Source of the DNA: Arthrobacter castelli DSM 16402
GTDB taxonomy: Bacteria > Actinomycetota > Actinomycetes > Actinomycetales > Micrococcaceae
DNA length: 64,000 nt
Assembly: GCF_000430705.1 (NCBI RefSeq)
Contig: NZ_AUMN01000005.1
Coordinates: forward strand, 124,001-188,000
Direction: 5' to 3'
The translations under genes and the position numbers were made by a program. Positions 1-64,000 of this stretch are shown here, one piece after another. Within the stretch, counting starts at the first letter, position 1; the number at the start of each line of letters is the position of its first letter. Below the pieces are notes generated by a model. The model was not told where the DNA came from. It saw only the letters and a program-made list of their open reading frames with translations, and ran no database searches.

Positions 1-125
1 GGGCATTCGGTCTGCACCCGGTAGGCGGCACCGATGCCGGACAGCCCCGCACCCACTATGACGACGTCGAGATGTTCCGGACCGGAGCCCGGCGTCGGCA
101 GGGTTGCTTCTTCGGCGAGGAACAT
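1..125 (-). CDS. Flavin-containing monooxygenase, N-terminal part (cut by window edge)
   Basis: Only the first 41 codons are in the window. After a short leader the protein reads LDVVIVGAGLSGIGAAYRV, the GxGxxG dinucleotide fold of FAD-dependent monooxygenases, followed by QTEC. The AAYR-QTEC wording is typical of Baeyer-Villiger/flavin-containing monooxygenases, so oxygenation of a ketone or heteroatom with NADPH is expected from the family. The ATG at 125 has GGAGG only a base or two upstream, which is tight, so the true start may differ slightly. The second nucleotide-binding motif and the BVMO fingerprint lie outside the window. Confidence 0.75.
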   Translation of the reverse strand, partial: MFLAEEATLPTPGSGPEHLDVVIVGAGLSGIGAAYRVQTEC

Positions 126-156
126 ACCTCCATTATGGGACGCTTGGTTCCCTGGG

Positions 157-558
157 TCAGGGCGTTGTCTCTTCCGGCGTCAGTTTCTTCGCGTAATCCG
201 GCAGCTCCTGCAAAGTCCACGTGTTGCCGTCCGGATCGGCGAAGTGGACGAAGCGGCCCCACGGCTGTTCGTCGATTTCGCTGCATTCGACGCCGTTGTC
301 CAGCAGGTGCCGGCGGGCATCCTCCGCCTTGGGGATCACCGCCATCAGCCCTCTCTGGGTTCCCGGTTCCATGTCGACGACGCCTTCGCCCATCACAATC
401 GAACACGCGGATCCCGGCGGGGTGAGCTGAACGAACCGGATATTCTCATCCACCCGCTGATCGTGGTCGGCATTAAAGCCCGTCTGGTCCACATAGAAGG
501 CTTTGGCGCGGTCGACGTCGGTCACCGGCATGGACACTACTTCGATTTTCCAGTTCAC
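157..558 (-). CDS. VOC family (glyoxalase/bleomycin resistance-like) protein
   Basis: This is a 133-residue single-domain vicinal oxygen chelate protein. The first beta-alpha-beta unit carries VTDVDRAKAFYVDQTGF and the second ends in RFVHFADPDGNTWTLQEL, the classic end of the fold where metal ligands sit. The family includes dioxygenases, glyoxalases and antibiotic-binding proteins, and the substrate cannot be told. I use the GTG at 558 because AAGGAG lies eight bases upstream. A longer open frame to 648 has an N-terminus that does not resemble the family. It lies downstream of the DHFR-like gene on the same strand with a 123-base gap, so it may be transcribed separately. Confidence 0.8.
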   Translation of the reverse strand: MNWKIEVVSMPVTDVDRAKAFYVDQTGFNADHDQRVDENIRFVQLTPPGSACSIVMGEGVVDMEPGTQRGLMAVIPKAEDARRHLLDNGVECSEIDEQPWGRFVHFADPDGNTWTLQELPDYAKKLTPEETTP

Positions 559-681
559 TTGAATCTCCTTCAGCTGGGTCAACCACTGGAAGTGTGGCTG
601 TGCTGTAGAGCCTAGACAGCATTGAGGACATCTTCGGACCTGGATCACGAACTGTTTGTTGATCTGGTCGCCGATGCCCCG

Positions 682-1251
682 TCAATCCGGCGCGCCGGGC
701 CGCCTTACGTCGAAGATCAGGTGAGCGAACTGGCCCATCTTCTCCACGCTGCGCAGCTTGAGGGCGTCGGAACCAATGAGCCGCGGCAGCAGGGGAGCAC
801 CGCCGTCGAGCGTGACCGGCGCTATTGAAGTCTGCACCTCGTCCAGCAGGCCGACGTCGAAGAACTGTCCGACCAGGTCGCCTCCGCCGACGACCCAGAT
901 GTTTTTGCCTCCGGCCGCCTGTGCGATGTCGTCGAAAAAGTCCGCCGGGTCCCCGTCGACGAAGCGGACGTCGGCGCCGTCGGGCGTGGGCAGTTGGCGG
1001 CTGGTGAAGACGTAGGTTGGTTTGGTTCCGAACGACTCCTGCCACTTCTCCGGATGTTCCATGAGCCGTTCCTGTTCCAGGACCCATTCGTACGTGGTGG
1101 AGCCCTCGACCAGCACACCCACGTTGTTCATGAACTGGTCGATCTGTTCTTCCGGCGGATCCTCCACGGCGAACAGCCACCCCAGGGAGTTGTCCGTGTC
1201 GGCGATGAATCCATTCAGCGATGTGGCAGTGTTGAAGATAACTTTTGGCAT
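682..1251 (-). CDS. Dihydrofolate reductase-like (RibD C-terminal domain) protein
   Basis: The 189-residue protein starts MPKVIFNTATSLNGFIAD and contains KNIWVVGGGDLVGQFFD followed by LLDEVQTSIAPVTLDGGAPL, the NADPH-binding and core segments of the RibD C-terminal/DHFR-like fold. These small stand-alone actinobacterial proteins are annotated as dihydrofolate reductase family proteins. True folate reduction is unproven, and most are probably general NADPH-dependent reductases. The length is normal for the stand-alone form. No operon partner is evident apart from the VOC gene downstream. Confidence 0.8.
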   Translation of the reverse strand: MPKVIFNTATSLNGFIADTDNSLGWLFAVEDPPEEQIDQFMNNVGVLVEGSTTYEWVLEQERLMEHPEKWQESFGTKPTYVFTSRQLPTPDGADVRFVDGDPADFFDDIAQAAGGKNIWVVGGGDLVGQFFDVGLLDEVQTSIAPVTLDGGAPLLPRLIGSDALKLRSVEKMGQFAHLIFDVRRPGAPD

Positions 1252-1329
1252 GGTGTCAGCGTATTATCGCGGTCTGACAAAATGGCCGACCCGCGATACT
1301 CGGATACAGCGGGGGACGGGCCGGCACCG

Positions 1330-1665
1330 CTACGCACTCACTGAGGCACGGTCAAGCTCAATGTCGAAGACCTTCGCAATCCGCGCCATATCGCCGTCGC
1401 CGGCAAGGGGCACCGTTCCCGAGCGCCAGGCGACTGCGGCAATCATGCAGTCCAGCATGCCTCGAGACGTGATGCCGGTGCGACGGGAGGTGCGGTATAT
1501 CAGTGCGGCCGAGTCAAGGTCCGAAGCCGGATCGAAGGGTGAAAAGCGGAACCTTAGCAGCAGGCGCCGGAGGTCGCGCTCGTGGACGTCACTGCGGGCA
1601 CCACAACAAGTTCCACGATGACTGGCTCGATCACGGCCAGTGCGGAAATACACCTGACGTCGAAG
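1330..1665 (-). pseudogene. Decayed VapC-type PIN toxin (5' end lost, frameshifted)
   Basis: The last 75 or so residues read as a good PIN domain C-terminus: RRTGITSRGMLDCMIAAVAW, with the conserved Asp, then PLAGDGDMARIAKVFDIEL. Upstream, ALAVIEPVIVEL, the helix that carries the second acidic residue, is in a different frame from GARSDVHERDLRR, so at least one indel separates them near 1605. The first strand with its catalytic Asp is missing, because the remnant begins directly after the stop of the neighbouring intact PIN gene. It is not expected to make a functional RNase. Confidence 0.75.
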
Positions 1666-2061
1666 TCAGGCGGGACTATGCACGTTGAGCCCGGCGTCTT
1701 CGGCGGCGGTGAGGAGTTCGATGTCGTAGGCAACGAGCAGGTTTGCGTTCAGGCGCAGTGCGCATGCCAGATGGATGGCGTCGGCGCTGCGCAATTTCCC
1801 GGCCATGGCGGCCGCATACGTGAGATCGCTGCGTTCAACGTCATCCAGGCTCATGGCGCTGAGGATGCTGTTGATGGTTTTGGCGGGAGGTGGAGTTGGT
1901 CGTCGTTTCGCGGCGCAGTGCAATTCCGTGTATAACAGCATCGAGGCTGCCAGGGTATCGCCATTGTGCTGCAGGTCGGTGAGATATCGAGCGAGCGCAT
2001 CAGATTGGGATTCCTGGATTGCAAGCTTCAGCGCGGCTGAGGTGTCCACGTAGATAATCAT
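1666..2061 (-). CDS. vapC: Type II toxin, PIN-domain ribonuclease (VapC family)
   Basis: The 131-residue PIN domain starts MIIYVDTSAALKLA with Asp6 and keeps Glu46 (YTELH), Asp94 (SADAIHLACAL) and Asp113 (LVAYDIELL), the four acidic residues that bind Mg/Mn for RNA cleavage. The gene overlaps the upstream antitoxin by four bases (ATGA), the usual sign of translational coupling in toxin-antitoxin operons. VapC toxins usually cut tRNA or rRNA at one site; the target here is unknown. The intact active site suggests a working toxin. A decayed vapC lies immediately downstream. Confidence 0.88.
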   Translation of the reverse strand: MIIYVDTSAALKLAIQESQSDALARYLTDLQHNGDTLAASMLLYTELHCAAKRRPTPPPAKTINSILSAMSLDDVERSDLTYAAAMAGKLRSADAIHLACALRLNANLLVAYDIELLTAAEDAGLNVHSPA

Positions 2062-2327
2062 CGGTCGCCGCGGAGGTCGGCCAGGATTTCGGCCGTGCTT
2101 TCATCCGAGCGGGCCCGTTCCAAATGGACCAAGTCAACGGTGCCGGCAGGCGCGGCCACCCGAACCCGTCCGGCCCGCACGCGCATTTCAAAAGGCGAGG
2201 CATTCGGAGGAACCAGGGTGGCTGCGATTTCGCCGTTGTTTGTCACCTCGATTGTTTCCCCGTTTTTGACGCGTTGGAGGATTCTGCTGCTCTCGTTGCG
2301 TAATTCACGGTGCGGGATGGTCGACAC
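2058..2327 (-). CDS. Type II antitoxin, Phd/YefM family
   Basis: The 89-residue protein begins VSTIPHRELRNESSRILQRV and continues GETIEVTNNGEIAATLVP, the Phd/YefM DNA-binding fold that also neutralises the toxin through its C-terminal tail. I chose the GTG at 2327 because GGAGG sits nine bases upstream; a longer frame to 2387 would read through the operator palindrome. It precedes and overlaps the vapC-type toxin. The pair is probably autorepressed through the perfect inverted repeat at 2340-2379. Confidence 0.85.
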   Translation of the reverse strand: MSTIPHRELRNESSRILQRVKNGETIEVTNNGEIAATLVPPNASPFEMRVRAGRVRVAAPAGTVDLVHLERARSDESTAEILADLRGDR

Positions 2328-2339
2328 TCCTGACGCCTC

Positions 2340-2379
2340 CTTGCTACAGCACCTTCCTGACGAAAGATGCTGTAGCAAG
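2340..2379 (-). promoter_or_regulatory. Operator-like inverted repeat of the phd/vapC module
   Basis: Two perfect 12-base arms, CTTGCTACAGCA at 2340-2351 and TGCTGTAGCAAG at 2368-2379, flank a 16-base spacer. A further half-copy, TGTAGCA, follows at 2380. The repeat abuts the Shine-Dalgarno of the antitoxin gene. Autoregulation of phd/yefM modules by the antitoxin-toxin complex binding such palindromes is well known; use of this particular repeat is inferred. Confidence 0.65.
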
Positions 2380-2420
2380 TGTAGCACCGGCTTGCACGTG
2401 GATGGAAGGAAAGTGCCGGG

Positions 2421-3254
2421 TCACCACTCCTCGTGGGTGCGGGCATCCCAGGCGGCGTCCTCGCCGAGATCCAGAGTCGCAATCGCCGACAGGTCTTCGG
2501 AATCCAGCTCGATGTCGGTTACGGACAGGTTCTGCCGCAGTCGGTCGGCATTTTTGGACTTGGGGATCACCACGTACCCCTGCAGGATGCCCCAGTGCAG
2601 GGCGACGGTGGCCGGCGTCGTGCAGTGTTTCGCGGCGATCTTGCGCAGCACAAACTGGTCCAGCAGGCCCTCGCGCGTGCCCAGCGGCCCCCAGGCCTCG
2701 GTGACGATGCCGTGCTCCGCATTGAACGCGACGGCATCCCGGCGCGCCAGTGCGGGGGAGAGCTGGATCTGGTTCACTGCCGGCCAGACTCCCGTCGCCT
2801 GGTGCAATCCGGCGAGTTGTTCGGGCCGGAAATTGGAGACGCCGACGGTGCGCACCAGCCCTTCCGACTGGATGTCGAGCAGCGTCTTCCACGTCTCGGT
2901 CGCCAGTCCGCGCGACGGGTTGGGCCAGTGGATCAGCATCAGGTCCACGTAGTCGACGCCGAGGCGGCGCAGCGATTCGTTGACGCCGGTGCGCGTGGCC
3001 TCGCGTCCCTGGGAGCCGCCGGCGACCTTGGAGGTGATGACAACCTCGTCGCGGGCCACGCCTGAGTCGCGCAGTCCGGCGCCGACTGCTGTCTCGTTGT
3101 TGTACTGGGCCGCGGTGTCGATCAGTCGGTACCCGTCGGCCAGCGCCTGGGAGACGATTGCGGCGCCTTCAGGGCCCTGCAGCCCCGAGGTTCCCAGGCC
3201 GAGGGCCGGCATGGTGCCTCCGGATGATAGCGAAACGGTGGGGATGGTGGTCAT
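2421..3254 (-). CDS. Aldo/keto reductase (2,5-diketo-D-gluconate reductase type)
   Basis: This 277-residue NADPH-dependent carbonyl reductase is of normal AKR length. The catalytic tetrad is visible: Asp46 and Tyr51 (LIDTAAQYNNE), Lys76 (VITSKVAGG) and His109 (LMLIHWPNP). The cofactor-binding end IPKSKNADRLRQNL is also present. The N-terminal VSLSSGGTMPALGLGT is the usual small barrel cap. The TetR regulator gene lies just upstream on the same strand, about 30 bases away, so the two may form an operon. The substrate is unknown. Confidence 0.9.
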   Translation of the reverse strand: MTTIPTVSLSSGGTMPALGLGTSGLQGPEGAAIVSQALADGYRLIDTAAQYNNETAVGAGLRDSGVARDEVVITSKVAGGSQGREATRTGVNESLRRLGVDYVDLMLIHWPNPSRGLATETWKTLLDIQSEGLVRTVGVSNFRPEQLAGLHQATGVWPAVNQIQLSPALARRDAVAFNAEHGIVTEAWGPLGTREGLLDQFVLRKIAAKHCTTPATVALHWGILQGYVVIPKSKNADRLRQNLSVTDIELDSEDLSAIATLDLGEDAAWDARTHEEW

Positions 3255-3285
3255 GAGGAGGTTCCTTTCATGTGTTCACGACAGG

Positions 3286-3906
3286 TCAGGCAGGGGGATC
3301 GGGCAGGATGGCCAGGTCGAGGAAGGACTTCAGGGTGGCCGGGACGTCGACGCTGGCCGGGTCGTGCAGCCACTGCACCTGGATCCCGTCCCACAATGCC
3401 ACAAGCGACGCGGCCAGCATGTCCGGATCGCTTCCCGGCCGCAGCCGGCCCTGCTCCTGCAGCAGGGCGAATTCCCGGGCGTACCGCTGGCGCAGTTCGG
3501 TAAAGCGGTCGGCGAAGTATTGCCGACCGGGATGATCCTCGGTCGTCGCTTCGCTGACCAGCACTGAGTACAGCTGGATTACGCCGGGAACGTCTTCATT
3601 CCACTCGGCCTGCTGCCGAAGTTCGGTGTAGAGATCGACACAACCATCGGCGTCCGGCCGTGCCCGGATGCCGAGGTGGTCGCGGTGGTCCAGCACGGCG
3701 ACCAGCAGGTCCTGCTTGGTGCCGAAATAGTGGAAGAGGCTGGTTTCACTGATCCCGGCGTGATCGGTGATGTTCTTCAACGAGGCGGCGCGGTAGCCGC
3801 GCTGGGAGAAGACCTCGTGGGCGGCGTCGACAATGGCGCGGCGTTTTGCCGATGACTTCGCGTACGGCCCCCGTGCTCCGCCGCGTTCGGCACGTTGTGT
3901 GGCCAC
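3286..3906 (-). CDS. TetR family transcriptional regulator
   Basis: The 206-residue protein has the N-terminal helix-turn-helix in AAHEVFSQRGYRAASLKNIT through HAGISETSLFHYFGTKQDLL, then a helical ligand domain. I chose the GTG at 3906 (VATQRAER...) because AAGGGGG lies five bases upstream; an ATG at 3936 is also in frame. It is divergent from the sugar ABC importer/beta-galactosidase operon starting at 4060 and could repress it. TetR proteins are less usual than LacI ones for sugar operons, so control of itself plus the aldo/keto reductase is equally plausible. Confidence 0.85.
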   Translation of the reverse strand: MATQRAERGGARGPYAKSSAKRRAIVDAAHEVFSQRGYRAASLKNITDHAGISETSLFHYFGTKQDLLVAVLDHRDHLGIRARPDADGCVDLYTELRQQAEWNEDVPGVIQLYSVLVSEATTEDHPGRQYFADRFTELRQRYAREFALLQEQGRLRPGSDPDMLAASLVALWDGIQVQWLHDPASVDVPATLKSFLDLAILPDPPA

Positions 3907-4059
3907 TGGCACCCCCTTGCGCTGGTTCGGCTTCATCGGCGCCGAATTGCTCGTGTTCAGCAGGATACCGTAATCGAATCTGAAATTAGAGTGAGTGCTC
4001 GAGATTTGTGTTAGTGTGCTGCAGATCACGATTTCGCCGGCACTGAGAGGTGGGACTTT

Positions 4060-5400
4060 ATGACAGCACCGGTGAGCCGGCGGCAACTGCTCGGATATGG
4101 CTTGGGCGCCGCCGTCATGGCTTCGATTGCGGGGTGCGCGTCGCCCGGAAGCACCGCCGTCAATGCCGCTCCAACCATCCCGCCGGCGGGCGGGAAGGTC
4201 ACGTTGACCTATTGGTCCTGGCTGAAGAACCTGCAAAAGGTCGCCGACATTTGGAACGCGAAGAATCCCAATGTGCAGGTGGAAACGGTATGGATCCCGG
4301 CAAGCAACGACGGCGGCTACCAAAAGCTCTTCTCCGCGCTCGCCGCCCACAGCGGACCGGACCTGGCCCAGATCGAAATGCGGAAACTGCCGGCGTTCAT
4401 CCTCGTCAACGGCCTGGTGGACCTGTCCCGCTACGGGGCGGATGACCACGCCGGCCGTTATGACCCGACGCTGTGGAACCAGGTCAGCTACAACGGCGGC
4501 GTGTTCGGGATCCCGCAGGATTCCGGGCCGGTCGGCTTCTTCTACCAGGACGAGCTGCTGGAGCAGGTGGGAGCGGAACCGCCCGAAACGTGGGACGACT
4601 GGGCGGCGCTGGCCGGCGAGCTGCGGCGCGCCAAGGCGTACCTCGACTGCTTCCCGCTCTCCGACCCGAGTATCTTCACCGCCTACGCCACCCAGTCCGG
4701 CGCGACGTGGCTGAAGACGCACGACGACGGCTGGTCCATCGATATGACCGGCGACGCCACCATGCGGGTCGCGCGCTTCTTCGACAATGCGATCAAGAAG
4801 GACCTGGTGACGACGGCGTATGAACCGTTCTCGCCGGCATGGTTCTCTGCGGCGGCCAATGGCAAGCTCGCATCAATCACCAGCGCGAGCTGGGCCGACG
4901 CCTTGATCAAGGGCGTCAGTGGCGCCAAGGGGAAGTGGCGGGTGGCCGATATGCCCCGATGGGGCAATGCGGGATACGGCTCCACTTATATGGGCGGTTC
5001 GACGGCGGCAGTGCTGGCCAACAGCCAGCATCCCCACGAGGCGCTCCAGTTCGCCACCTGGATGACGACGTCCCAAGAAGGCATCAACACGCTGATCGAG
5101 CATTGCGGCATCGGCTGGTCCCCGTGCCCGGACATCATCGGCGAATCCCGGAAAGGCCCTTCCGAATTCTTCAGCGGCCAAAGCTACAACGAAGAAGTCT
5201 TCGCCCCGGCGGTGAAGCAGCAGAACCCCGACTGGACGTGGGGACCGCTCACCCAGCAGACGTTCAACATCCTGTCCGACCAATTTCGCAAGCAGGCCTC
5301 CGGCGGCACCCTGGTGGACGCCGTGGCCCGGGCAGAAGGCGAAATCATGACCGCGTTCCGGCAGAAAGGTCTGAGCATTCGAAAGGCGGACCATTCATGA
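4060..5400 (+). CDS. ABC sugar transporter, substrate-binding lipoprotein (family 1)
   Basis: The 446-residue extracellular solute-binding protein starts [20 protein letters not shown] and ends its leader with the lipobox SIAGC (Cys28), so it is exported, probably by Tat because of the RR pair, and lipid-anchored. The mature part opens [20 protein letters not shown], typical of the MalE/UgpB-like CUT1 binding proteins. It heads a tight operon: its stop overlaps the first permease ATG (ATGA). Because the last gene encodes a GH2 beta-galactosidase, the ligand is probably a beta-galactoside or galacto-oligosaccharide. No ATPase is encoded here; CUT1 systems often share an MsiK-type ATPase located elsewhere. 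Confidence 0.88.
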
Positions 5401-6281
5401 CTAAGCACTTGAAGTACACCCCGTGGGTGTTGATGGCACCGTTCCTGGCATTGTTCCTGCTCACCTTCATCCTGCCGATCCTCGCGGCCGTGGGCAGCAG
5501 CTTCACCAAAGTCCGTCGCGAGGGGTTGTTCGGCGAGGAAGGCATAGTGTCCGAATTCGCGTGGTTCGAAAACTACGCCCAGGCGCTGGCCGACGGCGGA
5601 TTCATCGCCTCGATCGGCCGGATGGTGCTGTTCGGGCTGGTCCAGGTGCCCGTCATGATGCTGCTGGCCACGGTGCTGGCCATCCTGCTGGAATCGGCCT
5701 CTGCCCGGTGGCCCGGCTTCTTCCGGGCGGCCTATTTCCTCCCGTACGGCATTCCGGGGGTCATCGCCACCATCCTGTGGTCCTTCCTCTACGTGCCGGG
5801 GCTGAGCCCGATCATCGATGCGGCCGCCGTCGTCGGTATCGAACTGAACTTCCTCGGCCCGTCCACAGTGCTGTGGTCCATCGCCAATATCGTGACCTGG
5901 ACCTATACCGGCTACAACATGATGATCATCATCGCCCAGCTCAAGTCCATCCCGGGGGAGCTGTACGAAGCCGCCAGGGTGGACGGCGCCAGCGGCTGGC
6001 AGGTGGCGTGGAAGATCCAGCTGCCGCTGATCCGCCCGGCGCTGGTACTGACCACCGTGTTCTCGATTATCGGCACCATGCAGCTTTTCGCCGAGCCCCA
6101 GGTGCTGTCGACGTCGTCGACCGCCATCGACAGCCAGTACACCCCGAACCTCAGCGCCTACACGACGGCCTTTGCGTACAACGCGTACAACGCTGCCGCC
6201 GCTCAAGCGGTGCTGATCGCGCTTGCCGCATTCATCCTCTCGTTCGCGTTCCTGCGCCTGACCAATAGGAAGTCCGTATGA
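5397..6281 (+). CDS. ABC sugar transporter permease (MalF/UgpA type)
   Basis: The 294-residue inner-membrane permease has about six membrane spans, starting [20 protein letters not shown]. The cytoplasmic EAA loop that docks the ATPase reads [20 protein letters not shown] near residues 190-210. The start is the ATG overlapping the binding-protein stop by four bases. It pairs with the second permease, which it overlaps by four bases, to form the transmembrane channel of a CUT1 sugar importer. Confidence 0.92.
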
Positions 6282-7198
6282 CCGCCACGCAGACTCGCCT
6301 CGACCACCAACCGGCCAGGACCAGGCGCGCGGCGCCCAACAGCAGGGATCGCTCGGCGGGCCGCTCCAAGGCGTCGACCATCATCACCACCGGGATACTT
6401 GTCGTCGTCGCCCTGTACTTCCTGGTGCCGGTTTACTGGGTGGTGTTGGCGGCGACCAAGACCACCGAAGACCTCTTCGCCTCCAACGGGTTCTGGTTCG
6501 GCAGCTCCTTTAATCTCTGGACCAACGTGGTGCAGGTGTTGACGTACGACGGCGGCGTCTTCGTCCGCTGGTTCGCCAACTCGGTGCTCTACGCAGGGGT
6601 GGGCGCAGTGGGTGCCACCTACTTCGCCGCCGCGGGCGGGTATGCGCTGGCCAAGTACGAGTTCCGTGGCCGGAACGCGATCTTTGGCACCGTCCTTGGC
6701 GGCGTGCTGGTTCCCGGTACCGCCATCGCGCTACCGCTGTTCCTGCTGTTCAGCCAGCTGGGGCTGGCGAACACCTACTGGAGTGTGCTGTTGCCTTCGC
6801 TGGTCTCGCCGTTCGGACTGTTCCTCTGCCGGATCTACGCCAGTGCCTCGATGGACACCTCGTTGATGGAAGCGGCGCGCCTGGACGGGGCCAGCGAACT
6901 GCGGATCTTCCATACCCTCGGGCTGAAGATCCTCACCCCGGCCCTGGTCACCGTCTTCCTGTTCCAGCTGGTCAGTATCTGGAACAACTACTTCCTGCCG
7001 TTGGTGATGCTGGCCGATTCAAGCCTGTATCCCATTACCCTCGGCCTGAACAATTGGAGCAGCCAAGTGGAGCGGCTGCCCGAATTCTACGAACTCACCA
7101 CCGGCGGCGTGCTGCTGTCGGTCATTCCCCTGGGAATCGCAATGATCGTGCTGCAGCGGTTCTGGCGCGGGGGACTCACAGAAGGAGCGGTCAAATGA
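6278..7198 (+). CDS. ABC sugar transporter permease (MalG/UgpE type)
   Basis: The 306-residue permease has a soluble, basic N-terminus rich in Arg (residues 1-35), then six predicted spans starting [20 protein letters not shown]. The EAA loop is [20 protein letters not shown]. It overlaps both neighbours by four bases and forms the channel with the upstream permease. The operon order (binding protein, two permeases, glycosidase) indicates import of an oligosaccharide that is split inside the cell. Confidence 0.92.
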
Positions 7199-10100
7199 GT
7201 CCGGCAATTCAGAACTACCTCACCGACCGCGGGCCGGGCAGCGGCCAACGGCTTCCGGCCAGGTCCCAGCTGGACTCGGACGCGCCGCGGCTGTCGTTGA
7301 ATGGCCAGTGGCGGTTCCGGCTGCTGGATCATGCGCCCGGGCTGAGCTACGGGACGCTGGACCGCGGGGGAAGCGGCGTGGCAGGAGACGCGGACACTGA
7401 GGGGCCCGACGACGTCGGCGCCGTCGCCTTTGACGACTCCGGGTGGGAGCACATCCAGGTGCCCGGACACTGGGTACTGCAGGGCGACGGCCAGTGGGGG
7501 CAGCCCATCTACACCAACGTCCGCTACCCCTTCCCGGTGGATCCGCCCCATGTGCCGGACGAGAACCCGACCGGCGACTACCGGCGTCGCTTTGACGTTC
7601 CCGGCGACTGGGCCACCGCAGAACGGGTGGTGCTGCGTTTCGACGGGGTGGAGTCGACCTACCGGGTCTGGCTCAACGGCCGGGAAGTCGGGGTCGGAAA
7701 AGGCAGCCGGCTGGTGCAGGAATTCGACGTCACCGACGACGTCGCACCCGGGGAGAATCTCATCGTGGTCCGCGTGCACCAATGGTCGGACGCGAGCTAC
7801 CTCGAAGACCAGGACCAGTGGTGGCTGCCCGGGATCTTCCGCGACGTCACCCTCGAGGCCCGGCCGCACGGCGGGCTCGACGACGTCTGGCTGAGCACCG
7901 GCTACCGGGACGGGCAGGGGCTGCTGTCGCCCGAAATCACCGCCGGTGAGCACGCGTACCCGGTGACCCTGCGGGTGCCGGAACTTGGGATCGAACAGAC
8001 GTGGCAGCGGCCCGGCGACGTCGAGCCCGTCAGCATTGGGCACGTGGAACCGTGGACTGCCGATACCCCGCGGCTGTACGAGGCGGAGGTGGCTTCGTCC
8101 GCCGAAACGGTGAAACTGCGGGTGGGTTTCCGCACTGTCGAGATCATCGGCGACCGGTTCCTGGTCAATGGCCGGCGGGTGGTGTTCCACGGCGTGAACC
8201 GGCACGAGGCGCACCCGGACCGGGGGCGGGTGTTCGACGAGCAGCATGCCCGGGCGGACCTGTGCCGGATGAAGCAGTTCAACGTCAACGCCATCCGCAC
8301 CAGCCACTATCCGCCCCACCCGAAGCTGCTCGACCTGGCCGACGAAATCGGGTTCTGGGTGATCGACGAATGCGACCTGGAAACCCACGGCTTCGAGGCG
8401 AACGGGTGGATCGACAACCCCAGCGACGACCCCGCCTGGCGCGAGGCGTATATCGACCGGATCGAACGCACTATCGAGCGGGACAAGAACCACCCCAGCA
8501 TCATCATGTGGTCGCTGGGCAACGAATCCGGCACCGGGATGAACCTGGCCGCGGCCTCCGGCTGGGCGCACCAGCGTGACCCGGAACGGCCGGTGCATTA
8601 CGAAGGCGACTACACCGGAGCGTACACCGACGTCTACTCGCGGATGTACTCCTCCGTGCCGGAAACGGAATCGATCGGCCGGGATGACTCCTCCGAACTG
8701 CTGCTGGCCTGCAATGCGGCCGAGTCGGCACGGCAGCGCAGCAAGCCCTTCATCCTCTGCGAATACGCCCACGCCATGGGCAACGGTCCCGGCGGCCTGG
8801 ACCAGTACGAGGACCTGGTCCACCGGTATCCGCGGCTGCACGGCGGGTTCGTCTGGGAATGGCGCGACCACGGCATTCGCACCACCACGCGTGAGGGGAC
8901 CGAGTACTTCGGCTACGGCGGAGACTTCGGCGAGGTGCTGCACGACGGGAACTTCGTGATGGACGGGCTGGTGCTCAGCGATGACACGCCGTCACCCGGT
9001 TTGCACGAGTTCAAGGCCGTCGTGCAGCCGGTCCGCTTCGAATTCGGCGACGCCTCGGTGCTGATCACCAACGAACAGCACAGTGCCGACACCTCCCATC
9101 TGGTGTTCCGCTGGACGCTGGAGTACGACGGTGATGCAGCCGACGGCGGTGAACTTGACGTCGCTTCGGGCAAGCCGGCGGCAGGGGAGAGCTCCCGGGT
9201 GGAACTTCCCGCGTTCCAGCCGGCCGATAACGCCGAAAGCTGGCTCACCCTCACGGCGGAGCTGCGCGAAGATACGGCCTGGGCGCCGAAAGGGCACGTG
9301 GTGGCATCGGCGCAACGCGACGTCACCCATCCTGCTGTGCGGATGCGGCTTGTCACGCCGGCGCGGCCCGCCGTCGTCGAGCAGACCGCCGGCGGCCGCA
9401 ACCCCGGCGTCGACCGCAGCGCTGCCGGCGCTATGGTTCCCGGACCGGCATCGGGTCGGCTGGAACCCTCCAACGGGACTCTGCAGCTGGGACCGGCAAC
9501 GTTCGACGGCGGCAGGCTCACCGAGCTGGGTGGCGTGCCTGTGAAGGGCCCCCGCCTGCAGCTGTGGCGCGCACCCATTGATAATGACCGCCGATCCGCC
9601 TTTGGCAGCTACCACCGCATCGATCCGAGGGCTGACCTCGGACACGGGCACCCGGAACCGTCGCTGGAAGAACAGTGGCGCGCCGCCGGGCTGGATCGCC
9701 TGGAGCACCGCGTGGACAGCGTCGAGGCAAGCCCCACGCAGCTGCGCACCCGGATCCGGTCCGGTGCTGCCAGCGAGGCCCGGGCTGTGTGGACGCAAAC
9801 CACCTGGACGCTGGTGGACAGCCCCGGTTCGGATGAGCCGGAGTTGCTGCTGCGGATCGAGATGATGCCAACGACCGGGTGGGACATCCTGTGGCCGCGG
9901 CTCGGTGTCCGATTCGACCTGCCCTCGACGATATCGGGAGCCGATTGGTTCGGCACCGGCCCGCATGAGTCTTACCCGGACAGCAGGAACGCGGCCGGCA
10001 CCGGCCGGTTCCAGGCCGGCATCGAGGAACTCACCTTCGGCTACGCACGGCCGCAGGAAAGCGGACACCGCAGTGACATGCGATGGCTCCGGCTGCTGGA

Positions 10101-10374
10101 CGAAGGCAAGCCACGGATGGATCTCATCGCGCAGCGCGACACCTCCGGCAGGCTCCCCGGCTTCACCCTCGCCCGCAACACCGCCGAGGACATGGCCACG
10201 GCCGGACACCAGCATGAACTCCCTGCCAGCGCGCACACCTATTTATACCTGGACGCCGCCCAGCACGGAGTCGGCAGCCGCGCCTGCGGGCCGGACGTGT
10301 GGCCGGACTTCGCGCTGTCGCCGGTGGCCCGCAACCTCGAGTTCCGCGTCGCGTTCCCTTCCGGGTTGGAGTAA
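7195..10374 (+). CDS. lacZ: Beta-galactosidase, glycoside hydrolase family 2
   Basis: The 1059-residue enzyme has the full LacZ architecture: an N-terminal jelly-roll (SLNGQWRFRLLD onward), Ig-like domain, TIM barrel and C-terminal small-chain domain. The barrel carries NRHEAHPDRGRVFDE, the acid/base in WSLGNESG (Glu444) and the nucleophile in ILCEYAHAMGNGPG (Glu523). It hydrolyses terminal beta-galactosides, here probably in the cytoplasm because no signal peptide is present. Its ATG overlaps the permease stop (ATGA), so it is the last gene of the import operon. The size matches E. coli LacZ (about 1024 residues) with small insertions. Confidence 0.95.
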   Translation: MSPAIQNYLTDRGPGSGQRLPARSQLDSDAPRLSLNGQWRFRLLDHAPGLSYGTLDRGGSGVAGDADTEGPDDVGAVAFDDSGWEHIQVPGHWVLQGDGQWGQPIYTNVRYPFPVDPPHVPDENPTGDYRRRFDVPGDWATAERVVLRFDGVESTYRVWLNGREVGVGKGSRLVQEFDVTDDVAPGENLIVVRVHQWSDASYLEDQDQWWLPGIFRDVTLEARPHGGLDDVWLSTGYRDGQGLLSPEITAGEHAYPVTLRVPELGIEQTWQRPGDVEPVSIGHVEPWTADTPRLYEAEVASSAETVKLRVGFRTVEIIGDRFLVNGRRVVFHGVNRHEAHPDRGRVFDEQHARADLCRMKQFNVNAIRTSHYPPHPKLLDLADEIGFWVIDECDLETHGFEANGWIDNPSDDPAWREAYIDRIERTIERDKNHPSIIMWSLGNESGTGMNLAAASGWAHQRDPERPVHYEGDYTGAYTDVYSRMYSSVPETESIGRDDSSELLLACNAAESARQRSKPFILCEYAHAMGNGPGGLDQYEDLVHRYPRLHGGFVWEWRDHGIRTTTREGTEYFGYGGDFGEVLHDGNFVMDGLVLSDDTPSPGLHEFKAVVQPVRFEFGDASVLITNEQHSADTSHLVFRWTLEYDGDAADGGELDVASGKPAAGESSRVELPAFQPADNAESWLTLTAELREDTAWAPKGHVVASAQRDVTHPAVRMRLVTPARPAVVEQTAGGRNPGVDRSAAGAMVPGPASGRLEPSNGTLQLGPATFDGGRLTELGGVPVKGPRLQLWRAPIDNDRRSAFGSYHRIDPRADLGHGHPEPSLEEQWRAAGLDRLEHRVDSVEASPTQLRTRIRSGAASEARAVWTQTTWTLVDSPGSDEPELLLRIEMMPTTGWDILWPRLGVRFDLPSTISGADWFGTGPHESYPDSRNAAGTGRFQAGIEELTFGYARPQESGHRSDMRWLRLLDEGKPRMDLIAQRDTSGRLPGFTLARNTAEDMATAGHQHELPASAHTYLYLDAAQHGVGSRACGPDVWPDFALSPVARNLEFRVAFPSGLE

Positions 10375-10452
10375 TCGCCGAAGGGACTTCCCCGGCGAAC
10401 TCGGATAGACTTGGTGGTTGCCTTACTGGCTGCATGAGGGTACGGAGGAGCG

Positions 10453-10929
10453 ATGTTCAGGCCCGGTGCGCCGATCGATGAGATTGAGCGCGATGTCGAG
10501 TCAATTATCGTTGAGCTGGTCCACGAGTTGGGTACGTTGGCCGATGACGATCCCGTTGAGCATGGTGCGGACGAACGTGCATATATAAAGGCATTCTCGG
10601 ATGTTCGTGCGAACAGCGATAAGGATCAGGCTGCGCTGCTGACTGCCGCAGTAAACAGGCCAAACCTGGCCGAATCCCTGCTGTATTTGAACCGCTGGCT
10701 GGATGGTGCCGTCCGTCCGTCCAGGAAGTCCTCGCGGGCGATGCGAATTCTGGTGCGTCTGGCGATGGACGGGTTGTGGGTCAGCGACATCCTGGATCCC
10801 ACCCGGTTCACCGCCGCGCAGCGGGACCGGTTGACGGACATCCTTGTTGCGCTGACCTATCTCACTGATGAACAGGTGGATGGGCTCACGGGTGGAAGCG
10901 TTCCGGAAAGGGAAGTGGCTGCCGTGTAG
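10453..10929 (+). CDS. TetR C-terminal-domain-like protein lacking the DNA-binding domain
   Basis: The 158-residue protein contains ALLTAAVNRPNLAESLLYLN and RAMRILVRLAMDGLWVSDIL, wording like the ligand-binding half of TetR regulators (aLLaaV..P.L, A..vrLa.DGLW). No helix-turn-helix precedes it. The ATG at 10453 has a good GGAGG six bases upstream, and the 78 bases before it do not encode an HTH. It could be a truncated regulator, a dominant-negative partner or a small-molecule-binding protein. A perfect 14-bp-stem terminator follows. Confidence 0.55.
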   Translation: MFRPGAPIDEIERDVESIIVELVHELGTLADDDPVEHGADERAYIKAFSDVRANSDKDQAALLTAAVNRPNLAESLLYLNRWLDGAVRPSRKSSRAMRILVRLAMDGLWVSDILDPTRFTAAQRDRLTDILVALTYLTDEQVDGLTGGSVPEREVAAV

Positions 10930-10952
10930 GCCAGCGGCGGTGAAAGACCTTG

Positions 10953-10985
10953 AAAGACGGCGGCGCTTTGGGCGCCGCCGTCTTT
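10953..10985. terminator. Bidirectional rho-independent terminator
   Basis: A perfect 14-bp stem (AAAGACGGCGGCGC / GCGCCGCCGTCTTT) closes a five-base loop. The A-run and T-run at the two ends let it work in both directions, ending the TetR-like gene on the + strand and the 48-residue basic protein gene on the - strand. Confidence 0.9.
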
Positions 10986-11021
10986 ACAGCTGGGTGTTTT
11001 TTTAAGTTTCTTTCGGGTCGA

Positions 11022-11168
11022 TCAGGACTTGCGCGCCTTGCGGGGTTTCGTGAACTCCGGATCACTTGACGCAGACTTCGCCTTTTTGTCGGCTCTTTTT
11101 TCCAGAATGGACTTTCCGGTCTTTTTAGAGTTGGAACCACGTGGAGATTTTCCAGACAACTCGATCAC
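11022..11168 (-). CDS. Small basic conserved hypothetical protein (48 aa)
   Basis: The 48-residue, Lys/Arg/Ser-rich protein contains GKSPRGSNSKKTGKSILEKR and ends KPRKARKS. Short proteins with this wording are widespread in Micrococcales and related actinobacteria and have no assigned function; the charge suggests nucleic-acid or ribosome association. I use the GTG at 11168, with AAAGG five bases upstream; a TTG nine bases further in is possible. The gene converges on the TetR-like gene across a shared terminator. Confidence 0.7.
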   Translation of the reverse strand: MIELSGKSPRGSNSKKTGKSILEKRADKKAKSASSDPEFTKPRKARKS

Positions 11169-11226
11169 TGCCTTTCAGGGTGGATACTCAGAACCATACG
11201 CTAAAAAACAATAAAATCCAGTGGCA

Positions 11227-11294
11227 GATTCCGCCCCGTGAGCACGGGGCCCCGCTGGCTCGCCGCCCCGTGAGCACGGGCCACCGGCGGAATC
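11227..11294. repeat. Nested inverted-repeat structure (outer stem with two internal hairpins)
   Basis: Outer arms GATTCCGCC (11227-11235) and GGCGGAATC (11286-11294) are perfect complements. Between them lie two copies of CCGCCCCGTGAGCACGGG at 11231-11248 and 11263-11280, each able to fold on itself (CCCGTG/CACGGG). The 68-base element could form a cloverleaf-like RNA or DNA shape. It lies in an AT-rich gap between the small basic protein gene and the Gre-like gene. Two copies with a 14-base gap are too few and too close for a CRISPR array. Confidence 0.6.
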
Positions 11295-11392
11295 GCTGGA
11301 ACTTTCGGGCGGTTTCCCCAAAAAGTTGCTAAAAAAACTCCTTGGGCTAAGGTTAATATTTACCGACAGTACTTGTCTCTTTTGCCTTTTGG

Positions 11393-11414
11393 CCAAGGGG
11401 ACAGCTCCCCTTGG
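11393..11414 (+). promoter_or_regulatory. Hairpin in the leader of the Gre-like gene
   Basis: A perfect 8-bp stem, CCAAGGGG / CCCCTTGG, with a six-base loop lies 28 bases before the start of the Gre-like gene. The upstream sequence (11295-11390) is unusually AT-rich for this genome and probably holds the promoter. The hairpin may stabilise the leader or act as a weak terminator; nothing decides between these. Confidence 0.4.
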
Positions 11415-11441
11415 TATTTACTCACATGAAGGATGAGGAAA

Positions 11442-11876
11442 ATGCTTTCGAAAAACGCACCCATTTCCTGGCTCACTCAGCAGTCTTATGACCGCTTGAA
11501 GGCGGAGCTGGACGTGCTGCTCGATAAGCGAAGCGACGAAGCCCTCGCTTTGGGGCCGGAGGCGCTTGAAGGCCGGATCCGCCAGCTCACCTCCCTGCTG
11601 AAGAACTCCCGCGTCCACTCGCCCGACGACGACGGCGTGGTGGAGCCGGGAATGCTGGTTGAGGTGGAAATCGCCGGCGACACCGTGCGTTTCCTAATGG
11701 GCAGCCGGGAAATCTCCGACCACGGCGACATCGACGTCTTCAGCGAAAAGAGCCCGCTCGGGGCCGCTATTTATGGCAAGAAGCCCGGGGAGCGGGCCAC
11801 ATACACCGCACCCAGTGGACGCGCGATCGACGTCGTTGTCTTGTCGGCCACGCCCTTTATGGACGCGGTGGCCTGA
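11442..11876 (+). CDS. GreA/GreB family elongation factor-like protein
   Basis: The 144-residue protein has a Gre-type layout: an N-terminal helical hairpin (LTQQSYDRLKAELDVLLDKR through RIRQLTSLLKNSRV) followed by a FKBP-like domain with DDDGVVEPGMLVEVEIAGD and EKSPLGAAIYGKKPGE. Canonical GreA rescues backtracked RNA polymerase with acidic residues at the hairpin tip; here the tip region is shortened (about DEALALGPEALEGR), so it may modulate polymerase differently. I chose the second ATG (11442) because GAGGAA lies four bases upstream. The stop codon lies inside a 24-base sequence that is repeated just downstream. Confidence 0.8.
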   Translation: MLSKNAPISWLTQQSYDRLKAELDVLLDKRSDEALALGPEALEGRIRQLTSLLKNSRVHSPDDDGVVEPGMLVEVEIAGDTVRFLMGSREISDHGDIDVFSEKSPLGAAIYGKKPGERATYTAPSGRAIDVVVLSATPFMDAVA

Positions 11877-11945
11877 CCACAGGGTGGCAGGGCCAGCTGA
11901 TTGACTGCCGGAGCAGAGACCGTGGCCTGACCACAGGGTGGCAGG
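11868..11945. repeat. Direct repeat, two 24-base copies 54 bases apart
   Basis: Copies at 11868-11891 and 11922-11945 are identical. Both start GTGGCCTGACCACAGGG and end TGGCAGG. The first contains the last codons and stop of the Gre-like gene; the second follows after a 30-base spacer. This looks like a small local duplication rather than a mobile element. Confidence 0.7.
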
Positions 11946-12025
11946 ATCCCAGTCCAGGGGGTTTCGGGTGAATTAGGATGGCGGGAACGCCGACCGCCCT
12001 GACCGGACGATGCCGAGGACTGACG

Positions 12026-12670
12026 ATGCCTGAAAACGACCCGGAACCGCTGCTGCTGACCGAGCACGAAATTCTGGCGCTGCTGACCCTGAACGACACT
12101 GAACCTGCACGACGCAGCCGCACGGTGCTGCACCTGCCGGAGGTCGACGACGAGTCCGACTACATGCGGGCGGGAATCACCACCCTGCTGGTCCGCGGCC
12201 ACGCAACTGTCGAAGAAGACAACGTCAGCGCCCAGGGCGTGGCCCGCTCAGTAGCGTCCGTGCTGACGACGGCGGGTGAATGGCTGGAGATTGGCATTGT
12301 CACCAACGAGCACAGCCACGTCTACTTCGCCGCCGCCTCGGCCGTCGGCAATGTCCTGGCCAGCATGAACCGGCTTGGGGTTCACGAACTGCTGCCGCTT
12401 GACCCAAGGACGGAATTGCTCGATGTCGGGATGGGCATCGCGCGCAACGCATTGACCGATGAAGGCACCGAAAAGCCGGTGGCCGTAAACATCACCCGCC
12501 ACGGGGCCGAGCAGGATTCAGTGACCGCCAGTATGCTGGCCGACTCCGATGGGCGGTGGCACCTTGCTGCGGAGCCGCGGAACGAGCAGGGTGAGCTGGC
12601 CAAGTCTGAAGTGCCTGCCGACGAGGCCGTTGGCAAGCTGAACGATGCCCTGACCTTCGCCTCCTCATAG
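12026..12670 (+). CDS. Hypothetical protein (214 aa)
   Basis: I do not recognise this family with confidence. The protein begins MPENDPEPLLLTEHEILALL, has a central Ala/Val-rich part (VARSVASVLTTAGEWLEIGI and HSHVYFAAASAVGNVLASM) and an acidic, hydrophilic end. There is no signal peptide or membrane span. The opening vaguely recalls ESX-associated EspG-like proteins, but no other ESX gene is nearby and I do not rely on this. I use the ATG at 12026 with GAGGA seven bases before it; an in-frame ATG at 11978 lacks a ribosome site. It converges on the APC permease gene. Confidence 0.6.
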   Translation: MPENDPEPLLLTEHEILALLTLNDTEPARRSRTVLHLPEVDDESDYMRAGITTLLVRGHATVEEDNVSAQGVARSVASVLTTAGEWLEIGIVTNEHSHVYFAAASAVGNVLASMNRLGVHELLPLDPRTELLDVGMGIARNALTDEGTEKPVAVNITRHGAEQDSVTASMLADSDGRWHLAAEPRNEQGELAKSEVPADEAVGKLNDALTFASS

Positions 12671-12694
12671 CCGGCCTGACGGCGTCGGCCCGGT

Positions 12695-14146
12695 TCAGGT
12701 ACGGCCGGCTTGCTCCGGCGGATCAGCCGGTGCTTCCGGATCGGCCGGTGGTGCCGGGTCCACGCGAACGCCGGGAATGGTATCGAGGACGGCGGCGACG
12801 TCGGTGCCGCGTTTCTTGTCCAGGTACCAGTAGATGGTGAACACGATGAGGCCGATAGCCAGCCAGGGGAAGAAGATCGCAAGGGTGGACAAGTCGCCAA
12901 AGTTGCCCGCGAACAGCGCCGGCCAGTTGGCCGCCTGTGTAATGAGGATCAACGATCCAAGTGCGGCGACGACGACGGCAATATAAAACCACCGTCCAGG
13001 GTTATAAGCGGCACGCGAGGCCAGTACCCCGCCTTTGGCATAAAGGTAGCCGGTCGCGATGGACACCGTCAGGTAGGCGATCAGGTAGCTGAAGGTCGCG
13101 ATGGCAATGGCCTGGTCGAGACCGGCTGACCAGAAGAGCAGCATCGATGCTGCCACGTACAGCGTCAGCAGTGACCAGTGAGGCGTCCTGAACCTCCGGT
13201 TGACCGCGGAGAACCACTTGGGGAAGATTCCGTCCCAGGACCATGAGTACGGGATCTTGATAGCGGCTGCCATTATGGCGTGGGTACTCGTGGCAGTAGC
13301 CAGCAACCCGCCAAGGGCCACCACCACTGTGCCGAAGGTGCCGAGGAAGGTTTCGGCCGCCGTCGAGAGAGGCTTGGCCGACTCGGCGAGGACCGTGTAG
13401 CTGTCCACTACGCCGTAAATCACTATCGCTGTGATCATGTACAAGACGATCAGGATCCCGGTGCCGCCGAGGATGGCCAGGGGAAGGTTGCGGCTGGGGT
13501 TCTTCACTTCGGCGCCGAACTGTGCGGCGACTTCGATACCGATGAAGGCGTAGAACAGCGGCACGGTGGCGGCCATGAACCCGCTGAATTCGCCGGTGAA
13601 GAAGGGCGTGTAGCTGGCGGTGTCGATGTTGAACAGCCCCGGGATGATGAGGACGATGAGCGAGGCAATAAGCACCCATAACATTGCTGTTTGCGCCCGG
13701 CTGTACCCCTTTGTCCCGAACAAGTTGATCAGGAAGAGGACCGTTAGTATGCCGAAGCCGGACCAGACTGGGTCAAGAGCGGGAACGAATACTTCCAGGT
13801 AGGCGCCGAATCCGATGGCCAGGACGGCGTCGGCGGCGATGTAGCCGAGCCATTTGGTCCACGTGACGACGAATCCGAGCAACCGGTTGTTGAATGAGCG
13901 CGAAATGAAGGTGTATGCCCCTCCCGCGCCGGGGAAGATGGTCGCCAGCCAGCTGTAGTTGGTGGCCAGCGCCATGGCAATAATGCCCGTTGCTGCCACT
14001 CCGAGAATGACGCTCGGGCCGGTGGTGCCACTGGCCGTTCCGATCGTCACAAACAGGCCGGCGCCGAGGGTGCCGGCAATGACGGTGGCGATGGCCCCCG
14101 GCAACCCCATGCTCCGCGAGAGACTGTTGTCCTTAGCTGCTGCCAT
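12695..14146 (-). CDS. APC superfamily amino acid permease
   Basis: The 483-residue integral membrane protein has about 12 spans. Span 1 carries PGAIATVIAGTLGAGLFVTI, the broken-helix glycine motif of amino acid/polyamine/organocation transporters, and the loop after it reads FPGAGGAYTFISRSFNNRLL. The C-terminus is cytoplasmic and Pro/Asp-rich. I chose the ATG at 14146 with GAGGTG nine bases upstream; a frame extending to 14242 has a poor N-terminus. The gene stands alone, so the substrate is unknown. Confidence 0.88.
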   Translation of the reverse strand: MAAAKDNSLSRSMGLPGAIATVIAGTLGAGLFVTIGTASGTTGPSVILGVAATGIIAMALATNYSWLATIFPGAGGAYTFISRSFNNRLLGFVVTWTKWLGYIAADAVLAIGFGAYLEVFVPALDPVWSGFGILTVLFLINLFGTKGYSRAQTAMLWVLIASLIVLIIPGLFNIDTASYTPFFTGEFSGFMAATVPLFYAFIGIEVAAQFGAEVKNPSRNLPLAILGGTGILIVLYMITAIVIYGVVDSYTVLAESAKPLSTAAETFLGTFGTVVVALGGLLATATSTHAIMAAAIKIPYSWSWDGIFPKWFSAVNRRFRTPHWSLLTLYVAASMLLFWSAGLDQAIAIATFSYLIAYLTVSIATGYLYAKGGVLASRAAYNPGRWFYIAVVVAALGSLILITQAANWPALFAGNFGDLSTLAIFFPWLAIGLIVFTIYWYLDKKRGTDVAAVLDTIPGVRVDPAPPADPEAPADPPEQAGRT

Positions 14147-14298
14147 GACCCGACACCTCTTCGTTGAGTTGAAACGCGTCCGTGCGGCACATCCGCCGGG
14201 CGGAATGGTTGTGAGACTACAGCAGCGCCCGGAGGGTCTCAAGGGGTGAGGTGGGTCGTGGGATGAGTGTTCGAGGATCGTAATACGGCACTGGCATA

Positions 14299-15561
14299 AT
14301 GGCGGCCATGGGAGACGCCGGAAAATCCTTGGACCTGAGCATCACTATCGTCGGAACAGAGCCGGAAATCCGATGTGATCTACGCGTGCCTGCGTCGGCC
14401 GCCCTGAGCGATCTGCACCGTGCTATCCAGCGGGCGTTCGGCTGGGAGGACCGCCACTTGCACGCATTCACCGTGACGGATCCGACGGGCCGGCGGCGCA
14501 GCTTCACCACAGACGAAGAAACCGTCATGGAGCTTCAGATGGAGTTCGATACGGCCGTCGCCATCGGCGACATCACCGACGGCCCCGGCAGCGTGGTCAG
14601 CTATGAGTACGATTTCGGTGACGGCTGGGATCATCAGATTACCGTCACCGGCGACGCTGTGGCGCCGGCAGGGCAGTTTAGCTGCCTGGATGGAGCAAAC
14701 CGCGGACCGGTGGAGGATTCCGGTGGTATCGGCGGCTACCGGCAGCTGTGCGAAATCCTCGCCGACGTCACCCACCCCCAGTACCGGCAGATGGCTGACT
14801 GGTATACGTTCGTCACCGGCCATTCCGCTTTTTCCTTTGACCCGTCAGAGTTCGACATTGAACAGGTCAACGGCAAGTTGGAGCGGCTCAGTCTTCAGGT
14901 CAACGGTGCGAAGCCGACGCCGGAGGAGATATCCGCCGTCGTCCGCCCCGCGCGGTGGCTGTTGCAGCGGGTGGGCACAGAAGGTCTGGAGTTGACCAAG
15001 GATGGCTACCTGAAACCGGCAGTGGTCGCCGAAATCATGAGCGGACTCGGGTGGGAACGGCAGTGGCCGGGAAAGCACAATCGGGAAACGCAGACACTGC
15101 CGGTGTGGGAGCTGCGCACCCGGATGCAGCAGTGGAAATTGCTGCGCAAGTACAAGGGGAAGCTGCTGCGCACCCCGGCCGCCCGCAAAATCGCCGACGA
15201 CGATGCGGCGCTCTGGGATCACCTTGCCAGCGCTGTGGCCACTGAAAAACACCCGGCGGTGGAGGCGACTTCCCGGGTGGTGGTGGCGTGGCTGCTGGCA
15301 GACCAGCTGCCGCCATGGCGCTCGGTCGGTGACGCGGTGGCGCAGGTGCTGATGGCGGAGGGATTCGGCAGTCCCGATGGCGGCCCGGTGTCTGAGGCGG
15401 CCGGCCTCGATCTCTTCCATGCCGTCCGCGGGGGTCTGGTGTCGCTCGGTGTCTTCGGTCCCGAGTGCGGGGTGTTGGCGCCGAGAGTCCCGTCGCCGGG
15501 AGGGCTCAAGTTCCTGATGGACGTTCGACGGCATCAACACGTCGGCGGCAGCGACGGGTAG
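14299..15561 (+). CDS. Plasmid pRiA4b ORF-3 family protein
   Basis: The 420-residue protein begins with the pRiA4b ORF-3/IS1096 TnpR-like domain: LDLSITIVGTEPEIRCDLRV, SDLHRAIQRAFGWEDRHLHA and VSYEYDFGDGWDHQITVTGD, then the substrate-like CLDGANRGPVEDSGGIGGY. The C-terminal 220 residues are a helical region I do not recognise. The domain is common in bacteria, sometimes near mobile elements, with no proven activity. An ATG nine bases in is an alternative start. TAATAC/CATAAT-like sequences lie just upstream, so the mRNA could be leaderless. Confidence 0.78.
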   Translation: MAAMGDAGKSLDLSITIVGTEPEIRCDLRVPASAALSDLHRAIQRAFGWEDRHLHAFTVTDPTGRRRSFTTDEETVMELQMEFDTAVAIGDITDGPGSVVSYEYDFGDGWDHQITVTGDAVAPAGQFSCLDGANRGPVEDSGGIGGYRQLCEILADVTHPQYRQMADWYTFVTGHSAFSFDPSEFDIEQVNGKLERLSLQVNGAKPTPEEISAVVRPARWLLQRVGTEGLELTKDGYLKPAVVAEIMSGLGWERQWPGKHNRETQTLPVWELRTRMQQWKLLRKYKGKLLRTPAARKIADDDAALWDHLASAVATEKHPAVEATSRVVVAWLLADQLPPWRSVGDAVAQVLMAEGFGSPDGGPVSEAAGLDLFHAVRGGLVSLGVFGPECGVLAPRVPSPGGLKFLMDVRRHQHVGGSDG

Positions 15562-15616
15562 ACAGGGCGGCTAGATGCCATCGTCGTCGTTGTTCCGGGG
15601 CCAAAGCTGCCGGAAT

Positions 15617-16093
15617 TCATCCGTCAGATGACTTCCTGCCGGCGTCGGGCCCTTGGGCAAGTGCCTGCTCCGCCTCGGCGCGGTCGACAACTCCGGCATC
15701 GACCAGCCACTCGATGGCGTGGGTGCGCACGGTCCGGTCGTGGAACGTAAACCACTGATCGCCCAGTTCCGGCAGATCGATGAGCGTGTCCTTGAACCGC
15801 CGGAACGGGCGTTTCCTGTCGATGGCCTGCTGCAGCAAGTCTCTGGACCGGTCATCGCTTACGGTCGAAATGAAATCCTCCATCTCCCGGTAACCGTCAC
15901 GAGAGGATATGGGGTCGATGGTGATGACGCCTCGCTCTTCCAGCTCCTCAACGGACTCTTCTGCGGCGCCGCGCAGCCAGAAACCAATCTCGCCCGTATC
16001 CGGATCGAACCACCAGAACGAGTCGTAGAAGTCGGTTTGATGTTCCAGCGCCATCATCAGGAATTCCAGATCTATTGCGTCAAGACTGATCAT
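15617..16093 (-). CDS. UPF0158 family protein
   Basis: The 158-residue acidic protein has the family core: an early FWWFDPDTGEIGFWL strand pair, EERGVITIDPISSRDGYREM, then QQAIDRKRPFRRFKDTLIDL, where the GkGAFRRFKD-like motif is characteristic of UPF0158. The function of the family is unknown. It ends about 55 bases from the convergent pRiA4b-type gene. Confidence 0.8.
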   Translation of the reverse strand: MISLDAIDLEFLMMALEHQTDFYDSFWWFDPDTGEIGFWLRGAAEESVEELEERGVITIDPISSRDGYREMEDFISTVSDDRSRDLLQQAIDRKRPFRRFKDTLIDLPELGDQWFTFHDRTVRTHAIEWLVDAGVVDRAEAEQALAQGPDAGRKSSDG

Positions 16094-16280
16094 GTGCGTT
16101 CTCCTATCTTCTCAACGTGTCCTGTATGCCGCGGCGCGATGTTGGATGTATGTCCAAAACGATCACGACCCGCCGGTCCGGATGGATCTCGTACAGCACA
16201 CGGCAATGACGCGCACGCCGGGCGCTGGCGAGAGCCCCCGTGAGAGGTGCCCTGAGAGGGTATCCCGGATTCCCACGGTA

Positions 16281-16292
16281 AACCGTACGGTT
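16281..16292. promoter_or_regulatory. Palindrome AACCGTACGGTT before the XRE regulator gene
   Basis: This perfect 12-base palindrome ends six bases before the ATG of the XRE-family regulator. Its half-site AACCGTA is repeated in direct orientation before the downstream dehydrogenase gene (17275-17292). It is a good candidate for the regulator's own operator; its proximity to the start implies a short or absent leader. Confidence 0.6.
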
Positions 16293-16298
16293 AAGAAC

Positions 16299-17198
16299 AT
16301 GGACAACCGGTCAGAGGTGCGCGAGTTCTTGATGTCGCGGCGGGCGAAGGTCACGCCCGAGCGTGCCGGGATGCCTGCGAGTGGTCACCGGCGGGTGCCG
16401 GGCCTGCGCCGCGGCGAGGTGGCAAGCCTTGCCGGGGTGAGCGTGGAGTACTACTCGAAGCTTGAGCGCGGCGCGATCGGCGGGGCATCGGCGTCGGTGT
16501 TGGAAGCGCTGGCGCGCGCACTGATGCTCAACGGGACCGAGCGCGCGCATCTGTTCGATCTCGCCCGGGCCGCCGACGGCATCCCCACATCCGGGCGGCA
16601 CCGCCGCCCGGCGTCCCCGGCCAGGCCGCCGGGCGAAAGCCTGCAGTGGGCCTTGGATTCGATGAAGGATTCGGTGGCGTTCGTGCGCAACGAGGTCCAG
16701 GATCTGCTCGCCGTCAATGAGCTCGGCCGTGCGTTCTACTCACCGGTGATCGGCGACGGCGGTCGCACGCCCAACCTGGCCCGGTTCCAGTTCCTGGACC
16801 CTGCCTCCAGGGATTTTTATCCGGACTGGGAATTATTCGCGCAGATGTGTGTGGCAATTATCCGCACCGAGGCCGGCAAAGACCCGCAGCACCGCGGGAT
16901 CCAGGACCTCGCCGGGGAGCTGTCCACCCAGAGCGAGACCTTCCGCAGGCTGTGGGCTGCCCACGATGTGAGGACCCACGGCACGGGGACCAAGAGATTC
17001 AACCATCCTCAGGTGGGGGAATTGAACCTGGCCTACGACGAATTGGCGATCACCGCGGAGAAGGGCCTGGCCCTGATCATTTACACGGCCGAACCGGGAT
17101 CTGAGTCGTACCAGAAGCTTCAACTGCTCGGTTCATGGAACAAGCCGAACCAGCCCGACTACGCTGCCGACTCGGCGCTTCCCGGGCGAAGGGCCTGA
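16299..17198 (+). CDS. XRE-family transcriptional regulator with MmyB-like ligand domain
   Basis: The 299-residue protein has an N-terminal helix-turn-helix (PGLRRGEVASLAGVSVEYYS KLERG region, residues about 30-60) followed by the MmyB-like domain with FVRNEVQDLLAVNELGRAFY and an aromatic-rich end. Many actinobacterial MmyB-type regulators sit beside an oxidoreductase they control and may bind fatty acids or small hydrophobic ligands. The zinc alcohol dehydrogenase gene follows after 107 bases. Shared AACCGTA boxes suggest that it controls both itself and that gene. Confidence 0.87.
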   Translation: MDNRSEVREFLMSRRAKVTPERAGMPASGHRRVPGLRRGEVASLAGVSVEYYSKLERGAIGGASASVLEALARALMLNGTERAHLFDLARAADGIPTSGRHRRPASPARPPGESLQWALDSMKDSVAFVRNEVQDLLAVNELGRAFYSPVIGDGGRTPNLARFQFLDPASRDFYPDWELFAQMCVAIIRTEAGKDPQHRGIQDLAGELSTQSETFRRLWAAHDVRTHGTGTKRFNHPQVGELNLAYDELAITAEKGLALIIYTAEPGSESYQKLQLLGSWNKPNQPDYAADSALPGRRA

Positions 17199-17274
17199 CG
17201 CCGCACCTGACCGACCAGCGGTGTCGCCCTGTTCAGCGCGGGGTGACGTCGTCGGCGGAATCAACTCTCAACCA

Positions 17275-17292
17275 AACCGTAAGAACCGTAAG
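17275..17292 (+). promoter_or_regulatory. Tandem AACCGTAAG boxes before the alcohol dehydrogenase
   Basis: Two adjacent copies of the nonamer AACCGTAAG (17275-17283 and 17284-17292) lie 14-31 bases before the dehydrogenase start. They match the half-site of the palindrome in front of the XRE regulator gene. Binding by that regulator is inferred. Confidence 0.55.
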
Positions 17293-17305
17293 AAAGGACC
17301 AAAAT

Positions 17306-18328
17306 ATGCGTGGTGTGATTATGCACGGCCCCGGCGATGTCCGGGTGGAAGAGCGCGAAGATCCGCAGATCGCAGACCCCACTGATGCGGTGATCAAGAT
17401 CGTTGCCGCCTGCGTGTGCGGCTCCGACCTGTGGCCGTACCGTGGCGCGGATATCCCGGATCGGCAGCTGATGGGCCACGAATACGTTGGCGTGGTCGAG
17501 CGCATCGGCGACGAGGTCACAACCGTCAAGGCGGGCGACTACGTCGTCGGATCTTTCGTGATTTCGGATAACACTTGCCCGATCTGTCAGGCGGGCTACC
17601 AGTCCCGGTGTGTCAATGGCATCTTCGTCGACGGCGGCATCGGCACCCAGGCCGAGTACGCCCGGATCCCGCATGCGGATGGCACCCTGGTCGCTACGCC
17701 GGGTAAGCCCGACGACGACTTGATTCCGTCCCTGCTGGCTGCCTCCGATGTGCTGGGCACCGGCTGGTTCGCTGCTGATGCGGCTGACGTCGGCCCGGGC
17801 AAGTCGGTGGCCGTCGTCGGCGACGGGGCCGTGGGGCTGATGGGAGTGCTGGCCGCCAAGCAAATGGGCGCCGAACAGATCATCGCGGTGAGCCGCCACC
17901 CGGATCGGCAGAAGCTGGCGCGGGAGTTCGGCGCGACCGACATCGTCGAAGAGCGCGGCGATGCCGGGGTCGAGAAGATCACCGAACTGACCGGCGGACT
18001 GGGCGCGCACAGTGTGATCGAGGCCGTGGGCTCCCAGGAGTCGATGATGCAGGCGATCCGTTCGACCCGTCCCGGCGGGCATGTGGGCTACGTCGGGGTG
18101 TCCCACGACGTCGAATTGCCCGGCGGGGAACTGTTCTTCGGGCTCGTGCATCTGCACGGCGGACCGGCCCCGGTGCGGCGGTTCCTCCCCGAGCTGATCG
18201 ACCTGATCTGGGACCGGAAGATCGATCCGGGCAAGGTCTTCGACAAGACCCTGCCGCTGGAGCAGGCCGCTCAGGGCTATGAGGCGATGGACAAGCGCGA
18301 GGCCATTAAGGTCTTGCTCCAGCCGTAA
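17306..18328 (+). CDS. Zinc-dependent alcohol dehydrogenase (medium-chain family)
   Basis: The 340-residue enzyme contains CVCGSDLWPYRG with the catalytic zinc Cys, GHEYVGVVERIG with the zinc His and Glu, a structural-zinc-like segment CPICQAGYQSRC, and the Rossmann motif VAVVGDGAVGLMGVLAAKQM. The opening RGVIMHGPGDVRVEEREDP is typical of the glutathione-independent formaldehyde/threonine dehydrogenase-like subgroup. It oxidises an alcohol with NAD(P); the substrate is unknown. AGAAAGGA precedes the ATG. It follows the XRE regulator gene and precedes an acetyltransferase, probably in one transcript. Confidence 0.9.
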   Translation: MRGVIMHGPGDVRVEEREDPQIADPTDAVIKIVAACVCGSDLWPYRGADIPDRQLMGHEYVGVVERIGDEVTTVKAGDYVVGSFVISDNTCPICQAGYQSRCVNGIFVDGGIGTQAEYARIPHADGTLVATPGKPDDDLIPSLLAASDVLGTGWFAADAADVGPGKSVAVVGDGAVGLMGVLAAKQMGAEQIIAVSRHPDRQKLAREFGATDIVEERGDAGVEKITELTGGLGAHSVIEAVGSQESMMQAIRSTRPGGHVGYVGVSHDVELPGGELFFGLVHLHGGPAPVRRFLPELIDLIWDRKIDPGKVFDKTLPLEQAAQGYEAMDKREAIKVLLQP

Positions 18329-18372
18329 CTCCTGGCGAATCCTGCACCGGCCGATCCACTTGAAAGGACACC

Positions 18373-18942
18373 ATGGAACTCGACGATCTCCTTGAGGCGA
18401 TGAACGCCGGACAGACCATCACCGGGGACTCGCCGTTGCACGAGGTGATGCACCGGACCAGCCAGGAAGCCCTGCGCATTACCGGGGAGCTCAACGGCGG
18501 ATATCAGGAACCGGCGCGGGTGCGACAGCTGTTGGCTCAGCTGACCGGCAAGCCGGTGGCCGAATCGGTGACGGTGTTCCCGCCCTTGTACTCCGACTTC
18601 GGGAAGAACATTACCCTCGGGGAACGGATCTTCATCAATTCGGGGTGCAAGTTCCAGGACCAGGGTGGTGTGGTCATCGGCGATGACTGCCTGATCGGGC
18701 ACAACACGGTGATCGCCACGCTCAACCACGACCTCGCACCCAGCCGCCGTGCGGATATGCACCCGGCGCCCGTCGTCATCGGCCGCAACGTGTGGCTCGG
18801 TTCCAACGTGACAGTCCTGCCGGGCGTGACGATTGGTGACAATGCCGTCGTCGCTGCGGCCTCCGTGGTCACGAAGGACGTACCGGAAAACACCGTCGTG
18901 GTGGGATCGCCGGCGCGGGTGGTGCGGTCCGTGACCGACTGA
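18373..18942 (+). CDS. Sugar O-acetyltransferase, left-handed beta-helix (maltose acetyltransferase type)
   Basis: The 189-residue enzyme has the N-terminal mac domain (residues about 1-60) and hexapeptide repeats from FGKNITLGERIFINSGCKFQ to IGDNAVVAAASVVTKDVPEN. The catalytic His119 is in TLNHDL, and VVVGSPARVVR closes the helix. The family transfers acetyl from acetyl-CoA to sugars such as maltose or galactosides as trimers. AAAGGA lies eight bases before the ATG, and the gap to the dehydrogenase is 44 bases, suggesting cotranscription. Confidence 0.9.
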   Translation: MELDDLLEAMNAGQTITGDSPLHEVMHRTSQEALRITGELNGGYQEPARVRQLLAQLTGKPVAESVTVFPPLYSDFGKNITLGERIFINSGCKFQDQGGVVIGDDCLIGHNTVIATLNHDLAPSRRADMHPAPVVIGRNVWLGSNVTVLPGVTIGDNAVVAAASVVTKDVPENTVVVGSPARVVRSVTD

Positions 18943-19001
18943 CGGCCGTACGCCTGCTGCCGGGCGGGCCGCTGCCCCGGGGCTTTCCGCGCACTTCCAA
19001 T

Positions 19002-19022
19002 GGATATACAATGAACATATCC
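19002..19022 (+). promoter_or_regulatory. Inverted repeat over the vapBC promoter
   Basis: Arms GGATAT (19002-19007) and ATATCC (19017-19022) flank nine bases and overlap a TATACAAT sequence that resembles a -10 box, 15 bases before the antitoxin start. VapBC complexes usually repress their own promoters through such repeats; binding here is inferred. Confidence 0.55.
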
Positions 19023-19037
19023 GCGAAGGAGGAAGCC

Positions 19038-19262
19038 ATGATGACGGCCAAGTTGTTCAGGAGTAACCAGTCGCAGGCTGTACGCCTGCCGAAATCACTG
19101 GAAATGCCCGCTGCAGTCAGCGAGGTGGCCATATTTGCAATTGGCGAGACGCGGGTACTGGCTCCGGTCGACATGGTGTGGGACAGCTGGTTTGACGAGC
19201 CAGTGGTGTCCGACGACTTAGCACGTGAACAGCCCCCGGAGCAGGACCGCGAAGCTTTGTGA
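19038..19262 (+). CDS. vapB: Antitoxin, VapB family (AbrB-type)
   Basis: The 74-residue protein starts MMTAKLFRSNQSQAVRLPKS, the swapped-hairpin AbrB/MazE-like DNA-binding fold of VapB antitoxins (AKLF..G.SQAVRLPK), followed by a toxin-binding tail. I chose the ATG at 19038 with AAGGAGG six bases upstream over an upstream in-frame ATG at 19011, which lies within the operator. It overlaps vapC by four bases. Confidence 0.88.
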   Translation: MMTAKLFRSNQSQAVRLPKSLEMPAAVSEVAIFAIGETRVLAPVDMVWDSWFDEPVVSDDLAREQPPEQDREAL

Positions 19263-19672
19263 TGCTGGAATACATGCTGGACACCAACACGGTCATATTC
19301 GTGCTCAAGAACAAGCCGGAGTTCCTGCGGAAGCGGTTTAACGAACAGCACGGGCGCTTATGTATATCGTCGGTGGTGCTCTCGGAGTTGGTGTACGGGG
19401 CAGAGAACTCCGCGAAAGTCGACGCCAATCTGCGGACCATCGAAGGATTTGCCGCCCGTCTCGATGTCCTTCCGTTCGACGATTCAGCAGCACATCACAC
19501 GGGCAGAATCCGTGCCCATTTGCGGCGAAATGGTGCCCCGATTGGCCCCTACGATGCGATGATTGCCGGTCATGGTCGCTCCATGGGGCTGACGGTGGTG
19601 ACCAACAACGTCCGGGAGTTTGAGCGGGTGCCAGGGTTGCAGGTGGAGGACTGGACAATAGGCGGCCGCTAA
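19259..19672 (+). CDS. vapC: Toxin, VapC-type PIN ribonuclease
   Basis: The 137-residue PIN domain keeps Asp8 (YMLDTNTVIFVL), Glu43 (VLSELVYGAE), Asp99 (GPYDAMIAGH) and the TNNVREFERVPGL motif near residue 116, so the active site appears complete. The subgroup resembles VapC toxins that cut initiator tRNA, which is only an analogy. The start is the GTG that overlaps the vapB stop (GTGA), or the ATG one codon later. The stop overlaps the end of the convergent amidohydrolase gene by four bases. Confidence 0.88.
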   Translation: MMLEYMLDTNTVIFVLKNKPEFLRKRFNEQHGRLCISSVVLSELVYGAENSAKVDANLRTIEGFAARLDVLPFDDSAAHHTGRIRAHLRRNGAPIGPYDAMIAGHGRSMGLTVVTNNVREFERVPGLQVEDWTIGGR

Positions 19673-21339
19673 TCCCCGTACACCATCTGCCCGTCGACCC
19701 AGGTCTGGAGCACCTTGATCGAGGAGATGGCGGAGGGGTCGACGGCGAGGGGGTCGCCGTCGAGGACGGCGAAGTCGGCGCGTTTGCCGACGGCGATGGA
19801 CCCCAGTTCGGTCTCCCTGCCCAGCACGCGGGCCCCGTTGATGGTGTGTCCGGCCAGGGCCTCGGCTGCGGTGATCCGCAGCGAGTCCGGCCCGAGCCGG
19901 TGGCCGTTGCGGGTGATGCGCGTGACGGCGGCACCGATCGCTTCGAGCGGCCGCGGGTCGGCGACGGGTGCATCTGAACTGAGTGTGATGGGCACGCCGC
20001 CGTCGACGAATTCTCCGAGCGGGTTGAAGCGCTCGCCTTCGGTGCCGATGGCGTCTTTCACGCCTTCGCCCCAGTTGTAGTAGTGCTGGGTCTGGTTCAC
20101 GGGATAGACGCCGAGCTGCTTCATCCGGCCGATCTGCTCAACCGAGGGCAGTCCGCAGTGCTCGATCCGATGCCGGGCGTCGGCGTCGGGCCGGTCCTGT
20201 TGGGCGGCGTCGAGCGCGTCGAGGACCATGCCGATGGCGGTGGGGGACTGGGCATGGGTGGCGGTCTGCAATCCGGCGGCGTGGGCCTTGCGGATCAGCG
20301 CGCTGTATTCGCGCGGTTCGTGGTACAGCTGGCCGGTGCGGCAGGGATCGTCGATGTAGCCTTCGGGGAAGTACGCGGTCCAGCCGCCGAGGGTGCCGTC
20401 GGCGTAGAACTTGATGCCAGCGAACGAGAGCATGGCGTTGCCGAAGGCCCCGTTCAGGCCCATGTCGAGGGCGGAGTCGAGCAGATGGGAGAGCAGGTAC
20501 ATGTTCACCCGCGTCTTCAGGGAACCGGCGTCGGCGAACCGCAGGTAGGTGTCGAATTCGCGCTTGGTGACCTGGCAGTCGCCGATGGCGGTGACGCCGC
20601 CCGCGAGGAAAGCATCCTGGGCGGCGTCGAGCTGGCGGAGGTGCTCGGCGGGTTCGTCCTCGAGGTGGAAGTTGGGGCCGTGGTGGCCGATCTTCACCCC
20701 GGAAATCCCGGTGAGGATATTGCAGGCCGCATCGGACAGCTCGCCGGTGAGTTCGCCGTCGTCGTCCTTGAAGAACTCGCCACCGGCGGGGTTGGGGGTG
20801 GTTTTGGTGATCCCGTTGGCCTGGAGCGTGTAGCTGTTGACGACGCCGCCGTGGCCCGACGCGTTCATCAAGTAGACCTCGCGGTCGGTGGCGACCTGGT
20901 CGAGTTCACCCCGGGTGGGGTGGCGTTGCTCGGCGAGATTGCGCTGCTCATAGCCGTACCCGCGGACCGGCCGGCGGGCGGGTGCTTTGGCCGCTGCTTC
21001 CGAGAGCAGGGCGACGATGGCGCCTATGTCGGCGGCCTGGTCCGGACCGCAATCCACCCAGGTCATCATCTGGCCCAGCATCAGCGGGTGGGCATGCGGG
21101 TCGATGAAACCGGGGACCAGTACGCGTCCGGTGAGATCGACGACGTCGGGCGCTGTGGGGGTGAGCCTGGCGGCAGTGTCGCGGCAGGCGGCGACGGAGC
21201 CGACGGCGGCAATCCGGCCGGCGTGGACCAGCACCGCTTCGGGCGCAGGGCCGGGTTCCATGGTGTGGATGGTGGCGCCGGTGATCAGCGTGGTGGTGGC
21301 ATCGAGCGGGTTGGATTCGAGGTGGTGCAAAGTGCGCAT
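19669..21339 (-). CDS. Metal-dependent amidohydrolase (YtcJ/NfdA-like)
   Basis: The 556-residue protein has the composite amidohydrolase domain: VPGFIDPHAHPLM with the first metal-binding His pair, ATHAQSPTAI and HRIEHCGLPS later in the barrel, and VTLSSDAPVADPRP with the catalytic Asp. The protein starts with the beta-sandwich TTLITGATIHTMEPGP. Such enzymes hydrolyse amides or N-acyl compounds (N-formyl or N-acyl amino acids, aryl-imidazolones). It is the third gene of an operon with a ThDP enzyme and an M20 hydrolase, pointing to degradation of an N-substituted compound. No signal peptide is seen. Confidence 0.85.
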   Translation of the reverse strand: MRTLHHLESNPLDATTTLITGATIHTMEPGPAPEAVLVHAGRIAAVGSVAACRDTAARLTPTAPDVVDLTGRVLVPGFIDPHAHPLMLGQMMTWVDCGPDQAADIGAIVALLSEAAAKAPARRPVRGYGYEQRNLAEQRHPTRGELDQVATDREVYLMNASGHGGVVNSYTLQANGITKTTPNPAGGEFFKDDDGELTGELSDAACNILTGISGVKIGHHGPNFHLEDEPAEHLRQLDAAQDAFLAGGVTAIGDCQVTKREFDTYLRFADAGSLKTRVNMYLLSHLLDSALDMGLNGAFGNAMLSFAGIKFYADGTLGGWTAYFPEGYIDDPCRTGQLYHEPREYSALIRKAHAAGLQTATHAQSPTAIGMVLDALDAAQQDRPDADARHRIEHCGLPSVEQIGRMKQLGVYPVNQTQHYYNWGEGVKDAIGTEGERFNPLGEFVDGGVPITLSSDAPVADPRPLEAIGAAVTRITRNGHRLGPDSLRITAAEALAGHTINGARVLGRETELGSIAVGKRADFAVLDGDPLAVDPSAISSIKVLQTWVDGQMVYGD

Positions 21340-21400
21340 CGCGTCTCTTTCGTGTGCTTCGGCGCCCGATCCCGGCTGGAGACCGGATCCGGGGATGGTC

Positions 21401-22999
21401 TTAGTTGCCGGTCTTGACGTGGATGAAGTTGGGTCCGGTCATCGCGATGTGGCGGCCGACGACGGCGGGCAGGTCCGCGGTGGAGGTCACCGAGGTGGCG
21501 GTGAAGCCGAAGGATTCGGCGAGTTTCGCCCAGTCGGGCTGGGCGAGGTCGACGCCGACCGGCTCAATATCGGCCTCCAGCATGTTGGTGCGGATTTCGC
21601 CGTAGCCGCCGTTGTCCACGCAGATCAGCGTGATGGCCAGCTGCTGCTCGACCGCCGTCATCATTTCCTGCAGCGAGAACATTAACGCCCCGTCCCCGAC
21701 GATGCAGCACACCGGCCGGTCCGGGTCCGCGACCTTGCCGCCGATGGCAGCGGGCAGGCCGTAGCCGAGGGTGGCGTAGGCGGGCATGTAGAGCAGTTGT
21801 CCCGGTTCGACCGCGGGGATCAGGTTCACCGTGGCCAGGTAGGTGACCTGGGAGGAGTCGCCGGCGATCAAGGTTTCGGATGGCAACGCCTGCGCGATCG
21901 CCTGGACGATGCCGGCGGAGGCGGGGGACTCGGCCAGGGCGCACTCGCGGACGGTGCGCTTTTGCTCGGCCAGGTCGACGGGCGCGCGTGTTAGCTCCGG
22001 GTGCTCCTTTTCCAATCCGGCCAGCAGCTCGCCCAGGGCCCAGGCGGAGTCGCCGTGCAGGTGGATATCGCCGGCGATGTTCATATCCAGTTGCCCGGGA
22101 TCGATATCGATGCGGATGGTGGGTCCGGTCCGTTCAATGGTGCCGCCCCAGAGCTCGGATTCGCCCACCTTGGAACCAACCACCAGCAGCACATCGGCCT
22201 CGTTGCACCACGTCAGCACCGGCCCGAAGCGCAGGCTGGCACCCAGGCTTAGTGGGTGGTCCTCGGGCAGGGTCCCCTTCCCGTTGACGGAGGTGGCCAC
22301 GGGCGCCTGCAGCTTCTCGGCCAGCGCCCGCACTTCGACGGTGGCCGAGGTCGCGCCGCCCCCGGCGATGATCATCGGGGAAGCCGCTCCGGCCAGCGCG
22401 TCGCCGGCGGCGAAAATGTCGCCAGGCGCCGCGGCACGTGGCGGAACGAACTCCCGCGCCGCCAGCGCGGGCTCGTCAAACACCTGAGACGAATCCAGGA
22501 TGTCCAGCGGAACCTCGAGGTGGAATGGCCGCGGACGCCGGGTGGCGAACAGTTCGAAGGCGGCGTGGATCTGCACCACCGCGTCGGCGGCGCTCGCGGC
22601 CCGGTGGCTTTCGACGATCAGCGCGCCGACGGCACCGGTGGGGTTGCGGGTTTCGTGCAGCGCGCCGACGTCGCTGTTCTCTGAACCGGTGGGGGCTCCG
22701 GGGGAGAGGACCAGCATCGGCCGGGACTCGCAGTAGGCGGTCGCGGCGGCCGAGAGCGCGTTGAGCAGACCCGGACCCGAGGTGGTGATGACCGTTCCGG
22801 GCAGCCCGGTGCGCTGCGACCACGCGTCGGCGGCATACCCCGCGCCCTGCTCGTGCCGCGTGGTGACGGCGGTCAGACCGAGGGGCTTGAGCGGCCGGTA
22901 CAGCTCGACGTTGTGGGTGCCGGGAATGCCGAACACGGTGTCGATGCCGTAGTTCGCCACGGTGGTCATGATCGCTTCGGCGACGGTGTTCGTCGGCAT
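21401..22999 (-). CDS. ThDP-binding enzyme (acetolactate synthase/benzoylformate decarboxylase superfamily)
   Basis: The 532-residue enzyme has all three domains of the family. The PYR domain contains FGIPGTHNVELYRPL and RHEQGAGYAADAW with the activating Glu. The central domain contains APVATSVNGKGTLPEDHPLS. The PP domain contains the ThDP motif GDGALMFSLQEMMTAVEQQ ending in VDNGGYGEI. It decarboxylates or ligates a 2-oxo acid. The FAD-binding stretch of true acetolactate synthases is not clear, and no small subunit is present, so a decarboxylase or oxalyl-CoA/acetolactate-like role is open. The ATG is one base after the stop of the M20 gene. Confidence 0.85.
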   Translation of the reverse strand: MPTNTVAEAIMTTVANYGIDTVFGIPGTHNVELYRPLKPLGLTAVTTRHEQGAGYAADAWSQRTGLPGTVITTSGPGLLNALSAAATAYCESRPMLVLSPGAPTGSENSDVGALHETRNPTGAVGALIVESHRAASAADAVVQIHAAFELFATRRPRPFHLEVPLDILDSSQVFDEPALAAREFVPPRAAAPGDIFAAGDALAGAASPMIIAGGGATSATVEVRALAEKLQAPVATSVNGKGTLPEDHPLSLGASLRFGPVLTWCNEADVLLVVGSKVGESELWGGTIERTGPTIRIDIDPGQLDMNIAGDIHLHGDSAWALGELLAGLEKEHPELTRAPVDLAEQKRTVRECALAESPASAGIVQAIAQALPSETLIAGDSSQVTYLATVNLIPAVEPGQLLYMPAYATLGYGLPAAIGGKVADPDRPVCCIVGDGALMFSLQEMMTAVEQQLAITLICVDNGGYGEIRTNMLEADIEPVGVDLAQPDWAKLAESFGFTATSVTSTADLPAVVGRHIAMTGPNFIHVKTGN

Positions 23000-23000
23000 C

Positions 23001-24587
23001 TCAGGTCCTCGCATTCGTTGAGAAAGTCTGCGGCACCATCCACGTGCGGGCACCGTCGTCGTTGGTTCCGTAGTCCGGCCACGCCAGGTCGACAGGTGGT
23101 TGGAAGTCCGGCTCCAGCAGCGGCGGCACCGGATTGGCGGCGCGCCGCTCGTCGAATTCCGCCCGGGCCTGAGTCAACAGGTCCGGTTCGGCCAGCAGTC
23201 GCAGGAAGGTCGCCGCGATGGTCCTGGACGCCACTTCGATGGTCGGGTCGATGGCGGCGGGATGGCCGCCGAGCGCGTTCATCACCCAGCCGGGGTAGGC
23301 AAATCTGTCCGCGCCCGCGGCCAGGGCCGGTCGGGAAATGTAGAACCGGACGGTGGGGGCGTAGTGCGTCATTTCGACGTAGTCGTCACTGGTCCAGTTC
23401 GTCTGCCACGCGGGCATGTGCTCGCGCAGCTTCGCCTCGGCCTGCTGCGGGGAGATGAGTTGGCTGCATTCGGGAAGGAACGGGTCCTCGGCGGGAGTTT
23501 GGCCGAGGTTTTGCTGGATCTGGCGGGCGAAGGCGACCGCGTCGTCGCCGTACGTCGGGGCGCCGACGCCGGCCAGTTCACCGTAGAGGGTATCGGCGAG
23601 GACATGGTTGGTGATGCCGGGCCGTGTCTTGCTCACCCAGCTTTCGTGCACCTGGCAGTGCGCGACGGCGGCAGCGGCGGCGGCGTTGCGGTCCAGCACC
23701 TCGGTGATGTGGTTGGCCATTTCCACCGTGGGGCACCGCCAGGAGTACTGGATCTGCGCATACCGGGCCGGCAGGTTGTCCGCCGTCGCCTGCCCGTAGG
23801 TGTTGATTGCCTCGGACAGCGACCAGCCGCCGTTGGCCGGCAGCATCGAATCCTGCATCGACTTGGACGTGGTGTACATGGTCATCAGCGCGGCATTGGC
23901 GCCAGGCGCCCGGGCGGCCGAGTGCGACGCCGGGATCGGACTGGTCGCGTCGGTCTGCTGCCAGGTCTGCGGCTCGTCGCAGACGAAGGTGTACACCTTG
24001 CTGAAGTAGGCCCCGCACTGGGTGTCCCAGCGGGCGGTATTGCACAGCGGCAGCATGTAGAAGGGGTGGAAACTGACGATGGTGTCGACGTCGTCGTAGT
24101 AGCCGCGCAGCCCATGCACCAGCTTGGACCCCTGCATCTTCTCGGCCGGTTCACCGGTATAGCGCAGGGTGCCGCCAATATTGTGCTGCTTCATCGCCTC
24201 CTGGGTGGCGAGCAGTCCGGCGAGAGTGGAGATGCCAAGCGCCGAGTGCGGGTCGGTGTGGCCGGGGGCGAAGGCGGATAAGCCGCCGCGCGGGGTTTCA
24301 GTCGGTTCGGCGGCCTGGCAGTTGCCGGGCACCGCGTCGTACTCGGCGTAGGTGAGCAGCGTGGGGCCGTCGCCGTTGGACCACGTGGCGGAAAACGCGG
24401 TGGGCATGCCGGCGCTTCCGGCTTCCACCTCGAAGCCGTACTCGCGCAGCGTCTCGACGTACCACTGGCTGGAGCGGTGCTCACGCCAGGCCGGTTCGGC
24501 GAGGTCCCAGATATGGCTGTGCCACCTCGAAAGCTCCTCCATGTGGCTGTCGATCCAGCCCAGGGCGGTGGTCTTCGCCTCTGCCAT
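23001..24587 (-). CDS. M20 family amidohydrolase (AbgB-like aminoacyl-benzoyl/aminoacyl hydrolase)
   Basis: The 528-residue zinc hydrolase shows the M20 layout: an N-terminal GWIDSHMEELSRWHSHIWDL, the metal region LLTYAEYDAVPGN with a downstream GHTDPHSALG, and GEPAEKMQGSKLV with the catalytic Glu. The wording is close to AbgB/p-aminobenzoyl-glutamate hydrolase subunit B. AGGCGTGCATC precedes the ATG. It is the first gene of the operon with the ThDP enzyme and amidohydrolase, so it probably performs the first amide cleavage of an imported conjugate. An AbgA partner is absent. Confidence 0.88.
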   Translation of the reverse strand: MAEAKTTALGWIDSHMEELSRWHSHIWDLAEPAWREHRSSQWYVETLREYGFEVEAGSAGMPTAFSATWSNGDGPTLLTYAEYDAVPGNCQAAEPTETPRGGLSAFAPGHTDPHSALGISTLAGLLATQEAMKQHNIGGTLRYTGEPAEKMQGSKLVHGLRGYYDDVDTIVSFHPFYMLPLCNTARWDTQCGAYFSKVYTFVCDEPQTWQQTDATSPIPASHSAARAPGANAALMTMYTTSKSMQDSMLPANGGWSLSEAINTYGQATADNLPARYAQIQYSWRCPTVEMANHITEVLDRNAAAAAAVAHCQVHESWVSKTRPGITNHVLADTLYGELAGVGAPTYGDDAVAFARQIQQNLGQTPAEDPFLPECSQLISPQQAEAKLREHMPAWQTNWTSDDYVEMTHYAPTVRFYISRPALAAGADRFAYPGWVMNALGGHPAAIDPTIEVASRTIAATFLRLLAEPDLLTQARAEFDERRAANPVPPLLEPDFQPPVDLAWPDYGTNDDGARTWMVPQTFSTNART

Positions 24588-24765
24588 GATGCACGCCTTC
24601 CTGCCGCCGTCGATGTGGTGGGAGATTCAGACTATAGCGAACGAAAAACAATTAGCAAGACGGTGGCACTTTGGATGTGTATCAAAATGGGGGAGGTATT
24701 CGAGCGGATGATAAGCGAACAACGGCCCATGGCGCGCAGCCTATGACAGCTCGCGGCCCGTCGTT

Positions 24766-25647
24766 TCACGCCATCCGCCGGGCGTAATCCTCCTTGATGA
24801 CCTCCAGGTGCAGCCAGCCTTCCGCGTGGTTGACGCTCGCCAGTGACTTCAGGTGTTCGAGCTGGTTCAGCAATCCGCTGGGGGTTTCGGAAGCCAAGGT
24901 GGCGACCAGGTCGAACCGCCCCACCGTGCGGGTAATGAACTCGACATTCGGCGAGCCGTGCAGCAGGTCGACGACTTCCCGGTCGTCGCCAACCAGGTTC
25001 ACGCCGATGCCCATGGAAATCTGCCGGCCGCCGGCGCCGCGGGCTTCGACGGCGCTGATCTTGATGATCCGCAGATCCAGCAACCGCTGCACCCGGCTCC
25101 GCACCGCGGTGGCGGAGAGGCCGACGTCGTGCGCTAAATCCCTGTAGCTGGCCCGGCCGTCCCGCTGCAGAATCTCAATCAGCTGGATGTCGACGTCGTC
25201 AATAGTCGCCCCGCCCTGGTACCGGGAGATAAACAGGCCCTTGACGACGTCGGTGTAGATCAGCGTTTCGATGGAAGCAACTCCGCTCTGGCGGCGGATC
25301 CAGGCCAGCAGGGTGTACAGCTCATCGTGGGAGCCGACCCGCACTTCGGCGATCAGCGCATGGCTGCCCCCGATGGCCGAGACCAGCACTGCCTCGCTGG
25401 TTTCCTTGAGTGCGTCGGCCAGGCGCTGCACCGGACCGGATGCCGCGATGGACACGTGGGCGATGACGTACTGGCCCAGGAACCCGGGATCGACGGCGGC
25501 GATCACCCGGACCGTGTCGCTGGAGAGCAACTCGCGCATCCGGGACGAGACCATGGCGCGCGGAAGATCCAGGGCGCGGGCTATCTGTTGATACGTTGCA
25601 CGCCCGTCGTGCTGCAGTGTCCGGACCAATTGTGCGTCAATGTCCAT
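24766..25647 (-). CDS. Lrp/AsnC family transcriptional regulator, double-length
   Basis: The 293-residue protein has two tandem AsnC units. The first HTH is VRTLQHDGRATYQQIARALD and the second ILQRDGRASYRDLAHDVGLS, each followed by a RAM-type alpha/beta ligand domain. Double-length Lrp proteins are common in actinobacteria. It lies between the amidohydrolase/ThDP/M20 operon, to which it is codirectional and upstream, and the divergent MFS gene. It probably controls both in response to an amino acid or related metabolite. Confidence 0.9.
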   Translation of the reverse strand: MDIDAQLVRTLQHDGRATYQQIARALDLPRAMVSSRMRELLSSDTVRVIAAVDPGFLGQYVIAHVSIAASGPVQRLADALKETSEAVLVSAIGGSHALIAEVRVGSHDELYTLLAWIRRQSGVASIETLIYTDVVKGLFISRYQGGATIDDVDIQLIEILQRDGRASYRDLAHDVGLSATAVRSRVQRLLDLRIIKISAVEARGAGGRQISMGIGVNLVGDDREVVDLLHGSPNVEFITRTVGRFDLVATLASETPSGLLNQLEHLKSLASVNHAEGWLHLEVIKEDYARRMA

Positions 25648-25880
25648 AGGTGCGCTCCTGTGAAACGTGTGGAATCCTGCGAAGGATGTCAGCCCTTCAA
25701 CAAAAGAAAAGTATATACGCCGAAGTACTAACTTGTCAGTGCACTATGTGGTGACACGATGGAACAAAGACAAAGTTATCGAACCATTCAGTAGTGTTTC
25801 TGATGTTGCTGTCGCGGGAATTGCGGTGTAGTCTCGCTCACACTTCATCCCAGTGACCCAGGCGATAGTTAGGTACTCTG

Positions 25881-27215
25881 ATGACCCAGCCGGCCACCAG
25901 CCAGCCACAGTTCAACCATGCCAAGGCACGGAAGGCAGGGTTCGCCGCGTTCGTCGGCACCACCATTGAATGGTACGACTTCTACGTCTATGCCACCGCG
26001 GCCGCGCTGGTCTTCGGGCCGCTGTTCTTTCCCCAGCAGGATTACCTGGCCGGGGTGGCAGCGGCATTTGCCACCTACGCCGTGGGCTTTCTGGTCCGGC
26101 CGCTCGGCGGCATCGTCTTCGGGCACATCGGCGACAAGTTCGGACGCCGGCCGTCGCTGGTGATCACGCTGCTGGTGATGGGGCTGTCGACGTTCATGGT
26201 GGGGCTGATGCCCACCTACGAATCGATCGGTACCTGGGCTCCGGTCATCCTGGTCTTGCTGCGCGCACTGCAGGGTCTCGCCGTCGGCGGTGAATGGGGC
26301 GGCGCCGTGCTGATGTCGGTGGAACACGCCCCCGAGAAGTACAAGACCTTCTACGGCGGCTTCCCGCAGCTGGGCAACCCGGCAGGGGCGCTGCTGGCGT
26401 CGTCGATCTTCGGACTGCTCTCAGCCCAGGGGGATGACTTCCTGGTCAACGGCGGGTGGCGGATTCCGTTCCTGCTCTCCATCATCCTGGTCGGCGTGGG
26501 GTTCTATGTGCGGTACAAGGTGGAGGAATCGCCGGTCTTCGCCCAGGAGAGCCAGGAGGAACGGCAATCGCTGCCGTTGAAGTTTGCGCTCCGTACCAAC
26601 TGGAAGCCCATCCTGATCGGTATTGGCCTGCTGCCTGTGTCCACCGGCGGGTACTACCTTGTCACAACGTTCGCAACGGCCTACGGTACCGGCCCCGATA
26701 TTGGTCTGGACGAGACGCTGATTCTCAATGCCATGTCCTTTGCCTCGGCGCTGGAGCTGCTGTGTACGCTTCCCATCGCATGGCTGGGTGACAAGTTCGG
26801 TCGGAAGAAGATCATGCAGATCGGCCTGGTGGGTTCCATCTTCCTGATCATGCCGCAGTTCCTGCTGATGGCCGGCGGCGGCGCAGAGGTCCTCATCTTC
26901 CTGGCCTTCGGTGCGATCCGGCTGATGATGTCCTTCACCTACGCACCCGTGGCGACGATCCTCGCCCAGCTGTTCGTGCCGCAGGCCCGTTATACCAGCA
27001 TCTCGCTGTCCTACGGCGTGGCCGCCGCGTTCTGGGCCGGGCTCTCGCCGATCGCCGCGACCGCCCTGTACGACTGGACGGGCACGATCTGGTCTGTGCT
27101 GGTCATGTTCTTCGGGATGGCCATACTGGGCATCTTCTGCACCGCCATCGCGCCACAGCATAAGGACAAGGTGGAGCCGGACGCCGAAGAAGGCGCAGTG
27201 CAGCAGCGGGCATAG
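25881..27215 (+). CDS. MFS transporter, metabolite:H+ symporter (MHS) family
   Basis: The 444-residue protein has 12 spans and MHS hallmarks: FVGTTIEWYDFYVYATAAAL in span 1, GHIGDKFGRRPSLVITLLVM in the 2-3 loop, and GGEWGGAVLMSVEHAPEKYK in span 5. MHS transporters import organic acids such as 2-oxoglutarate, shikimate or proline betaine. It is divergent from the Lrp regulator gene and probably feeds the neighbouring amidohydrolase/ThDP/M20 enzymes. The 230-base gap between the two holds the promoters. Confidence 0.9.
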   Translation: MTQPATSQPQFNHAKARKAGFAAFVGTTIEWYDFYVYATAAALVFGPLFFPQQDYLAGVAAAFATYAVGFLVRPLGGIVFGHIGDKFGRRPSLVITLLVMGLSTFMVGLMPTYESIGTWAPVILVLLRALQGLAVGGEWGGAVLMSVEHAPEKYKTFYGGFPQLGNPAGALLASSIFGLLSAQGDDFLVNGGWRIPFLLSIILVGVGFYVRYKVEESPVFAQESQEERQSLPLKFALRTNWKPILIGIGLLPVSTGGYYLVTTFATAYGTGPDIGLDETLILNAMSFASALELLCTLPIAWLGDKFGRKKIMQIGLVGSIFLIMPQFLLMAGGGAEVLIFLAFGAIRLMMSFTYAPVATILAQLFVPQARYTSISLSYGVAAAFWAGLSPIAATALYDWTGTIWSVLVMFFGMAILGIFCTAIAPQHKDKVEPDAEEGAVQQRA

Positions 27216-27230
27216 CGGCCCGACGGCGCT

Positions 27231-28568
27231 CTAATGGTCGTGGTGACCAGTCCCATCGCCGCCGTCGTTCGGCACTTCCGGTTCCAACGTGCGGACCCGT
27301 ATACGGCCGATCCGTCGTCGGGCGATGGTCAGTACCGTTAACGTATTGCCTTCTGCCTCCACCACGTCGCCGACCTTGGGAAGTCGGCCCAGGCGCTCAG
27401 TGATAAAGCCGCCGACTGTCTCGTAGGGACCTTCGGGCAGGGTGATTCCGACGAGTGAGTCGACTTCCTGCAGGATCAAGCCACCGTCGATTTCCACCGC
27501 GTCCCCTGTCCGCCGCACCCGGTCTTCGGGCTCCCGCCCGGTGTCATATTCGTCGTAGATCTCCCCGACGAGTTCTTCGACCAGGTCCTCCATGGTGACG
27601 ATGCCGTCGGTGCCGCCATATTCGTCCACCACCAGGACAATGTGCTGGCCTTCGGCACGCATCCGGGAAAACGCAGGCAGCACCTGGCTTGTCCCCGGAA
27701 GGGCGATGATGTCCCGGCCGATGTCGGCCACCGTGGCGCCGCCGTCATTCCCGTCGCGTGTGGGCATCAGGTCGCGCATGTGGATGAAGCCGACGACGTC
27801 GTCGGGCGAGTCCCTGACTACCGGATAGCGGGAATACGGGTGTCCTCGGGTGAAGTCGCGGGCCTCGGACAGCGTCATGGTGCTGTCGATGAACGTGACG
27901 TCGGTGCGGGGGCGCATGACTTCCTGCAACAGTCGATCGCTGGCGCCGAAAACGTCGGTCAGGATGCCGCGGCTGGTCTCGCTGAGGGATTCGTTGTCCG
28001 CCACCATATAACGCAGTTCGTCAGCGGTGACCGTTTCATTGTGGGCATGCGGGTCGCCGCCGAGTATGCGGACCACACCATTGGTGGATGCGGACAGCAA
28101 CCAGATCACCGGGCGCATCAGTTGGGAGAACACATTCAACGGCGGGGCCAACACCTTGGTGAAGCCGACGGCGGATTGCATCGCCAACCTTTTGGGCACC
28201 AGCTCACCCAACACCAGGGACAGGTAAGCGACCAGGACCGTCGTTCCAATGAAGGCCACCGTCGAGGCGGTGCCGGCCGCTATCCCGAGGCTCTCAAGAA
28301 TCGGTGCCACGTCCGGCGCGATGGCGGAGGCGCCGAAGGCCGCTGAAAAGAACCCGGATACGGTAACGCCGATCTGGACGGCGGAGAGGAACCGGTTTGG
28401 GTTGCGCGCCAGTGCAGCAATCTTCGCGCCGCCCCGCCCGCTTGATTCAATCTCGCGGATCTGGCTTTGCCGCAGCGAGACCAGGGCCATTTCCGTGCCG
28501 GCGAACACGCCCCCGATCAGCACGAACAGGAGAACCAGGAGGAAGTTGAGCAACGTACCGGTATCCAT
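27231..28568 (-). CDS. CNNM/CorC (hemolysin C) family membrane protein with CBS domains
   Basis: The 445-residue protein has an N-terminal DUF21/CNNM membrane domain (three to four spans, ending with VPKRLAMQSAVGFTKVLAPP), then two CBS domains (LLQEVMRPRTDVTFIDSTMT and ALPGTSQVLPAFSRMRAEGQ) with HIVLVVDEYGGTDGIVTMED, and a C-terminal CorC/HlyC domain. CNNM/CorC proteins are linked to Mg2+ (or Co2+) export and homeostasis. It converges on the MHS transporter gene with 15 bases between the stops. Confidence 0.9.
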   Translation of the reverse strand: MDTGTLLNFLLVLLFVLIGGVFAGTEMALVSLRQSQIREIESSGRGGAKIAALARNPNRFLSAVQIGVTVSGFFSAAFGASAIAPDVAPILESLGIAAGTASTVAFIGTTVLVAYLSLVLGELVPKRLAMQSAVGFTKVLAPPLNVFSQLMRPVIWLLSASTNGVVRILGGDPHAHNETVTADELRYMVADNESLSETSRGILTDVFGASDRLLQEVMRPRTDVTFIDSTMTLSEARDFTRGHPYSRYPVVRDSPDDVVGFIHMRDLMPTRDGNDGGATVADIGRDIIALPGTSQVLPAFSRMRAEGQHIVLVVDEYGGTDGIVTMEDLVEELVGEIYDEYDTGREPEDRVRRTGDAVEIDGGLILQEVDSLVGITLPEGPYETVGGFITERLGRLPKVGDVVEAEGNTLTVLTIARRRIGRIRVRTLEPEVPNDGGDGTGHHDH

Positions 28569-28671
28569 AGTTCGACATTACAAGGGGCGGCTCAACAGTT
28601 GAGCGGCCAGCGGCTCAGGACAGTGGCCCTCCAGCCCGGTAGCGCTGGAGGGTGTCGACGTCGGCAGTTAT

Positions 28672-30153
28672 CTACCCCTCCAACGCCGGCTCACGGCGAT
28701 GGGCGTCGACAAAGTCCCTGACGGCGTCGTCCGCGGGCGGCTTGGTCGCGTAACTGATGCCCACCATCACGATGACGTTGGCGATCAATCCGAGGATGCC
28801 CGGGTTGATGTCGAACAGCGGGTCGGCGGCGTACTGGTAGTAGTAGTTGACCACCGCGCCAACGATCAGCCCGGCCATGACGCCGGGTGCGGTGGCACGG
28901 CGCCAATACAGGGCGCTGTAGACGCCGGGGGCGAACTGCACGATGGAGCCGTATGCGCCAAGCAGCAGCGCGATCAGTCCCTGGCCGCCGAAAATAGTGA
29001 TGAGGTACGCGGCGCCGCCGATGACGACGACGGCGATGCGCATGATCTTCAGCGTCTTCTGCTCGGCCATATCCGGCTTGATCTGGTGCACAAAGCCGTT
29101 GGTGAATTCCATAGAGGCACTGTGCGTGATGGCGTCCGCCGAGGACATCGCCGCTGCCAGCGCGCCGGCACCCACCAGGCCGTACAACCAGCCCGGCATC
29201 TCCATCACCGTGGTGATCAGGTACGGCAATATTTCGTCAGGGACCACTGCACCGGTGTCAACGACGCCGACGGCGGCGAAGCCGGCCAGCAGCAGCGGAA
29301 TCAGGAACAGCGCGAAGACCGGATAAACAATGACGGTCCGCTTAATGGTGATTGGCCTGGACGAGTACGACTTCGAGAAGAGGTGCGGCCACATCAGGAT
29401 GCCGATCAGCGAGACCAGGATCGTCGTCGTGTACGACGTCGGACTCATGGTGGAATTCTGGCCGCCGATCTCCAGGAAGCCCGGCATGGTGTCGGAGATG
29501 TTCGTGAACATTTCGGAGGTGCTGCCATGCAGTTGGCGGACCACTGTAATGCCGACCACCCAGGAAACCACAACCATCAGGACCGCCTGGAAGACGTCGG
29601 ACCAGGCGGCGGCGCGCAAGCCGCCCGTTGCCACGTAGACCACCACGATGCCGTAAGCGATCAGGGCGCCGAGCCAGAAGGGGATCGCTCCGTCGGTCAT
29701 GATGTTGAAAACGTACGCCATGCCCTTCATCTGGGTGGCGAGGTACTGGATGAAGGCCAGCAGCGCGATGATGGCGATCAGGATGGGAATTGTCTTATTC
29801 CGGAACCTGGCGTGCAGGAAGCCGGAGAGAGTGTAGAGATTGAGTTTGCGCCCGATCTTTCCGATCTTGGGGCCGAGGATGTACCACGGCAGAATGCCGA
29901 AGGCGGTGTAGACGATGATGTAGTACGCCGGTGCGCCACGGTCGAAGGCCCAGCCGGGCGCGCCCAGGAAAGAGAAGGCGCTGAACACGGCTCCGCCCAT
30001 CAGGCATGCCGTGACGACAAAACCCAGGGTCCGGCCCGCTACGGCGAATTCGCTCACTGACGCCTTGCGCCCCTTGCCGGCGAGGATCCCGACGAACAGC
30101 GCAATGACCAGGTAGGCGAGCATAATAATTAGCGCATATTGCCAGTCCTGCAT
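28672..30153 (-). CDS. Sodium:solute symporter (SSS family)
   Basis: The 493-residue protein has 13 predicted spans with the LeuT-like inverted repeat. Marks include SEFAVAGRTLGFVVTACLMG near the start, LYTLSGFLHARFRNKTIPIL and AAAMSSADAITHSASMEFTN, the Na2-site region rich in Ser/Ala. The substrate is probably an organic acid or amide-type compound imported with Na+. The ATG overlaps the stop of the small DUF3311 gene (TAATG), so the two are coupled. The amidase gene lies upstream in the same direction. Confidence 0.92.
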   Translation of the reverse strand: MQDWQYALIIMLAYLVIALFVGILAGKGRKASVSEFAVAGRTLGFVVTACLMGGAVFSAFSFLGAPGWAFDRGAPAYYIIVYTAFGILPWYILGPKIGKIGRKLNLYTLSGFLHARFRNKTIPILIAIIALLAFIQYLATQMKGMAYVFNIMTDGAIPFWLGALIAYGIVVVYVATGGLRAAAWSDVFQAVLMVVVSWVVGITVVRQLHGSTSEMFTNISDTMPGFLEIGGQNSTMSPTSYTTTILVSLIGILMWPHLFSKSYSSRPITIKRTVIVYPVFALFLIPLLLAGFAAVGVVDTGAVVPDEILPYLITTVMEMPGWLYGLVGAGALAAAMSSADAITHSASMEFTNGFVHQIKPDMAEQKTLKIMRIAVVVIGGAAYLITIFGGQGLIALLLGAYGSIVQFAPGVYSALYWRRATAPGVMAGLIVGAVVNYYYQYAADPLFDINPGILGLIANVIVMVGISYATKPPADDAVRDFVDAHRREPALEG

Positions 30154-30377
30154 TAGGAATCATCCCCTTTACGCTTGTTCTCCGGATCGATTAAGTAGAG
30201 CCAAATGACGGCCACGCACACGATGGCCACCCACAACAAGACCCAAAAGAAGCTGAAAGGAAGGCCCAGCACGAACGGCCGTGCGCTGTTCGCCAATCCA
30301 TAGAGGGGGAAAATGACTGGGAGAAATGCCAATACCGTTATGACAATGTAGAGAGTTTTAAAACTTCGTTGCTTCAA
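30153..30377 (-). CDS. DUF3311 small membrane protein, SSS transporter partner
   Basis: The 74-residue protein has two membrane spans (LYIVITVLAFLPVIFPLYGL and FFWVLLWVAIVCVAVIWLYL) and a charged tail. DUF3311 genes are typically found directly before SSS symporter genes, as here, and probably encode an accessory subunit. The start and stop overlaps indicate cotranslation. Confidence 0.88.
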   Translation of the reverse strand: MKQRSFKTLYIVITVLAFLPVIFPLYGLANSARPFVLGLPFSFFWVLLWVAIVCVAVIWLYLIDPENKRKGDDS

Positions 30378-30500
30378 GATTGCACCCGCTGTCTAACGTT
30401 GTTCTCGAAAATCGCCTCAGCTGCCGATCAAGCGTCTACCCATCCGGTTCCTTCCTCCCGGGCAAGAAGTGCCATGTCATGCCTCCGCACCGGAACCGGC

Positions 30501-31967
30501 TCACAGCGGCCACGGTGCTGCCTGTTCAATAGCGGCACCAACCCGGAACACCGTGTGGTCGTCATACGGGTGGCCCACAATCTGCACTCCGGTGGGCATG
30601 CCGTGGTCGGTGAAGCCGCCGGGCACGGCGAGGACCGGACACCGGTTGGCCACATTGAACGGAAGCGTCATATGCGCTTCCCAATAATGCTGCAGATGGG
30701 TGCCGCCAACCTGGATTCCGTCCAGGTACTCGCCCTCGGCATCGAGGGAGGCAACGGCCGACGTCGGGCAGAGCAAAGCATCAAAGCCGGCCATGGCGGC
30801 GGCCAGTTCAGCCTGCATTTTCGCCTCCGCGGCGAAGCCCTCCCAAAAGGTGTGGCGTTCGGCCGCCGATTTGGCGTCGGCCATGAACCGGCGGGTGTAG
30901 GGCGCCAGCTGGTCGCGGGTTCCGGCCGTCAGTTCTTCCATCGCGGGCCCGAGGATGTTCCCGAAGTGGGTCATCGTGACCTCCCGGATGGTCTGCGTGG
31001 ACCACGGCAGTTCAACTTCTTCGACGACGACGCCGGTCGCCTTCAGCGCCGCAGCAACGCGGCGGGTATTGCGCTCGATCTCCGGCTCCACCGGATAGTC
31101 GCCCAACCGGATGCACAGCGCGATCCGCATGCCCTCGACGGGGCCGAATTCCAACGGCAAGAGTTCCGGCGCAGGCACGGAGCTGTGGTCCAGCGGATGC
31201 GTTCCCGCCATCACGTTGGTCAGCAGCGCGGTGTCCGCAACCGTCCGCGCCATCGGACCATCGCCACGGTAAGGATCCATCGACAGCGGCGGCATTCCCG
31301 GTATCCGCCCATACGGACCCTTGTAGCCGACGGTTCCGGTGAACGCTGCCGGGATCCTGGTGGAGCCGGCAATGTCCGAGGCCGTTGCCAGTGGCGTCAT
31401 GCCTGCGGCCAGGGCCGCGGCGGAGCCACCCGACGAACCGCCGGGGGAGCAGTCCCGGTTCCACGGGTTGCGCGTCACACCCCAGATCGGGCTCTGGGTC
31501 ACCGTGGCGCAGCTGAACTCCGGCGACGTCGTCCGAGCGTGGATGATGCCGCCGCCGCGGCGGATCCGTTCCACCAGCGGATGGTCCCGGTCGGCCACAT
31601 AATCGGCGTGGGCCAGCAGCCCCTGGGACAACGTGTGCCCGGCGATCCCGTGCTTCTCCTTGACCGCGACCGGCAGGCCCAGCAACGCGTCGCCGGATGC
31701 CTGACCCGCACCTGCACGCCCCGCCGCCTGGCGGGGTGCCCGTCCGACGGCCGTGCCGCCGTCGTACTCGCCACGCACATAGTGGTCTTCAGCAGCCTTC
31801 GCCGCGGCCATCGCGTCGTCGAACATGGTTTCCGTCAGCGCGTTAATATCGCTGTTCACATCGCCGATGCGGTCAATCACCGACGTCATCATTTCCACGG
31901 GCGAGAGCGCTTTGCTGCGGAACATGCCGAGCGCGGCCGTGGCGCTGAGTTCAAACGGCTCGGTCAT
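30501..31967 (-). CDS. Amidase signature family enzyme
   Basis: The 488-residue amidase carries the Ser-cisSer-Lys triad: Lys in LPVAVKEKHGIAG, Ser in SPGGSSGGSAAALAAGMTPL and the nucleophile Ser in TASDIAGSTRIPAAFTGTVG. These enzymes hydrolyse amides to acid and ammonia. The ATG overlaps the remnant of a carbamoylase reading frame (ATGA), and the DUF3311/SSS genes lie 123 bases downstream, so the unit probably imported and degraded an amide, ureide or carbamoyl compound. Confidence 0.92.
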   Translation of the reverse strand: MTEPFELSATAALGMFRSKALSPVEMMTSVIDRIGDVNSDINALTETMFDDAMAAAKAAEDHYVRGEYDGGTAVGRAPRQAAGRAGAGQASGDALLGLPVAVKEKHGIAGHTLSQGLLAHADYVADRDHPLVERIRRGGGIIHARTTSPEFSCATVTQSPIWGVTRNPWNRDCSPGGSSGGSAAALAAGMTPLATASDIAGSTRIPAAFTGTVGYKGPYGRIPGMPPLSMDPYRGDGPMARTVADTALLTNVMAGTHPLDHSSVPAPELLPLEFGPVEGMRIALCIRLGDYPVEPEIERNTRRVAAALKATGVVVEEVELPWSTQTIREVTMTHFGNILGPAMEELTAGTRDQLAPYTRRFMADAKSAAERHTFWEGFAAEAKMQAELAAAMAGFDALLCPTSAVASLDAEGEYLDGIQVGGTHLQHYWEAHMTLPFNVANRCPVLAVPGGFTDHGMPTGVQIVGHPYDDHTVFRVGAAIEQAAPWPL

Positions 31968-32105
31968 GCCCGGCGCCCCTCCAGCTCCCCATTAGCCATG
32001 GCGAATGCCACCTCGGTCAGCGCCGTTGTTCGCCGTCGCGCCGATGGCGGCGACGTGGTGAAAGTCTGTCAGGAACGCGTCACCCGTCGAATCGCTGGTA
32101 GTCAT
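31964..32105 (-). pseudogene. Scar of an N-carbamoyl-amino-acid hydrolase-type gene (internal deletion)
   Basis: The first 30 codons, MTTSDSTGDAFLTDFHHVAA then IGATANNGADR, read like the N-terminus of Zn-dependent carbamoylases of the M20/hydantoinase pathway (FL.DFH.LA.IGATA.GGVDR). The frame then stops at once. In another frame the last 19 codons, ALTEVAFAMANGELEGRRA, end with a TGA overlapping the amidase ATG, as an intact upstream gene would. About 1.1 kb of the middle of the gene is therefore missing. The length (142 bases) is not a multiple of three. Assignment to the carbamoylase family rests on short similarity. Confidence 0.6.
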
Positions 32106-32147
32106 GCCTGCCAGTATTAGTGTCCGGCGTCACATTCGTCCAATTGA

Positions 32148-32339
32148 TTATTCCGGCGCCTCGGATCGATAAATATGATCCGAATGCGGCTCCCCCGCGT
32201 AAATCCGGCGGCAGACGTCTTCAAAGGCCACCGCCCGCCCCGTCCAGGCGAGGCCGACAAAACGCGAACATTCGTGGCATATGCCGTCGCCTGGGCCCAA
32301 GCAGCAAATGCGTCCAAAGGGCAGGGATGAGTTCTGCAT
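32148..32339 (-). CDS. Small Cys-rich hypothetical protein (63 aa)
   Basis: The 63-residue protein begins MQNSSLPFGRICCLGPGDGI and continues CHECSRFV, giving a Cys-Cys-x7-Cys-x2-Cys arrangement with His22 and His52/His55 later, which could bind zinc or iron. AGAGGA lies six bases before the ATG, supporting translation. I do not recognise the family. It sits alone between the amidase scar and the divergent vapBC. Confidence 0.5.
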   Translation of the reverse strand: MQNSSLPFGRICCLGPGDGICHECSRFVGLAWTGRAVAFEDVCRRIYAGEPHSDHIYRSEAPE

Positions 32340-32411
32340 GAGGATCCTCTACCGGGACGTCTAAAGCTTAGAAACACCCGTTTGCATGCACTGTGGGTGT
32401 ATCATGATGTC

Positions 32412-32651
32412 ATGACCAAGACGATCCAGATCCGCGACGTGCCCGATGACGTTCATCGGCGGCTCACCGCGCGCGCGACCGAGGAGCGCCGCTCCTTGTC
32501 GGAGTTGCTGCGCGCTGAAGCCGTCGAGCTGGCCCGCCGCCCGACGATGGCCGAGATGCTCGATCGGTTGGCGAGCCGTCCGAGGCTGGACGTGCCCGAA
32601 TCATCGGCAGAGGCCCTGGCTCAGGAACGGGCTGAGGACGACCTGCGGTGA
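32412..32651 (+). CDS. vapB: Antitoxin, FitA/VapB-type ribbon-helix-helix
   Basis: The 79-residue protein opens MTKTIQIRDVPDDVHRRLTA RATEERRSLSELLRAE, a ribbon-helix-helix fold typical of FitA-like antitoxins, with a Glu/Ala-rich toxin-binding tail. TATCAT lies about 10 bases before the ATG and no Shine-Dalgarno is visible, so the mRNA may be leaderless. It overlaps the toxin gene by four bases (GTGA). Confidence 0.85.
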   Translation: MTKTIQIRDVPDDVHRRLTARATEERRSLSELLRAEAVELARRPTMAEMLDRLASRPRLDVPESSAEALAQERAEDDLR

Positions 32652-33031
32652 TTGTGATCGACGCTTCGGCGGCAGTCGACCTGCTGCTGAGCACTGATCG
32701 CGCAGGCGCCGTTGGGCAGGCTTTGAGCACCGTGGGCGAAATACATGCGCCAGAACTCATCGAACCCGAGATAATGAGCGTGGTTCGCCGCTGGACGCTT
32801 CGCGGCTGGCTCCCAGCCGAACATGGCAGGCGGGCGGTGGAAGAGCTAGGGGAGCTGTCCCTCGTGTGCCACCGCCACGCCGGATTGCGCCGCCGGGTCT
32901 GGGAGCTTCGCAATCGTTGTTCGGCCTATGGCGCCTTCTACGTCGCCCTCGCCGAAGTTCTCGACGCTGAGCTGCTGACCACAGATGATCGTCTCCGCAG
33001 GGCCGCCGGCGGGCTGATCCCCGTTCGATAA
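32648..33031 (+). CDS. vapC: VapC-type PIN toxin with an Asp to Gly change in the active site
   Basis: The 127-residue PIN domain keeps Asp5 (VIVIDASAAVDLL), Glu41 (LIEPEIMSVVR) and Asp113/Asp114 (LLTTDDRLRRA). The third acidic position, normally in an AYDA.YVALAE motif, reads CSAYGAFYVALAE, with Gly95 encoded by GGC (one base from the Asp codon GAC). In PIN enzymes this Asp holds the metal, so this toxin is probably weak or inactive while the antitoxin is intact. The MFS remnant on the other strand ends exactly at the vapC 3' end. Confidence 0.82.
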   Translation: MIVIDASAAVDLLLSTDRAGAVGQALSTVGEIHAPELIEPEIMSVVRRWTLRGWLPAEHGRRAVEELGELSLVCHRHAGLRRRVWELRNRCSAYGAFYVALAEVLDAELLTTDDRLRRAAGGLIPVR

Positions 33032-33420
33032 GGATCCCCCACAGGACGCCAGCGAAGACACCCGTCACGAAGCGAATCACTAGGGTGAGGGCATAAAGCG
33101 GTGACACAGCCACCAACCAGCAGGCTCGTGACCGTATATCCGCTAAGAGCCATGACGGGCAGGCGCCGGCGGGGCCAGCCCCTCGTCGCATTGATGATCG
33201 GGATGGCGCCGGCACTCGAACCGATCGCGTAGACAGTTACTGTCTGCCCCGCAGTAGCTTCAGTCACGCCCAGATCCGCACTTGGGGCCGGCAGGATGCC
33301 GGCGGGAAGTGTCTCCGGCATTGCAGTGAGGAAACCCGCGGCAGCAAGGGCCAGCAGACTGCCGATAGGCAACTTTATTGGCGTCCGGAATGGCGCAGTC
33401 TCGATTTTTGGTGAGGTCAT
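33032..33420 (-). pseudogene. Truncated, frameshifted MFS transporter (DHA1-like)
   Basis: The start MTSPKIETAPFRTPIKLP leads into spans 1-3 of a drug:H+ antiporter-like MFS protein (FLTAMPETLPAGILPAPSAD and TVYAIGSSAGAIPIINATRG). Near 33106 the frame changes: MALSGYTVTSLLV continues in another frame as VAVSPLYALTLVIRFVTGVF then AGVLWGIL. Similarity stops at about 33035, against the end of vapC. About 130 of an expected 390-400 residues remain. An operator-like dyad shared with the MerR gene lies before it. Confidence 0.75.
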
Positions 33421-33433
33421 GGACTTATCGTGC

Positions 33434-33459
33434 AACCTTCACACAAATGGGATGTGGTT
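33434..33459. promoter_or_regulatory. MerR-type dyad before the MFS remnant
   Basis: AACC and GGTT arms flank a spacer that shares ACCTTCACAC-AATGG with the dyad in front of the oxidoreductase gene (33876-33898). It lies between the end of merR and the start of the broken MFS gene on the - strand. The shared wording suggests the same regulator once controlled both genes. Confidence 0.45.
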
Positions 33460-33847
33460 AACTGGCGGTCTTCTCGGCGGCAACATTCAGGGCTGAGTCC
33501 ATTGCCTCGATGTAGCGGTTGATGGAGTCACGGTTTTGGACGAGCAGGTCGATCCTCTGGGTCATCCGGTCGCGTTCCCGAAGAAGTATCTCCCGCAGCT
33601 CTGGATCCGGATCGGTAACGACGATGGCTTGCGGGCGATCCAAGCAGGGCAGGATGTCTCCGATAACCCGGGTCGGTATGCCCGCCTCGATCAGACCACG
33701 GATCTTGAGAACGCGGTCCACGAGATATTCGTCGTAGGACCGGTAGCCGTTATCGAGCCGGCGCGGCGCCACCAGCCCCTGCTCCTCGTAATACCGCAAC
33801 ATCCGAGACGGAATACCGGACCGTTCGGACAGTTCACCAATGCGCAT
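33458..33847 (-). CDS. MerR family transcriptional regulator
   Basis: The 129-residue protein has the MerR winged HTH MRIGELSERSGIPSRMLRYY EEQGLV at its N-terminus, a YRSYDEYLVDRVLKIRGL helix and a long dimerisation coiled coil ending near residue 125. There are no C-terminal cysteines, so it is not a metal sensor of the classical kind; redox or small-molecule sensing is more likely. It is divergent from the NAD(P)-dependent oxidoreductase, with a dyad promoter between them. I use the ATG at 33847. Confidence 0.88.
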   Translation of the reverse strand: MRIGELSERSGIPSRMLRYYEEQGLVAPRRLDNGYRSYDEYLVDRVLKIRGLIEAGIPTRVIGDILPCLDRPQAIVVTDPDPELREILLRERDRMTQRIDLLVQNRDSINRYIEAMDSALNVAAEKTAS

Positions 33848-33872
33848 AAGGGGCCCCCTTCGTGACGATGAT

Positions 33873-33904
33873 TTGACCTTCACACTAATGGAAAGGTTCA
33901 CACT
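33873..33904 (+). promoter_or_regulatory. MerR-type promoter/operator before the oxidoreductase
   Basis: TTGACC (33873-33878) is a -35-like box and the dyad ACCTT...AAGGT follows within it. TTCACACT occurs twice, 18 bases apart (33879-33886 and 33897-33904). Such a dyad within a long -35/-10 spacer is the usual target of MerR activators. The -10 element is not certain. Confidence 0.5.
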
Positions 33905-33937
33905 GGAGTTAACCACAACTTCAACGAAAGGATTCAT

Positions 33938-34681
33938 ATGAAGATCGGCATCCTCGGAGCAGGATCCATTGGAGCAACGCTGGCCACCAAGCTCAGCCGA
34001 GCAGGACACGAGGTCAAAATCGCCAATTCCCGTGGCCCGGAGACCATCGATTCAGAGATCGTGGCAGCGGGCGCCCGGGCAGTAGAGGCCGCAGACGTCG
34101 TCACAGACATCGAAGCCCTCATCATCTCCGTACCGCTGAGTCGTATCCCCGCCATTAGACCACTCATTGCGAACCTTCCAAGCGATGCGGCCATCCTCGA
34201 TACCTCGAACTACTACCCCATGCGCGATGGGCAGATTCAGGCACTCGATGAGGGACAGGTCGAAAGCGTGTGGGTCACCGAGCAGCTCGGACGTCCCGTC
34301 ACGAAGGCCTGGAACGCCATCGGAGCGGGGTCTTTCGAGGCCAAGGGCACAGCACCAGGAGACCCCGATCGGATCGCAATTCCCGTCGCCGCGGACCGCG
34401 AGGCCGACAAGGCTATAGCAATGCGCCTGGTGGAAGACACCGGCTTCGATGCCATCGACTCCGGTCCCCTGGCCGATTCATGGCGCCAGCAGCCCGGAGC
34501 CCCTGCGTACTGCACCGATCTCACGCGCGATGAAATTCCTGATGCCCTTGCAGCCGCCAGGAAGGACCTGCTCCCGCAGCGAAGGGACCTCGCGTACGCC
34601 GCGATCATGGAGAAGATCGAGAAGGGCGAGACCCTCATATCCGACGATCTGGTCGAGCTCAACCGAGGCCTCTCCAGCTAA
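33938..34681 (+). CDS. NADP oxidoreductase, F420-dependent type
   Basis: The 247-residue protein opens MKIGILGAGSIGATLATKLS RAGHEVKIANSRGPETI, a Rossmann fold with the NSRGPET stretch typical of coenzyme F420-dependent NADP oxidoreductase-like proteins. DTSNYYPMRDG and EQLGRPVTKAWNAIGAGSFE follow as in that family. It probably reduces a small substrate with NADPH or exchanges hydride with F420. GAAAGGA lies seven bases before the ATG. The MerR regulator gene is divergent and a strong hairpin follows the stop. Confidence 0.85.
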   Translation: MKIGILGAGSIGATLATKLSRAGHEVKIANSRGPETIDSEIVAAGARAVEAADVVTDIEALIISVPLSRIPAIRPLIANLPSDAAILDTSNYYPMRDGQIQALDEGQVESVWVTEQLGRPVTKAWNAIGAGSFEAKGTAPGDPDRIAIPVAADREADKAIAMRLVEDTGFDAIDSGPLADSWRQQPGAPAYCTDLTRDEIPDALAAARKDLLPQRRDLAYAAIMEKIEKGETLISDDLVELNRGLSS

Positions 34682-34722
34682 CGACACTCATCGCCACTTT
34701 CCTCGGTTAGATAGCTGCCGAC

Positions 34723-34766
34723 CCAGCGGGAGCGCCCTTCGCATAAACTGCGGGCGCTCCCGCTGG
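34723..34766 (+). terminator. Strong hairpin after the F420-type oxidoreductase
   Basis: A perfect 15-bp stem (CCAGCGGGAGCGCCC / GGGCGCTCCCGCTGG) with a 14-base loop starts 42 bases after the stop codon. No T-run follows, as is common for actinobacterial terminators. Confidence 0.75.
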
Positions 34767-35350
34767 ATTCCCGGCTGCGAATGCAGGCAGTCGCCTTGAA
34801 TTGCAACAGTTCGACGGGAGGTCTCACGAGATCCCGGCGCCCCTCCTTATGGACTTGATCACTCCGCGGCGGCGTCACTTCCAGCGGTGTCCGTACGATC
34901 CGCAAGACCAACCTCCACCGGTCACACCCACCCCTGACCTGGGACGATACAGCTCCTGGTTTCGCTCGTCCCGAATAGGTGGTCCGGACACCCTGTCCGG
35001 CGACGGGCCCTATACGACACACCTGATGCAACACCCCAAGAAGTCGGTCGTACCCACATCGCCATGCCGGCCCAGCCCCGCCGATAACGGAACGAGCCTG
35101 CGTCAATCAGTGTGTACCCACTCAACAGGACACATACTTATACAGTCCACTTCACGCTGCCCAGGGTGATCCTTGGGCCATGAAACGCTGTGAAAAGGAC
35201 ACGAAAATGCGGAACCTACAGGCGACGCTACAACCAAGTGAGAACTCTGGTGCCCGGGCCGGCGTACCCTCAATATCCCCTGCCGGCCCGGACAATCTTA
35301 GTAGAACACCTGCCACTGACATTTTCGCGAGGACGGGGTATTCCGCGCAG
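34767..35350. other. Gene-free stretch of about 580 bases
   Basis: I see no convincing gene here. Open frames in both directions lack family similarity and ribosome sites. Visible elements are a small perfect hairpin CCGGACA/TGTCCGG at 34984-35000 and a larger one at 35254-35291. It may be a degraded gene beyond recognition; neither end matches a terminal inverted repeat. Confidence 0.5.
35254..35291 (-). terminator. Hairpin after the 3-hydroxybutyrate dehydrogenase gene
   Basis: A perfect 10-bp stem, CCGGGCCGGC / GCCGGCCCGG, with an 18-base loop lies about 60 bases past the stop of the - strand SDR gene. It is a probable terminator for the MFS-SDR operon. Confidence 0.55.
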
Positions 35351-36121
35351 TTACCGCGCCGACCAGCCGCCGTCCATCACATACGAAGAACCGGTCACCA
35401 TCCCCGCGTGGTCCGAGGCGAGCCAGCCAACCAGCGAGGCAACTTCCTCCGGTTCGACCAGGCGTTTGATCGCGCTCTCGGTCAGCATGATGCTGGCCAG
35501 TACTTCGTCCTCGCTGATGTTGTGCGCCTGTGCCTGGTCGGCGATCTGGTTCTCCATCAGCGGGGTGCGGACGTAGCCGGGATTGATGCAGTTGCTGGTG
35601 ACTCCGTGCTTCCCGCCTTCGAGGGCAGTCACTTTGGACAGCCCTTCCAACCCGTGCTTGGCGGAGACGTAGGCGGATTTGAAGGGTGAGGCCCGGATCC
35701 CGTGCACGGAGGAGAGGTTAATGATGCGACCAAATCCCTTTCGGTACATGGCCGGCAAGGCTGCCCGGATTAGCAGAAACGGCGCTTCGAGCATCAGCCG
35801 GTGGATCCGCCGGAAGTCGTCGGGAACGAACTCCTCGATAGGCCGCACCGATTGGACGCCGGCGTTGTTCACCAGGATGTCGACGTCGAGCTGCAGGTCC
35901 TCAAGGGCCGCGGTGTCGAGCAGGTCGATGGTCCATGCCTCGCCACCGGTTTCGGCGGCGACGACGGCGGCACCTTCACTGTCGCGGTCGGCGACGATCA
36001 CCTTCGCGCCTGACGCGGCGAGCTCTCTGGCACAGGCGGCTCCGATTCCGCTGGCACCGCCGGTGACCAGGGCGGTCCGCACTGTCAGTCTGCCGTCGTC
36101 GTTCATCTGCCGTCCGTTCAT
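35351..36121 (-). CDS. 3-hydroxybutyrate dehydrogenase-like SDR
   Basis: The 256-residue short-chain dehydrogenase has ALVTGGASGIGAACARELAA (cofactor), NNAGVQSVRPIEEF, LSSVHGIRASPFKSAYVSAK with the Ser-Tyr-Lys triad, and the CINPGYVRTPLMENQI plus IMLTESAIKRLVEPEEVASL segments typical of D-3-hydroxybutyrate dehydrogenases. It oxidises 3-hydroxybutyrate, or a related hydroxy acid, to the 3-oxo acid with NAD. The gene start overlaps the stop of the MHS transporter (ATGA), which probably imports the substrate. Confidence 0.88.
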   Translation of the reverse strand: MNGRQMNDDGRLTVRTALVTGGASGIGAACARELAASGAKVIVADRDSEGAAVVAAETGGEAWTIDLLDTAALEDLQLDVDILVNNAGVQSVRPIEEFVPDDFRRIHRLMLEAPFLLIRAALPAMYRKGFGRIINLSSVHGIRASPFKSAYVSAKHGLEGLSKVTALEGGKHGVTSNCINPGYVRTPLMENQIADQAQAHNISEDEVLASIMLTESAIKRLVEPEEVASLVGWLASDHAGMVTGSSYVMDGGWSAR

Positions 36122-37503
36122 CGCCCGGCTTCCTGGGTGGTCGTCAGCCCGTGGCGCTCAGCGTCGGCAGTATCCACGTCGCGCAATCCGACCCCCGCAG
36201 TTTCACGCAGGGTGACAACGGCGATGCCGGTGATGATGCACGCCCCGACTATGTACAGCGCCACCCCGACCCACGAACCGGTTTCCTGCAGGATCGCAGT
36301 CGCGATGATCGGTGCCAGCGAACCGGCGAAGATGGAGGTGACCTGATAACCGAGCGAGACGCCGGAATACCGCATCCGGGTGGGGAACATTTCGGCCATG
36401 ATCGCCGGCTGGCCCGCATACATCAGCGCGTGGAAGCACAGCCCAATGGTGATCGCGGCGACGATGATGACTGCGTTCTGGGTGTCGAACATGGGGAAGG
36501 CGAAGAACGCCCAGGTTGCGCTGAGCACCGCGCCCGACAGGTACACCTTCTTGCGTCCGAGTCGGTCGGACAGCCGCCCCACCTGCGGGATGACCAGGAA
36601 GTGGATCACGTGGGCGACCAGCAAGGCGAACAGCAGACTGGAGGTGTTGTAGTCGTGCACCTGCGACAAGTACACGATCGAGAAGCTGACGATGATGTAG
36701 TAGATGATGTTCTCCGCAAACCGCAGCCCCATGGCGCCGAGAATGCCGCGAGGGTACTTCTTCACGACCTCGAACACGCCGTAACTCTGGGCCTGGTCCT
36801 TCTCGGCTTTCTCCCGGGCCTCGACGAAGATGGGTGCTTCCGAGACGTGGGTGCGGATGTAGTAACCGATGACAACGACGACGGCGGAGAGCCAGAACGC
36901 CACGCGCCAGCCCCAGCTTTCAAACGCGGCATTGGACAGCACCGCGGACATGGTCAGCAGCACCGCGGTGGCCAGCAGGTTGCCGATCGGCACCGCCGCC
37001 TGGGGCCAGCTGGACCAGAAACCGCGGGACTTGTTCGGGCTGTGCTCGGCCACCAGCAGCACCGCGCCGCCCCACTCGCCGCCGAGGGCGAAGCCCTGGA
37101 TGAACCGCAGGATCACCAGCAACGCCGGAGCGGCATAGCCGATCACGTTGAATCCGGGCAGGCAGCCCATCAGGAAGGTAGCGGCGCCAACCATGATGAT
37201 GGTGACCTGCAGGGTGTGCTTGCGGCCCAGCTTGTCACCGACCTGGCCGAAGAAGATCCCACCCAATGGCCGCGCGACAAAGCCGACGGCGTAGGTCACG
37301 AACGCGGCGATGATCCCGTCCAGAGCGGTGTCGCTGTTGGGGAAAAAGAACTTGCCGAAGATCAGCGACGCAGCGGTGGCGTAGAGGAAGAATTCGTACC
37401 ATTCGACGACGGTGCCCACCATGGAGGCGGCGACGACCTTCTTCAGCCCACCGGACTTGCCGGCCTCTTCCGCCGTCGTGCCCGAGCGGTTATTGGCGCT
37501 CAT
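36118..37503 (-). CDS. MFS transporter, metabolite:H+ symporter (MHS) family
   Basis: The 461-residue protein has MHS marks: VGTVVEWYEFFLYATAASLI, GQVGDKLGRKHTLQVTIIMV and ALGGEWGGAVLLVAEHSPNK. It has 12 spans and cytoplasmic ends. Translationally coupled to the 3-hydroxybutyrate dehydrogenase, it most likely imports a hydroxy or short-chain acid. The LysR regulator is divergent. Confidence 0.92.
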   Translation of the reverse strand: MSANNRSGTTAEEAGKSGGLKKVVAASMVGTVVEWYEFFLYATAASLIFGKFFFPNSDTALDGIIAAFVTYAVGFVARPLGGIFFGQVGDKLGRKHTLQVTIIMVGAATFLMGCLPGFNVIGYAAPALLVILRFIQGFALGGEWGGAVLLVAEHSPNKSRGFWSSWPQAAVPIGNLLATAVLLTMSAVLSNAAFESWGWRVAFWLSAVVVVIGYYIRTHVSEAPIFVEAREKAEKDQAQSYGVFEVVKKYPRGILGAMGLRFAENIIYYIIVSFSIVYLSQVHDYNTSSLLFALLVAHVIHFLVIPQVGRLSDRLGRKKVYLSGAVLSATWAFFAFPMFDTQNAVIIVAAITIGLCFHALMYAGQPAIMAEMFPTRMRYSGVSLGYQVTSIFAGSLAPIIATAILQETGSWVGVALYIVGACIITGIAVVTLRETAGVGLRDVDTADAERHGLTTTQEAGR

Positions 37504-37614
37504 ATCCTGCTCCTTCTGTCTCGACCTTGAGACCCTTTCGCGTGACCGCTGTCACGGTCTGGACAACTCCATCGAGTATTGCTGCAGAATTTTGTTTCCT
37601 CAATGACCAGTTGT

Positions 37615-37641
37615 GCAGATGAAATCTGCGAAAATGCAGAT
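37615..37641. promoter_or_regulatory. LysR operator: three alternating GCAGAT half-sites
   Basis: GCAGAT (37615-37620), ATCTGC (37624-37629) and GCAGAT (37636-37641) make two overlapping palindromes with spacers of three and six bases. The last abuts the ATG of the LysR gene. This arrangement fits LysR autoregulation and control of the divergent MFS-SDR operon. Confidence 0.6.
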
Positions 37642-38562
37642 ATGCTGTCCAAGCCCGATGACCTGTTGATCCTGCTCGAGGTGTCGCGCACCGGCCGGTT
37701 CATTTCCGCGGCGGAGGGTCTGGGCCTGAACCACACCACGGTGGCCCGGCGGATCGGCGACCTGGAGAAGAGCCTGGGCGGCCACGTGCTGGTCCGCGGC
37801 CGAGGCGGGTGGGAACTGACCGAACTGGGCAAGCGGGCGGTGGCTGCGGCGGAAAATGTCGCCGCCGCCATGGCCACCTTGGAGGATGACGACGACGGCG
37901 CGAGCCAGCTGTCCGGCATCGTGCGGATGAGTGCCACTGACGGATTCAGCGCATTCGTTGCCGCGCCGGCTGTGGCACGGCTGCGCCGGGATCATCCGGA
38001 TCTGAGTGTGGAGATCGTCGCCGCCACCCGCCGACCATCGCAGGTACGCAGCGGGCTGGACCTTGAGGTGGTGGTTGGTGAGCCGCAGGTGCATCGGGCG
38101 GAAGCGATCAGGCTGGGGGAGTACGTGCTGGGACTGTACGGATCGCGTGCTTATCTCGCCGAGCACGGAATGCCGGAAACCTTGGACGAGGTGATGGTCC
38201 ACCCGCTGGTTTACTTCATCGACTCCATGCTCCAGGTGGACAGCCTCGATGCGCCACGAAGGTTGTTGCCGGGAATGCGGGACTCGCTGAGTTCGACCAA
38301 CGTCTTTGTGCACGTGGAAGCGACTCGGGCCGGAGCCGGGATCGGATTGCTTCCATGCTTCATGGCCGACCAGCACAGCGACCTGGTCCGGCTGCTCCCC
38401 GACGAAGTGGCGGAGCGGCTGGGGTACTGGCTGGTGGCCCGCCCCGATTCGCTCCGGCAACCGGCTGTCTCCGCCGTCGTGGAGGCCTTGCGGCAGGGGA
38501 CGGTGGAATTCGAGGATGCGTTGTTGGGGAGGAGGTGGCGAAATGAGCGATATGCACAATGA
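37642..38562 (+). CDS. LysR family transcriptional regulator
   Basis: The 306-residue protein has the N-terminal LysR HTH (LLILLEVSRTGRFISAAEGL GLNHTTVARRIGDLEKSLGG) and a periplasmic-binding-like effector domain from about residue 95. The gene is divergent from the MHS transporter/3-hydroxybutyrate dehydrogenase operon and probably activates it. The ATG at 37642 follows directly on the operator half-site with no Shine-Dalgarno, so translation may be leaderless. Its end overlaps the next gene by 20 bases. Confidence 0.9.
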   Translation: MLSKPDDLLILLEVSRTGRFISAAEGLGLNHTTVARRIGDLEKSLGGHVLVRGRGGWELTELGKRAVAAAENVAAAMATLEDDDDGASQLSGIVRMSATDGFSAFVAAPAVARLRRDHPDLSVEIVAATRRPSQVRSGLDLEVVVGEPQVHRAEAIRLGEYVLGLYGSRAYLAEHGMPETLDEVMVHPLVYFIDSMLQVDSLDAPRRLLPGMRDSLSSTNVFVHVEATRAGAGIGLLPCFMADQHSDLVRLLPDEVAERLGYWLVARPDSLRQPAVSAVVEALRQGTVEFEDALLGRRWRNERYAQ

Positions 38563-39658
38563 TGAGCCGCGCGCGTGGCGGTCGGCCATCCGCGACGTAT
38601 TGACCGAGGCGGTGGCAGACGGGCTCACGCCGTCGGCGGTGTGCGCGGTTGCTCGAGACGGGCGCCGGATCGAACCCGTGGTCGTCGGCGACGCCGTCCG
38701 CTATGGGCCCGACGGCGTCGAACTGGCTCCCGCTGCACGGGTACCAGCCAGTCCCGCGACGGTCTATGACATCGCCTCGATCACCAAGGTGTTTACGGCG
38801 GTGACGATATTGACCCTCGTGCGGGACGGAGTGCTTGGCCTGGACGAACCCGTTTTCGGCAGGCTTGCTGCCTTTAGCGCAGGAGCGAAGCGGGCAATCA
38901 CCGTGCGACAGTTGCTCACCCACACCTCCGGACTGCCGGCGGAATGGGAAGATGTGCCCGGCGGCCAGCCATTCGACCGGTCTGAACTGCTGGAACGGCT
39001 CGCTGGCCTCGAACTTGAAGCGGACCCCGGGAGCCGGTTCATCTATTCGTGCGTCGGGTACAACGTTCTGATGCACCTTGCCGAACAGCTCACCGGAACA
39101 GAGTGGTCCCACCTGGTGCACGACCGGCTGCTCACACCGCTGGAGCGGGACGATCCCGCCAGCGCTGCGTTGACGTACTTTCCGGACCCGGGAGCCTGCG
39201 CGGCGACCGAGTACCAGCCTGACCGCGGAATGGTGCGCGGCGCGGTGCACGACGAGACGGCGTGGACGCTCGGCGGAGCGGCAGGAAATGCGGGGCTGTT
39301 CAGTACCGCCAGCGCATTGCTCAGCGTCGGGGAGTGGCTGCGCACCGGGATGGGCGGACTGTTGCCCGCGCAATTGCAGGACGAACTCTGGCGGGACCAG
39401 CTACCGCATGTGCTGGACCCGCAGGCCTCCCGGCCGGACTATGGCCAGGGACTCGGCCTGCGAATCGGCCATCTGGCCTGGGTTGGCCGATCCGGCGGTG
39501 AAGCACGAGGCCACGGCGGATTTACGGGTACGTCCCTGCTGGTGGACCGGACGCGACGCCTGTCCGTGGTGCTGCTGACCAACCGCGTCCACCCCTTCCG
39601 CGACACGGACGTGCAACCCGTGCATGCCGCCGTCGCCGAGCTGGCCGGATCCGGGTAG
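38543..39658 (+). CDS. Serine hydrolase, beta-lactamase/EstB family
   Basis: The 371-residue protein has the class C/DD-peptidase fold: the SxxK motif in DIASITKVFTAV (Ser79, Lys82), LLTHTSGLPAEWED, the Tyr motif FIYSCVGYN (Tyr168) and ARGHGGFTGTSLLVD near the end. There is no signal peptide, so it is cytoplasmic, and an esterase/lactonase role is more likely than penicillin binding. GGAGG lies seven to eight bases before the ATG. The 20-base overlap with lysR implies coupling. Confidence 0.88.
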   Translation: MSDMHNDEPRAWRSAIRDVLTEAVADGLTPSAVCAVARDGRRIEPVVVGDAVRYGPDGVELAPAARVPASPATVYDIASITKVFTAVTILTLVRDGVLGLDEPVFGRLAAFSAGAKRAITVRQLLTHTSGLPAEWEDVPGGQPFDRSELLERLAGLELEADPGSRFIYSCVGYNVLMHLAEQLTGTEWSHLVHDRLLTPLERDDPASAALTYFPDPGACAATEYQPDRGMVRGAVHDETAWTLGGAAGNAGLFSTASALLSVGEWLRTGMGGLLPAQLQDELWRDQLPHVLDPQASRPDYGQGLGLRIGHLAWVGRSGGEARGHGGFTGTSLLVDRTRRLSVVLLTNRVHPFRDTDVQPVHAAVAELAGSG

Positions 39659-39723
39659 CCGGGCACGCTCTATTGACCGGGATCAGGGGACCGTCGAGGA
39701 GCTGCGCGGCGGCTGCGGCAGTT

Positions 39724-40289
39724 TCACCATGTGTCAATGGCATCTGCAAGTTCCAAGATGGGGGCCGCGTTTGCCCCGGCTTCCAGCCATTCGCGCGGTG
39801 ATACTTGCTCGTTTCCGACGGTCAGGTCAGGATCTGCCGTGGTCATAAAGCCTGCCACTTCGAGCGGATGCAGATCGTTGGGCAGTGCCTCAAGCACTGC
39901 ACGCAGCCTCGGCAGCGGTGTTCCTTGGGATGTGAATTGCCAGCGTGGGATTCTTGTCGCGGCCCCAAGCTTGAATCCGTACAAGGCATGATCCCGGAGC
40001 CGGCGACGGACACGAGAGGGGTCTATCTGCAGCAGGGTTGCTGTCTCTTCGACAGAGTTTGAGTTGCGGATCTGCTCGGCGAGGTCGGCTTGTGCGGATG
40101 TCACCATCTGCCGGCCGACGTCGGAATCGCCCACCGGGGCACGCCGCTGTGCTGAGACAGTATGTCTTCTTGACCGCGTGTCAGGGCGGCAGATCCCGGC
40201 TGCGGACCTTTCTGCAGGTGACGGGCCAGTTCTGCGGTGAAGTCTTCCTCGCTCACGTGATACGGGGCCAGGACTTCGCTTATGGTCAT
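39724..40289 (-). pseudogene. HTH/antitoxin-like DNA-binding protein, interrupted by a one-base frameshift
   Basis: From ATG 40289 (AAGGAGG ten bases upstream) the frame reads MTISEVLAPYHVSEEDFTAE through LTRGQEDILSQHSGVP, then goes out of frame and stops at about 40101. The other frame, starting at 40134, continues GDSDVGRQMVTSAQADLAEQ, an HTH (ETATLLQIDPSRVRRRLRDH) and PLPRLRAVLEALPNDLHPLE with a WLEAG end like the Xre/MbcA-type antitoxin family. Adding one C to the CCCC run near 40129 joins both parts into one 188-residue protein. This is either a real mutation or a homopolymer sequencing error. Confidence 0.65.
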
Positions 40290-40302
40290 CTCACCCACCT
40301 CC

Positions 40303-40857
40303 TTAGAGCTCTGCATCTGGCACGTCGGTGCTTCGAACCCATGAAGCTGCAGCGTCGCTCCGAGCGACATGTGGTTCGAAGAGCTCGATCCGAGCGATCA
40401 GCACGTCGGGATTTACGAAGTCATGCTCCAAGAGCGCCATGACGAAAGCGTAGTCTTTCTCGCGGCCTGCGATCAGCTTTGCGGCGCAGAGATCATAGGG
40501 ATCCAGACAAAGCCCGGTCGCGTTGTTCGTGTTCTCATTTCGCACCCGAACAAGTCGATCCTCCCATCCCTGCGGCAGCTCCGCCGTGTTCCTGCCAACA
40601 CCTTGTATATAGAAGCCATGAGTCGTATGGAAGCTGGACCATTCTCCGATGGCGGCATCCAACTCGTCAGCCAATGACTCGGCATCGTCGTCGTTGAGTG
40701 GGCATATGTCTACCTCATCAGACATGGTCGCTGTGGCTGGCAACTCGTCCTCCCCCCAACTGCCCAGGACGGCTTGGCTACCGATGATTATGACGCGATC
40801 CTGGCGAATAATTTCCGTCGCCGCCCGAATGGAATGTTCGAGATCACTTCGGCGCAA
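40303..40857 (-). CDS. Nucleotidyltransferase-like protein (DUF6036 type)
   Basis: The 184-residue protein has RVIIIGSQAVLGSW followed by MSDEVDICPL, matching the G-S ... D-x-D-like core of minimal nucleotidyltransferases, and LDPYDLCAAKLIAGREKDYA in the C-terminal half. Such proteins are often toxin-like partners of small HTH proteins. The start is a TTG at 40857 with GGAAGG upstream, overlapping the preceding HTH gene by 14 bases. The frame-broken HTH gene follows after 13 bases. The assignment is from motif wording only. Confidence 0.7.
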   Translation of the reverse strand: MRRSDLEHSIRAATEIIRQDRVIIIGSQAVLGSWGEDELPATATMSDEVDICPLNDDDAESLADELDAAIGEWSSFHTTHGFYIQGVGRNTAELPQGWEDRLVRVRNENTNNATGLCLDPYDLCAAKLIAGREKDYAFVMALLEHDFVNPDVLIARIELFEPHVARSDAAASWVRSTDVPDAEL

Positions 40858-41398
40858 GGGTCTTTGCCTTCCGAATTGCGATTATCCGTTCCTCATCACT
40901 CAGCGCGCCCGCGAAAGGACTCATCTGGCGCATCTCACTGCCCAGTTCATTGGCGGCGAGCAGATTGTCTTCCCACTCCTCAATGGGAAGCTGCAGAACT
41001 CTATCCCACTCAGCAAGCCAATGCTCAGCAACGGGATTTCGCTGCTGAGCGCGCATCCGTTTCAGATTTTCAATCCCCAACTTCCGTAAGCGCTCCCCCT
41101 CATTCGATAGGGCGCGGACCAGCTCCACATGGAGCTCGTACGGGATGCGTTCCTCCCGCCGTTCCAATACGGGACGGCGCGACTTAGCTGTCTTCAACGC
41201 GGACTGAACTACTCCTGCACTACAGCCGAGCCGTTTCGCGATCTGACGGACTGATAGTCCCAGAGCGTGAAGAGAAAGAATGGCTTCCTGGCGACGCCGC
41301 GAAGCGGCCATCATGGCATGACGGTGTCTGTCGCTCGCCTCGCCCTGATTCCGTGCTTCTTCGATGAGCCGTTCAACTGCATCCTGGCTTGTCTCCAT
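40844..41398 (-). CDS. HTH protein paired with the nucleotidyltransferase (possible antitoxin)
   Basis: The 184-residue protein has a central HTH, RRRQEAILSLHALGLSVRQI AKRLGCSAGVVQSALK (residues about 34-70), and a C-terminal domain containing WLAEWDRVLQLPIEEWEDNL and QMSPFAGALSDEERIIAIRK. The SPFAG-LS-EER ending is common in small actinobacterial HTH proteins next to nucleotidyltransferases. It is the first gene of a three-gene set (HTH, DUF6036, broken HTH). A palindrome at 41402-41421, immediately before its ATG, suggests autorepression. TATAAT lies at about 41457-41462 on its strand. Confidence 0.7.
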   Translation of the reverse strand: METSQDAVERLIEEARNQGEASDRHRHAMMAASRRRQEAILSLHALGLSVRQIAKRLGCSAGVVQSALKTAKSRRPVLERREERIPYELHVELVRALSNEGERLRKLGIENLKRMRAQQRNPVAEHWLAEWDRVLQLPIEEWEDNLLAANELGSEMRQMSPFAGALSDEERIIAIRKAKTLAPK

Positions 41399-41401
41399 AG
41401 C

Positions 41402-41421
41402 TGTATGGTACCCCCATACAG
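41402..41421 (-). promoter_or_regulatory. Operator-like palindrome before the HTH/DUF6036 pair
   Basis: Perfect arms CTGTATGG (41402-41409) and CCATACAG (41414-41421) with a five-base spacer lie three bases before the ATG of the HTH gene. It is a probable autoregulatory site. Confidence 0.6.
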
Positions 41422-41485
41422 GATTCTTCTGAAGCCCCGCTTGGGTGCGGCTCGAATTATAATCGGCAAGGACCCAAATCAGCCG

Positions 41486-41690
41486 TCAGGTATACAGCGA
41501 GATCGGCTGTACTTCGCCCAGCAGGTAGTTGGCCCCGACCTCGACCTTTTTGTAGTCCACTGGGTCGTGGAGCGAGTGTGTCCGGATATTCCGCCAGAAC
41601 AGATCCAACCCCACGGAGTTGTTCGTTGAGCTGGCGCCAGTCACTTCGAAAATTCGATTGGCCACGGCCCTGTCAGCGGCGGTAGTTCTC
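41486..41690 (-). pseudogene. C-terminal remnant of a DszC-like acyl-CoA dehydrogenase-family monooxygenase
   Basis: The frame reads GRTTAADRAVANRIFEVTGA then SSTNNSVGLDLFWRNIRTHS and LHDPVDYKKVEVGANYLLGE before a TGA. This is the C-terminal helix bundle of flavin-dependent monooxygenases of the acyl-CoA dehydrogenase fold (DszC/SfnB group). The upstream 330 or so residues are missing. At about 41690 it meets the N-terminal piece of an MFS gene, so a deletion has fused two genes that once lay in line. Confidence 0.75.
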
Positions 41691-42026
41691 CCCGGCGACC
41701 CCTGGCCACAGGAAAATGACCTCGAACACGGCCCAAACGATGAATCCCGTCATCATGATGCGCCGTGGTCCCCACGCTTCCGCTAAAGCTCCCGAGAGCC
41801 ATGCCGAAATGGCCACCACAATGCCGTAGACGCTCATCAGCGTGGCAATACTCGCCGGGGAGAAGCCCCTCCCTTCCAGGAATATTGCCAGGAACCCAAG
41901 CTCAATGCCGTCGCCGACCATAAACAGGGCCAAACCGACGTAGCCCCATCCGAGTGGTTTGACGATGCCTTGCCGCTCAAGCCACACCCGAATGGGGGAG
42001 TGACTCTCCGGTGATTGAGTGTTCAC
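41673..42026 (-). pseudogene. N-terminal remnant of an MFS transporter (RbtT/DalT/CsbX-like)
   Basis: From a GTG at 42026 with GAGGAG upstream the frame encodes 117 residues: VNTQSPESHSPIRVWLERQG, then spans 1-4 with WGYVGLALFMVGDGIELGFL and AISAWLSGALAEAWGPRRIM. This wording matches the RbtT/DalT/CsbX group of polyol or 2-oxoacid permeases, normally about 430 residues. The reading frame runs out at the junction with the DszC-like remnant. Confidence 0.75.
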
Positions 42027-42241
42027 GAAATTCTCCTCGGGCATGAGCGGTCACGGTTATGTGGGATGCCTAAAGGAGAACCCGGTGCTGTGAATGTGGG
42101 CAACCGTATGAACAAAAATGAAAGGGTTACGAATTTTGGCGTCGATGTATTGCGGTGGCCGCGTTCCACCCGGTATTTAGCGGCGAAATAAAAAGTCACG
42201 ACTTTCCCTGACGCCAATTCCTTTGTTCATATTGGACGCAA

Positions 42242-42323
42242 GGATCATGAGACCCAATGCGAAGCTCTGGCTGATTGGGCGGCAACCCTCGTCGACGTAG
42301 TGGGGTGCCCCAGATGACGATCC
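42242..42323 (+). ncRNA. SAM-IV-type riboswitch (predicted)
   Basis: The segment follows the SAM-IV aptamer pattern. The P1 arms are GGATC (42242-42246) and GATCC (42319-42323), with the conserved CATGAG after the first arm. A CCCAAT/ATTGGG hairpin spans 42253-42279. The core CGGCAACCCTC is at 42280-42290, followed by GTGGGGTGCCCC near 42299-42311 and GATGAC before the closing arm. SAM-IV elements are known from actinobacteria ahead of sulfur-metabolism genes. This one lies 85 bases before a DszC/SfnB-like gene, so it probably shuts that gene off when SAM is plentiful. Confidence 0.78.
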
Positions 42324-42407
42324 GGCCGCGCAGGGATGCTGCGGCAAGTACGGCTCTCTAACGCCGGGCTCCGCGGCTTCCCGTCCACCGAAGCAAGGAG
42401 CATGCCC

Positions 42408-43652
42408 ATGACGCAGGTCGACTACGAAACAGTTGCCGCCAAGTACCGCCCGATCTTCGATCGCATTGCAGAATCGGCCGTGCAACGCGAGCAGGACAGG
42501 ATGCTGCCATACGAGCAAATCGGCTGGCTCAAGGATGCCGGATTCGGCGCCGCACGCATTCCCGTGGAATTCGGCGGAGATGGTCTTTCGTGGCCGCAAT
42601 TCAGCCGCTTGCTGATCGAACTCGGTACAGCGGACAGCAACATTCCCCAGGCGTTGCGTGCACACACCGCGCTGGTCGAAGAGCATCTCTTCCATCACAG
42701 CAAACACGACCGCTCGGTGTGGTTTGAGCGTTTCGCAGCAGGGCAGATCGCCGGCAACGCGTGGACCGAACCCGGCGTCGGCGGCACAGCAACGGTGCTC
42801 GAGGAAACCGCCGAGGGACTGAGGTTGACCGGACGCAAGTTTTACACCACCGGCACAATTTTCGCGGACTGGATTGACGCCACGGCTCAACGGCCCGACG
42901 GCTCCACTGTCTCCGTCACTGTGTCCACCAAAGCAGACGGCGTGACGACCTTCGACGACTGGGATGGCTTTGGCCAGCGGCTGACGGGCAGCGGCACCAC
43001 AATATTCGATTCGGCCCACGTTGAACCGGAGCACGTTTCGGACTTCGAGACGCGTTTCCCATATCAGACGGCGCTGTTTCAGCAGATCCTTCTCATTACT
43101 CTGGCCGGGATCGGTAAAGCGGTCCAACGTGACGTCGCTGATGCAGTCCGTGAGCGCAAGCGGGCGTTCAGTCATGGCAACGCCGATCTCGTCCGGTACG
43201 ACGCGCAGGTCCAGCAGGTGGTAGGGGAAATTACCGCCAAGGTTTATGCAGCAGAAGCGACAACGATCCGGGTTGCCGAGAGCCTGGAACATGCCTACCA
43301 AACCCGGCTTCTCGACGACGAAGCTCAAGTGGACGGCAAGATCGCCGCTGAACTGGAGTCAGGTCAGGGGCAGATTGTTCTCAGCAACCTCATTCCCGAG
43401 GTGGCCGGTGCGCTGTTCAACGTGCTTGGTGCATCGTCCACCAGCGCCGGGAGGGCATTGGATCGGCACTGGCGCAATGCCCGCACCGTAGCGACGCATA
43501 ACCCATTCATTTACAAGGCCCGGGTGATCGGCGACTGGGTGATCAACGGCGCCAAACCGCCCTATGTGTGGAGCATTGGCGTGCAGAAGAAGCAACAAGA
43601 GGAGACCGACGAAGGCGGGGTCCCAGTGGTCGCAGGTCAAACCGCCTGCTGA
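42408..43652 (+). CDS. Flavin-dependent monooxygenase of the acyl-CoA dehydrogenase fold (DszC/SfnB-like, sulfur acquisition)
   Basis: The 414-residue protein has the acyl-CoA dehydrogenase layout: a helical N-terminus (MLPYEQIGWLKDAGFGAARI PVEFGG), a beta domain with NAWTEPGVGGTATVLEETAE and LTGRKFYTTGTIFADWIDA, and a C-terminal bundle ending NVLGASSTSAGRALDRHWRN ARTVATHNP. The catalytic Glu of dehydrogenases is not evident, which fits reduced-flavin monooxygenases such as DszC or SfnB that release sulfur from organosulfur compounds. The SAM riboswitch upstream supports a sulfur role. I chose the ATG at 42408 because AAGGAG is seven bases before it. A separate flavin reductase is not encoded nearby. 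Confidence 0.85.
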   Translation: MTQVDYETVAAKYRPIFDRIAESAVQREQDRMLPYEQIGWLKDAGFGAARIPVEFGGDGLSWPQFSRLLIELGTADSNIPQALRAHTALVEEHLFHHSKHDRSVWFERFAAGQIAGNAWTEPGVGGTATVLEETAEGLRLTGRKFYTTGTIFADWIDATAQRPDGSTVSVTVSTKADGVTTFDDWDGFGQRLTGSGTTIFDSAHVEPEHVSDFETRFPYQTALFQQILLITLAGIGKAVQRDVADAVRERKRAFSHGNADLVRYDAQVQQVVGEITAKVYAAEATTIRVAESLEHAYQTRLLDDEAQVDGKIAAELESGQGQIVLSNLIPEVAGALFNVLGASSTSAGRALDRHWRNARTVATHNPFIYKARVIGDWVINGAKPPYVWSIGVQKKQQEETDEGGVPVVAGQTAC

Positions 43653-43679
43653 ATCGGCTCACTCATATAAAGCGGTCCG

Positions 43680-43877
43680 CTATTTGAAATGAGGCTGGTT
43701 CATTTGCCAGTCAACCCGGCTGCCGGCGGCGCGGTCGCACTCCGCCCACGCCGGGGCATTCGCCGGGATCATGCCCCGCCATGGGGGTGCCGGGTCGGAG
43801 GGGTGCTCCTCAATGGCATGCGCGCCCCGCATTGCAAGGGCTTCGATGATATCGAGGTATTCACTTTCGATTTCGAG
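43680..43877 (-). pseudogene. Unrecognised 3' gene fragment
   Basis: An open frame of 65 codons with strong G/C third positions reads LEIESEYLDIIEALAMRGAH, then EEHPSDPAPPWRGMIPANAP and WAECDRAAGSRVDWQ, ending in TAG. A TGA precedes it directly. The only internal start is the ATG at 43832, which has no ribosome site. The Trp/Pro-rich wording looks like the real C-terminus of a protein whose front half is gone. I cannot name the family. Confidence 0.4.
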
Positions 43878-43882
43878 TCATA

Positions 43883-45691
43883 TCAGCGGCGCACTTCAAT
43901 GAACCCGTCAGCGATGAAAGCAGAGGACCCCTTTTCCCCATTGAGAACGGTCCTCTTCCCGGTCTTCACTTGAATGTTGTCCACGAAAACACCACGTCCC
44001 AGGGTATTCGCGTCCGTAGTGTACCGCCACCGGATCAGGTGCTGGCCACTTGCAGGTATCTCCGCAGTCGCCTTGCCCCACGTCCGATCACCGCGGTTGT
44101 TATAGGTGCCGTTTGTGCGGACCGTCTCCCCATGGTCCTTGGAACCGGTCCGTACCGTGTACGGCAATAACGTCCACGTCTTACCGCCATCAGCAGACGT
44201 CTCAACAGCGAAAGTATCCGTTTCCTCATTGTCGGCGAAAACGTCGAAAGACAATGCCGCACCACCCGGGACGGCAACGCTGGTCTGCAAGGTATTCTCC
44301 GAGTTATTGTCGGCCCCGCCGGACCACTCCGTGCTGCCCTTTTGGGGAAAGACTCCGAGGGCGCCCGCTAATCCATCAGCTACGGTCCTGCGGGCTGGAT
44401 TGGTCGAACCCCAGCTACGGCTGGGATGCACCGCGTTCGTCAACAGAATCGCGAAGGAACGCGATTTGTAGTCGATGACAATCGACGTTCCGGTATAGCC
44501 GGTGTGGCCGGCAGCGTCTTCATTCGCAAGACCGCCCATGTACCACATCTGATCCAGCTCGAACCCGAGACCGTGAGCATTTCCGGGGAAGGCCTCGTTC
44601 TGATTCTCAAGCAGGAACTCAACAGTTCTCTGCTCCAAAATGCGCTGGCCATCATAGATGCCACCGTTCAGCAACGTCTGCGACAAGATCGCCATATCGC
44701 TTACAGTCGAGAAAATCCCCGCGTGCCCGGCGACGCCCCCGAGACTCCACGCGTTCTCGTCGTGAACTTCGCCCCACACCATGCCACGACCAGCGGCTGA
44801 TTGATCCTCGGTCGCGGCGATCCGACGCAGCTTATGAGGCGGTGGATTGAATTCGGTATCGACCAGCTTGAGCGGGCCCGTGATCCTGTTCTCGAGGGCG
44901 CGGTCGAGAGGCTTCCCAGTGACCTTCTCAACCAAAAGGCCCAGCGCGATCAGATTAAGGTCGCTGTAACCGTAGGCGGACCCAGGTTCGTTGTCCGGCG
45001 TTGTTTCCATCACTGCCTGAATGCGTTCCTCTTCCGTGTCATACGCACTCCAGAGCGGCAGCCACGGCTTTAGTCCGGAGGTATGGGTGAGCATCTGGCG
45101 GAGGGTGATGTCTTCTTTACCGTTATTCCCGAACTCAGGGACGTAGCTGGAATACGGTTGATCAAGGTCAATTTCTCCCTCTTCGACCAGTTGCATGACC
45201 AATAGAGACGTGAAAAGTTTCGTCACGGACGCCATGTCATAAATGGTGTCCTCGGTTGCCCTGATCCGCTCGGCTTCGGGCAACTTCGTACCATCTCCAT
45301 CGGCGTACAGCCGGGAGAATCCATGTGCGTGCGTTGAGACGATCCGACCTTGGTGTGCCATGAGGCCGACGGCGGACGCATACAGTGGTTTGGTATCAGA
45401 AGCCACGGGGTCCGCGTACGCGTCCAATTGTTCCCAGGCAGCACTAATTACCGACTCATCTAATCCCACTGAACCTGGGTTTGCCTCCTTCAGCCGTGTG
45501 TTTGACGGCGAAAAGCCGTCGAGAGGCATGTCGAATTTCCCGGCGGCGCTCCGTTCGGCGCCCATTGCACGCCCACTATCTTGTTGGCTGGAACCGTCAG
45601 CAGGCTCGGCGGCGCGCGCCATTCCGCCGGCTCCGCTCAGCACCACACCTACGATCGTTACAGCTACTACGCTGGTGAGAAGCCGCCTCAA
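43883..45691 (-). CDS. Secreted serine hydrolase (beta-lactamase family) with C-terminal beta-sandwich domain
   Basis: The 602-residue protein has a signal peptide (LLTSVVAVTIVGVVLSGAGG, cleavage near MARAAEP). The hydrolase domain carries DMASVTKLFTSL (Ser155, Lys158), LTHTSGLKPW, the Tyr motif YGYSDLN (Tyr242) and AAGHTGYTGTSIVID. The last 150 residues form a beta-rich module (ALSFDVFADNEETDTFAVET, RGVFVDNIQV), probably cell-wall or carbohydrate binding. It is the third gene of an operon with NagZ and NamZ and overlaps NamZ by four bases (ATGA). It may trim peptides from muropeptides in the wall space; EstB-like esterase activity is the alternative. Confidence 0.85.
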   Translation of the reverse strand: MRRLLTSVVAVTIVGVVLSGAGGMARAAEPADGSSQQDSGRAMGAERSAAGKFDMPLDGFSPSNTRLKEANPGSVGLDESVISAAWEQLDAYADPVASDTKPLYASAVGLMAHQGRIVSTHAHGFSRLYADGDGTKLPEAERIRATEDTIYDMASVTKLFTSLLVMQLVEEGEIDLDQPYSSYVPEFGNNGKEDITLRQMLTHTSGLKPWLPLWSAYDTEEERIQAVMETTPDNEPGSAYGYSDLNLIALGLLVEKVTGKPLDRALENRITGPLKLVDTEFNPPPHKLRRIAATEDQSAAGRGMVWGEVHDENAWSLGGVAGHAGIFSTVSDMAILSQTLLNGGIYDGQRILEQRTVEFLLENQNEAFPGNAHGLGFELDQMWYMGGLANEDAAGHTGYTGTSIVIDYKSRSFAILLTNAVHPSRSWGSTNPARRTVADGLAGALGVFPQKGSTEWSGGADNNSENTLQTSVAVPGGAALSFDVFADNEETDTFAVETSADGGKTWTLLPYTVRTGSKDHGETVRTNGTYNNRGDRTWGKATAEIPASGQHLIRWRYTTDANTLGRGVFVDNIQVKTGKRTVLNGEKGSSAFIADGFIEVRR

Positions 45692-46986
45692 GACCGCGGC
45701 CCGCCGTAGACGAGGAACGCCCGGGTATCGCGCACGAACTGCAGCAGTTCATCCTGCCAAGAACCAATGATGGTCCCGGCGCCTTCGCCGGCATCGAGCT
45801 GCTCCTGGAAGCGGGCGGATCCGCTGAGCAGGTCCATCCAGCGCCCCTCATCGCCACGCCAATCGAATTCCGGATACAGCCGTTTCGCCTCGACCATCAT
45901 GTGCGTACCGAGCTCAACCGCCTCGACTTTGTCCGGTTCCAAGAGATGTACCTGCACGCCGCCGCATACAAGGCCCTGATTCTTCGACATGGTGGGTGTG
46001 AAGTACGCTTCGCGGAATTCCACTCCCGCCAGTCCCTTGGCGTTCAGCGCCTGGGCCCAGCGGTAGTCGATGTACGGCGCACCGATCAGTTCAAATGGAC
46101 GGGTGGTCCCGCGCCCTTCTGACATGTTCGTCGCTTCAAACAGCGCCGTTCCCGGGTACACCGTCGCGGTTTCCGGCGTCGGCATGTTGGGGCTCGGCAT
46201 CACCCACGTTTCGCGCTGACTGGGTCCGGTCATTTCGCGGTGCCAACCCTGTACCTCAACGACTTGCAGTTCTCTGATCGGTGCGAGGCCGGCCTCGGGC
46301 AAATGTATGGCGTTGAAGTACTTCGCCAGTTCGCCGACAGTCATGCCATGCTGCAGTGCTATCCCGAGTTTCCCAACCCCGGATTCGAACCCATCCTGCA
46401 GCACCGGCCCGCGCGCCTGGCCGCCAATTGGATTGGCCCGGTCAAGCACCACAAAGCGCGCTCCGGTTTGCGACGCGGCTTGCATGGCTTCCCACATCGT
46501 CCAGATATAGGTGTAGAAACGCGCGCCGACGTCCTGAATGTCGAAGCACACCGTGTCGACGCCGGCCTCCCGGTAGAAGGCAGCAAAGTCAGCCGCGTCC
46601 GCGCCGTAAGCGTCATAAACAGTGATCCTCGTCCGCGGATCCACGTACGTTTCTTCGCTGTCTCCAGCCTGAGCCGTTCCCCGGAATCCATGCTCCGGGC
46701 CAAAGACCGCGTGTACGTCTACTGCTTGGTTGGCCATGTCGTCAACGATCGAGCGGAAATTCTCCAATACACCGGTCGGGTTGGTGATGATGCCGACGTT
46801 GCGCCCGTCGAAGATTCTCCAGTTATCCGCCGCTGCCACATCAGCGCCATTGGTCAGCCCCCGTCCGTTGCCCCGGTTCTTCCGGCCAGGCGTATGTGCG
46901 GCGGCTCCGGATGCGAGGGGTGCAGCCACCGCGGCGGCAGCACCAAGCCCAGTCGCGGTCATTAGATCTCTACGGTTAAAAACCAT
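45688..46986 (-). CDS. namZ: Exo-beta-N-acetylmuramidase NamZ (DUF1343)
   Basis: The 432-residue protein has a Tat-type signal, MVFNRRDLMTATGLGAAAAV through SGAAAHT, then the DUF1343 domain with GRNVGIITNPTGVLENFRSI, VFGPEHGFRGTAQAGD and FDIQDVGARFYTYIWTMWEA. NamZ releases N-acetylmuramic acid from the non-reducing end of peptidoglycan fragments. I prefer the ATG at 46986 with GAAAGG about eight bases upstream over the ATG at 47007. It stands between NagZ and the serine hydrolase, completing an extracellular route that splits muropeptides into GlcNAc and MurNAc. Confidence 0.88.
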   Translation of the reverse strand: MVFNRRDLMTATGLGAAAAVAAPLASGAAAHTPGRKNRGNGRGLTNGADVAAADNWRIFDGRNVGIITNPTGVLENFRSIVDDMANQAVDVHAVFGPEHGFRGTAQAGDSEETYVDPRTRITVYDAYGADAADFAAFYREAGVDTVCFDIQDVGARFYTYIWTMWEAMQAASQTGARFVVLDRANPIGGQARGPVLQDGFESGVGKLGIALQHGMTVGELAKYFNAIHLPEAGLAPIRELQVVEVQGWHREMTGPSQRETWVMPSPNMPTPETATVYPGTALFEATNMSEGRGTTRPFELIGAPYIDYRWAQALNAKGLAGVEFREAYFTPTMSKNQGLVCGGVQVHLLEPDKVEAVELGTHMMVEAKRLYPEFDWRGDEGRWMDLLSGSARFQEQLDAGEGAGTIIGSWQDELLQFVRDTRAFLVYGGPRS

Positions 46987-47043
46987 CGAAAGCGCCTTTC
47001 CAGACATGGATGAGTGGAACGAGGCAGGTCCGGGTGGGGAATG

Positions 47044-49068
47044 CTAACCCGGGAGACCGGTGGTGAACGTGTAGGACCAGCTGGTGGTGGCGTCGTCGAA
47101 GTAGTACCCCTCCTCGGCCACCGCCGTGACGGAAACACTCCGCGCCTTCCGGTAGGTACCGGCGTCGACTATCTCCCCATCGATGAGGTAATCCACCCCC
47201 TCAGCCGCAGGAATCGTATAAGCGTCCTGACCCCTGCCCGGACGGTTGGTGAAGACGACGTCGGCGGGGGTCGCCTTGGTGCCGTAGTCCAAGCCGAAGC
47301 CCAGCGGCAGCAGTATCCCGCCGCCGTCGGCCCTGGGGACGTTGACGGGCAATTTTCCGCTGGGGTTGATTTCGCCGGCGATGGCACGGACTACGCCGTG
47401 GAAGTTGACCTTCTTGACGCCGTAGCTGTTGATGACGGCATCGGCATTGGGGAAGACGCTGATGTCGTATGGATTCCGGGTTGCGACCACAATGACCGGT
47501 GTTCCTGTAGCGGTCAGCTCTTCGACCATGCGTTGCTGCGCAGTGTTGCCGGTGGCGTTGTTAGATGTGAATACGACGGCGTCAACACCTTCAGCAGCCG
47601 CAACGGCACGCGCACGGTACGCCTCCGAAGGGGAGGAGCCGTTCTCGTACTCTTCGGTCACGGCAAATCCTTGATCGGCGAGCATCGGGCCCATAAGTTC
47701 CGGCCAACCCGACCCGGCGCCGACCATCAGTACAGAGCTGCCCGGGGCGAGCGGCAGGGTTTGTTCTTCGTTCCGCAGCAGGGTCGCGGCGCGGTCGGAG
47801 ATCTGTTTGGCTGTGGCAAGGTGGTCGGAATTGCCGACGACGGCGGCCACCTCATCGGGATCGGCCAGTGGCTTCTCGAAGACTCCGCGCTCGACTTTCC
47901 ATTCCAGAATCCGGCGGACAGATTCGTCGAGACGGGCTTCGGTGATCTCGCCCGAGGCAACTGCGGCACGGACTCCTGCGAAAGACGCTTCGATATCGGG
48001 GGAGTTGAGCAGGATGTCGGATCCGGCCTGGATGGCCATCACCGCGATCTCTTGCTGTGTCCATTCGTCCGCCATCGCCGCCATGTCGAGCGCGTCGGTG
48101 GTGATGACTCCCTCGAATCCCATCTCCTCGCGAAGCAGTCCGGTGAGCACCTTGTGGGAGAGCGTGCCTGGCATGTCCGGGTCAATGGCTTCGACGATGA
48201 TGTGGGCCGTCATGACCATGTCCACGCCGGCGTCGATCGCGGCCTGGAACGGTTGCAGGTGCTTGTTCAATGTCTCGCGGTCATAGGTGACGATTGGCAA
48301 TCCGTAGTGGGAGTCCACCGAGGTGTCCCCATGGCCGGGGAAATGCTTGGCCGCGGCGCCCACGTACTGCTGCATACCCTTGATCTGTTCGACGCCGAGT
48401 GAACTGACGACGTCGGGATCCTCACCCATGGAGCGAATTCCTATCACGGGATTGTCGGGGTTCGAGTTGAGGTCAAGCACTGGCGCGAAGTCGACGTTGA
48501 TACCCATTGCCCGCAACTCCGAGCCGAGGATCTCACCCTGGGCGTGTGCCAGACCCGGATCGAAGGTGGCACCGAGGGCCATGTTGCCGGGCAGCACCGT
48601 TGCCGGCGGGCCGATGCGGGCGACGAGGCCGCCTTCCTGGTCGACCGTGATGGCCAGCGGAACGCCGTCGCCGGACTCTCCCATGGCGGTCTCCTGCAGA
48701 CCGTTGGACAGCTTGGCGATCTGCATCGGATTGTTGGTGTTTCCAGACCACGCGAAGTAAAGAACGCCGCCCAGGTTGTACTTCTCCACCACTTGGGCGG
48801 GTGTGTCCACCCCGTAACGCTTTTGGTTCTGCTCTGCCATTGACGTGTCGTTCGCCGACGATCCATAGACGTGCGTCCACGTCATCTGGCCGATCTTCTC
48901 GTTGAGCGTCATGTCGGCGATTATTGCGTCGATGTCCGGTTCAGCAGGCGGTCCTGAAGTCTGCGTGTCTGCATTCGCTGCCCCTACGGTCGAAAGGAGC
49001 ATTCCCGCCACAATGACTGAAACGAGACCGCTCCTTTTCCGGCTGCCTAAGAACAATCTGCGGGTCAC
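47044..49068 (-). CDS. nagZ: Secreted beta-N-acetylglucosaminidase NagZ, glycoside hydrolase family 3
   Basis: The 674-residue enzyme starts at a GTG (49068, GGAGG five bases upstream) with a signal peptide (RSGLVSVIVAGMLLSTVGAA NADT). The GH3 barrel shows LAITVDQEGGLVARI, the NagZ signature KHFPGHGDTSVDSHYGLP with its Asp-His dyad, and the nucleophile Asp in GVITTDALDMAA. A C-terminal GH3 alpha/beta domain and a short beta module follow, as in Gram-positive two-domain NagZ. It removes GlcNAc from peptidoglycan fragments. It is the first gene of the NagZ-NamZ-serine hydrolase set. Confidence 0.92.
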   Translation of the reverse strand: MTRRLFLGSRKRSGLVSVIVAGMLLSTVGAANADTQTSGPPAEPDIDAIIADMTLNEKIGQMTWTHVYGSSANDTSMAEQNQKRYGVDTPAQVVEKYNLGGVLYFAWSGNTNNPMQIAKLSNGLQETAMGESGDGVPLAITVDQEGGLVARIGPPATVLPGNMALGATFDPGLAHAQGEILGSELRAMGINVDFAPVLDLNSNPDNPVIGIRSMGEDPDVVSSLGVEQIKGMQQYVGAAAKHFPGHGDTSVDSHYGLPIVTYDRETLNKHLQPFQAAIDAGVDMVMTAHIIVEAIDPDMPGTLSHKVLTGLLREEMGFEGVITTDALDMAAMADEWTQQEIAVMAIQAGSDILLNSPDIEASFAGVRAAVASGEITEARLDESVRRILEWKVERGVFEKPLADPDEVAAVVGNSDHLATAKQISDRAATLLRNEEQTLPLAPGSSVLMVGAGSGWPELMGPMLADQGFAVTEEYENGSSPSEAYRARAVAAAEGVDAVVFTSNNATGNTAQQRMVEELTATGTPVIVVATRNPYDISVFPNADAVINSYGVKKVNFHGVVRAIAGEINPSGKLPVNVPRADGGGILLPLGFGLDYGTKATPADVVFTNRPGRGQDAYTIPAAEGVDYLIDGEIVDAGTYRKARSVSVTAVAEEGYYFDDATTSWSYTFTTGLPG

Positions 49069-49184
49069 AATGCCTCCATTTCGGCGGGCGTCTTTGCCCG
49101 GTGCGGTTGAGATCACTCTTGAATGGGGCGTCCGCACTGTCAACACGTAGGACCTCTGGATCAAATACGCAGTGGGGGGTGCCT

Positions 49185-50354
49185 TCAGTCGCCCTTGCAG
49201 TTCACGAACTGACGAAGCGTGTGCTTGACCTCGACCAGGTCCGCCGCGTCGACCATCACCTGGTCGATGTCCTTGTAAGCGGCGGGGAGTTCGTCGATGA
49301 AGGCGTTGGTGTCCCGGTATTCGATCCCTTTCATCGCTTCGCGAAGCTGGTCCTGGGAGAAGTTTTTACGGGCCTGGTTCCGGCTGAACTGACGACCGGC
49401 GCCGTGCGGTGAGCTGTGGAGGCTTTCAACGTTCCCGCGGCCTTCGACGACGTAGCTGGCGGTTCCCATGGATCCGGGGATGATGCCTTTCATCCCCTCG
49501 CGGGCCTCGATGGCACCCTTGCGGCTAACCCACACGTCCTTGCCGGCATGGTGCTCCAGCTGGGTGAAGTTGTGATGGCAGTTTATGCGCTCACGTTCGA
49601 CGACGGTTGCGCCGGTCCACTTCTCGAAGGCGGCTACGACGCGGTCCATCATTTCCTCGCGGTTCAGCAGCGCGAAGTGCTGGGCCCAATTGAGTTCGCG
49701 GATGTAGTGGTCGAACTGCGGCGTCCCCTCGGCCAGGTAGGCCAGATTCCGGTCCGGCAGCTCGATGCCTTGGCCCCGGCAGAGGTGCTGCGCGACCTCG
49801 ATGTGCCGCTGCGCGATCTTGTTACCGACGCCACGGGAACCGGAATGCAGGAAGAGCCAGACGTCGTCGTTCTCATCGACGGACGCTTCGATGAAGTGAT
49901 TGCCGGACCCGAGGGTGCCGAGTTGCAGCTTCCACTTCGCGGTGTAATTGTCGGGGACGAAGTTCGCTTCTTCTGCCCGTTCCTTCAGGTCCTGAATGCG
50001 GGTCCGAGCTGAGTCGGTCAGCTTCTTGTTGTTCGTCCCGGCCGACATGGGCACGCTGGCTTCGATCGCCCGGCGCAGGGTCCTGCGGTTCTACCCCTTG
50101 ATGCCCCGCGTGTTGAACTGGGTCTGCACGGCAATCATCCCGCAACCGATATCGACGCCGACGGCGGCCGGCATCACCGCCTCGAGGGTTGGGATCACCG
50201 AACCAACGGTGGCTCCCATGCCCAGGTGCGCATCGGGCATGAGTGCCAGGTGCGGATGGATGAACGGCATGGTGGACGCGAGAACCGCCTGCTCACGGGT
50301 CTTGTCATCCATGACCGACGCCCAATTCAGCAGCTTGTCGTTGATACGCTCCAT
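49185..50354 (-). pseudogene. rtcB: RNA ligase RtcB interrupted by one in-frame amber codon
   Basis: From ATG 50354 the frame reads MERINDKLLNWASVMDDKTR through PDAHLGMG and VGVDIGCGM (metal-binding Cys) to NTRGIKG, then a TAG at 50091-50093. After the TAG the same frame continues NRRTLRRAIEASVPMSAG and every later motif is intact: GSGNHFIE, HSGSRGVGN, NCHHN, PGSMGT, HGAGR with the guanylated His, and DTNAFIDELPAAYKDIDQVM. There is no other stop or frameshift over 1170 bases. RtcB joins 2',3'-cyclic phosphate and 5'-OH RNA ends. This is a single nonsense mutation, a readthrough site or a sequencing error. A restart at GTG 50054 would lack the metal-site Cys. Confidence 0.88.
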
Positions 50355-50452
50355 GCCGCTCCTTCCTCGCGGAGCTTCAACCGTTCGATGTTGCGGACAC
50401 TACACCCGGTCCGGAAGCGTGAGTAGTCGATAAGATGCTCCTGGAGGTGCGG

Positions 50453-51076
50453 ATGATCTACGAGCAAAGCATTGGCGCATACTTGGATCGAACGGCTTCA
50501 GACGCGCCTGCTCCCGGCGGAGGTGCCGCCGCATCGTTGCAGCTGGCGCAGGCTGCAGCGCTGATTGCCATGTCTGCCCGGTTCAGCACGGGGGAGAAGT
50601 TCGCCGAATACGCCCCAATGGTGGAACGTGTTCTCGCCACCGCAAAGCCGTTGGTCGGCGAGTCTCTCGACGCGGGCGACGACGACGCGGCGGCATTCGC
50701 GACAGTCGCGCATGCTTATGCCCTGCCCCGCGACTCCGACGCGGCCAAGGAGGCCAGGACCAAGCAGATCCAGACAGCGTTAGTCGGCGCCACTAAACCT
50801 CCGCAACGGTTGCTCGAATTGGGCAGGGAGATAGCAGGCCTGGGTGAAGAGCTGCTCGGTTGCGCGAACCGGAACATCCTCAGCGACATCGTTGCCGCGA
50901 CGGCTTCGACGCGGGCGGCGGCCACTATCGCTCAGGCAACTCTGGAGATCAATCTGGCGGGCGTGAAAGATGAAGCCGCCCGCAGCACGATTGCAGAACA
51001 TATCCGTGGTGCCGATTCCCTGATCGACTTCTGCGACAACCTCACTAAGCGGATCCAGGACGACATTTCGGCATAG
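50453..51076 (+). CDS. Cyclodeaminase/cyclohydrolase family protein (FTCD C-terminal type)
   Basis: The 207-residue all-helical protein has SDAPAPGGGAAASLQLAQAA near the N-terminus and SLDAGDDDAAAFATVAHAYA, as in formimidoyltetrahydrofolate cyclodeaminase and FchA methenyl-THF cyclohydrolase. It probably acts on one-carbon folates. The ATG at 50453 has GGAGG seven bases upstream. It is divergent from rtcB, and nothing else of folate metabolism is close. Confidence 0.85.
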   Translation: MIYEQSIGAYLDRTASDAPAPGGGAAASLQLAQAAALIAMSARFSTGEKFAEYAPMVERVLATAKPLVGESLDAGDDDAAAFATVAHAYALPRDSDAAKEARTKQIQTALVGATKPPQRLLELGREIAGLGEELLGCANRNILSDIVAATASTRAAATIAQATLEINLAGVKDEAARSTIAEHIRGADSLIDFCDNLTKRIQDDISA

Positions 51077-51273
51077 GTATCACTGTAGGGCGGCCAGCTG
51101 CCGGAGCTGGTGGGATGTACACCCAGCAGGGGCATGGGAAGCATGGCTCAGCCGGTGCCGACACCCGGATGCAGAGCTGTCGCTGATTCGCCCCATGCCT
51201 CCTGCCACACGGCTTTAACGTCCTGGACGTCGGCGACGCGACGTCCGTTCCGTCCCTCTGAGTATTCCCAGTA

Positions 51274-51325
51274 TGGTCCACCAAAATTCGAATTGGTACA
51301 CCAAAACTGTTGTCTGGTAGTACCA
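51274..51325 (+). promoter_or_regulatory. Three phased TGGT-ACCA operators before the TRAP operon
   Basis: TGGTCCACCA (51274-51283), TGGTACACCA (51294-51303) and TGGTAGTACCA (51315-51325) are palindromes whose centres are 20 and 21.5 bases apart, that is, about two helical turns each. TGGT-ACCA cores are typical targets of FadR/FCD-type GntR regulators. Such a gene closes the operon at 59329. They lie 128-179 bases before dctP. Confidence 0.65.
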
Positions 51326-51452
51326 AAGCAGGCATACTGGGTGAATAGCATCACCACCGTCTGTGGTGCAAATCCCCTAAACCGACATAGTGCAACCGCC
51401 GGTTGGGTCAGGCGTCGGATACCCCAGCGCCTATCAGGGCAAGGAGATTCAG

Positions 51453-52463
51453 ATGAAAGCGAAGTACATCATTCCGTTTTTCGCCAGCACTGCGCTGGTG
51501 CTCTCGGGCTGTTCAGGAGGAGGCGCAAATGCCGGTGCCGACGGTGAAAAAACCTACGAATGGGACATGACGATCACGGTCGGTGAGCAGTCCTCCTGGT
51601 ACAAGGGCGCGGAGAAGTTCGCCGAAGTGCTTGAAAAGAAGTCCGACGGCCGGATGCAGCTGAACATCTACACCAACGAGCAACTCTCCGGTGGCGACAC
51701 GGTCGCCAGCCTCGAACAACTGATCAATGGGGAGAAGGCGTTCTCGTACCACTCGACAATCATCTACGCGAGTATCGATGAGCGGTTCGGCGCCATAAAC
51801 GCGCCATTCCTGTATGAAAGCTATGAAGAAGCGGATGCGACGATCCAGGCCTCGGCTCTGGATGCGTACAAGAAGCTTGGCGACGATATCGGCGTCGAAG
51901 TACTCGGTTTCGGCGAGAGCGGATTCCGGCAGGTCACCAACAATGTGCGGCCCATCGACGAACCATCTGACCTGAAGGGCATCAAGATGCGGATTCCTGG
52001 CATCACGCTCTTCCAGGACATCTACCAGCAACTGAACGCCAACCCAGTGACGATGACCTTCTCGGAGGTCTTTACGGCCCTACAGCAGGGCACCATTGAC
52101 GGCCAGGTGAACCCTTTGGACGTGACGTACTCGTCCGGCCTCACCGAAGTGCTGGATTACATGACGATGTGGAACTACGTCTACGATCCTTTGATTCTCG
52201 GCATGAACGATGAATTGTATGAATCCCTTCCGGAGAAGGACCAGAAAATCGTTCAGCAGGCCGCAGAAGCAGCCAACGCTGTCCAGAAGGAGACAAACCG
52301 AAGCCGGGAAGAGAGCCAGTTGAAGGACATGAAGGAAAAGATGGAGGTCATCTCGTTGACGGATCAGCAGCGTGCCGCATTCCGGGAGGCTATGGCTCCG
52401 GTTTACGACAAGTACAACTCCATTTGGGGAGCAGAGCTCGCCGAAGCCGTTCAGCCGAAGTGA
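51453..52463 (+). CDS. dctP: TRAP transporter substrate-binding lipoprotein (DctP family)
   Basis: The 336-residue protein has a lipoprotein signal (FFASTALVLSGCSGGG, Cys20) and the DctP fold with IYTNEQLSGGDTVASLEQLI and the signature GFGESGFRQVTNNVRPIDEP SDLKGIKMRI, where the Arg in KMRIPG usually clamps the substrate carboxylate. ALQQGTIDGQVNPLDVTYSS follows. It binds an organic acid at the cell surface for the DctQM permease. AAGGAG lies seven bases before the ATG. It is the first gene of an eight- or nine-gene cluster of catabolic type. Confidence 0.92.
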   Translation: MKAKYIIPFFASTALVLSGCSGGGANAGADGEKTYEWDMTITVGEQSSWYKGAEKFAEVLEKKSDGRMQLNIYTNEQLSGGDTVASLEQLINGEKAFSYHSTIIYASIDERFGAINAPFLYESYEEADATIQASALDAYKKLGDDIGVEVLGFGESGFRQVTNNVRPIDEPSDLKGIKMRIPGITLFQDIYQQLNANPVTMTFSEVFTALQQGTIDGQVNPLDVTYSSGLTEVLDYMTMWNYVYDPLILGMNDELYESLPEKDQKIVQQAAEAANAVQKETNRSREESQLKDMKEKMEVISLTDQQRAAFREAMAPVYDKYNSIWGAELAEAVQPK

Positions 52464-52470
52464 TCCGGTT

Positions 52471-52971
52471 GTGAAACGGATGCAGGCGCTCGACGCAGTC
52501 GAAAACACGTTAGCTGTAGCGGCATTCAGCATCGTCAGTGTTGTCGCATTCTCGAATGTGCTGTCCCGGTATATATTTAACGCTTCGCTGGCCTTGACCA
52601 CTGAGCTGACCGTCAATCTGGCCGTCCTGCTGACCATGGTGGGAGCGGCGATCGGGATTCGGGAGGGCAGCCACCTCGGCTTCACCCTGCTGCGGGACAA
52701 GGCGACCGGACGGACACATCAAGTGATCGTCGTCGCGGCGGGCCTGGCTATCGTGCTGTTCTACGTGGCCTTGTTCAAGTTTGGTCTCGACATTTCCCTG
52801 GACCAGTTCCGTCGGCAGCAGACAACGCCCGCATTGGGGTTGCCCATGGGATTGCTGACGGCGGTGGTTCCACTGGGGGCAGTTCTCGGAGTCATCCGGG
52901 TTGTCCAAGTAACTATTACCGGTGTCCGTGAAGCGCCTCAGCGCCGGGTCGTTTCAAGAACGGAGGGATGA
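52471..52971 (+). CDS. dctQ: TRAP transporter small permease (DctQ family)
   Basis: The 166-residue protein has four membrane spans, starting TLAVAAFSIVSVVAFSNVLS RYIF, with ALTTELTVNLAVLLTMVGAA and IGIREGSHLGFTLL typical of DctQ. I use the GTG at 52471, seven bases after the dctP stop; the ATG at 52480 is possible. It pairs with DctM to move a substrate with Na+. Confidence 0.85.
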   Translation: MKRMQALDAVENTLAVAAFSIVSVVAFSNVLSRYIFNASLALTTELTVNLAVLLTMVGAAIGIREGSHLGFTLLRDKATGRTHQVIVVAAGLAIVLFYVALFKFGLDISLDQFRRQQTTPALGLPMGLLTAVVPLGAVLGVIRVVQVTITGVREAPQRRVVSRTEG

Positions 52972-52974
52972 GAA

Positions 52975-54405
52975 ATGGTTGAAGTCGTCCTGTTCGGGAC
53001 CTTCTTTGTGCTGCTGTTCCTCAGTGTTCCGGTCGCGTTCGCATTGGGATTGGCAGCCGTGGCGACGATGGTCTTCGTCGGCGGAATCGACAATCTGGCC
53101 GTGATGCCAAATGTCTTCTACTCGTCGCTGTCCTCTGCCACGCTGTTGGCCATCCCCTTCTTCATCCTGGCGGGCGTCATTATGGAGTACGCGGGCATCT
53201 CAAAGCGTCTCATCGACCTGGCAGACGCGTGTGTGGGTCACCGCAAGCATGGGCTGGCAATGGTCGTCATTATCGCGGCCTTCTTCTTTTCCGCAATCTC
53301 CGGCTCAGGTCCGGCGACTGTGGCGGCGATTGGTGCCATTCTCATTCCGGCCTTGGTCCGGAATGGTTATTTCAAACATCATGCCGCTGCGATGCTCGCC
53401 AGCGCCGGTTCGATGGGCATCATCATCCCTCCGAGCATCACGCTCATCATCTTCGGTGTGGTGGCCAGCGACTACGAGCGGGTCTCGATCGCGCGCCTCT
53501 TCATGGCAGGGGTGATTCCCGGCATCCTGATGGCCTTGGCGCTATACATCGCCGCACGGATGATCCCGCGTACCCAGGCGGCTCGTGCCCCGGCACCGGC
53601 CGCAGTGGGTGCACTCGACCGCAGCGGGGGAGGATCTTCAGGATTATCCGGCGGCAGCGGGGAACGCCTGCATCCGGGTGAGAAAGAGGAAATCGAAAAA
53701 CTGGCAGCCCACGGCGCCCAGCAGGCCGGACGTGCACCCCTCGGAGATATCGCCAAGAGGTTCGTCAACGCCATCCCGGGACTGCTGGTCCCCGTCATCA
53801 TCCTCGGCGGCATCTACGGTGGTGTCTTCACCCCCACAGAATCCGCAGTGGTGGCAGCTTTCTACGCACTGGCGGTGGGGCTGTTCTTCTACCGGGAAAT
53901 CAAACCGGGCTCCCTCGGCAAGATCTTCATCACCTCGGCCGTGCAGTCTTCGGTGGTGATGATCATTGTGGGATGCGCATCGATCTTCGCCTACGTCATT
54001 ACCTCTGAACGGGTTGCCCAGCATGTGTCGGACGCAATCCTGGGCATTACCGACAATCGCGTGGTCATTATGATCCTGGTGCTGGTGCTGCTGCTTATTG
54101 CCGGGGCCTTTATCGATGCGATCTCAGCGCTGTTCCTGTTCATCCCGATCTTCGTGCCGATCCTGCTGTCCCTGGGATACGACATCACCACCATCGGCGT
54201 GATGATGACAGTGAACCTGGCCATCGGCCTGATTACACCACCGGTCGGGGTCAACCTCTTCGTCGCCGCCGGCATTGCGAAGACTCCATTGACGGGCGTC
54301 TCCAAGGGGGCTGTTCCATTCCTCATTGCGGCCCTCACAGTGCTGCTGCTGATTGCCTTCATTCCGGGCCTGTCCAACTGGCTGCCGGATCTGCTGGGCA
54401 TGTAG
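52975..54405 (+). CDS. dctM: TRAP transporter large permease (DctM family) with an extended central loop
   Basis: The 476-residue protein shows DctM motifs LLAIPFFILAGVIMEYAGIS KRL, ISGSGPATVAAIGAILIPAL, GSMGIIIPPSITLIIFGVVA and NLAIGLITPPVGVNLFVAAG. It is about 50 residues longer than usual because of a hydrophilic insert at residues 198-255, rich in Ala/Gly/Ser (PAPAAVGALDRSGGGSSGLS) and then charged (HPGEKEEIEKLAAHGAQQAG), between the two transport halves. The start lies three bases after the dctQ stop. Confidence 0.92.
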   Translation: MVEVVLFGTFFVLLFLSVPVAFALGLAAVATMVFVGGIDNLAVMPNVFYSSLSSATLLAIPFFILAGVIMEYAGISKRLIDLADACVGHRKHGLAMVVIIAAFFFSAISGSGPATVAAIGAILIPALVRNGYFKHHAAAMLASAGSMGIIIPPSITLIIFGVVASDYERVSIARLFMAGVIPGILMALALYIAARMIPRTQAARAPAPAAVGALDRSGGGSSGLSGGSGERLHPGEKEEIEKLAAHGAQQAGRAPLGDIAKRFVNAIPGLLVPVIILGGIYGGVFTPTESAVVAAFYALAVGLFFYREIKPGSLGKIFITSAVQSSVVMIIVGCASIFAYVITSERVAQHVSDAILGITDNRVVIMILVLVLLLIAGAFIDAISALFLFIPIFVPILLSLGYDITTIGVMMTVNLAIGLITPPVGVNLFVAAGIAKTPLTGVSKGAVPFLIAALTVLLLIAFIPGLSNWLPDLLGM

Positions 54406-54433
54406 TCCTCCAAGCAGAAAGAGAGAACTCACT

Positions 54434-55198
54434 ATGACTGAACAACTGACCGGACTGGTCTCGCTGGTTACCGGTGCCGCCCAGGGAATCGGGGCGGAGA
54501 TTGCCCACAGCCTCGCAGACCGAGGCGCCGCCGTCGTCTTGGTCGATATCCAGGAACCAACAGAAGTCGTGGCTAAGATCCGGGAGAACCTCCCGGCAGC
54601 GCGAGTGGAAGGACGTGCTGTCGATGTCCGCGACGAGTCCGCGGTGAAGGAAGCCGTTGGCTGGACGGTTTCCACTTTCGGCCGGATCGACGTCGTGGTT
54701 AATAACGCCGGCACCTGCGCCCGCCTCGGACTGGACGAGATGACAGGAGAAATGTGGCAGCGCGATCTGGACACCAACCTGAAGGGCACTTTCCTGTTCA
54801 CCCGGCACGCTATCCACCCGCATATGGCGGCCCAAGGGACAGGATCGATTGTCAACGTCAGCTCGATCTCCGGGATCATGGGCGGCCCGCTGTCGTCTGG
54901 AGAAGATGCAAGTCGTTCAGGTCCGGCCTACGCCGCGTCGAAGGGCGGAGTCATTGCACTCACCAAGTGGGTGGCCAAAGAAGTCGGGCATCTGGGCATT
55001 ACGTGTAATTCCGTCGCGCCGGGACCGGTCGAGACGCCGATGACAAGCTCGGTCGCCTATGACTTCAGCAATCAACCCATCAAACGAATGGGCACTCCCG
55101 CCGATATCGCCGAAGCGGTGGCGTATCTGGCCTCTCCCGGCGCCTCCTTTGTCACCGGGCAAGTGCTGAAGGTGTGTGGCGGATCGGCCATCGGATAG
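54434..55198 (+). CDS. Short-chain dehydrogenase/reductase (FabG/acetoin reductase-like)
   Basis: The 254-residue SDR has SLVTGAAQGIGAEIAHSLAD, VVNNAGTCARLGLDEM, NVSSISGIMGGPLSS and PAYAASKGGVIALTKWVAKE with the Ser-Tyr-Lys triad, then APGPVETPMTSS. It oxidises a hydroxy group or reduces a carbonyl with NAD(P). It follows the TRAP genes by 28 bases and is probably the first catabolic step after import. The exact substrate is unknown. Confidence 0.88.
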   Translation: MTEQLTGLVSLVTGAAQGIGAEIAHSLADRGAAVVLVDIQEPTEVVAKIRENLPAARVEGRAVDVRDESAVKEAVGWTVSTFGRIDVVVNNAGTCARLGLDEMTGEMWQRDLDTNLKGTFLFTRHAIHPHMAAQGTGSIVNVSSISGIMGGPLSSGEDASRSGPAYAASKGGVIALTKWVAKEVGHLGITCNSVAPGPVETPMTSSVAYDFSNQPIKRMGTPADIAEAVAYLASPGASFVTGQVLKVCGGSAIG

Positions 55199-55218
55199 CG
55201 GCGTCGAAAGGACAACCA

Positions 55219-56172
55219 ATGCACATTACCCATCCCGGGCCACAGCATGAGAGCCGGTTGCAGTCGGTCAAGGGCACATCCACGACGACGATCGGGCAAC
55301 TGCCCGGTGGCGGACGGCTGCTGGACGAACTCCATGAGCTGTTGGCGGCCGGGGGATACCGGTCCGGAATCGCCGAATTGCTGGGCGGGACGCTGGACCC
55401 GATCGATTACTGCGTTCCGGCCGAAGGCCGGTCCGGACGAAGCGTCAGCTACAGCGAAAGCCGCACGTCCGGACCGGGCGAGGTGATTTTTGGAACGGCC
55501 GTGCTTGGGCGGCGTGATGGCAAGCCGTTCATGCATTGCCACTGTATTTGGCGTACATCCGGCGGCGGCTTGGCCGCTGGACATCTGTGGCCGGAGACGC
55601 TTACCAGCGCCCCGGCGCCGTCCGTCGCCTTGATCGGTCTGGACGGTATCGAACTGACAAGCTCCGATTGCGAGGAGACGCTCCTTCCTGTTTTCACCCC
55701 TCAAACCGGAGATGGAGGAGAAACGATGGAATCCGATACGGCACACCCCGCCCATCGGACTGTCATGGCCAGAGTGTTGCCCAACGAGGACATCACACAG
55801 GCCGTGGAACGGATCTGCAATGACAACGAGTTCGCCACGGCGATTGTCCGTGGCGGCACGGGCAGCCTGGTCGGTGCGGTATTCGAGCCTCACCACGGTG
55901 GGCCGCCAACCCGGGTGGACGGTCCCGCCACCGAAGTGGTCACACTGGTCGGCCACTATGCACTGGACGAGCGAGGCCGGCCCGGCGTGCATTTGAGCTG
56001 CTCACTGGTGGACAAGTACGGAAACGTGCACGCCGGAAGGCTGATCCCCGGAGCAAACCAGGTATCAGTCACTTTCGAACTCGTGGTTCAGGAAATCGAT
56101 CCCACGAACCTCCCGGCCGAAGCCGGGCACCCTGCAGCGTCTACAGACGCGACACATCAAAAGGAGAAGTAG
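55219..56172 (+). CDS. Tandem PPC/DUF296 domain protein
   Basis: The 317-residue protein appears to hold two PPC (DUF296) domains. The first (about 20-165) carries FMHCHCIWRTSGGGLAAGHL, a His-x-His plus later His arrangement that binds metal in bacterial PPC proteins, then GIELTSSDCEETLLPVF. The second (about 175-300) carries TAIVRGGTGSLVGAVFEP and GVHLSCSLVDKYGNVHAGRL then IPGANQVSVTFELVV. There is no AT-hook, unlike plant PPC proteins. Function is unknown; its place between an SDR and lipoyl/E1 genes suggests a metabolic role. GAAAGGA lies six bases before the ATG. Confidence 0.75.
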   Translation: MHITHPGPQHESRLQSVKGTSTTTIGQLPGGGRLLDELHELLAAGGYRSGIAELLGGTLDPIDYCVPAEGRSGRSVSYSESRTSGPGEVIFGTAVLGRRDGKPFMHCHCIWRTSGGGLAAGHLWPETLTSAPAPSVALIGLDGIELTSSDCEETLLPVFTPQTGDGGETMESDTAHPAHRTVMARVLPNEDITQAVERICNDNEFATAIVRGGTGSLVGAVFEPHHGGPPTRVDGPATEVVTLVGHYALDERGRPGVHLSCSLVDKYGNVHAGRLIPGANQVSVTFELVVQEIDPTNLPAEAGHPAASTDATHQKEK

Positions 56173-56400
56173 ATGAATATCTTTCTTACCGCAGAAACCC
56201 TGGGGGAGGAAACAGAAGCAGACCTCGTCGATTGGCTCGTCAGCGACGGCGCAAGCGTGGCGCAAGGCGAAGCCTTGTGCCAGATCGAAACATCAAAAAC
56301 CACCAGCGAGTTTGAGGCTCCGGCCAGCGGACGAATCACCCTGCACGCCGAAGAAGGCGATGTGGTTGAGCTCGACACCGTCATCGCGGTCATCGAGTAA
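56173..56400 (+). CDS. Free-standing lipoyl (biotinyl/lipoyl) domain protein
   Basis: The 75-residue protein is a single lipoyl domain: ADLVDWLVSDGASVAQGEAL, the hairpin with ETSKTTSEFEAPASGRI (acceptor Lys42) and the closing EEGDVVELDTVIAVIE. Lipoyl domains are usually part of an E2 acyltransferase chain; here only the domain is made. It directly follows the PPC gene and precedes the E1 alpha gene by 10 bases. AAGGAGAAGTAG precedes the ATG. It may carry acyl groups from E1 to an enzyme encoded elsewhere. Biotinylation is less likely, as the motif is ETSK rather than MKM. Confidence 0.85.
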   Translation: MNIFLTAETLGEETEADLVDWLVSDGASVAQGEALCQIETSKTTSEFEAPASGRITLHAEEGDVVELDTVIAVIE

Positions 56401-56410
56401 AGGAGGAGCT

Positions 56411-57391
56411 GTGCAGGAATTCGATCAAAGACGGCAGGGGCTGTCGGGCCTGAAGACAATGGCAATGATCCGTGCGTTCGAAAGCCGGATGCCGGTGCTG
56501 TCCGAAGAGCGGTTAATCCGCGGTTCCACCCACCCGTCAGCGGGTATGGAAGCTGTAGCCACGGGTGTTTCGCTCGCACTGGGGCCTCAAGACTCGATTG
56601 CGTCCAACCACCGCGGCCATGCACACTGCCTCGCCCGCGGCTCCGACCCCGGCCGCACCATGGCCGAGATTCTCGGACGCCGCGACGGATACGGCGGAGG
56701 CAAGGGCGGGTCGATGCACATCGGCGTTGCTGAACTTGGCATCCTCGGCACCAACGGAATCGTCGGTGCCGGGATCGGATTGGCAACCGGCGCCGCCCTG
56801 GCAGCCCAGATGCAGGGCTCCGATGCGGTGTCCGTCGTCTATTTCGGCGACGGCGCTGCCAACCAGGGTGTGTTGGCCGAAGCTCTTAATCTGGCGGCGA
56901 TTTGGAAGCTTCCGGTGCTGTTCGTCTGCGAAAACAACCACTACGCGCAGTCGGCTTCGATCGAGGAAATGATTGCCCAACCGGATCTCAAGCAACGGGG
57001 GCTGGCGTACGGAGTCCCGTCTGTCGACGTCGACGGCATGAGCTTGGGGGACACTTTCACTGCCGCGGCCGAAGGCGTGGAGCGGGCGCGAAGTGGTTCC
57101 GGCCCGACGCTTATCATCGCCGACACCTATCGCTACCTCGGGCACATGGCCGGGGACACCGAGATCTACCGAAACCAGGTCGAAGTGGAGCAGTGGCAGG
57201 CTAAAGACCCGATCGCGCGCCTGGTCTCACAACTGCTGGAGGCAGGGGTCATAACGACCTCGGACTGGGAAGACATTCAGGAGGAAGCGTCCCGGGTCGT
57301 GCAGGAGGCTGAAGAGTTCGCGCGGAATTCGCCATTCCCCGATGCCTCTGACGCCACGCAAGACGTCTACTCGAAGGGAGTGCCGGCATGA
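56411..57391 (+). CDS. 2-oxoacid/acetoin dehydrogenase E1 component, alpha subunit
   Basis: The 326-residue ThDP enzyme subunit has HPSAGMEAVATGVSLALGP, GYGGGKGGSMHIGVAELGIL GTNGIVGAGIG and the ThDP motif GDGAANQGVLAEALNLAAIW ending in VCENNHYAQS. GRRDGYGGGKGGSMH is close to acetoin (AcoA) and pyruvate E1 alpha. It decarboxylates or cleaves the substrate and passes the acyl group to a lipoyl domain. The start is GTG at 56411 with AGGAGG ahead. The gene overlaps E1 beta by four bases (ATGA). Confidence 0.9.
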   Translation: MQEFDQRRQGLSGLKTMAMIRAFESRMPVLSEERLIRGSTHPSAGMEAVATGVSLALGPQDSIASNHRGHAHCLARGSDPGRTMAEILGRRDGYGGGKGGSMHIGVAELGILGTNGIVGAGIGLATGAALAAQMQGSDAVSVVYFGDGAANQGVLAEALNLAAIWKLPVLFVCENNHYAQSASIEEMIAQPDLKQRGLAYGVPSVDVDGMSLGDTFTAAAEGVERARSGSGPTLIIADTYRYLGHMAGDTEIYRNQVEVEQWQAKDPIARLVSQLLEAGVITTSDWEDIQEEASRVVQEAEEFARNSPFPDASDATQDVYSKGVPA

Positions 57392-58386
57392 CCACCAAGA
57401 ACTTGACGACCTGGCGGGCGCTGAACACCGCGCTCAAGGACATTCTGCAGGAGACCCCGGAGTCGCTTGTGATGGGTGAAGACATCACAACGTGGGGCAC
57501 CGGGGGTGGAATCTACGGCGTCACCCGGAAGCTCTTCGACGAATTCGGAGCGGAGCGGGTTCGGGATACACCGATCTCTGAAGAAGTGTTGATCTCCACG
57601 GCCGTAGGTGCCGCGATGCGGGGCAGCAGGCCGATCCTGGAGATCATGTACTCCGACTTCACCCTCCTCGGCTTTGACGGAATCATCAACCAGGCAGCGA
57701 AGAGCCGGTACATGTTCGGCGGTCAGTTCGACTGTCCACTGGTCATCCGCACCAACGGCGGCTCAGGCGTTGGCAAGGCGGGCCAGCATTCACAGTCGTT
57801 GGAGACGCTGTTCGCCCATATTCCGGGGCTGGAGGTTGCGGTTCCGGCGACACCAGCGGACGCGTACGGGTTGCTGCGCACCGCGGAGAGGAGCAGCAAC
57901 CCCACCATCTTCCTCGAACACAAGAATCTGTACTACGACAAGGGAGCCGTGGACTTCGAGCCAGTCCCATTCGGCCGGGCAAGGGTCGCCAGGGAGGGCA
58001 CTGATCTCACGGTGGTGGCAACGCAGCAAATGCTGACCCGTTCGCTTGCTGCGGCGGAAAGGTTGCAGGCGGAGCATGGGATCAATGCCGAAGTCATCGA
58101 TCCACGCACTCTCTATCCGTTCGATATGGAAACGGTGTTGGGTTCAGTCCGGAAAACCCGGCATCTCATGGTGGCCCATGAAGCAGTCCGCGACTACGGA
58201 TGGGGCGCGGAAGTCTCGTCGTCCGTCGTCGAACAGGCCTGGGAAGAACTCGATGCTCCACCGGTACGGCTGGGAAGTGCACGCACGCCCATTCCATACA
58301 GTGAACCGTTGGAGAGCGCAGTAGTGCCCGGCGTCGATGAAATTCTCACCGCGATGCGGAAGGTCCGCACCGCCATAGCGGCGTAG
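57388..58386 (+). CDS. 2-oxoacid/acetoin dehydrogenase E1 component, beta subunit
   Basis: The 332-residue subunit has LVMGEDITTWGTGGGIYGVT, RVRDTPISEEVLISTAVGAA, SDFTLLGFDGIINQAAKSRY and GGSGVGKAGQHSQSLETLFA HIPGLEV, all typical of PdhB/AcoB transketolase-type subunits. It completes the E1 heterotetramer with the alpha subunit, to which it is coupled by ATGA overlap. A large hairpin follows the stop, and neither E2 nor E3 genes come next. Confidence 0.92.
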   Translation: MTTKNLTTWRALNTALKDILQETPESLVMGEDITTWGTGGGIYGVTRKLFDEFGAERVRDTPISEEVLISTAVGAAMRGSRPILEIMYSDFTLLGFDGIINQAAKSRYMFGGQFDCPLVIRTNGGSGVGKAGQHSQSLETLFAHIPGLEVAVPATPADAYGLLRTAERSSNPTIFLEHKNLYYDKGAVDFEPVPFGRARVAREGTDLTVVATQQMLTRSLAAAERLQAEHGINAEVIDPRTLYPFDMETVLGSVRKTRHLMVAHEAVRDYGWGAEVSSSVVEQAWEELDAPPVRLGSARTPIPYSEPLESAVVPGVDEILTAMRKVRTAIAA

Positions 58387-58397
58387 CAATAAGTGTT

Positions 58398-58443
58398 GCG
58401 GGCCTCGTTCCAATGCGGCAGACCACATTGGGACGAGGCCCGC
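58398..58443 (+). terminator. Large hairpin between E1 beta and the second SDR
   Basis: Two 18-base arms (58398-58415 and 58426-58443) pair with a single G-T wobble around a 10-base loop. The right arm ends about 20 bases before the next gene. It may terminate or attenuate transcription, or protect the E1 mRNA from 3' decay. Confidence 0.7.
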
Positions 58444-58463
58444 GATGACGAGTAAGGAGGGTC

Positions 58464-59279
58464 ATGGGACAGAGGATGGCGGGCAAGACCGTCCTGCTAT
58501 TCGGCGGAGGATCGCGATCCGGCGCCACCAATAATGGGATCGCAGCGGCTCTGACCTACGCCCGGGAAGACGCCGCGGTATTCATCGTCGACAACGACGC
58601 CGTTGCTCTTCAGGACGGTCTCACCCGGCTGAGGGCAGAACAACCTTCCGCGAGGACCAATGGGACAAAAGCGGACGTCACCGACAGCTCCGCCATCAAG
58701 GCTGCCGTAGAGGCGTGCGCCGCCGACGTCGGAACACCCGATGTGTTGCACAACAACGTCGGAATTGCGCCAATGGGCGGGCCTCTGGAGATGACGGAGG
58801 AGGAATGGGACAAGGTTATGTCGGCGAACCTGTCCAGCGCTTTTCTCACCACCAAACATGTGTTGCCGTACCTGCTGGAGACCGGCGGCGCCATCGTCAA
58901 CATCGCATCGATCGGAGGAATCAGGCACCTGGGCTACAACTATCCCGGATATGCGGCATCCAAGGCAGGGCTGATCCAGTTCACCCGGAATATTGCTGTG
59001 GAATACGCAAACCGCGGAGTGCGGGCCAATTGCGTGGCGCCGGGTTTTATCGAAACCCCGATGATGTACCAGCAGATTGCGGAAAACTACGACTCAGTTG
59101 AACAAATGCGCCGGATGCGGAACAGGGCCAGCCCAACCGGTGCCATGGGCGACTCGTTCGACGTGGCCAATGCAGCATTATTCCTCGCCTCCGACGAAGC
59201 CAAGTACATCAATGGGGTGTGCCTGCCGGTCGACGGGGGACTGATACATTCAGTTCCAAACGCCAGCCAGGCGTTGTAG
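58464..59279 (+). CDS. Short-chain dehydrogenase/reductase with altered nucleotide loop
   Basis: The 271-residue SDR has the active-site parts IASIGGIRHLGYNYPGYAAS KAGL (Ser, Tyr, Lys) and APGFIETPMMYQQI. The cofactor loop reads LLFGGGSRSGATNNGIAAAL, where the usual TGxxxGIG is stretched, and the NNAG motif is HNNVGIAPMG. This variant is known in some bacterial SDRs acting on ring or polyol substrates. GGAGG lies six bases before the ATG. Together with the first SDR it may interconvert hydroxy and oxo forms of the TRAP substrate. Confidence 0.85.
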   Translation: MGQRMAGKTVLLFGGGSRSGATNNGIAAALTYAREDAAVFIVDNDAVALQDGLTRLRAEQPSARTNGTKADVTDSSAIKAAVEACAADVGTPDVLHNNVGIAPMGGPLEMTEEEWDKVMSANLSSAFLTTKHVLPYLLETGGAIVNIASIGGIRHLGYNYPGYAASKAGLIQFTRNIAVEYANRGVRANCVAPGFIETPMMYQQIAENYDSVEQMRRMRNRASPTGAMGDSFDVANAALFLASDEAKYINGVCLPVDGGLIHSVPNASQAL

Positions 59280-59283
59280 ATGG

Positions 59284-59301
59284 CATTGGTTCATGCCAAT
59301 G
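59284..59301 (+). promoter_or_regulatory. Palindrome before the GntR gene
   Basis: Perfect arms CATTGG and CCAATG with a six-base spacer lie 28-45 bases before the GntR start, just after the SDR stop. It could be an operator for autoregulation, though it differs from the TGGT-ACCA sites before dctP. Confidence 0.35.
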
Positions 59302-59328
59302 ACTGCGGCGTCACTGACGGGAGGTCTA

Positions 59329-60060
59329 ATGACGATGAGTGGACAAGATGGCACTGAACTAATCCCGGGCAAGGATCCCATCACCCATGCCCTGGTCAAG
59401 CAGATTAAGGATATGAAACCGGGCGACAGGTTACTGAGCGAGCGTGAGCTGGCCGAAGACCTGGGGGTCAGCCGTACTGCCCTGCGTGACCGGGTGGGCA
59501 GGCTTCAATCGATGGGAATACTGGAGCGCCGCGGCCGCGCGGGGACCTTTGTCGTAGGGCTGCGGCCGGAGACGATCAGTGAGGTTCTGATGCTCGGGCT
59601 CATGGCTTCCGATCTGACAGTTGAATCTATTGTTACGGTTCGAGTCGCCCTCGAGCGACAAGCGGCAATCGAAGCTGCCGGCAGCCACGACCATGTCAGC
59701 ATCGCTCACATGGCCGTGGCGGTCGACTCGATGGAAGCCACCGACGACGGCGAACGGCTGCGGCAGGCGGACTTGGACTTCCACCAGGCGCTGTTTGAGG
59801 CATCCGGGTCAAAAGCCCTGCAATTCTTCTCCCAGGTGCTGTCCCAGGTACTTGCCGAAACCATCCAGAGTTTGAGCTTGAGCAAGGATCGACTGACTAT
59901 GCGCAAGGTTCACCGCGACATACTGGAGGCTGTCCAGGCACAAGACCACGATGCCGTTCTCGCCGCCATCGATCAGCACTTCGAATGGCTGGATGTACTC
60001 CTTGCCGAAAATAAATCGGGCGGGGAATCGGGGGCGGAGAATGTGGCGCCGGCGAGCTAG
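59329..60060 (+). CDS. GntR family regulator (FadR/FCD subfamily)
   Basis: The 243-residue protein has the GntR winged HTH (DRLLSERELAEDLGVSRTAL RDRVGRLQSMGILERRGRAG) and the helical FCD ligand domain, with a metal-binding DLDFHQALFEASG motif and a later DQHFEW. FCD domains bind organic acids. It closes the TRAP/E1 cluster and is the likely regulator acting on the three TGGT-ACCA sites before dctP. I use the ATG at 59329 with GGGAGG five bases ahead; an in-frame ATG at 59293 lacks a ribosome site. Confidence 0.9.
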   Translation: MTMSGQDGTELIPGKDPITHALVKQIKDMKPGDRLLSERELAEDLGVSRTALRDRVGRLQSMGILERRGRAGTFVVGLRPETISEVLMLGLMASDLTVESIVTVRVALERQAAIEAAGSHDHVSIAHMAVAVDSMEATDDGERLRQADLDFHQALFEASGSKALQFFSQVLSQVLAETIQSLSLSKDRLTMRKVHRDILEAVQAQDHDAVLAAIDQHFEWLDVLLAENKSGGESGAENVAPAS

Positions 60061-60146
60061 CCTTGGCGACGACCGCGGCCGCTGAGGACATGGCCTTTCG
60101 CGACGGTCAAGACCCGTGTGCGGACATGGAGCACGACCACCACGGG

Positions 60147-61952
60147 TCAGCCCGCCAACTCAGCCACCAACTCTGCCGGAGATAGTGGTAACGAGGTAAG
60201 GCCGAGACCGGCCGCAAGCCGGGTAGTGGCAGGCGCAGTCACATGGCCGCGCCGCAGCACTTCCGGCTGCCCGAACACGCTCCGGGCGTCCCCGTCGGCC
60301 AGGAGTGTCCCCTCTGCCAGCACCACCACCCGGTCGGCGTACCGGGCGGCAAAGTGCATATCGTGGGTGATAACGATGACGGTCTTGCCGCGCGAAGCAG
60401 CTTGACGCACCAGATTGCCCAGCAGTTCGGTGCCTTGTGCATCCTGACCACCGGTGGGTTCATCCAGAACCAGCACCGGAGTATCCATGGCAAGCACCGA
60501 AGCCGTGGCAACATGCTTACGATGGGCCAGATCGAGATCGTGGGGTTTCTGGTCCTTCACATCCAATAAGCCGAGCAGCTCCATGGCCTCGTTGGCGCGG
60601 GTCGCAACTTCGGCGTCCGGTGCTCCGATGTTCTCAGGGCCGAACTGCACCTCGTCCTGCACCGTTCGGCGGAACAGTTGGTCGTCCGGGTTTTGAAAGG
60701 CAAGCCCGACATCGCGGGCCAGAACAGAGACGTTCATCCCGGCCGTATCCTGACCGACCACCTTTACCGTGCCCGCCGTCGGCTTTAGGAGGCCATTGAG
60801 ATGCCGGGCGAACGTACTTTTGCCCGCCCCGTTTTGCCCGATGACGCAGATGCAACCGCCCTCCAGGTTGAGGGACAGATTCTGCAGGGCGGTAACGTCT
60901 CCAGGATACACGTACTGTACATCGTTGAAACTGACGCCCTTCGTTCCGTCTGCGGTGTAGAGCTGTTCAACTTCTGAAGAGTCCGGCCGAGCCCAGCCAC
61001 CGGCAGTGTCATTGGTCGCCGGTTCTGAATCCAGGAAGGCTGAACCCGCTTTTGTGGCAGGGGACCGTGCTGCTATCGCAGCCACCGCCTCGGTGGCGGT
61101 GAGGGGAGGTTCGGGCGCGCCCGGCAACAGATCGCGTTGGCGCAGCTCATGCCACACGTGCACCACGTCGGGCACGGCGAGCGGGTAGGACTGGTCGACG
61201 GCGTTCTTCAGGACAATTTGGGGCCGGTCATTCCATAGCACCCGACCGGCTTCGAGAACCACCAGCCGGTCCACCCGTGGCGCCAGTTGTTCCAGATCCT
61301 GGCTGACCACAACGACGGTGAACCCTTGTTGGTGCAGGTCATCGAGTACGTCGAAGACGTCCTCTGCGCCAAGAGGATCCAGCTGGGATGTCGGGTCGTC
61401 CAGAACGATTATTCGCGGCCGCAGGGCGAGCACCGAGGCAAGGGCCAATCGTTGTGTTTGACCACCGGAGAGCTTGGCAGGGTCCCGATCGGCAAGGTCT
61501 TCGATTCCAACTGCTGCGAGGCTGGCCCGGGCGCGGCGTTCAATGTCCTGCCGCGGCACACCCATATTCTCGAGGGCGAAGGCAGCTTCTTCGAGCACGG
61601 TCAGGTTCGCGCCGCTGAGCTGGTCGAATGGATTCTCGAAGACAAAGCCAACCGTTTCGGCCAGCTCGCCGATGCCGGATTCGGCTGTGTCGCTGCCGCG
61701 GACTGCCACGGATCCGGTCATATCGACGTCGAAAAAGTGCGGTATGTATCCGGCGATCAACCGGCACAGCGTGGATTTACCAGCCCCGTTCAGGCCGGTA
61801 ATTCCAATGAAGCTGCCGCGTTCAATGCTCAGGCTGACGCCTTGGAGCACCTCTTTGTCCGGATTGGTCGTGTATGCGACAGATACATCGTTGATCAGCA
61901 CTTCTGGTGCCGCGCCGTCGTCGGCTTCGAGCCGATTTCTTAGTTCAGCCAT
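60147..61952 (-). CDS. ecfA: Energy-coupling factor transporter ATPase, two fused ABC domains
   Basis: The 601-residue protein has two ABC units. The first has GLNGAGKSTLCRLIAGYIPH and LSGGQTQRLALASVLALRPR; the second has GQNGAGKSTFARHLNGLLKP and the HRKHVATASVLAMDTPVLVL region with a degenerate signature. An acidic linker lies at about residues 270-330. The fusion replaces separate EcfA and EcfA' subunits, as in other actinobacterial ECF systems. It overlaps ecfT by 13 bases and powers vitamin or nucleoside-like uptake through the S component. Confidence 0.92.
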   Translation of the reverse strand: MAELRNRLEADDGAAPEVLINDVSVAYTTNPDKEVLQGVSLSIERGSFIGITGLNGAGKSTLCRLIAGYIPHFFDVDMTGSVAVRGSDTAESGIGELAETVGFVFENPFDQLSGANLTVLEEAAFALENMGVPRQDIERRARASLAAVGIEDLADRDPAKLSGGQTQRLALASVLALRPRIIVLDDPTSQLDPLGAEDVFDVLDDLHQQGFTVVVVSQDLEQLAPRVDRLVVLEAGRVLWNDRPQIVLKNAVDQSYPLAVPDVVHVWHELRQRDLLPGAPEPPLTATEAVAAIAARSPATKAGSAFLDSEPATNDTAGGWARPDSSEVEQLYTADGTKGVSFNDVQYVYPGDVTALQNLSLNLEGGCICVIGQNGAGKSTFARHLNGLLKPTAGTVKVVGQDTAGMNVSVLARDVGLAFQNPDDQLFRRTVQDEVQFGPENIGAPDAEVATRANEAMELLGLLDVKDQKPHDLDLAHRKHVATASVLAMDTPVLVLDEPTGGQDAQGTELLGNLVRQAASRGKTVIVITHDMHFAARYADRVVVLAEGTLLADGDARSVFGQPEVLRRGHVTAPATTRLAAGLGLTSLPLSPAELVAELAG

Positions 61953-62710
61953 GTGATGACCCTCCAGATGATGACGCCGGCCAATACCACTAAAGCGGCC
62001 CAGCGCAGGACCTTGTCCGTAGTGGTGTCCGGAACCTCACGCAGATACGTTCGAGGCCCCTGTCGGCTGAACCCGCGCGCTTCCAGCGCCAGCGCGCGGG
62101 TTTCTGCCCCGATCAGCGCGCCCACCAGCAGCGGAACCATGATCGTAATTAGGGCCTGTATTCGTCGGCGCCACGATCCCTTGACGTTCAGACCGCGGGC
62201 CTGCTGCGCTTCGGTGATGGCCCGCGCCCGCCGCTGCATCTGCGGGGTGAACTGGAGGGATGCCACGAGCACATAAGTGAGCTTGGGCGAGACTCCCCGG
62301 TTATTCAAAGCGATGACGAGGTCCTTGGGGTGCGTGGACAGGATGAACAACAGCATCGCGCAGACGATGATGGCGATGCGGAAGAAGATCAGCAACGCAC
62401 GCTGGAAACCATCCAGCCACAAGGTTACCGGCCCCACTGACAGCAGAGCCGTGCCATCTCCCTCATGAAAGAGGCCCTGAAGCACGAAGACACCGATGAA
62501 AAGCGTGATCAGGACGGCCGCAGCCATGAGCAGGATGCGCTTCAGCAGTCCGGCGACGGCGGCCAGGGCCAGCACTGCGATCAGCAGTACGAGCGGACCG
62601 CGGAAGTCAGGCAAAAGGAAACCGCAGACGATGACCGCGCCCGCCACCACGATCTTGGTGAGGGGATTGAGTCGGTGGAGAAGGCTGTTTCCTGGACGGT
62701 ATTCAAGCAA
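61940..62710 (-). CDS. ecfT: Energy-coupling factor transporter transmembrane protein EcfT
   Basis: The 256-residue protein has about six spans and starts LEYRPGNSLLHRLNPLTKIV, the usual EcfT N-terminus. The two coupling-helix motifs are RARAITEAQQARGLNVKG and GAETRALALEARGFSRQG (ARG motifs) that contact the ATPases. The likely start is TTG at 62710, 16 bases after the S-component stop. It links the S component to the double ATPase. Confidence 0.9.
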   Translation of the reverse strand: MLEYRPGNSLLHRLNPLTKIVVAGAVIVCGFLLPDFRGPLVLLIAVLALAAVAGLLKRILLMAAAVLITLFIGVFVLQGLFHEGDGTALLSVGPVTLWLDGFQRALLIFFRIAIIVCAMLLFILSTHPKDLVIALNNRGVSPKLTYVLVASLQFTPQMQRRARAITEAQQARGLNVKGSWRRRIQALITIMVPLLVGALIGAETRALALEARGFSRQGPRTYLREVPDTTTDKVLRWAALVVLAGVIIWRVITWLN

Positions 62711-62726
62711 GTGACGGTACCGCCGT

Positions 62727-63389
62727 CTATTTCTTGGTGGGTAGGACGGTGATGCGGTCGGCGATGCTGCGCTGTGCCGCCTTGGGCCGATACCGTGACG
62801 GGACGGCGCGGGCCACCGTCACTGCGATAAACAACTGGATCAGTTTGTCCGCGAGATCAACCAATATCTGCGAGGAGGCCACGCTCTGCCAGATCCCCGC
62901 GCCGCTGGCCATGAAAACGGCGCGCACCGCTGTGACGCCGGATCCGCCGGCACCGCCAAAGACCATGACGACAATCGGAGCACTGACGATAGTCGAGGTG
63001 AGGGCCAGCAATATCCCGCCCCCGACGATTCCGAGGTAGCTCTTGAGCCAGCCGTGCCTGGCGAGGAAGCCGGCGACGAGGCCCAGTGCGACGGCGGAGG
63101 GGATGAACGCCAGCGCGGTGGGATCCACCGTAATACCGAAGATGATATTGCCCAGCAGACCGGTCAGGCCTGCCACCCAGGGGCCGGCGAGAATTGCGAT
63201 GAGCATCGTTCCAAGGCTGTCCAGGAACAGGGGCAGGCTCAGCGCTTCGGCGAGAGTGGCTCCGACAAAGTTGATGGCGATGCCGATGGGAATCAGAACC
63301 CAGGCGCGGGTCGTGAAGTCGGCCGCGATCCGGGAGAAGAAACCCTTGCGCCGGTCGTGCTCTCGCTGTTTTTTCGGATCGGTTGTCAT
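62727..63389 (-). CDS. ECF transporter S component (substrate unknown, possibly nucleoside-related)
   Basis: The 220-residue membrane protein has a charged N-terminus and about six spans, including FVGATLAEALSLPLFLDSLG then TMLIAILAGPWVAGLTGLLG NIIFG, a pattern common to S components. It confers substrate specificity on the ECF complex. It overlaps the adenosine deaminase stop by four bases (ATGA), so nucleosides or purines are the best guess from context. Confidence 0.82.
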   Translation of the reverse strand: MTTDPKKQREHDRRKGFFSRIAADFTTRAWVLIPIGIAINFVGATLAEALSLPLFLDSLGTMLIAILAGPWVAGLTGLLGNIIFGITVDPTALAFIPSAVALGLVAGFLARHGWLKSYLGIVGGGILLALTSTIVSAPIVVMVFGGAGGSGVTAVRAVFMASGAGIWQSVASSQILVDLADKLIQLFIAVTVARAVPSRYRPKAAQRSIADRITVLPTKK

Positions 63390-64000
63390 TGTGATGTCCC
63401 TTGCGTCGCGTTGTCCCCGGGCGCGGCCGACAGAGCCGTGTTGAAGGACTGTTTGAGTGAATTTCTGGTGGAGTCATCAATAAAGGCTGCTTCAAAACCA
63501 TTGAGCGCAATGCCCGCCAACTCGTTTGTGGACAATCCGGCGTCCCGGGCGCCAATGGTGAATTCGGAAGCCACCGTGGTGGGGAAGAGGGCGGGGTCAT
63601 CCGAGTTCAAGGTGACATTGAGGCCTTCGCGCACCATCGACGTAATAGAGCGCTGCCGCCACGGACGCCACGCACGCCGGGAAGTGGTGAAGGCCGCGTT
63701 GAAATAAATGCCTTCCTCCCGGCAACGGTCGACCAGGGCGGCCTCGTCCAGCAAGTGGTACCCGTGGTCGATGCGGTTGCAGTGCAGCTCGTCGAGGCAG
63801 GAGCGGACATTCGCTCCTCCGGGAACATGTTCACCGGCGTGCGCAGTCCGGTAGAGACCGTAGCGCCGGGCCAAGGCGAAGGCGTCAACAAAGGATTCCG
63901 GCGGGCCAGCCTGCTCAAAACCATCCAGGCCGATGCCGACGACCTCTTCCCGGGGATACTCGACGACTGTCTGGACCATTGAGGAGGCCGTACCGGGGGT
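63386..64000 (-). CDS. add: Adenosine deaminase family protein (cut by window edge)
   Basis: The last 204 residues are present. They carry GIGLDGFEQAGPPESFVDAF, RTAHAGEHVPGGANVRSCLD with the catalytic His/Glu (HAGE), CNRIDHGYHLLDEAALVDRC and VTLNSDDPALFPTTVASEF with the metal Asp pair. These are the motifs of adenosine/adenine deaminases, which release ammonia from the purine ring. It is coupled to the ECF transporter genes downstream, suggesting uptake and deamination of a purine nucleoside. The N-terminal metal site lies outside the window. Confidence 0.88.
   Translation of the reverse strand, partial: TPGTASSMVQTVVEYPREEVVGIGLDGFEQAGPPESFVDAFALARRYGLYRTAHAGEHVPGGANVRSCLDELHCNRIDHGYHLLDEAALVDRCREEGIYFNAAFTTSRRAWRPWRQRSITSMVREGLNVTLNSDDPALFPTTVASEFTIGARDAGLSTNELAGIALNGFEAAFIDDSTRNSLKQSFNTALSAAPGDNATQGTSQ

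Follow-up and report, generated by a model that had tools for sequence, protein, structure and literature searches.

Acetoin dehydrogenase is encoded by the gene set AcoABCL, and the actinobacterial OdhA-type E2 borrows the lipoyl domain of another E2. PPC proteins are grouped by SCOP with acetolactate decarboxylase (ALDC) and PTD012 (C11orf54). PTD012 is reported to be a beta-ketogulonate decarboxylase that holds zinc on three histidines, has a fold related to that of ALDC and acts downstream of a dehydrogenase in its pathway (PMC12435205). A lipoyl domain that stands alone as a protein is also on record: LbpA of sulfur oxidation is described as a single lipoyl-domain protein with similarity to GcvH and a linkage to hdr-like genes (PMC6067878). 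In the annotations of relatives that we examined, most bacterial PPC/DUF296 proteins were either called DNA-binding or had no assigned function.

The cluster studied here lies on the + strand of the window, i.e., the whole stretch of 64,000 nucleotides that was analysed, and all its frames are intact. It starts with a TRAP transporter, composed of the solute-binding lipoprotein DctP (51453..52463; PF03480, 4.2e-75; model Z 41.4 to 4p8b), the small permease DctQ (52471..52971, with the start at GTG 52471 or ATG 52480; PF04290) and the large permease DctM (52975..54405; PF06808, 1.7e-107). These are followed by SDR1 (54434..55198, start ATG 54434), a two-domain (tandem) PPC protein (55219..56172), a lipoyl protein of 75 amino acids (56173..56400; PF00364, 9.8e-14), E1 alpha (56411..57391, start GTG 56411), E1 beta (57388..58386), SDR2 (58464..59279) and a GntR/FCD regulator (59293..60060; PF00392, PF07729). 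The Pfam and NCBIfam matches of the cluster were DctP, DctQ, DctM, two SDRs, PCC, Biotin_lipoyl, E1_dh, Transket_pyr/Transketolase_C and GntR plus FCD. With the starts as assigned, all neighbouring genes but one pair overlap by 4 nt or are separated by at most 28 nt, and the PPC and lipoyl genes are contiguous with zero gap. The exception is the spacing of 77 nt from E1 beta to SDR2, which contains a strong stem-loop (58395..58446, + strand; −46 kcal/mol over an 86-nt stretch, z −6.8) with no T-run seen. In the list of open reading frames and the domain search, the cluster contained no gene for an E2 acyltransferase, an E3, an acyl-CoA synthetase, a thiolase or an alpha/beta-hydrolase. Intact frames, domain matches and spacing thus confirm the earlier note, which had read this gene set as tightly packed on one strand without E2 and E3. 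The operon probably imports and degrades an organic acid, and its core of transporter, two dehydrogenases and tandem PPC protein is common to many bacteria.

Upstream of dctP lie two operator-like copies, TGGTNNACCAAAA, on the + strand (51274..51306, 20 nt apart), and a third, looser copy, TGGTAGTACCA, was read at 51315-51325. The exact string TGGTNNACCA occurs in the window in these two copies only, where 0.70 were expected and 13 of 100 shuffled sequences also held at least two. The copies are possible sites of the GntR/FCD regulator.

The lipoyl protein carries Lys42 (56296-56298) in the string ETSKTT, the lipoylation site predicted for this family, and its best NCBIfam score was to the acetoin E2 (51 bits). 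E1 retains the TPP-binding stretch as well as the histidines of GSTH and HSQ. E1 alpha aligned best to pyruvate dehydrogenase among the structural entries, whereas neither E1 alpha nor E1 beta reached its NCBIfam cut-off as a pyruvate dehydrogenase E1. Among the matches listed from 297 genomes of the order, 396 genomes of the phylum and plasmids (40 of 342 plasmid records listed), none exceeded 49% identity to E1 alpha, so acetoin-type chemistry is for this enzyme a prediction. In a tree of 31 rows the window E1 could not be placed, as it sat on a long branch whose join was flagged as unsafe.

The host genome contains five matches to the E2 catalytic domain, all outside the cluster, and six Pyr_redox_dim matches, which are not necessarily all E3. 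One of the E2 matches, in C15, lies in a frame of 1307 amino acids that also encodes an E1 and gives no lipoyl match. No single E2 match stands out as the partner. The earlier note had proposed that the lipoyl domain is a lone mobile carrier whose acyl acceptor is supplied elsewhere, possibly by the PPC protein; the E1 and lipoyl genes without linked E2 or E3 are real and an acceptor encoded elsewhere is feasible given the five E2 matches, while the PPC protein is not supported as the partner (see below). A second E1-lipoyl operon without E2 is present in the host genome. This second lipoyl-only operon encodes an alpha/beta-hydrolase that partly resembles the acetoin E2 model NF011457 in its hydrolase part (47 bits against a cut-off of 307). 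In the order, 5 of 20 E1 loci had a lipoyl match without an E2-catalytic match within 6 kb. Both observations would suit an explanation in which E1 and the lipoyl protein are a remnant or split acetoin-type complex, loosely used, whose acyl group is hydrolysed or taken by an unlinked AcoC-like alpha/beta-hydrolase. However, the window cluster encodes no such hydrolase, and its intact frames and tight packing speak against a remnant, so that we regard this explanation as quite unlikely.

Of the two PPC domains in the window protein, Pfam detected the second alone (PF03479, 4e-20), while the first was recognised by the profile of our alignment A1, which matched AF0104 (2h6l), and by fold (Z 11.5 to 2h6l, model residues 13-161). 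The N-domain (approximately residues 13-165) has the motif H106-x-H108...H122, and the C-domain (approximately 180-290) is without it. The AF2 model (pLDDT 90.4) matched solved PPC proteins with Z 10.7-11.7. The next-best matches were nine ALDC or similar entries with Z 5.0-6.1, mainly over the N-domain, and PTD012 with Z 4.6 over 192 residues (rmsd 6.7), all below the value of 8 under which the tool's matches may reflect a common arrangement. Beyond these groups no entry exceeded Z 2.4. Foldseek matches of the model to the ALDC entries were weak (E 0.012-0.054), and no ALDC sequence was among the matches of the A1 profile up to E 10. H106, H108, H122, E153, E197 and E239 were invariant in 66 of 66 tandem-PPC rows (alignment A3, for which 65 of 80 loci were taken and 15 omitted to limit its size); the constancy of H106 and C107 is partly built in, because one of the two patterns for the contig scan included them, while H108 and H122 lie outside the pattern. 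The three histidines are also kept in the four rows of A1 from another genus of the host's order.

The conserved histidines and the modelled fold neighbours suggest that the PPC protein is an enzyme. A DNA-binding regulator, as the database family name would have it, is what some relatives are annotated as, and the window protein has a single RGRP string (residues 252-255). This AT-hook-like string is absent from the eight other rows of A1, the cluster already encodes a GntR/FCD regulator, and the three-histidine motif and the fold neighbours point elsewhere; a regulatory role is disfavoured and we consider it extremely improbable.

A scan for tandem PPC proteins in 396 genomes of the order gave 21 genomes with matches, namely the host's own and 20 of one other genus, from which 19 loci were examined (G252, on a short contig, was omitted). 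Only the host's own protein was found in the host genus (2 genomes) and in the phylum set (346 genomes). On plasmids there were 64 records, of which six regions were read, and on genome contigs 169 relatives, of which the best 80 were kept. Genes for TRAP, SDR and acyl-CoA synthetase lay near the tandem PPC gene in 56 of these 80 alphaproteobacterial loci, in 17 of the 19 loci of the other genus and in four of the six plasmid regions; the remaining two regions, L007 and L008, had no annotated TRAP or synthetase gene. In Roseomonas, the two PPC domains are on two separate genes. Lipoyl matches were found in none of the 99 loci (best 80 of 169 relatives plus the 19) and E1 in two, approximately 5-7 kb away. 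The search of other genomes that the earlier note had called for thus found PPC with TRAP and SDR to be widespread, but the combination of PPC, lipoyl protein and E1 in no other locus examined in the order, genus, phylum, plasmids and genome contigs. The same pattern bears on the acyl transfer from the lipoyl carrier to the PPC protein that the note had put forward. The two genes do abut, but the tandem PPC is conserved in the company of TRAP, SDR and synthetase genes with no lipoyl match in any of the 99 loci, and this role of the PPC protein is disfavoured and appears very improbable.

Similarly to these clusters, the window has TRAP and SDR genes near the tandem PPC. The counterparts of SDR1 in the other genus, from its 17 clusters of the synthetase type, are 58-61% identical to it. 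SDR2 matches SDRs from other tandem-PPC clusters at mostly 42-54% identity, with a single split match of 33/52% in L048. In the related clusters, an acyl-CoA synthetase, often plus a thiolase, is found at the place of lipoyl-E1, and nothing in the whole host genome exceeds 36% identity to the synthetase of the other genus. As the core of TRAP, SDR and PPC is kept with a synthetase and without a lipoyl match in the loci of relatives, the lipoyl-E1 module seems to replace the synthetase (and thiolase) of a conserved pathway. In the final step, a pair dependent on thiamine and lipoic acid appears to have taken over from an ATP-using enzyme.

Tandem PPC proteins with the same three histidines were also found inside phosphonate C-P lyase operons, in nine of the best 80 loci of 169. 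A beta-keto acid is not expected there, and these cases count against a role of the protein in decarboxylation.

We tentatively propose, at somewhat less than an even chance, that the cluster serves the catabolism of a hydroxy acid. The TRAP system would bring in a hydroxylated organic acid, and its oxidation by SDR1 and/or SDR2 would yield a beta-keto acid of the 2-hydroxy-3-oxo type. As a putative zinc enzyme of the ALDC/PTD012 fold group, the tandem PPC protein would then remove CO2 and so produce an alpha-hydroxyketone, or acyloin. The acyloin may be split by E1 alpha/beta with TPP, as in acetoin dehydrogenase, and the acyl group passed to the lone lipoyl protein, and transfer to CoA and reoxidation would be carried out by E2 and E3 encoded elsewhere. 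For this route we infer the zinc, the decarboxylation, the acyloin, the lipoylation, the partners in trans and the substrate class. On the side of the transporter, the binding protein encoded in the Paracoccus cluster matched 4oan, an entry reportedly modelled with 2-acetolactate, with 470 bits, but the window DctP is only 29% identical to the 4oan-type protein. 2-Acetolactate is listed in a review among the TRAP ligands found by the binding-protein programme (PMC5812351). Against the proposal, the synthetase-type clusters contain the tandem PPC without an acyloin-cleaving E1, so the PPC product must be handled otherwise there.

Alternatively, the PPC protein could be a zinc enzyme of another kind (a C-C or ester/lactone hydrolase or an isomerase), with E1-lipoyl using an ordinary 2-oxo acid from the SDRs and borrowing E2/E3 from other complexes. 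The histidines in the phosphonate operons would fit this, as would the pyruvate dehydrogenase alignments of E1 alpha and the esterase activity of PTD012 on an artificial ester, which is also told in PMC12435205. Yet both fold relatives of named activity decarboxylate beta-keto acids according to the same paper, and E1 falls under the pyruvate dehydrogenase cut-offs; we consider this alternative possible, again at less than an even chance. A wider form of our decarboxylase proposal holds that tandem PPC proteins are unrecognised zinc decarboxylases for 2-hydroxy-3-oxo acids and that the pathway of this lineage gave up a final stage of ATP-using acyl-CoA synthetase and thiolase in favour of one built on TPP and lipoyl, whose carrier diffuses freely and serves the E2/E3 of other complexes. 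As a whole, this form is on balance unlikely. Many alphaproteobacteria and some of the host's relatives have the tandem PPC in a transporter/dehydrogenase cluster. Those of its fold neighbours that have a known activity decarboxylate beta-keto acids, which makes its function directly testable. The exchange of a whole terminal module, together with a lipoyl carrier that stands alone and has no E2 of its own, also offers a probe of the reach of lipoyl domains in trans.

A described pathway with this set was not found in the open-access literature, in line with the earlier note. Like 2-oxoacid and acetoin dehydrogenase complexes, the cluster has E1 alpha/beta with a TPP site and a lipoyl domain, the latter scoring best with the acetoin E2. 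Unlike them, it has no E2 or E3 in the operon, and, compared with acetoin dehydrogenase, it is without the E2 catalytic part and the alpha/beta-hydrolase, has an isolated E1 and adds TRAP, SDRs and PPC. The OdhA type shares the lipoyl domain acting in trans, which the E2-E1 frame of the host without a lipoyl match recalls, whereas the window lipoyl domain is a separate gene. LbpA also has a single lipoyl domain but is GcvH-like and linked to hdr-like genes. PTD012 weakly resembles the PPC protein in fold (Z 4.6, rmsd 6.7) and likewise acts after a dehydrogenase, and its zinc-binding histidines may correspond to the three conserved ones of the PPC protein, for which a decarboxylase activity is a prediction. 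ALDC is matched mainly in its C-terminal half, by the PPC N-domain, and shows no sequence match to the PPC profile. Finally, the single-domain PPC/DUF296 proteins (2dt4, 2h6l, 2hx0) are the closest in fold, mainly through the N-domain, with the C-domain linked by Pfam and profile; in contrast to them, the window protein has two domains per chain, the second without the three-histidine motif, and is found in a catabolic neighbourhood.

The ten genes that the earlier note had read at 51453-60060 (dctP, dctQ, dctM, SDR1, the tandem PPC gene, the lipoyl protein gene, E1 alpha, E1 beta, SDR2 and a GntR/FCD regulator) were confirmed, with positions, intact frames, close packing on one (the plus) strand and families all as named. 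The start codons are GTG 52471 or ATG 52480 for dctQ, ATG 54434 for SDR1 and GTG 56411 for E1 alpha. Upstream of dctP lie two exact copies of TGGTNNACCAAAA with a spacing of 20 nt. Exact TGGTNNACCA occurs in the window only in these two copies, but at least two were also present in 13 of 100 shuffles, and it is the tandem placement before dctP that suggests a putative GntR/FCD operator, of a type known for these regulators. The gap between E1 beta and SDR2 (58395-58446) contains a very stable stem-loop with no T-run, a possible attenuator or stability element. Outside the cluster, the minus strand has at 49185-50354 two ORFs that differ in frame and resemble pieces of one RtcB-like protein; a frameshift or an assembly error is possible.

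A search of 396 genomes from the order to which the host belongs found the tandem PPC protein in 21, namely the host and 20 genomes of one other genus; the host is its sole carrier among 2 genomes of its own genus and among 346 genomes drawn from its phylum. Of the 19 other-genus loci retrieved, 17 carry TRAP and SDR genes together with a synthetase, and in 16 of the 17 a thiolase is present as well; the remaining two (L051 and L053) lack the set and give a partial PPC protein match, as if their clusters had decayed. In alphaproteobacteria, relatives are encoded on 169 genome stretches, of which the best 80 were kept, some of the loci counted being short contigs. Among these 80, synthetase, TRAP and SDR genes occur together in 56, a synthetase without the full set in 9, TRAP/SDR without synthetase in 3, phosphonate operons in 9 and none of these in 3; a thiolase is present in 25 of the 65 synthetase-bearing loci. 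Four of six plasmid regions (L009-L012) carry the TRAP/thiolase/synthetase/SDR set, which is absent by annotation from L007 and L008. The annotation of the Roseomonas and Agrobacterium regions assigns each of the two PPC domains to a gene of its own, the two genes adjoining (L009 9953-10892, also by Pfam; L010 9953-10913), which suggests that the domains act as a pair.

By tblastn, the lipoyl domain had no match in the 80 alphaproteobacterial or the 19 other-genus loci, and E1 matches were seen in only 2 of the 80 (L101 and L111), where they lie some 5-7 kb away from the PPC gene. A close equivalent of the relatives' synthetase was not found in the host genome (best match 36%). Because of these results and the neighbourhood counts, the core is, as judged from sequence, TRAP, SDRs and tandem PPC, and what was exchanged in the cluster seems to be lipoyl-E1. 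Within an open-access library we found no description of a catabolic tandem-PPC cluster that includes an E1-lipoyl module.

The stretches for TPP binding and the active site are retained in both E1 alpha and E1 beta. E1 alpha stands apart, since identity reaches at most 49% among the matches listed, and its position in the tree is unsure. The best NCBIfam model for the lipoyl domain is the acetoin E2, with a score far under a cut-off set for whole E2. In a set of 20 E1 loci from the order, five (L172, L173, L175, L178 and L182) have a lipoyl match and no E2-catalytic match within 6 kb, and six have neither (two of them on contigs of about 7 kb), counts in which diverged E2s may have been overlooked by tblastn; in L175 and L178 an E2-like match lies about 6.5 kb off. 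The host has a second lipoyl-only E1 operon at 217-220 kb of contig C1 (about 7791-11140 of fetched stretch L216, C1:208500-228000, minus strand), consisting of E1 alpha, E1 beta, a lipoyl-only protein and an alpha/beta-hydrolase. It adjoins a gene that by eye is amino-acid permease-like. The host genome also has five E2 matches outside the cluster; the one on contig C15 forms a single 1307-aa frame together with an E1 and shows no lipoyl match. It is plausible that lipoyl domains are used in trans. The earlier inference is supported as to a lone lipoyl carrier with its acceptor elsewhere and not supported as to the PPC protein as lipoyl partner, as most of the relatives' loci keep the tandem PPC with TRAP/SDR genes and none of the 99 searched shows a lipoyl match.

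In the Paracoccus cluster, the binding protein closely matches PDB 4oan (470 bits), an entry for RPB_2686 from Rhodopseudomonas palustris HaA2. This entry was reportedly modelled with 2-acetolactate. According to a review, the TRAP ligands of that binding-protein programme include 2-acetolactate (PMC5812351). The window DctP shares 36-39% identity with its counterparts in 11 alphaproteobacterial tandem-PPC loci and 29% with the 4oan type, and on sequence grounds belongs to a different branch; among solved proteins 4p8b comes nearest (32%, Z 41.4, against Z 38.5 for 4oan).

Pfam recognised only the second domain of the window PPC protein, the first being recognised by profile (2h6l) and by fold. 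The model predicted from a 66-member alignment (the window and 65 of the 80 alphaproteobacterial loci) had a pLDDT of 90.4 and a pTM of 0.89. Solved PPC proteins came top in the fold search (Z 10.7-11.7), followed by nine entries for acetolactate decarboxylase or similar proteins, mainly over the N-domain (Z 5.0-6.1), and by PTD012 across both domains (Z 4.6, rmsd 6.7), where Z below 8 may reflect a common arrangement; below these were only Z 2.4 and 2.1. Foldseek alone gave E 0.012-0.054 for the acetolactate decarboxylase entries. H106, H108, H122, E153, E197 and E239 are identical in all 66 rows, the constancy of H106 and C107 being partly non-independent because one of the two search patterns contained them; the three His are also kept in four other-genus rows of a further alignment (A1), rows that came from a search using no pattern. 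In nine loci (L064, L072, L077, L080, L084, L092, L096, L103 and L116) the tandem PPC gene stands at one end of an operon for phosphonate C-P lyase, with phn genes, DUF1045 and in some a phnN-like gene (named by eye). All nine proteins keep the three His and carry Gln at position 5, a site occupied by His in 40 of the 57 other rows.

In the pathway that we propose, the substrate would be imported, oxidised by SDR1 and/or SDR2 to a 2-hydroxy-3-oxo acid and decarboxylated by the tandem PPC to an acyloin, which E1 would cleave to acyl-lipoyl and an aldehyde, with E2/E3 in trans completing the reaction. Against it stand the synthetase-type clusters, in which no E1 was seen within the cluster, and the nine phn-operon members, which have the same residues; both may point to the alternative of a broader or different zinc chemistry for the tandem PPC. 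The acetolactate decarboxylase and beta-ketogulonate decarboxylase activities both take CO2 off 2-hydroxy-3-oxo acids. PTD012 is reported to be the beta-ketogulonate decarboxylase; it binds zinc through three His, and its fold is related to that of acetolactate decarboxylase (PMC12435205). By analogy, we infer that the tandem PPC may likewise decarboxylate 2-hydroxy-3-oxo acids.
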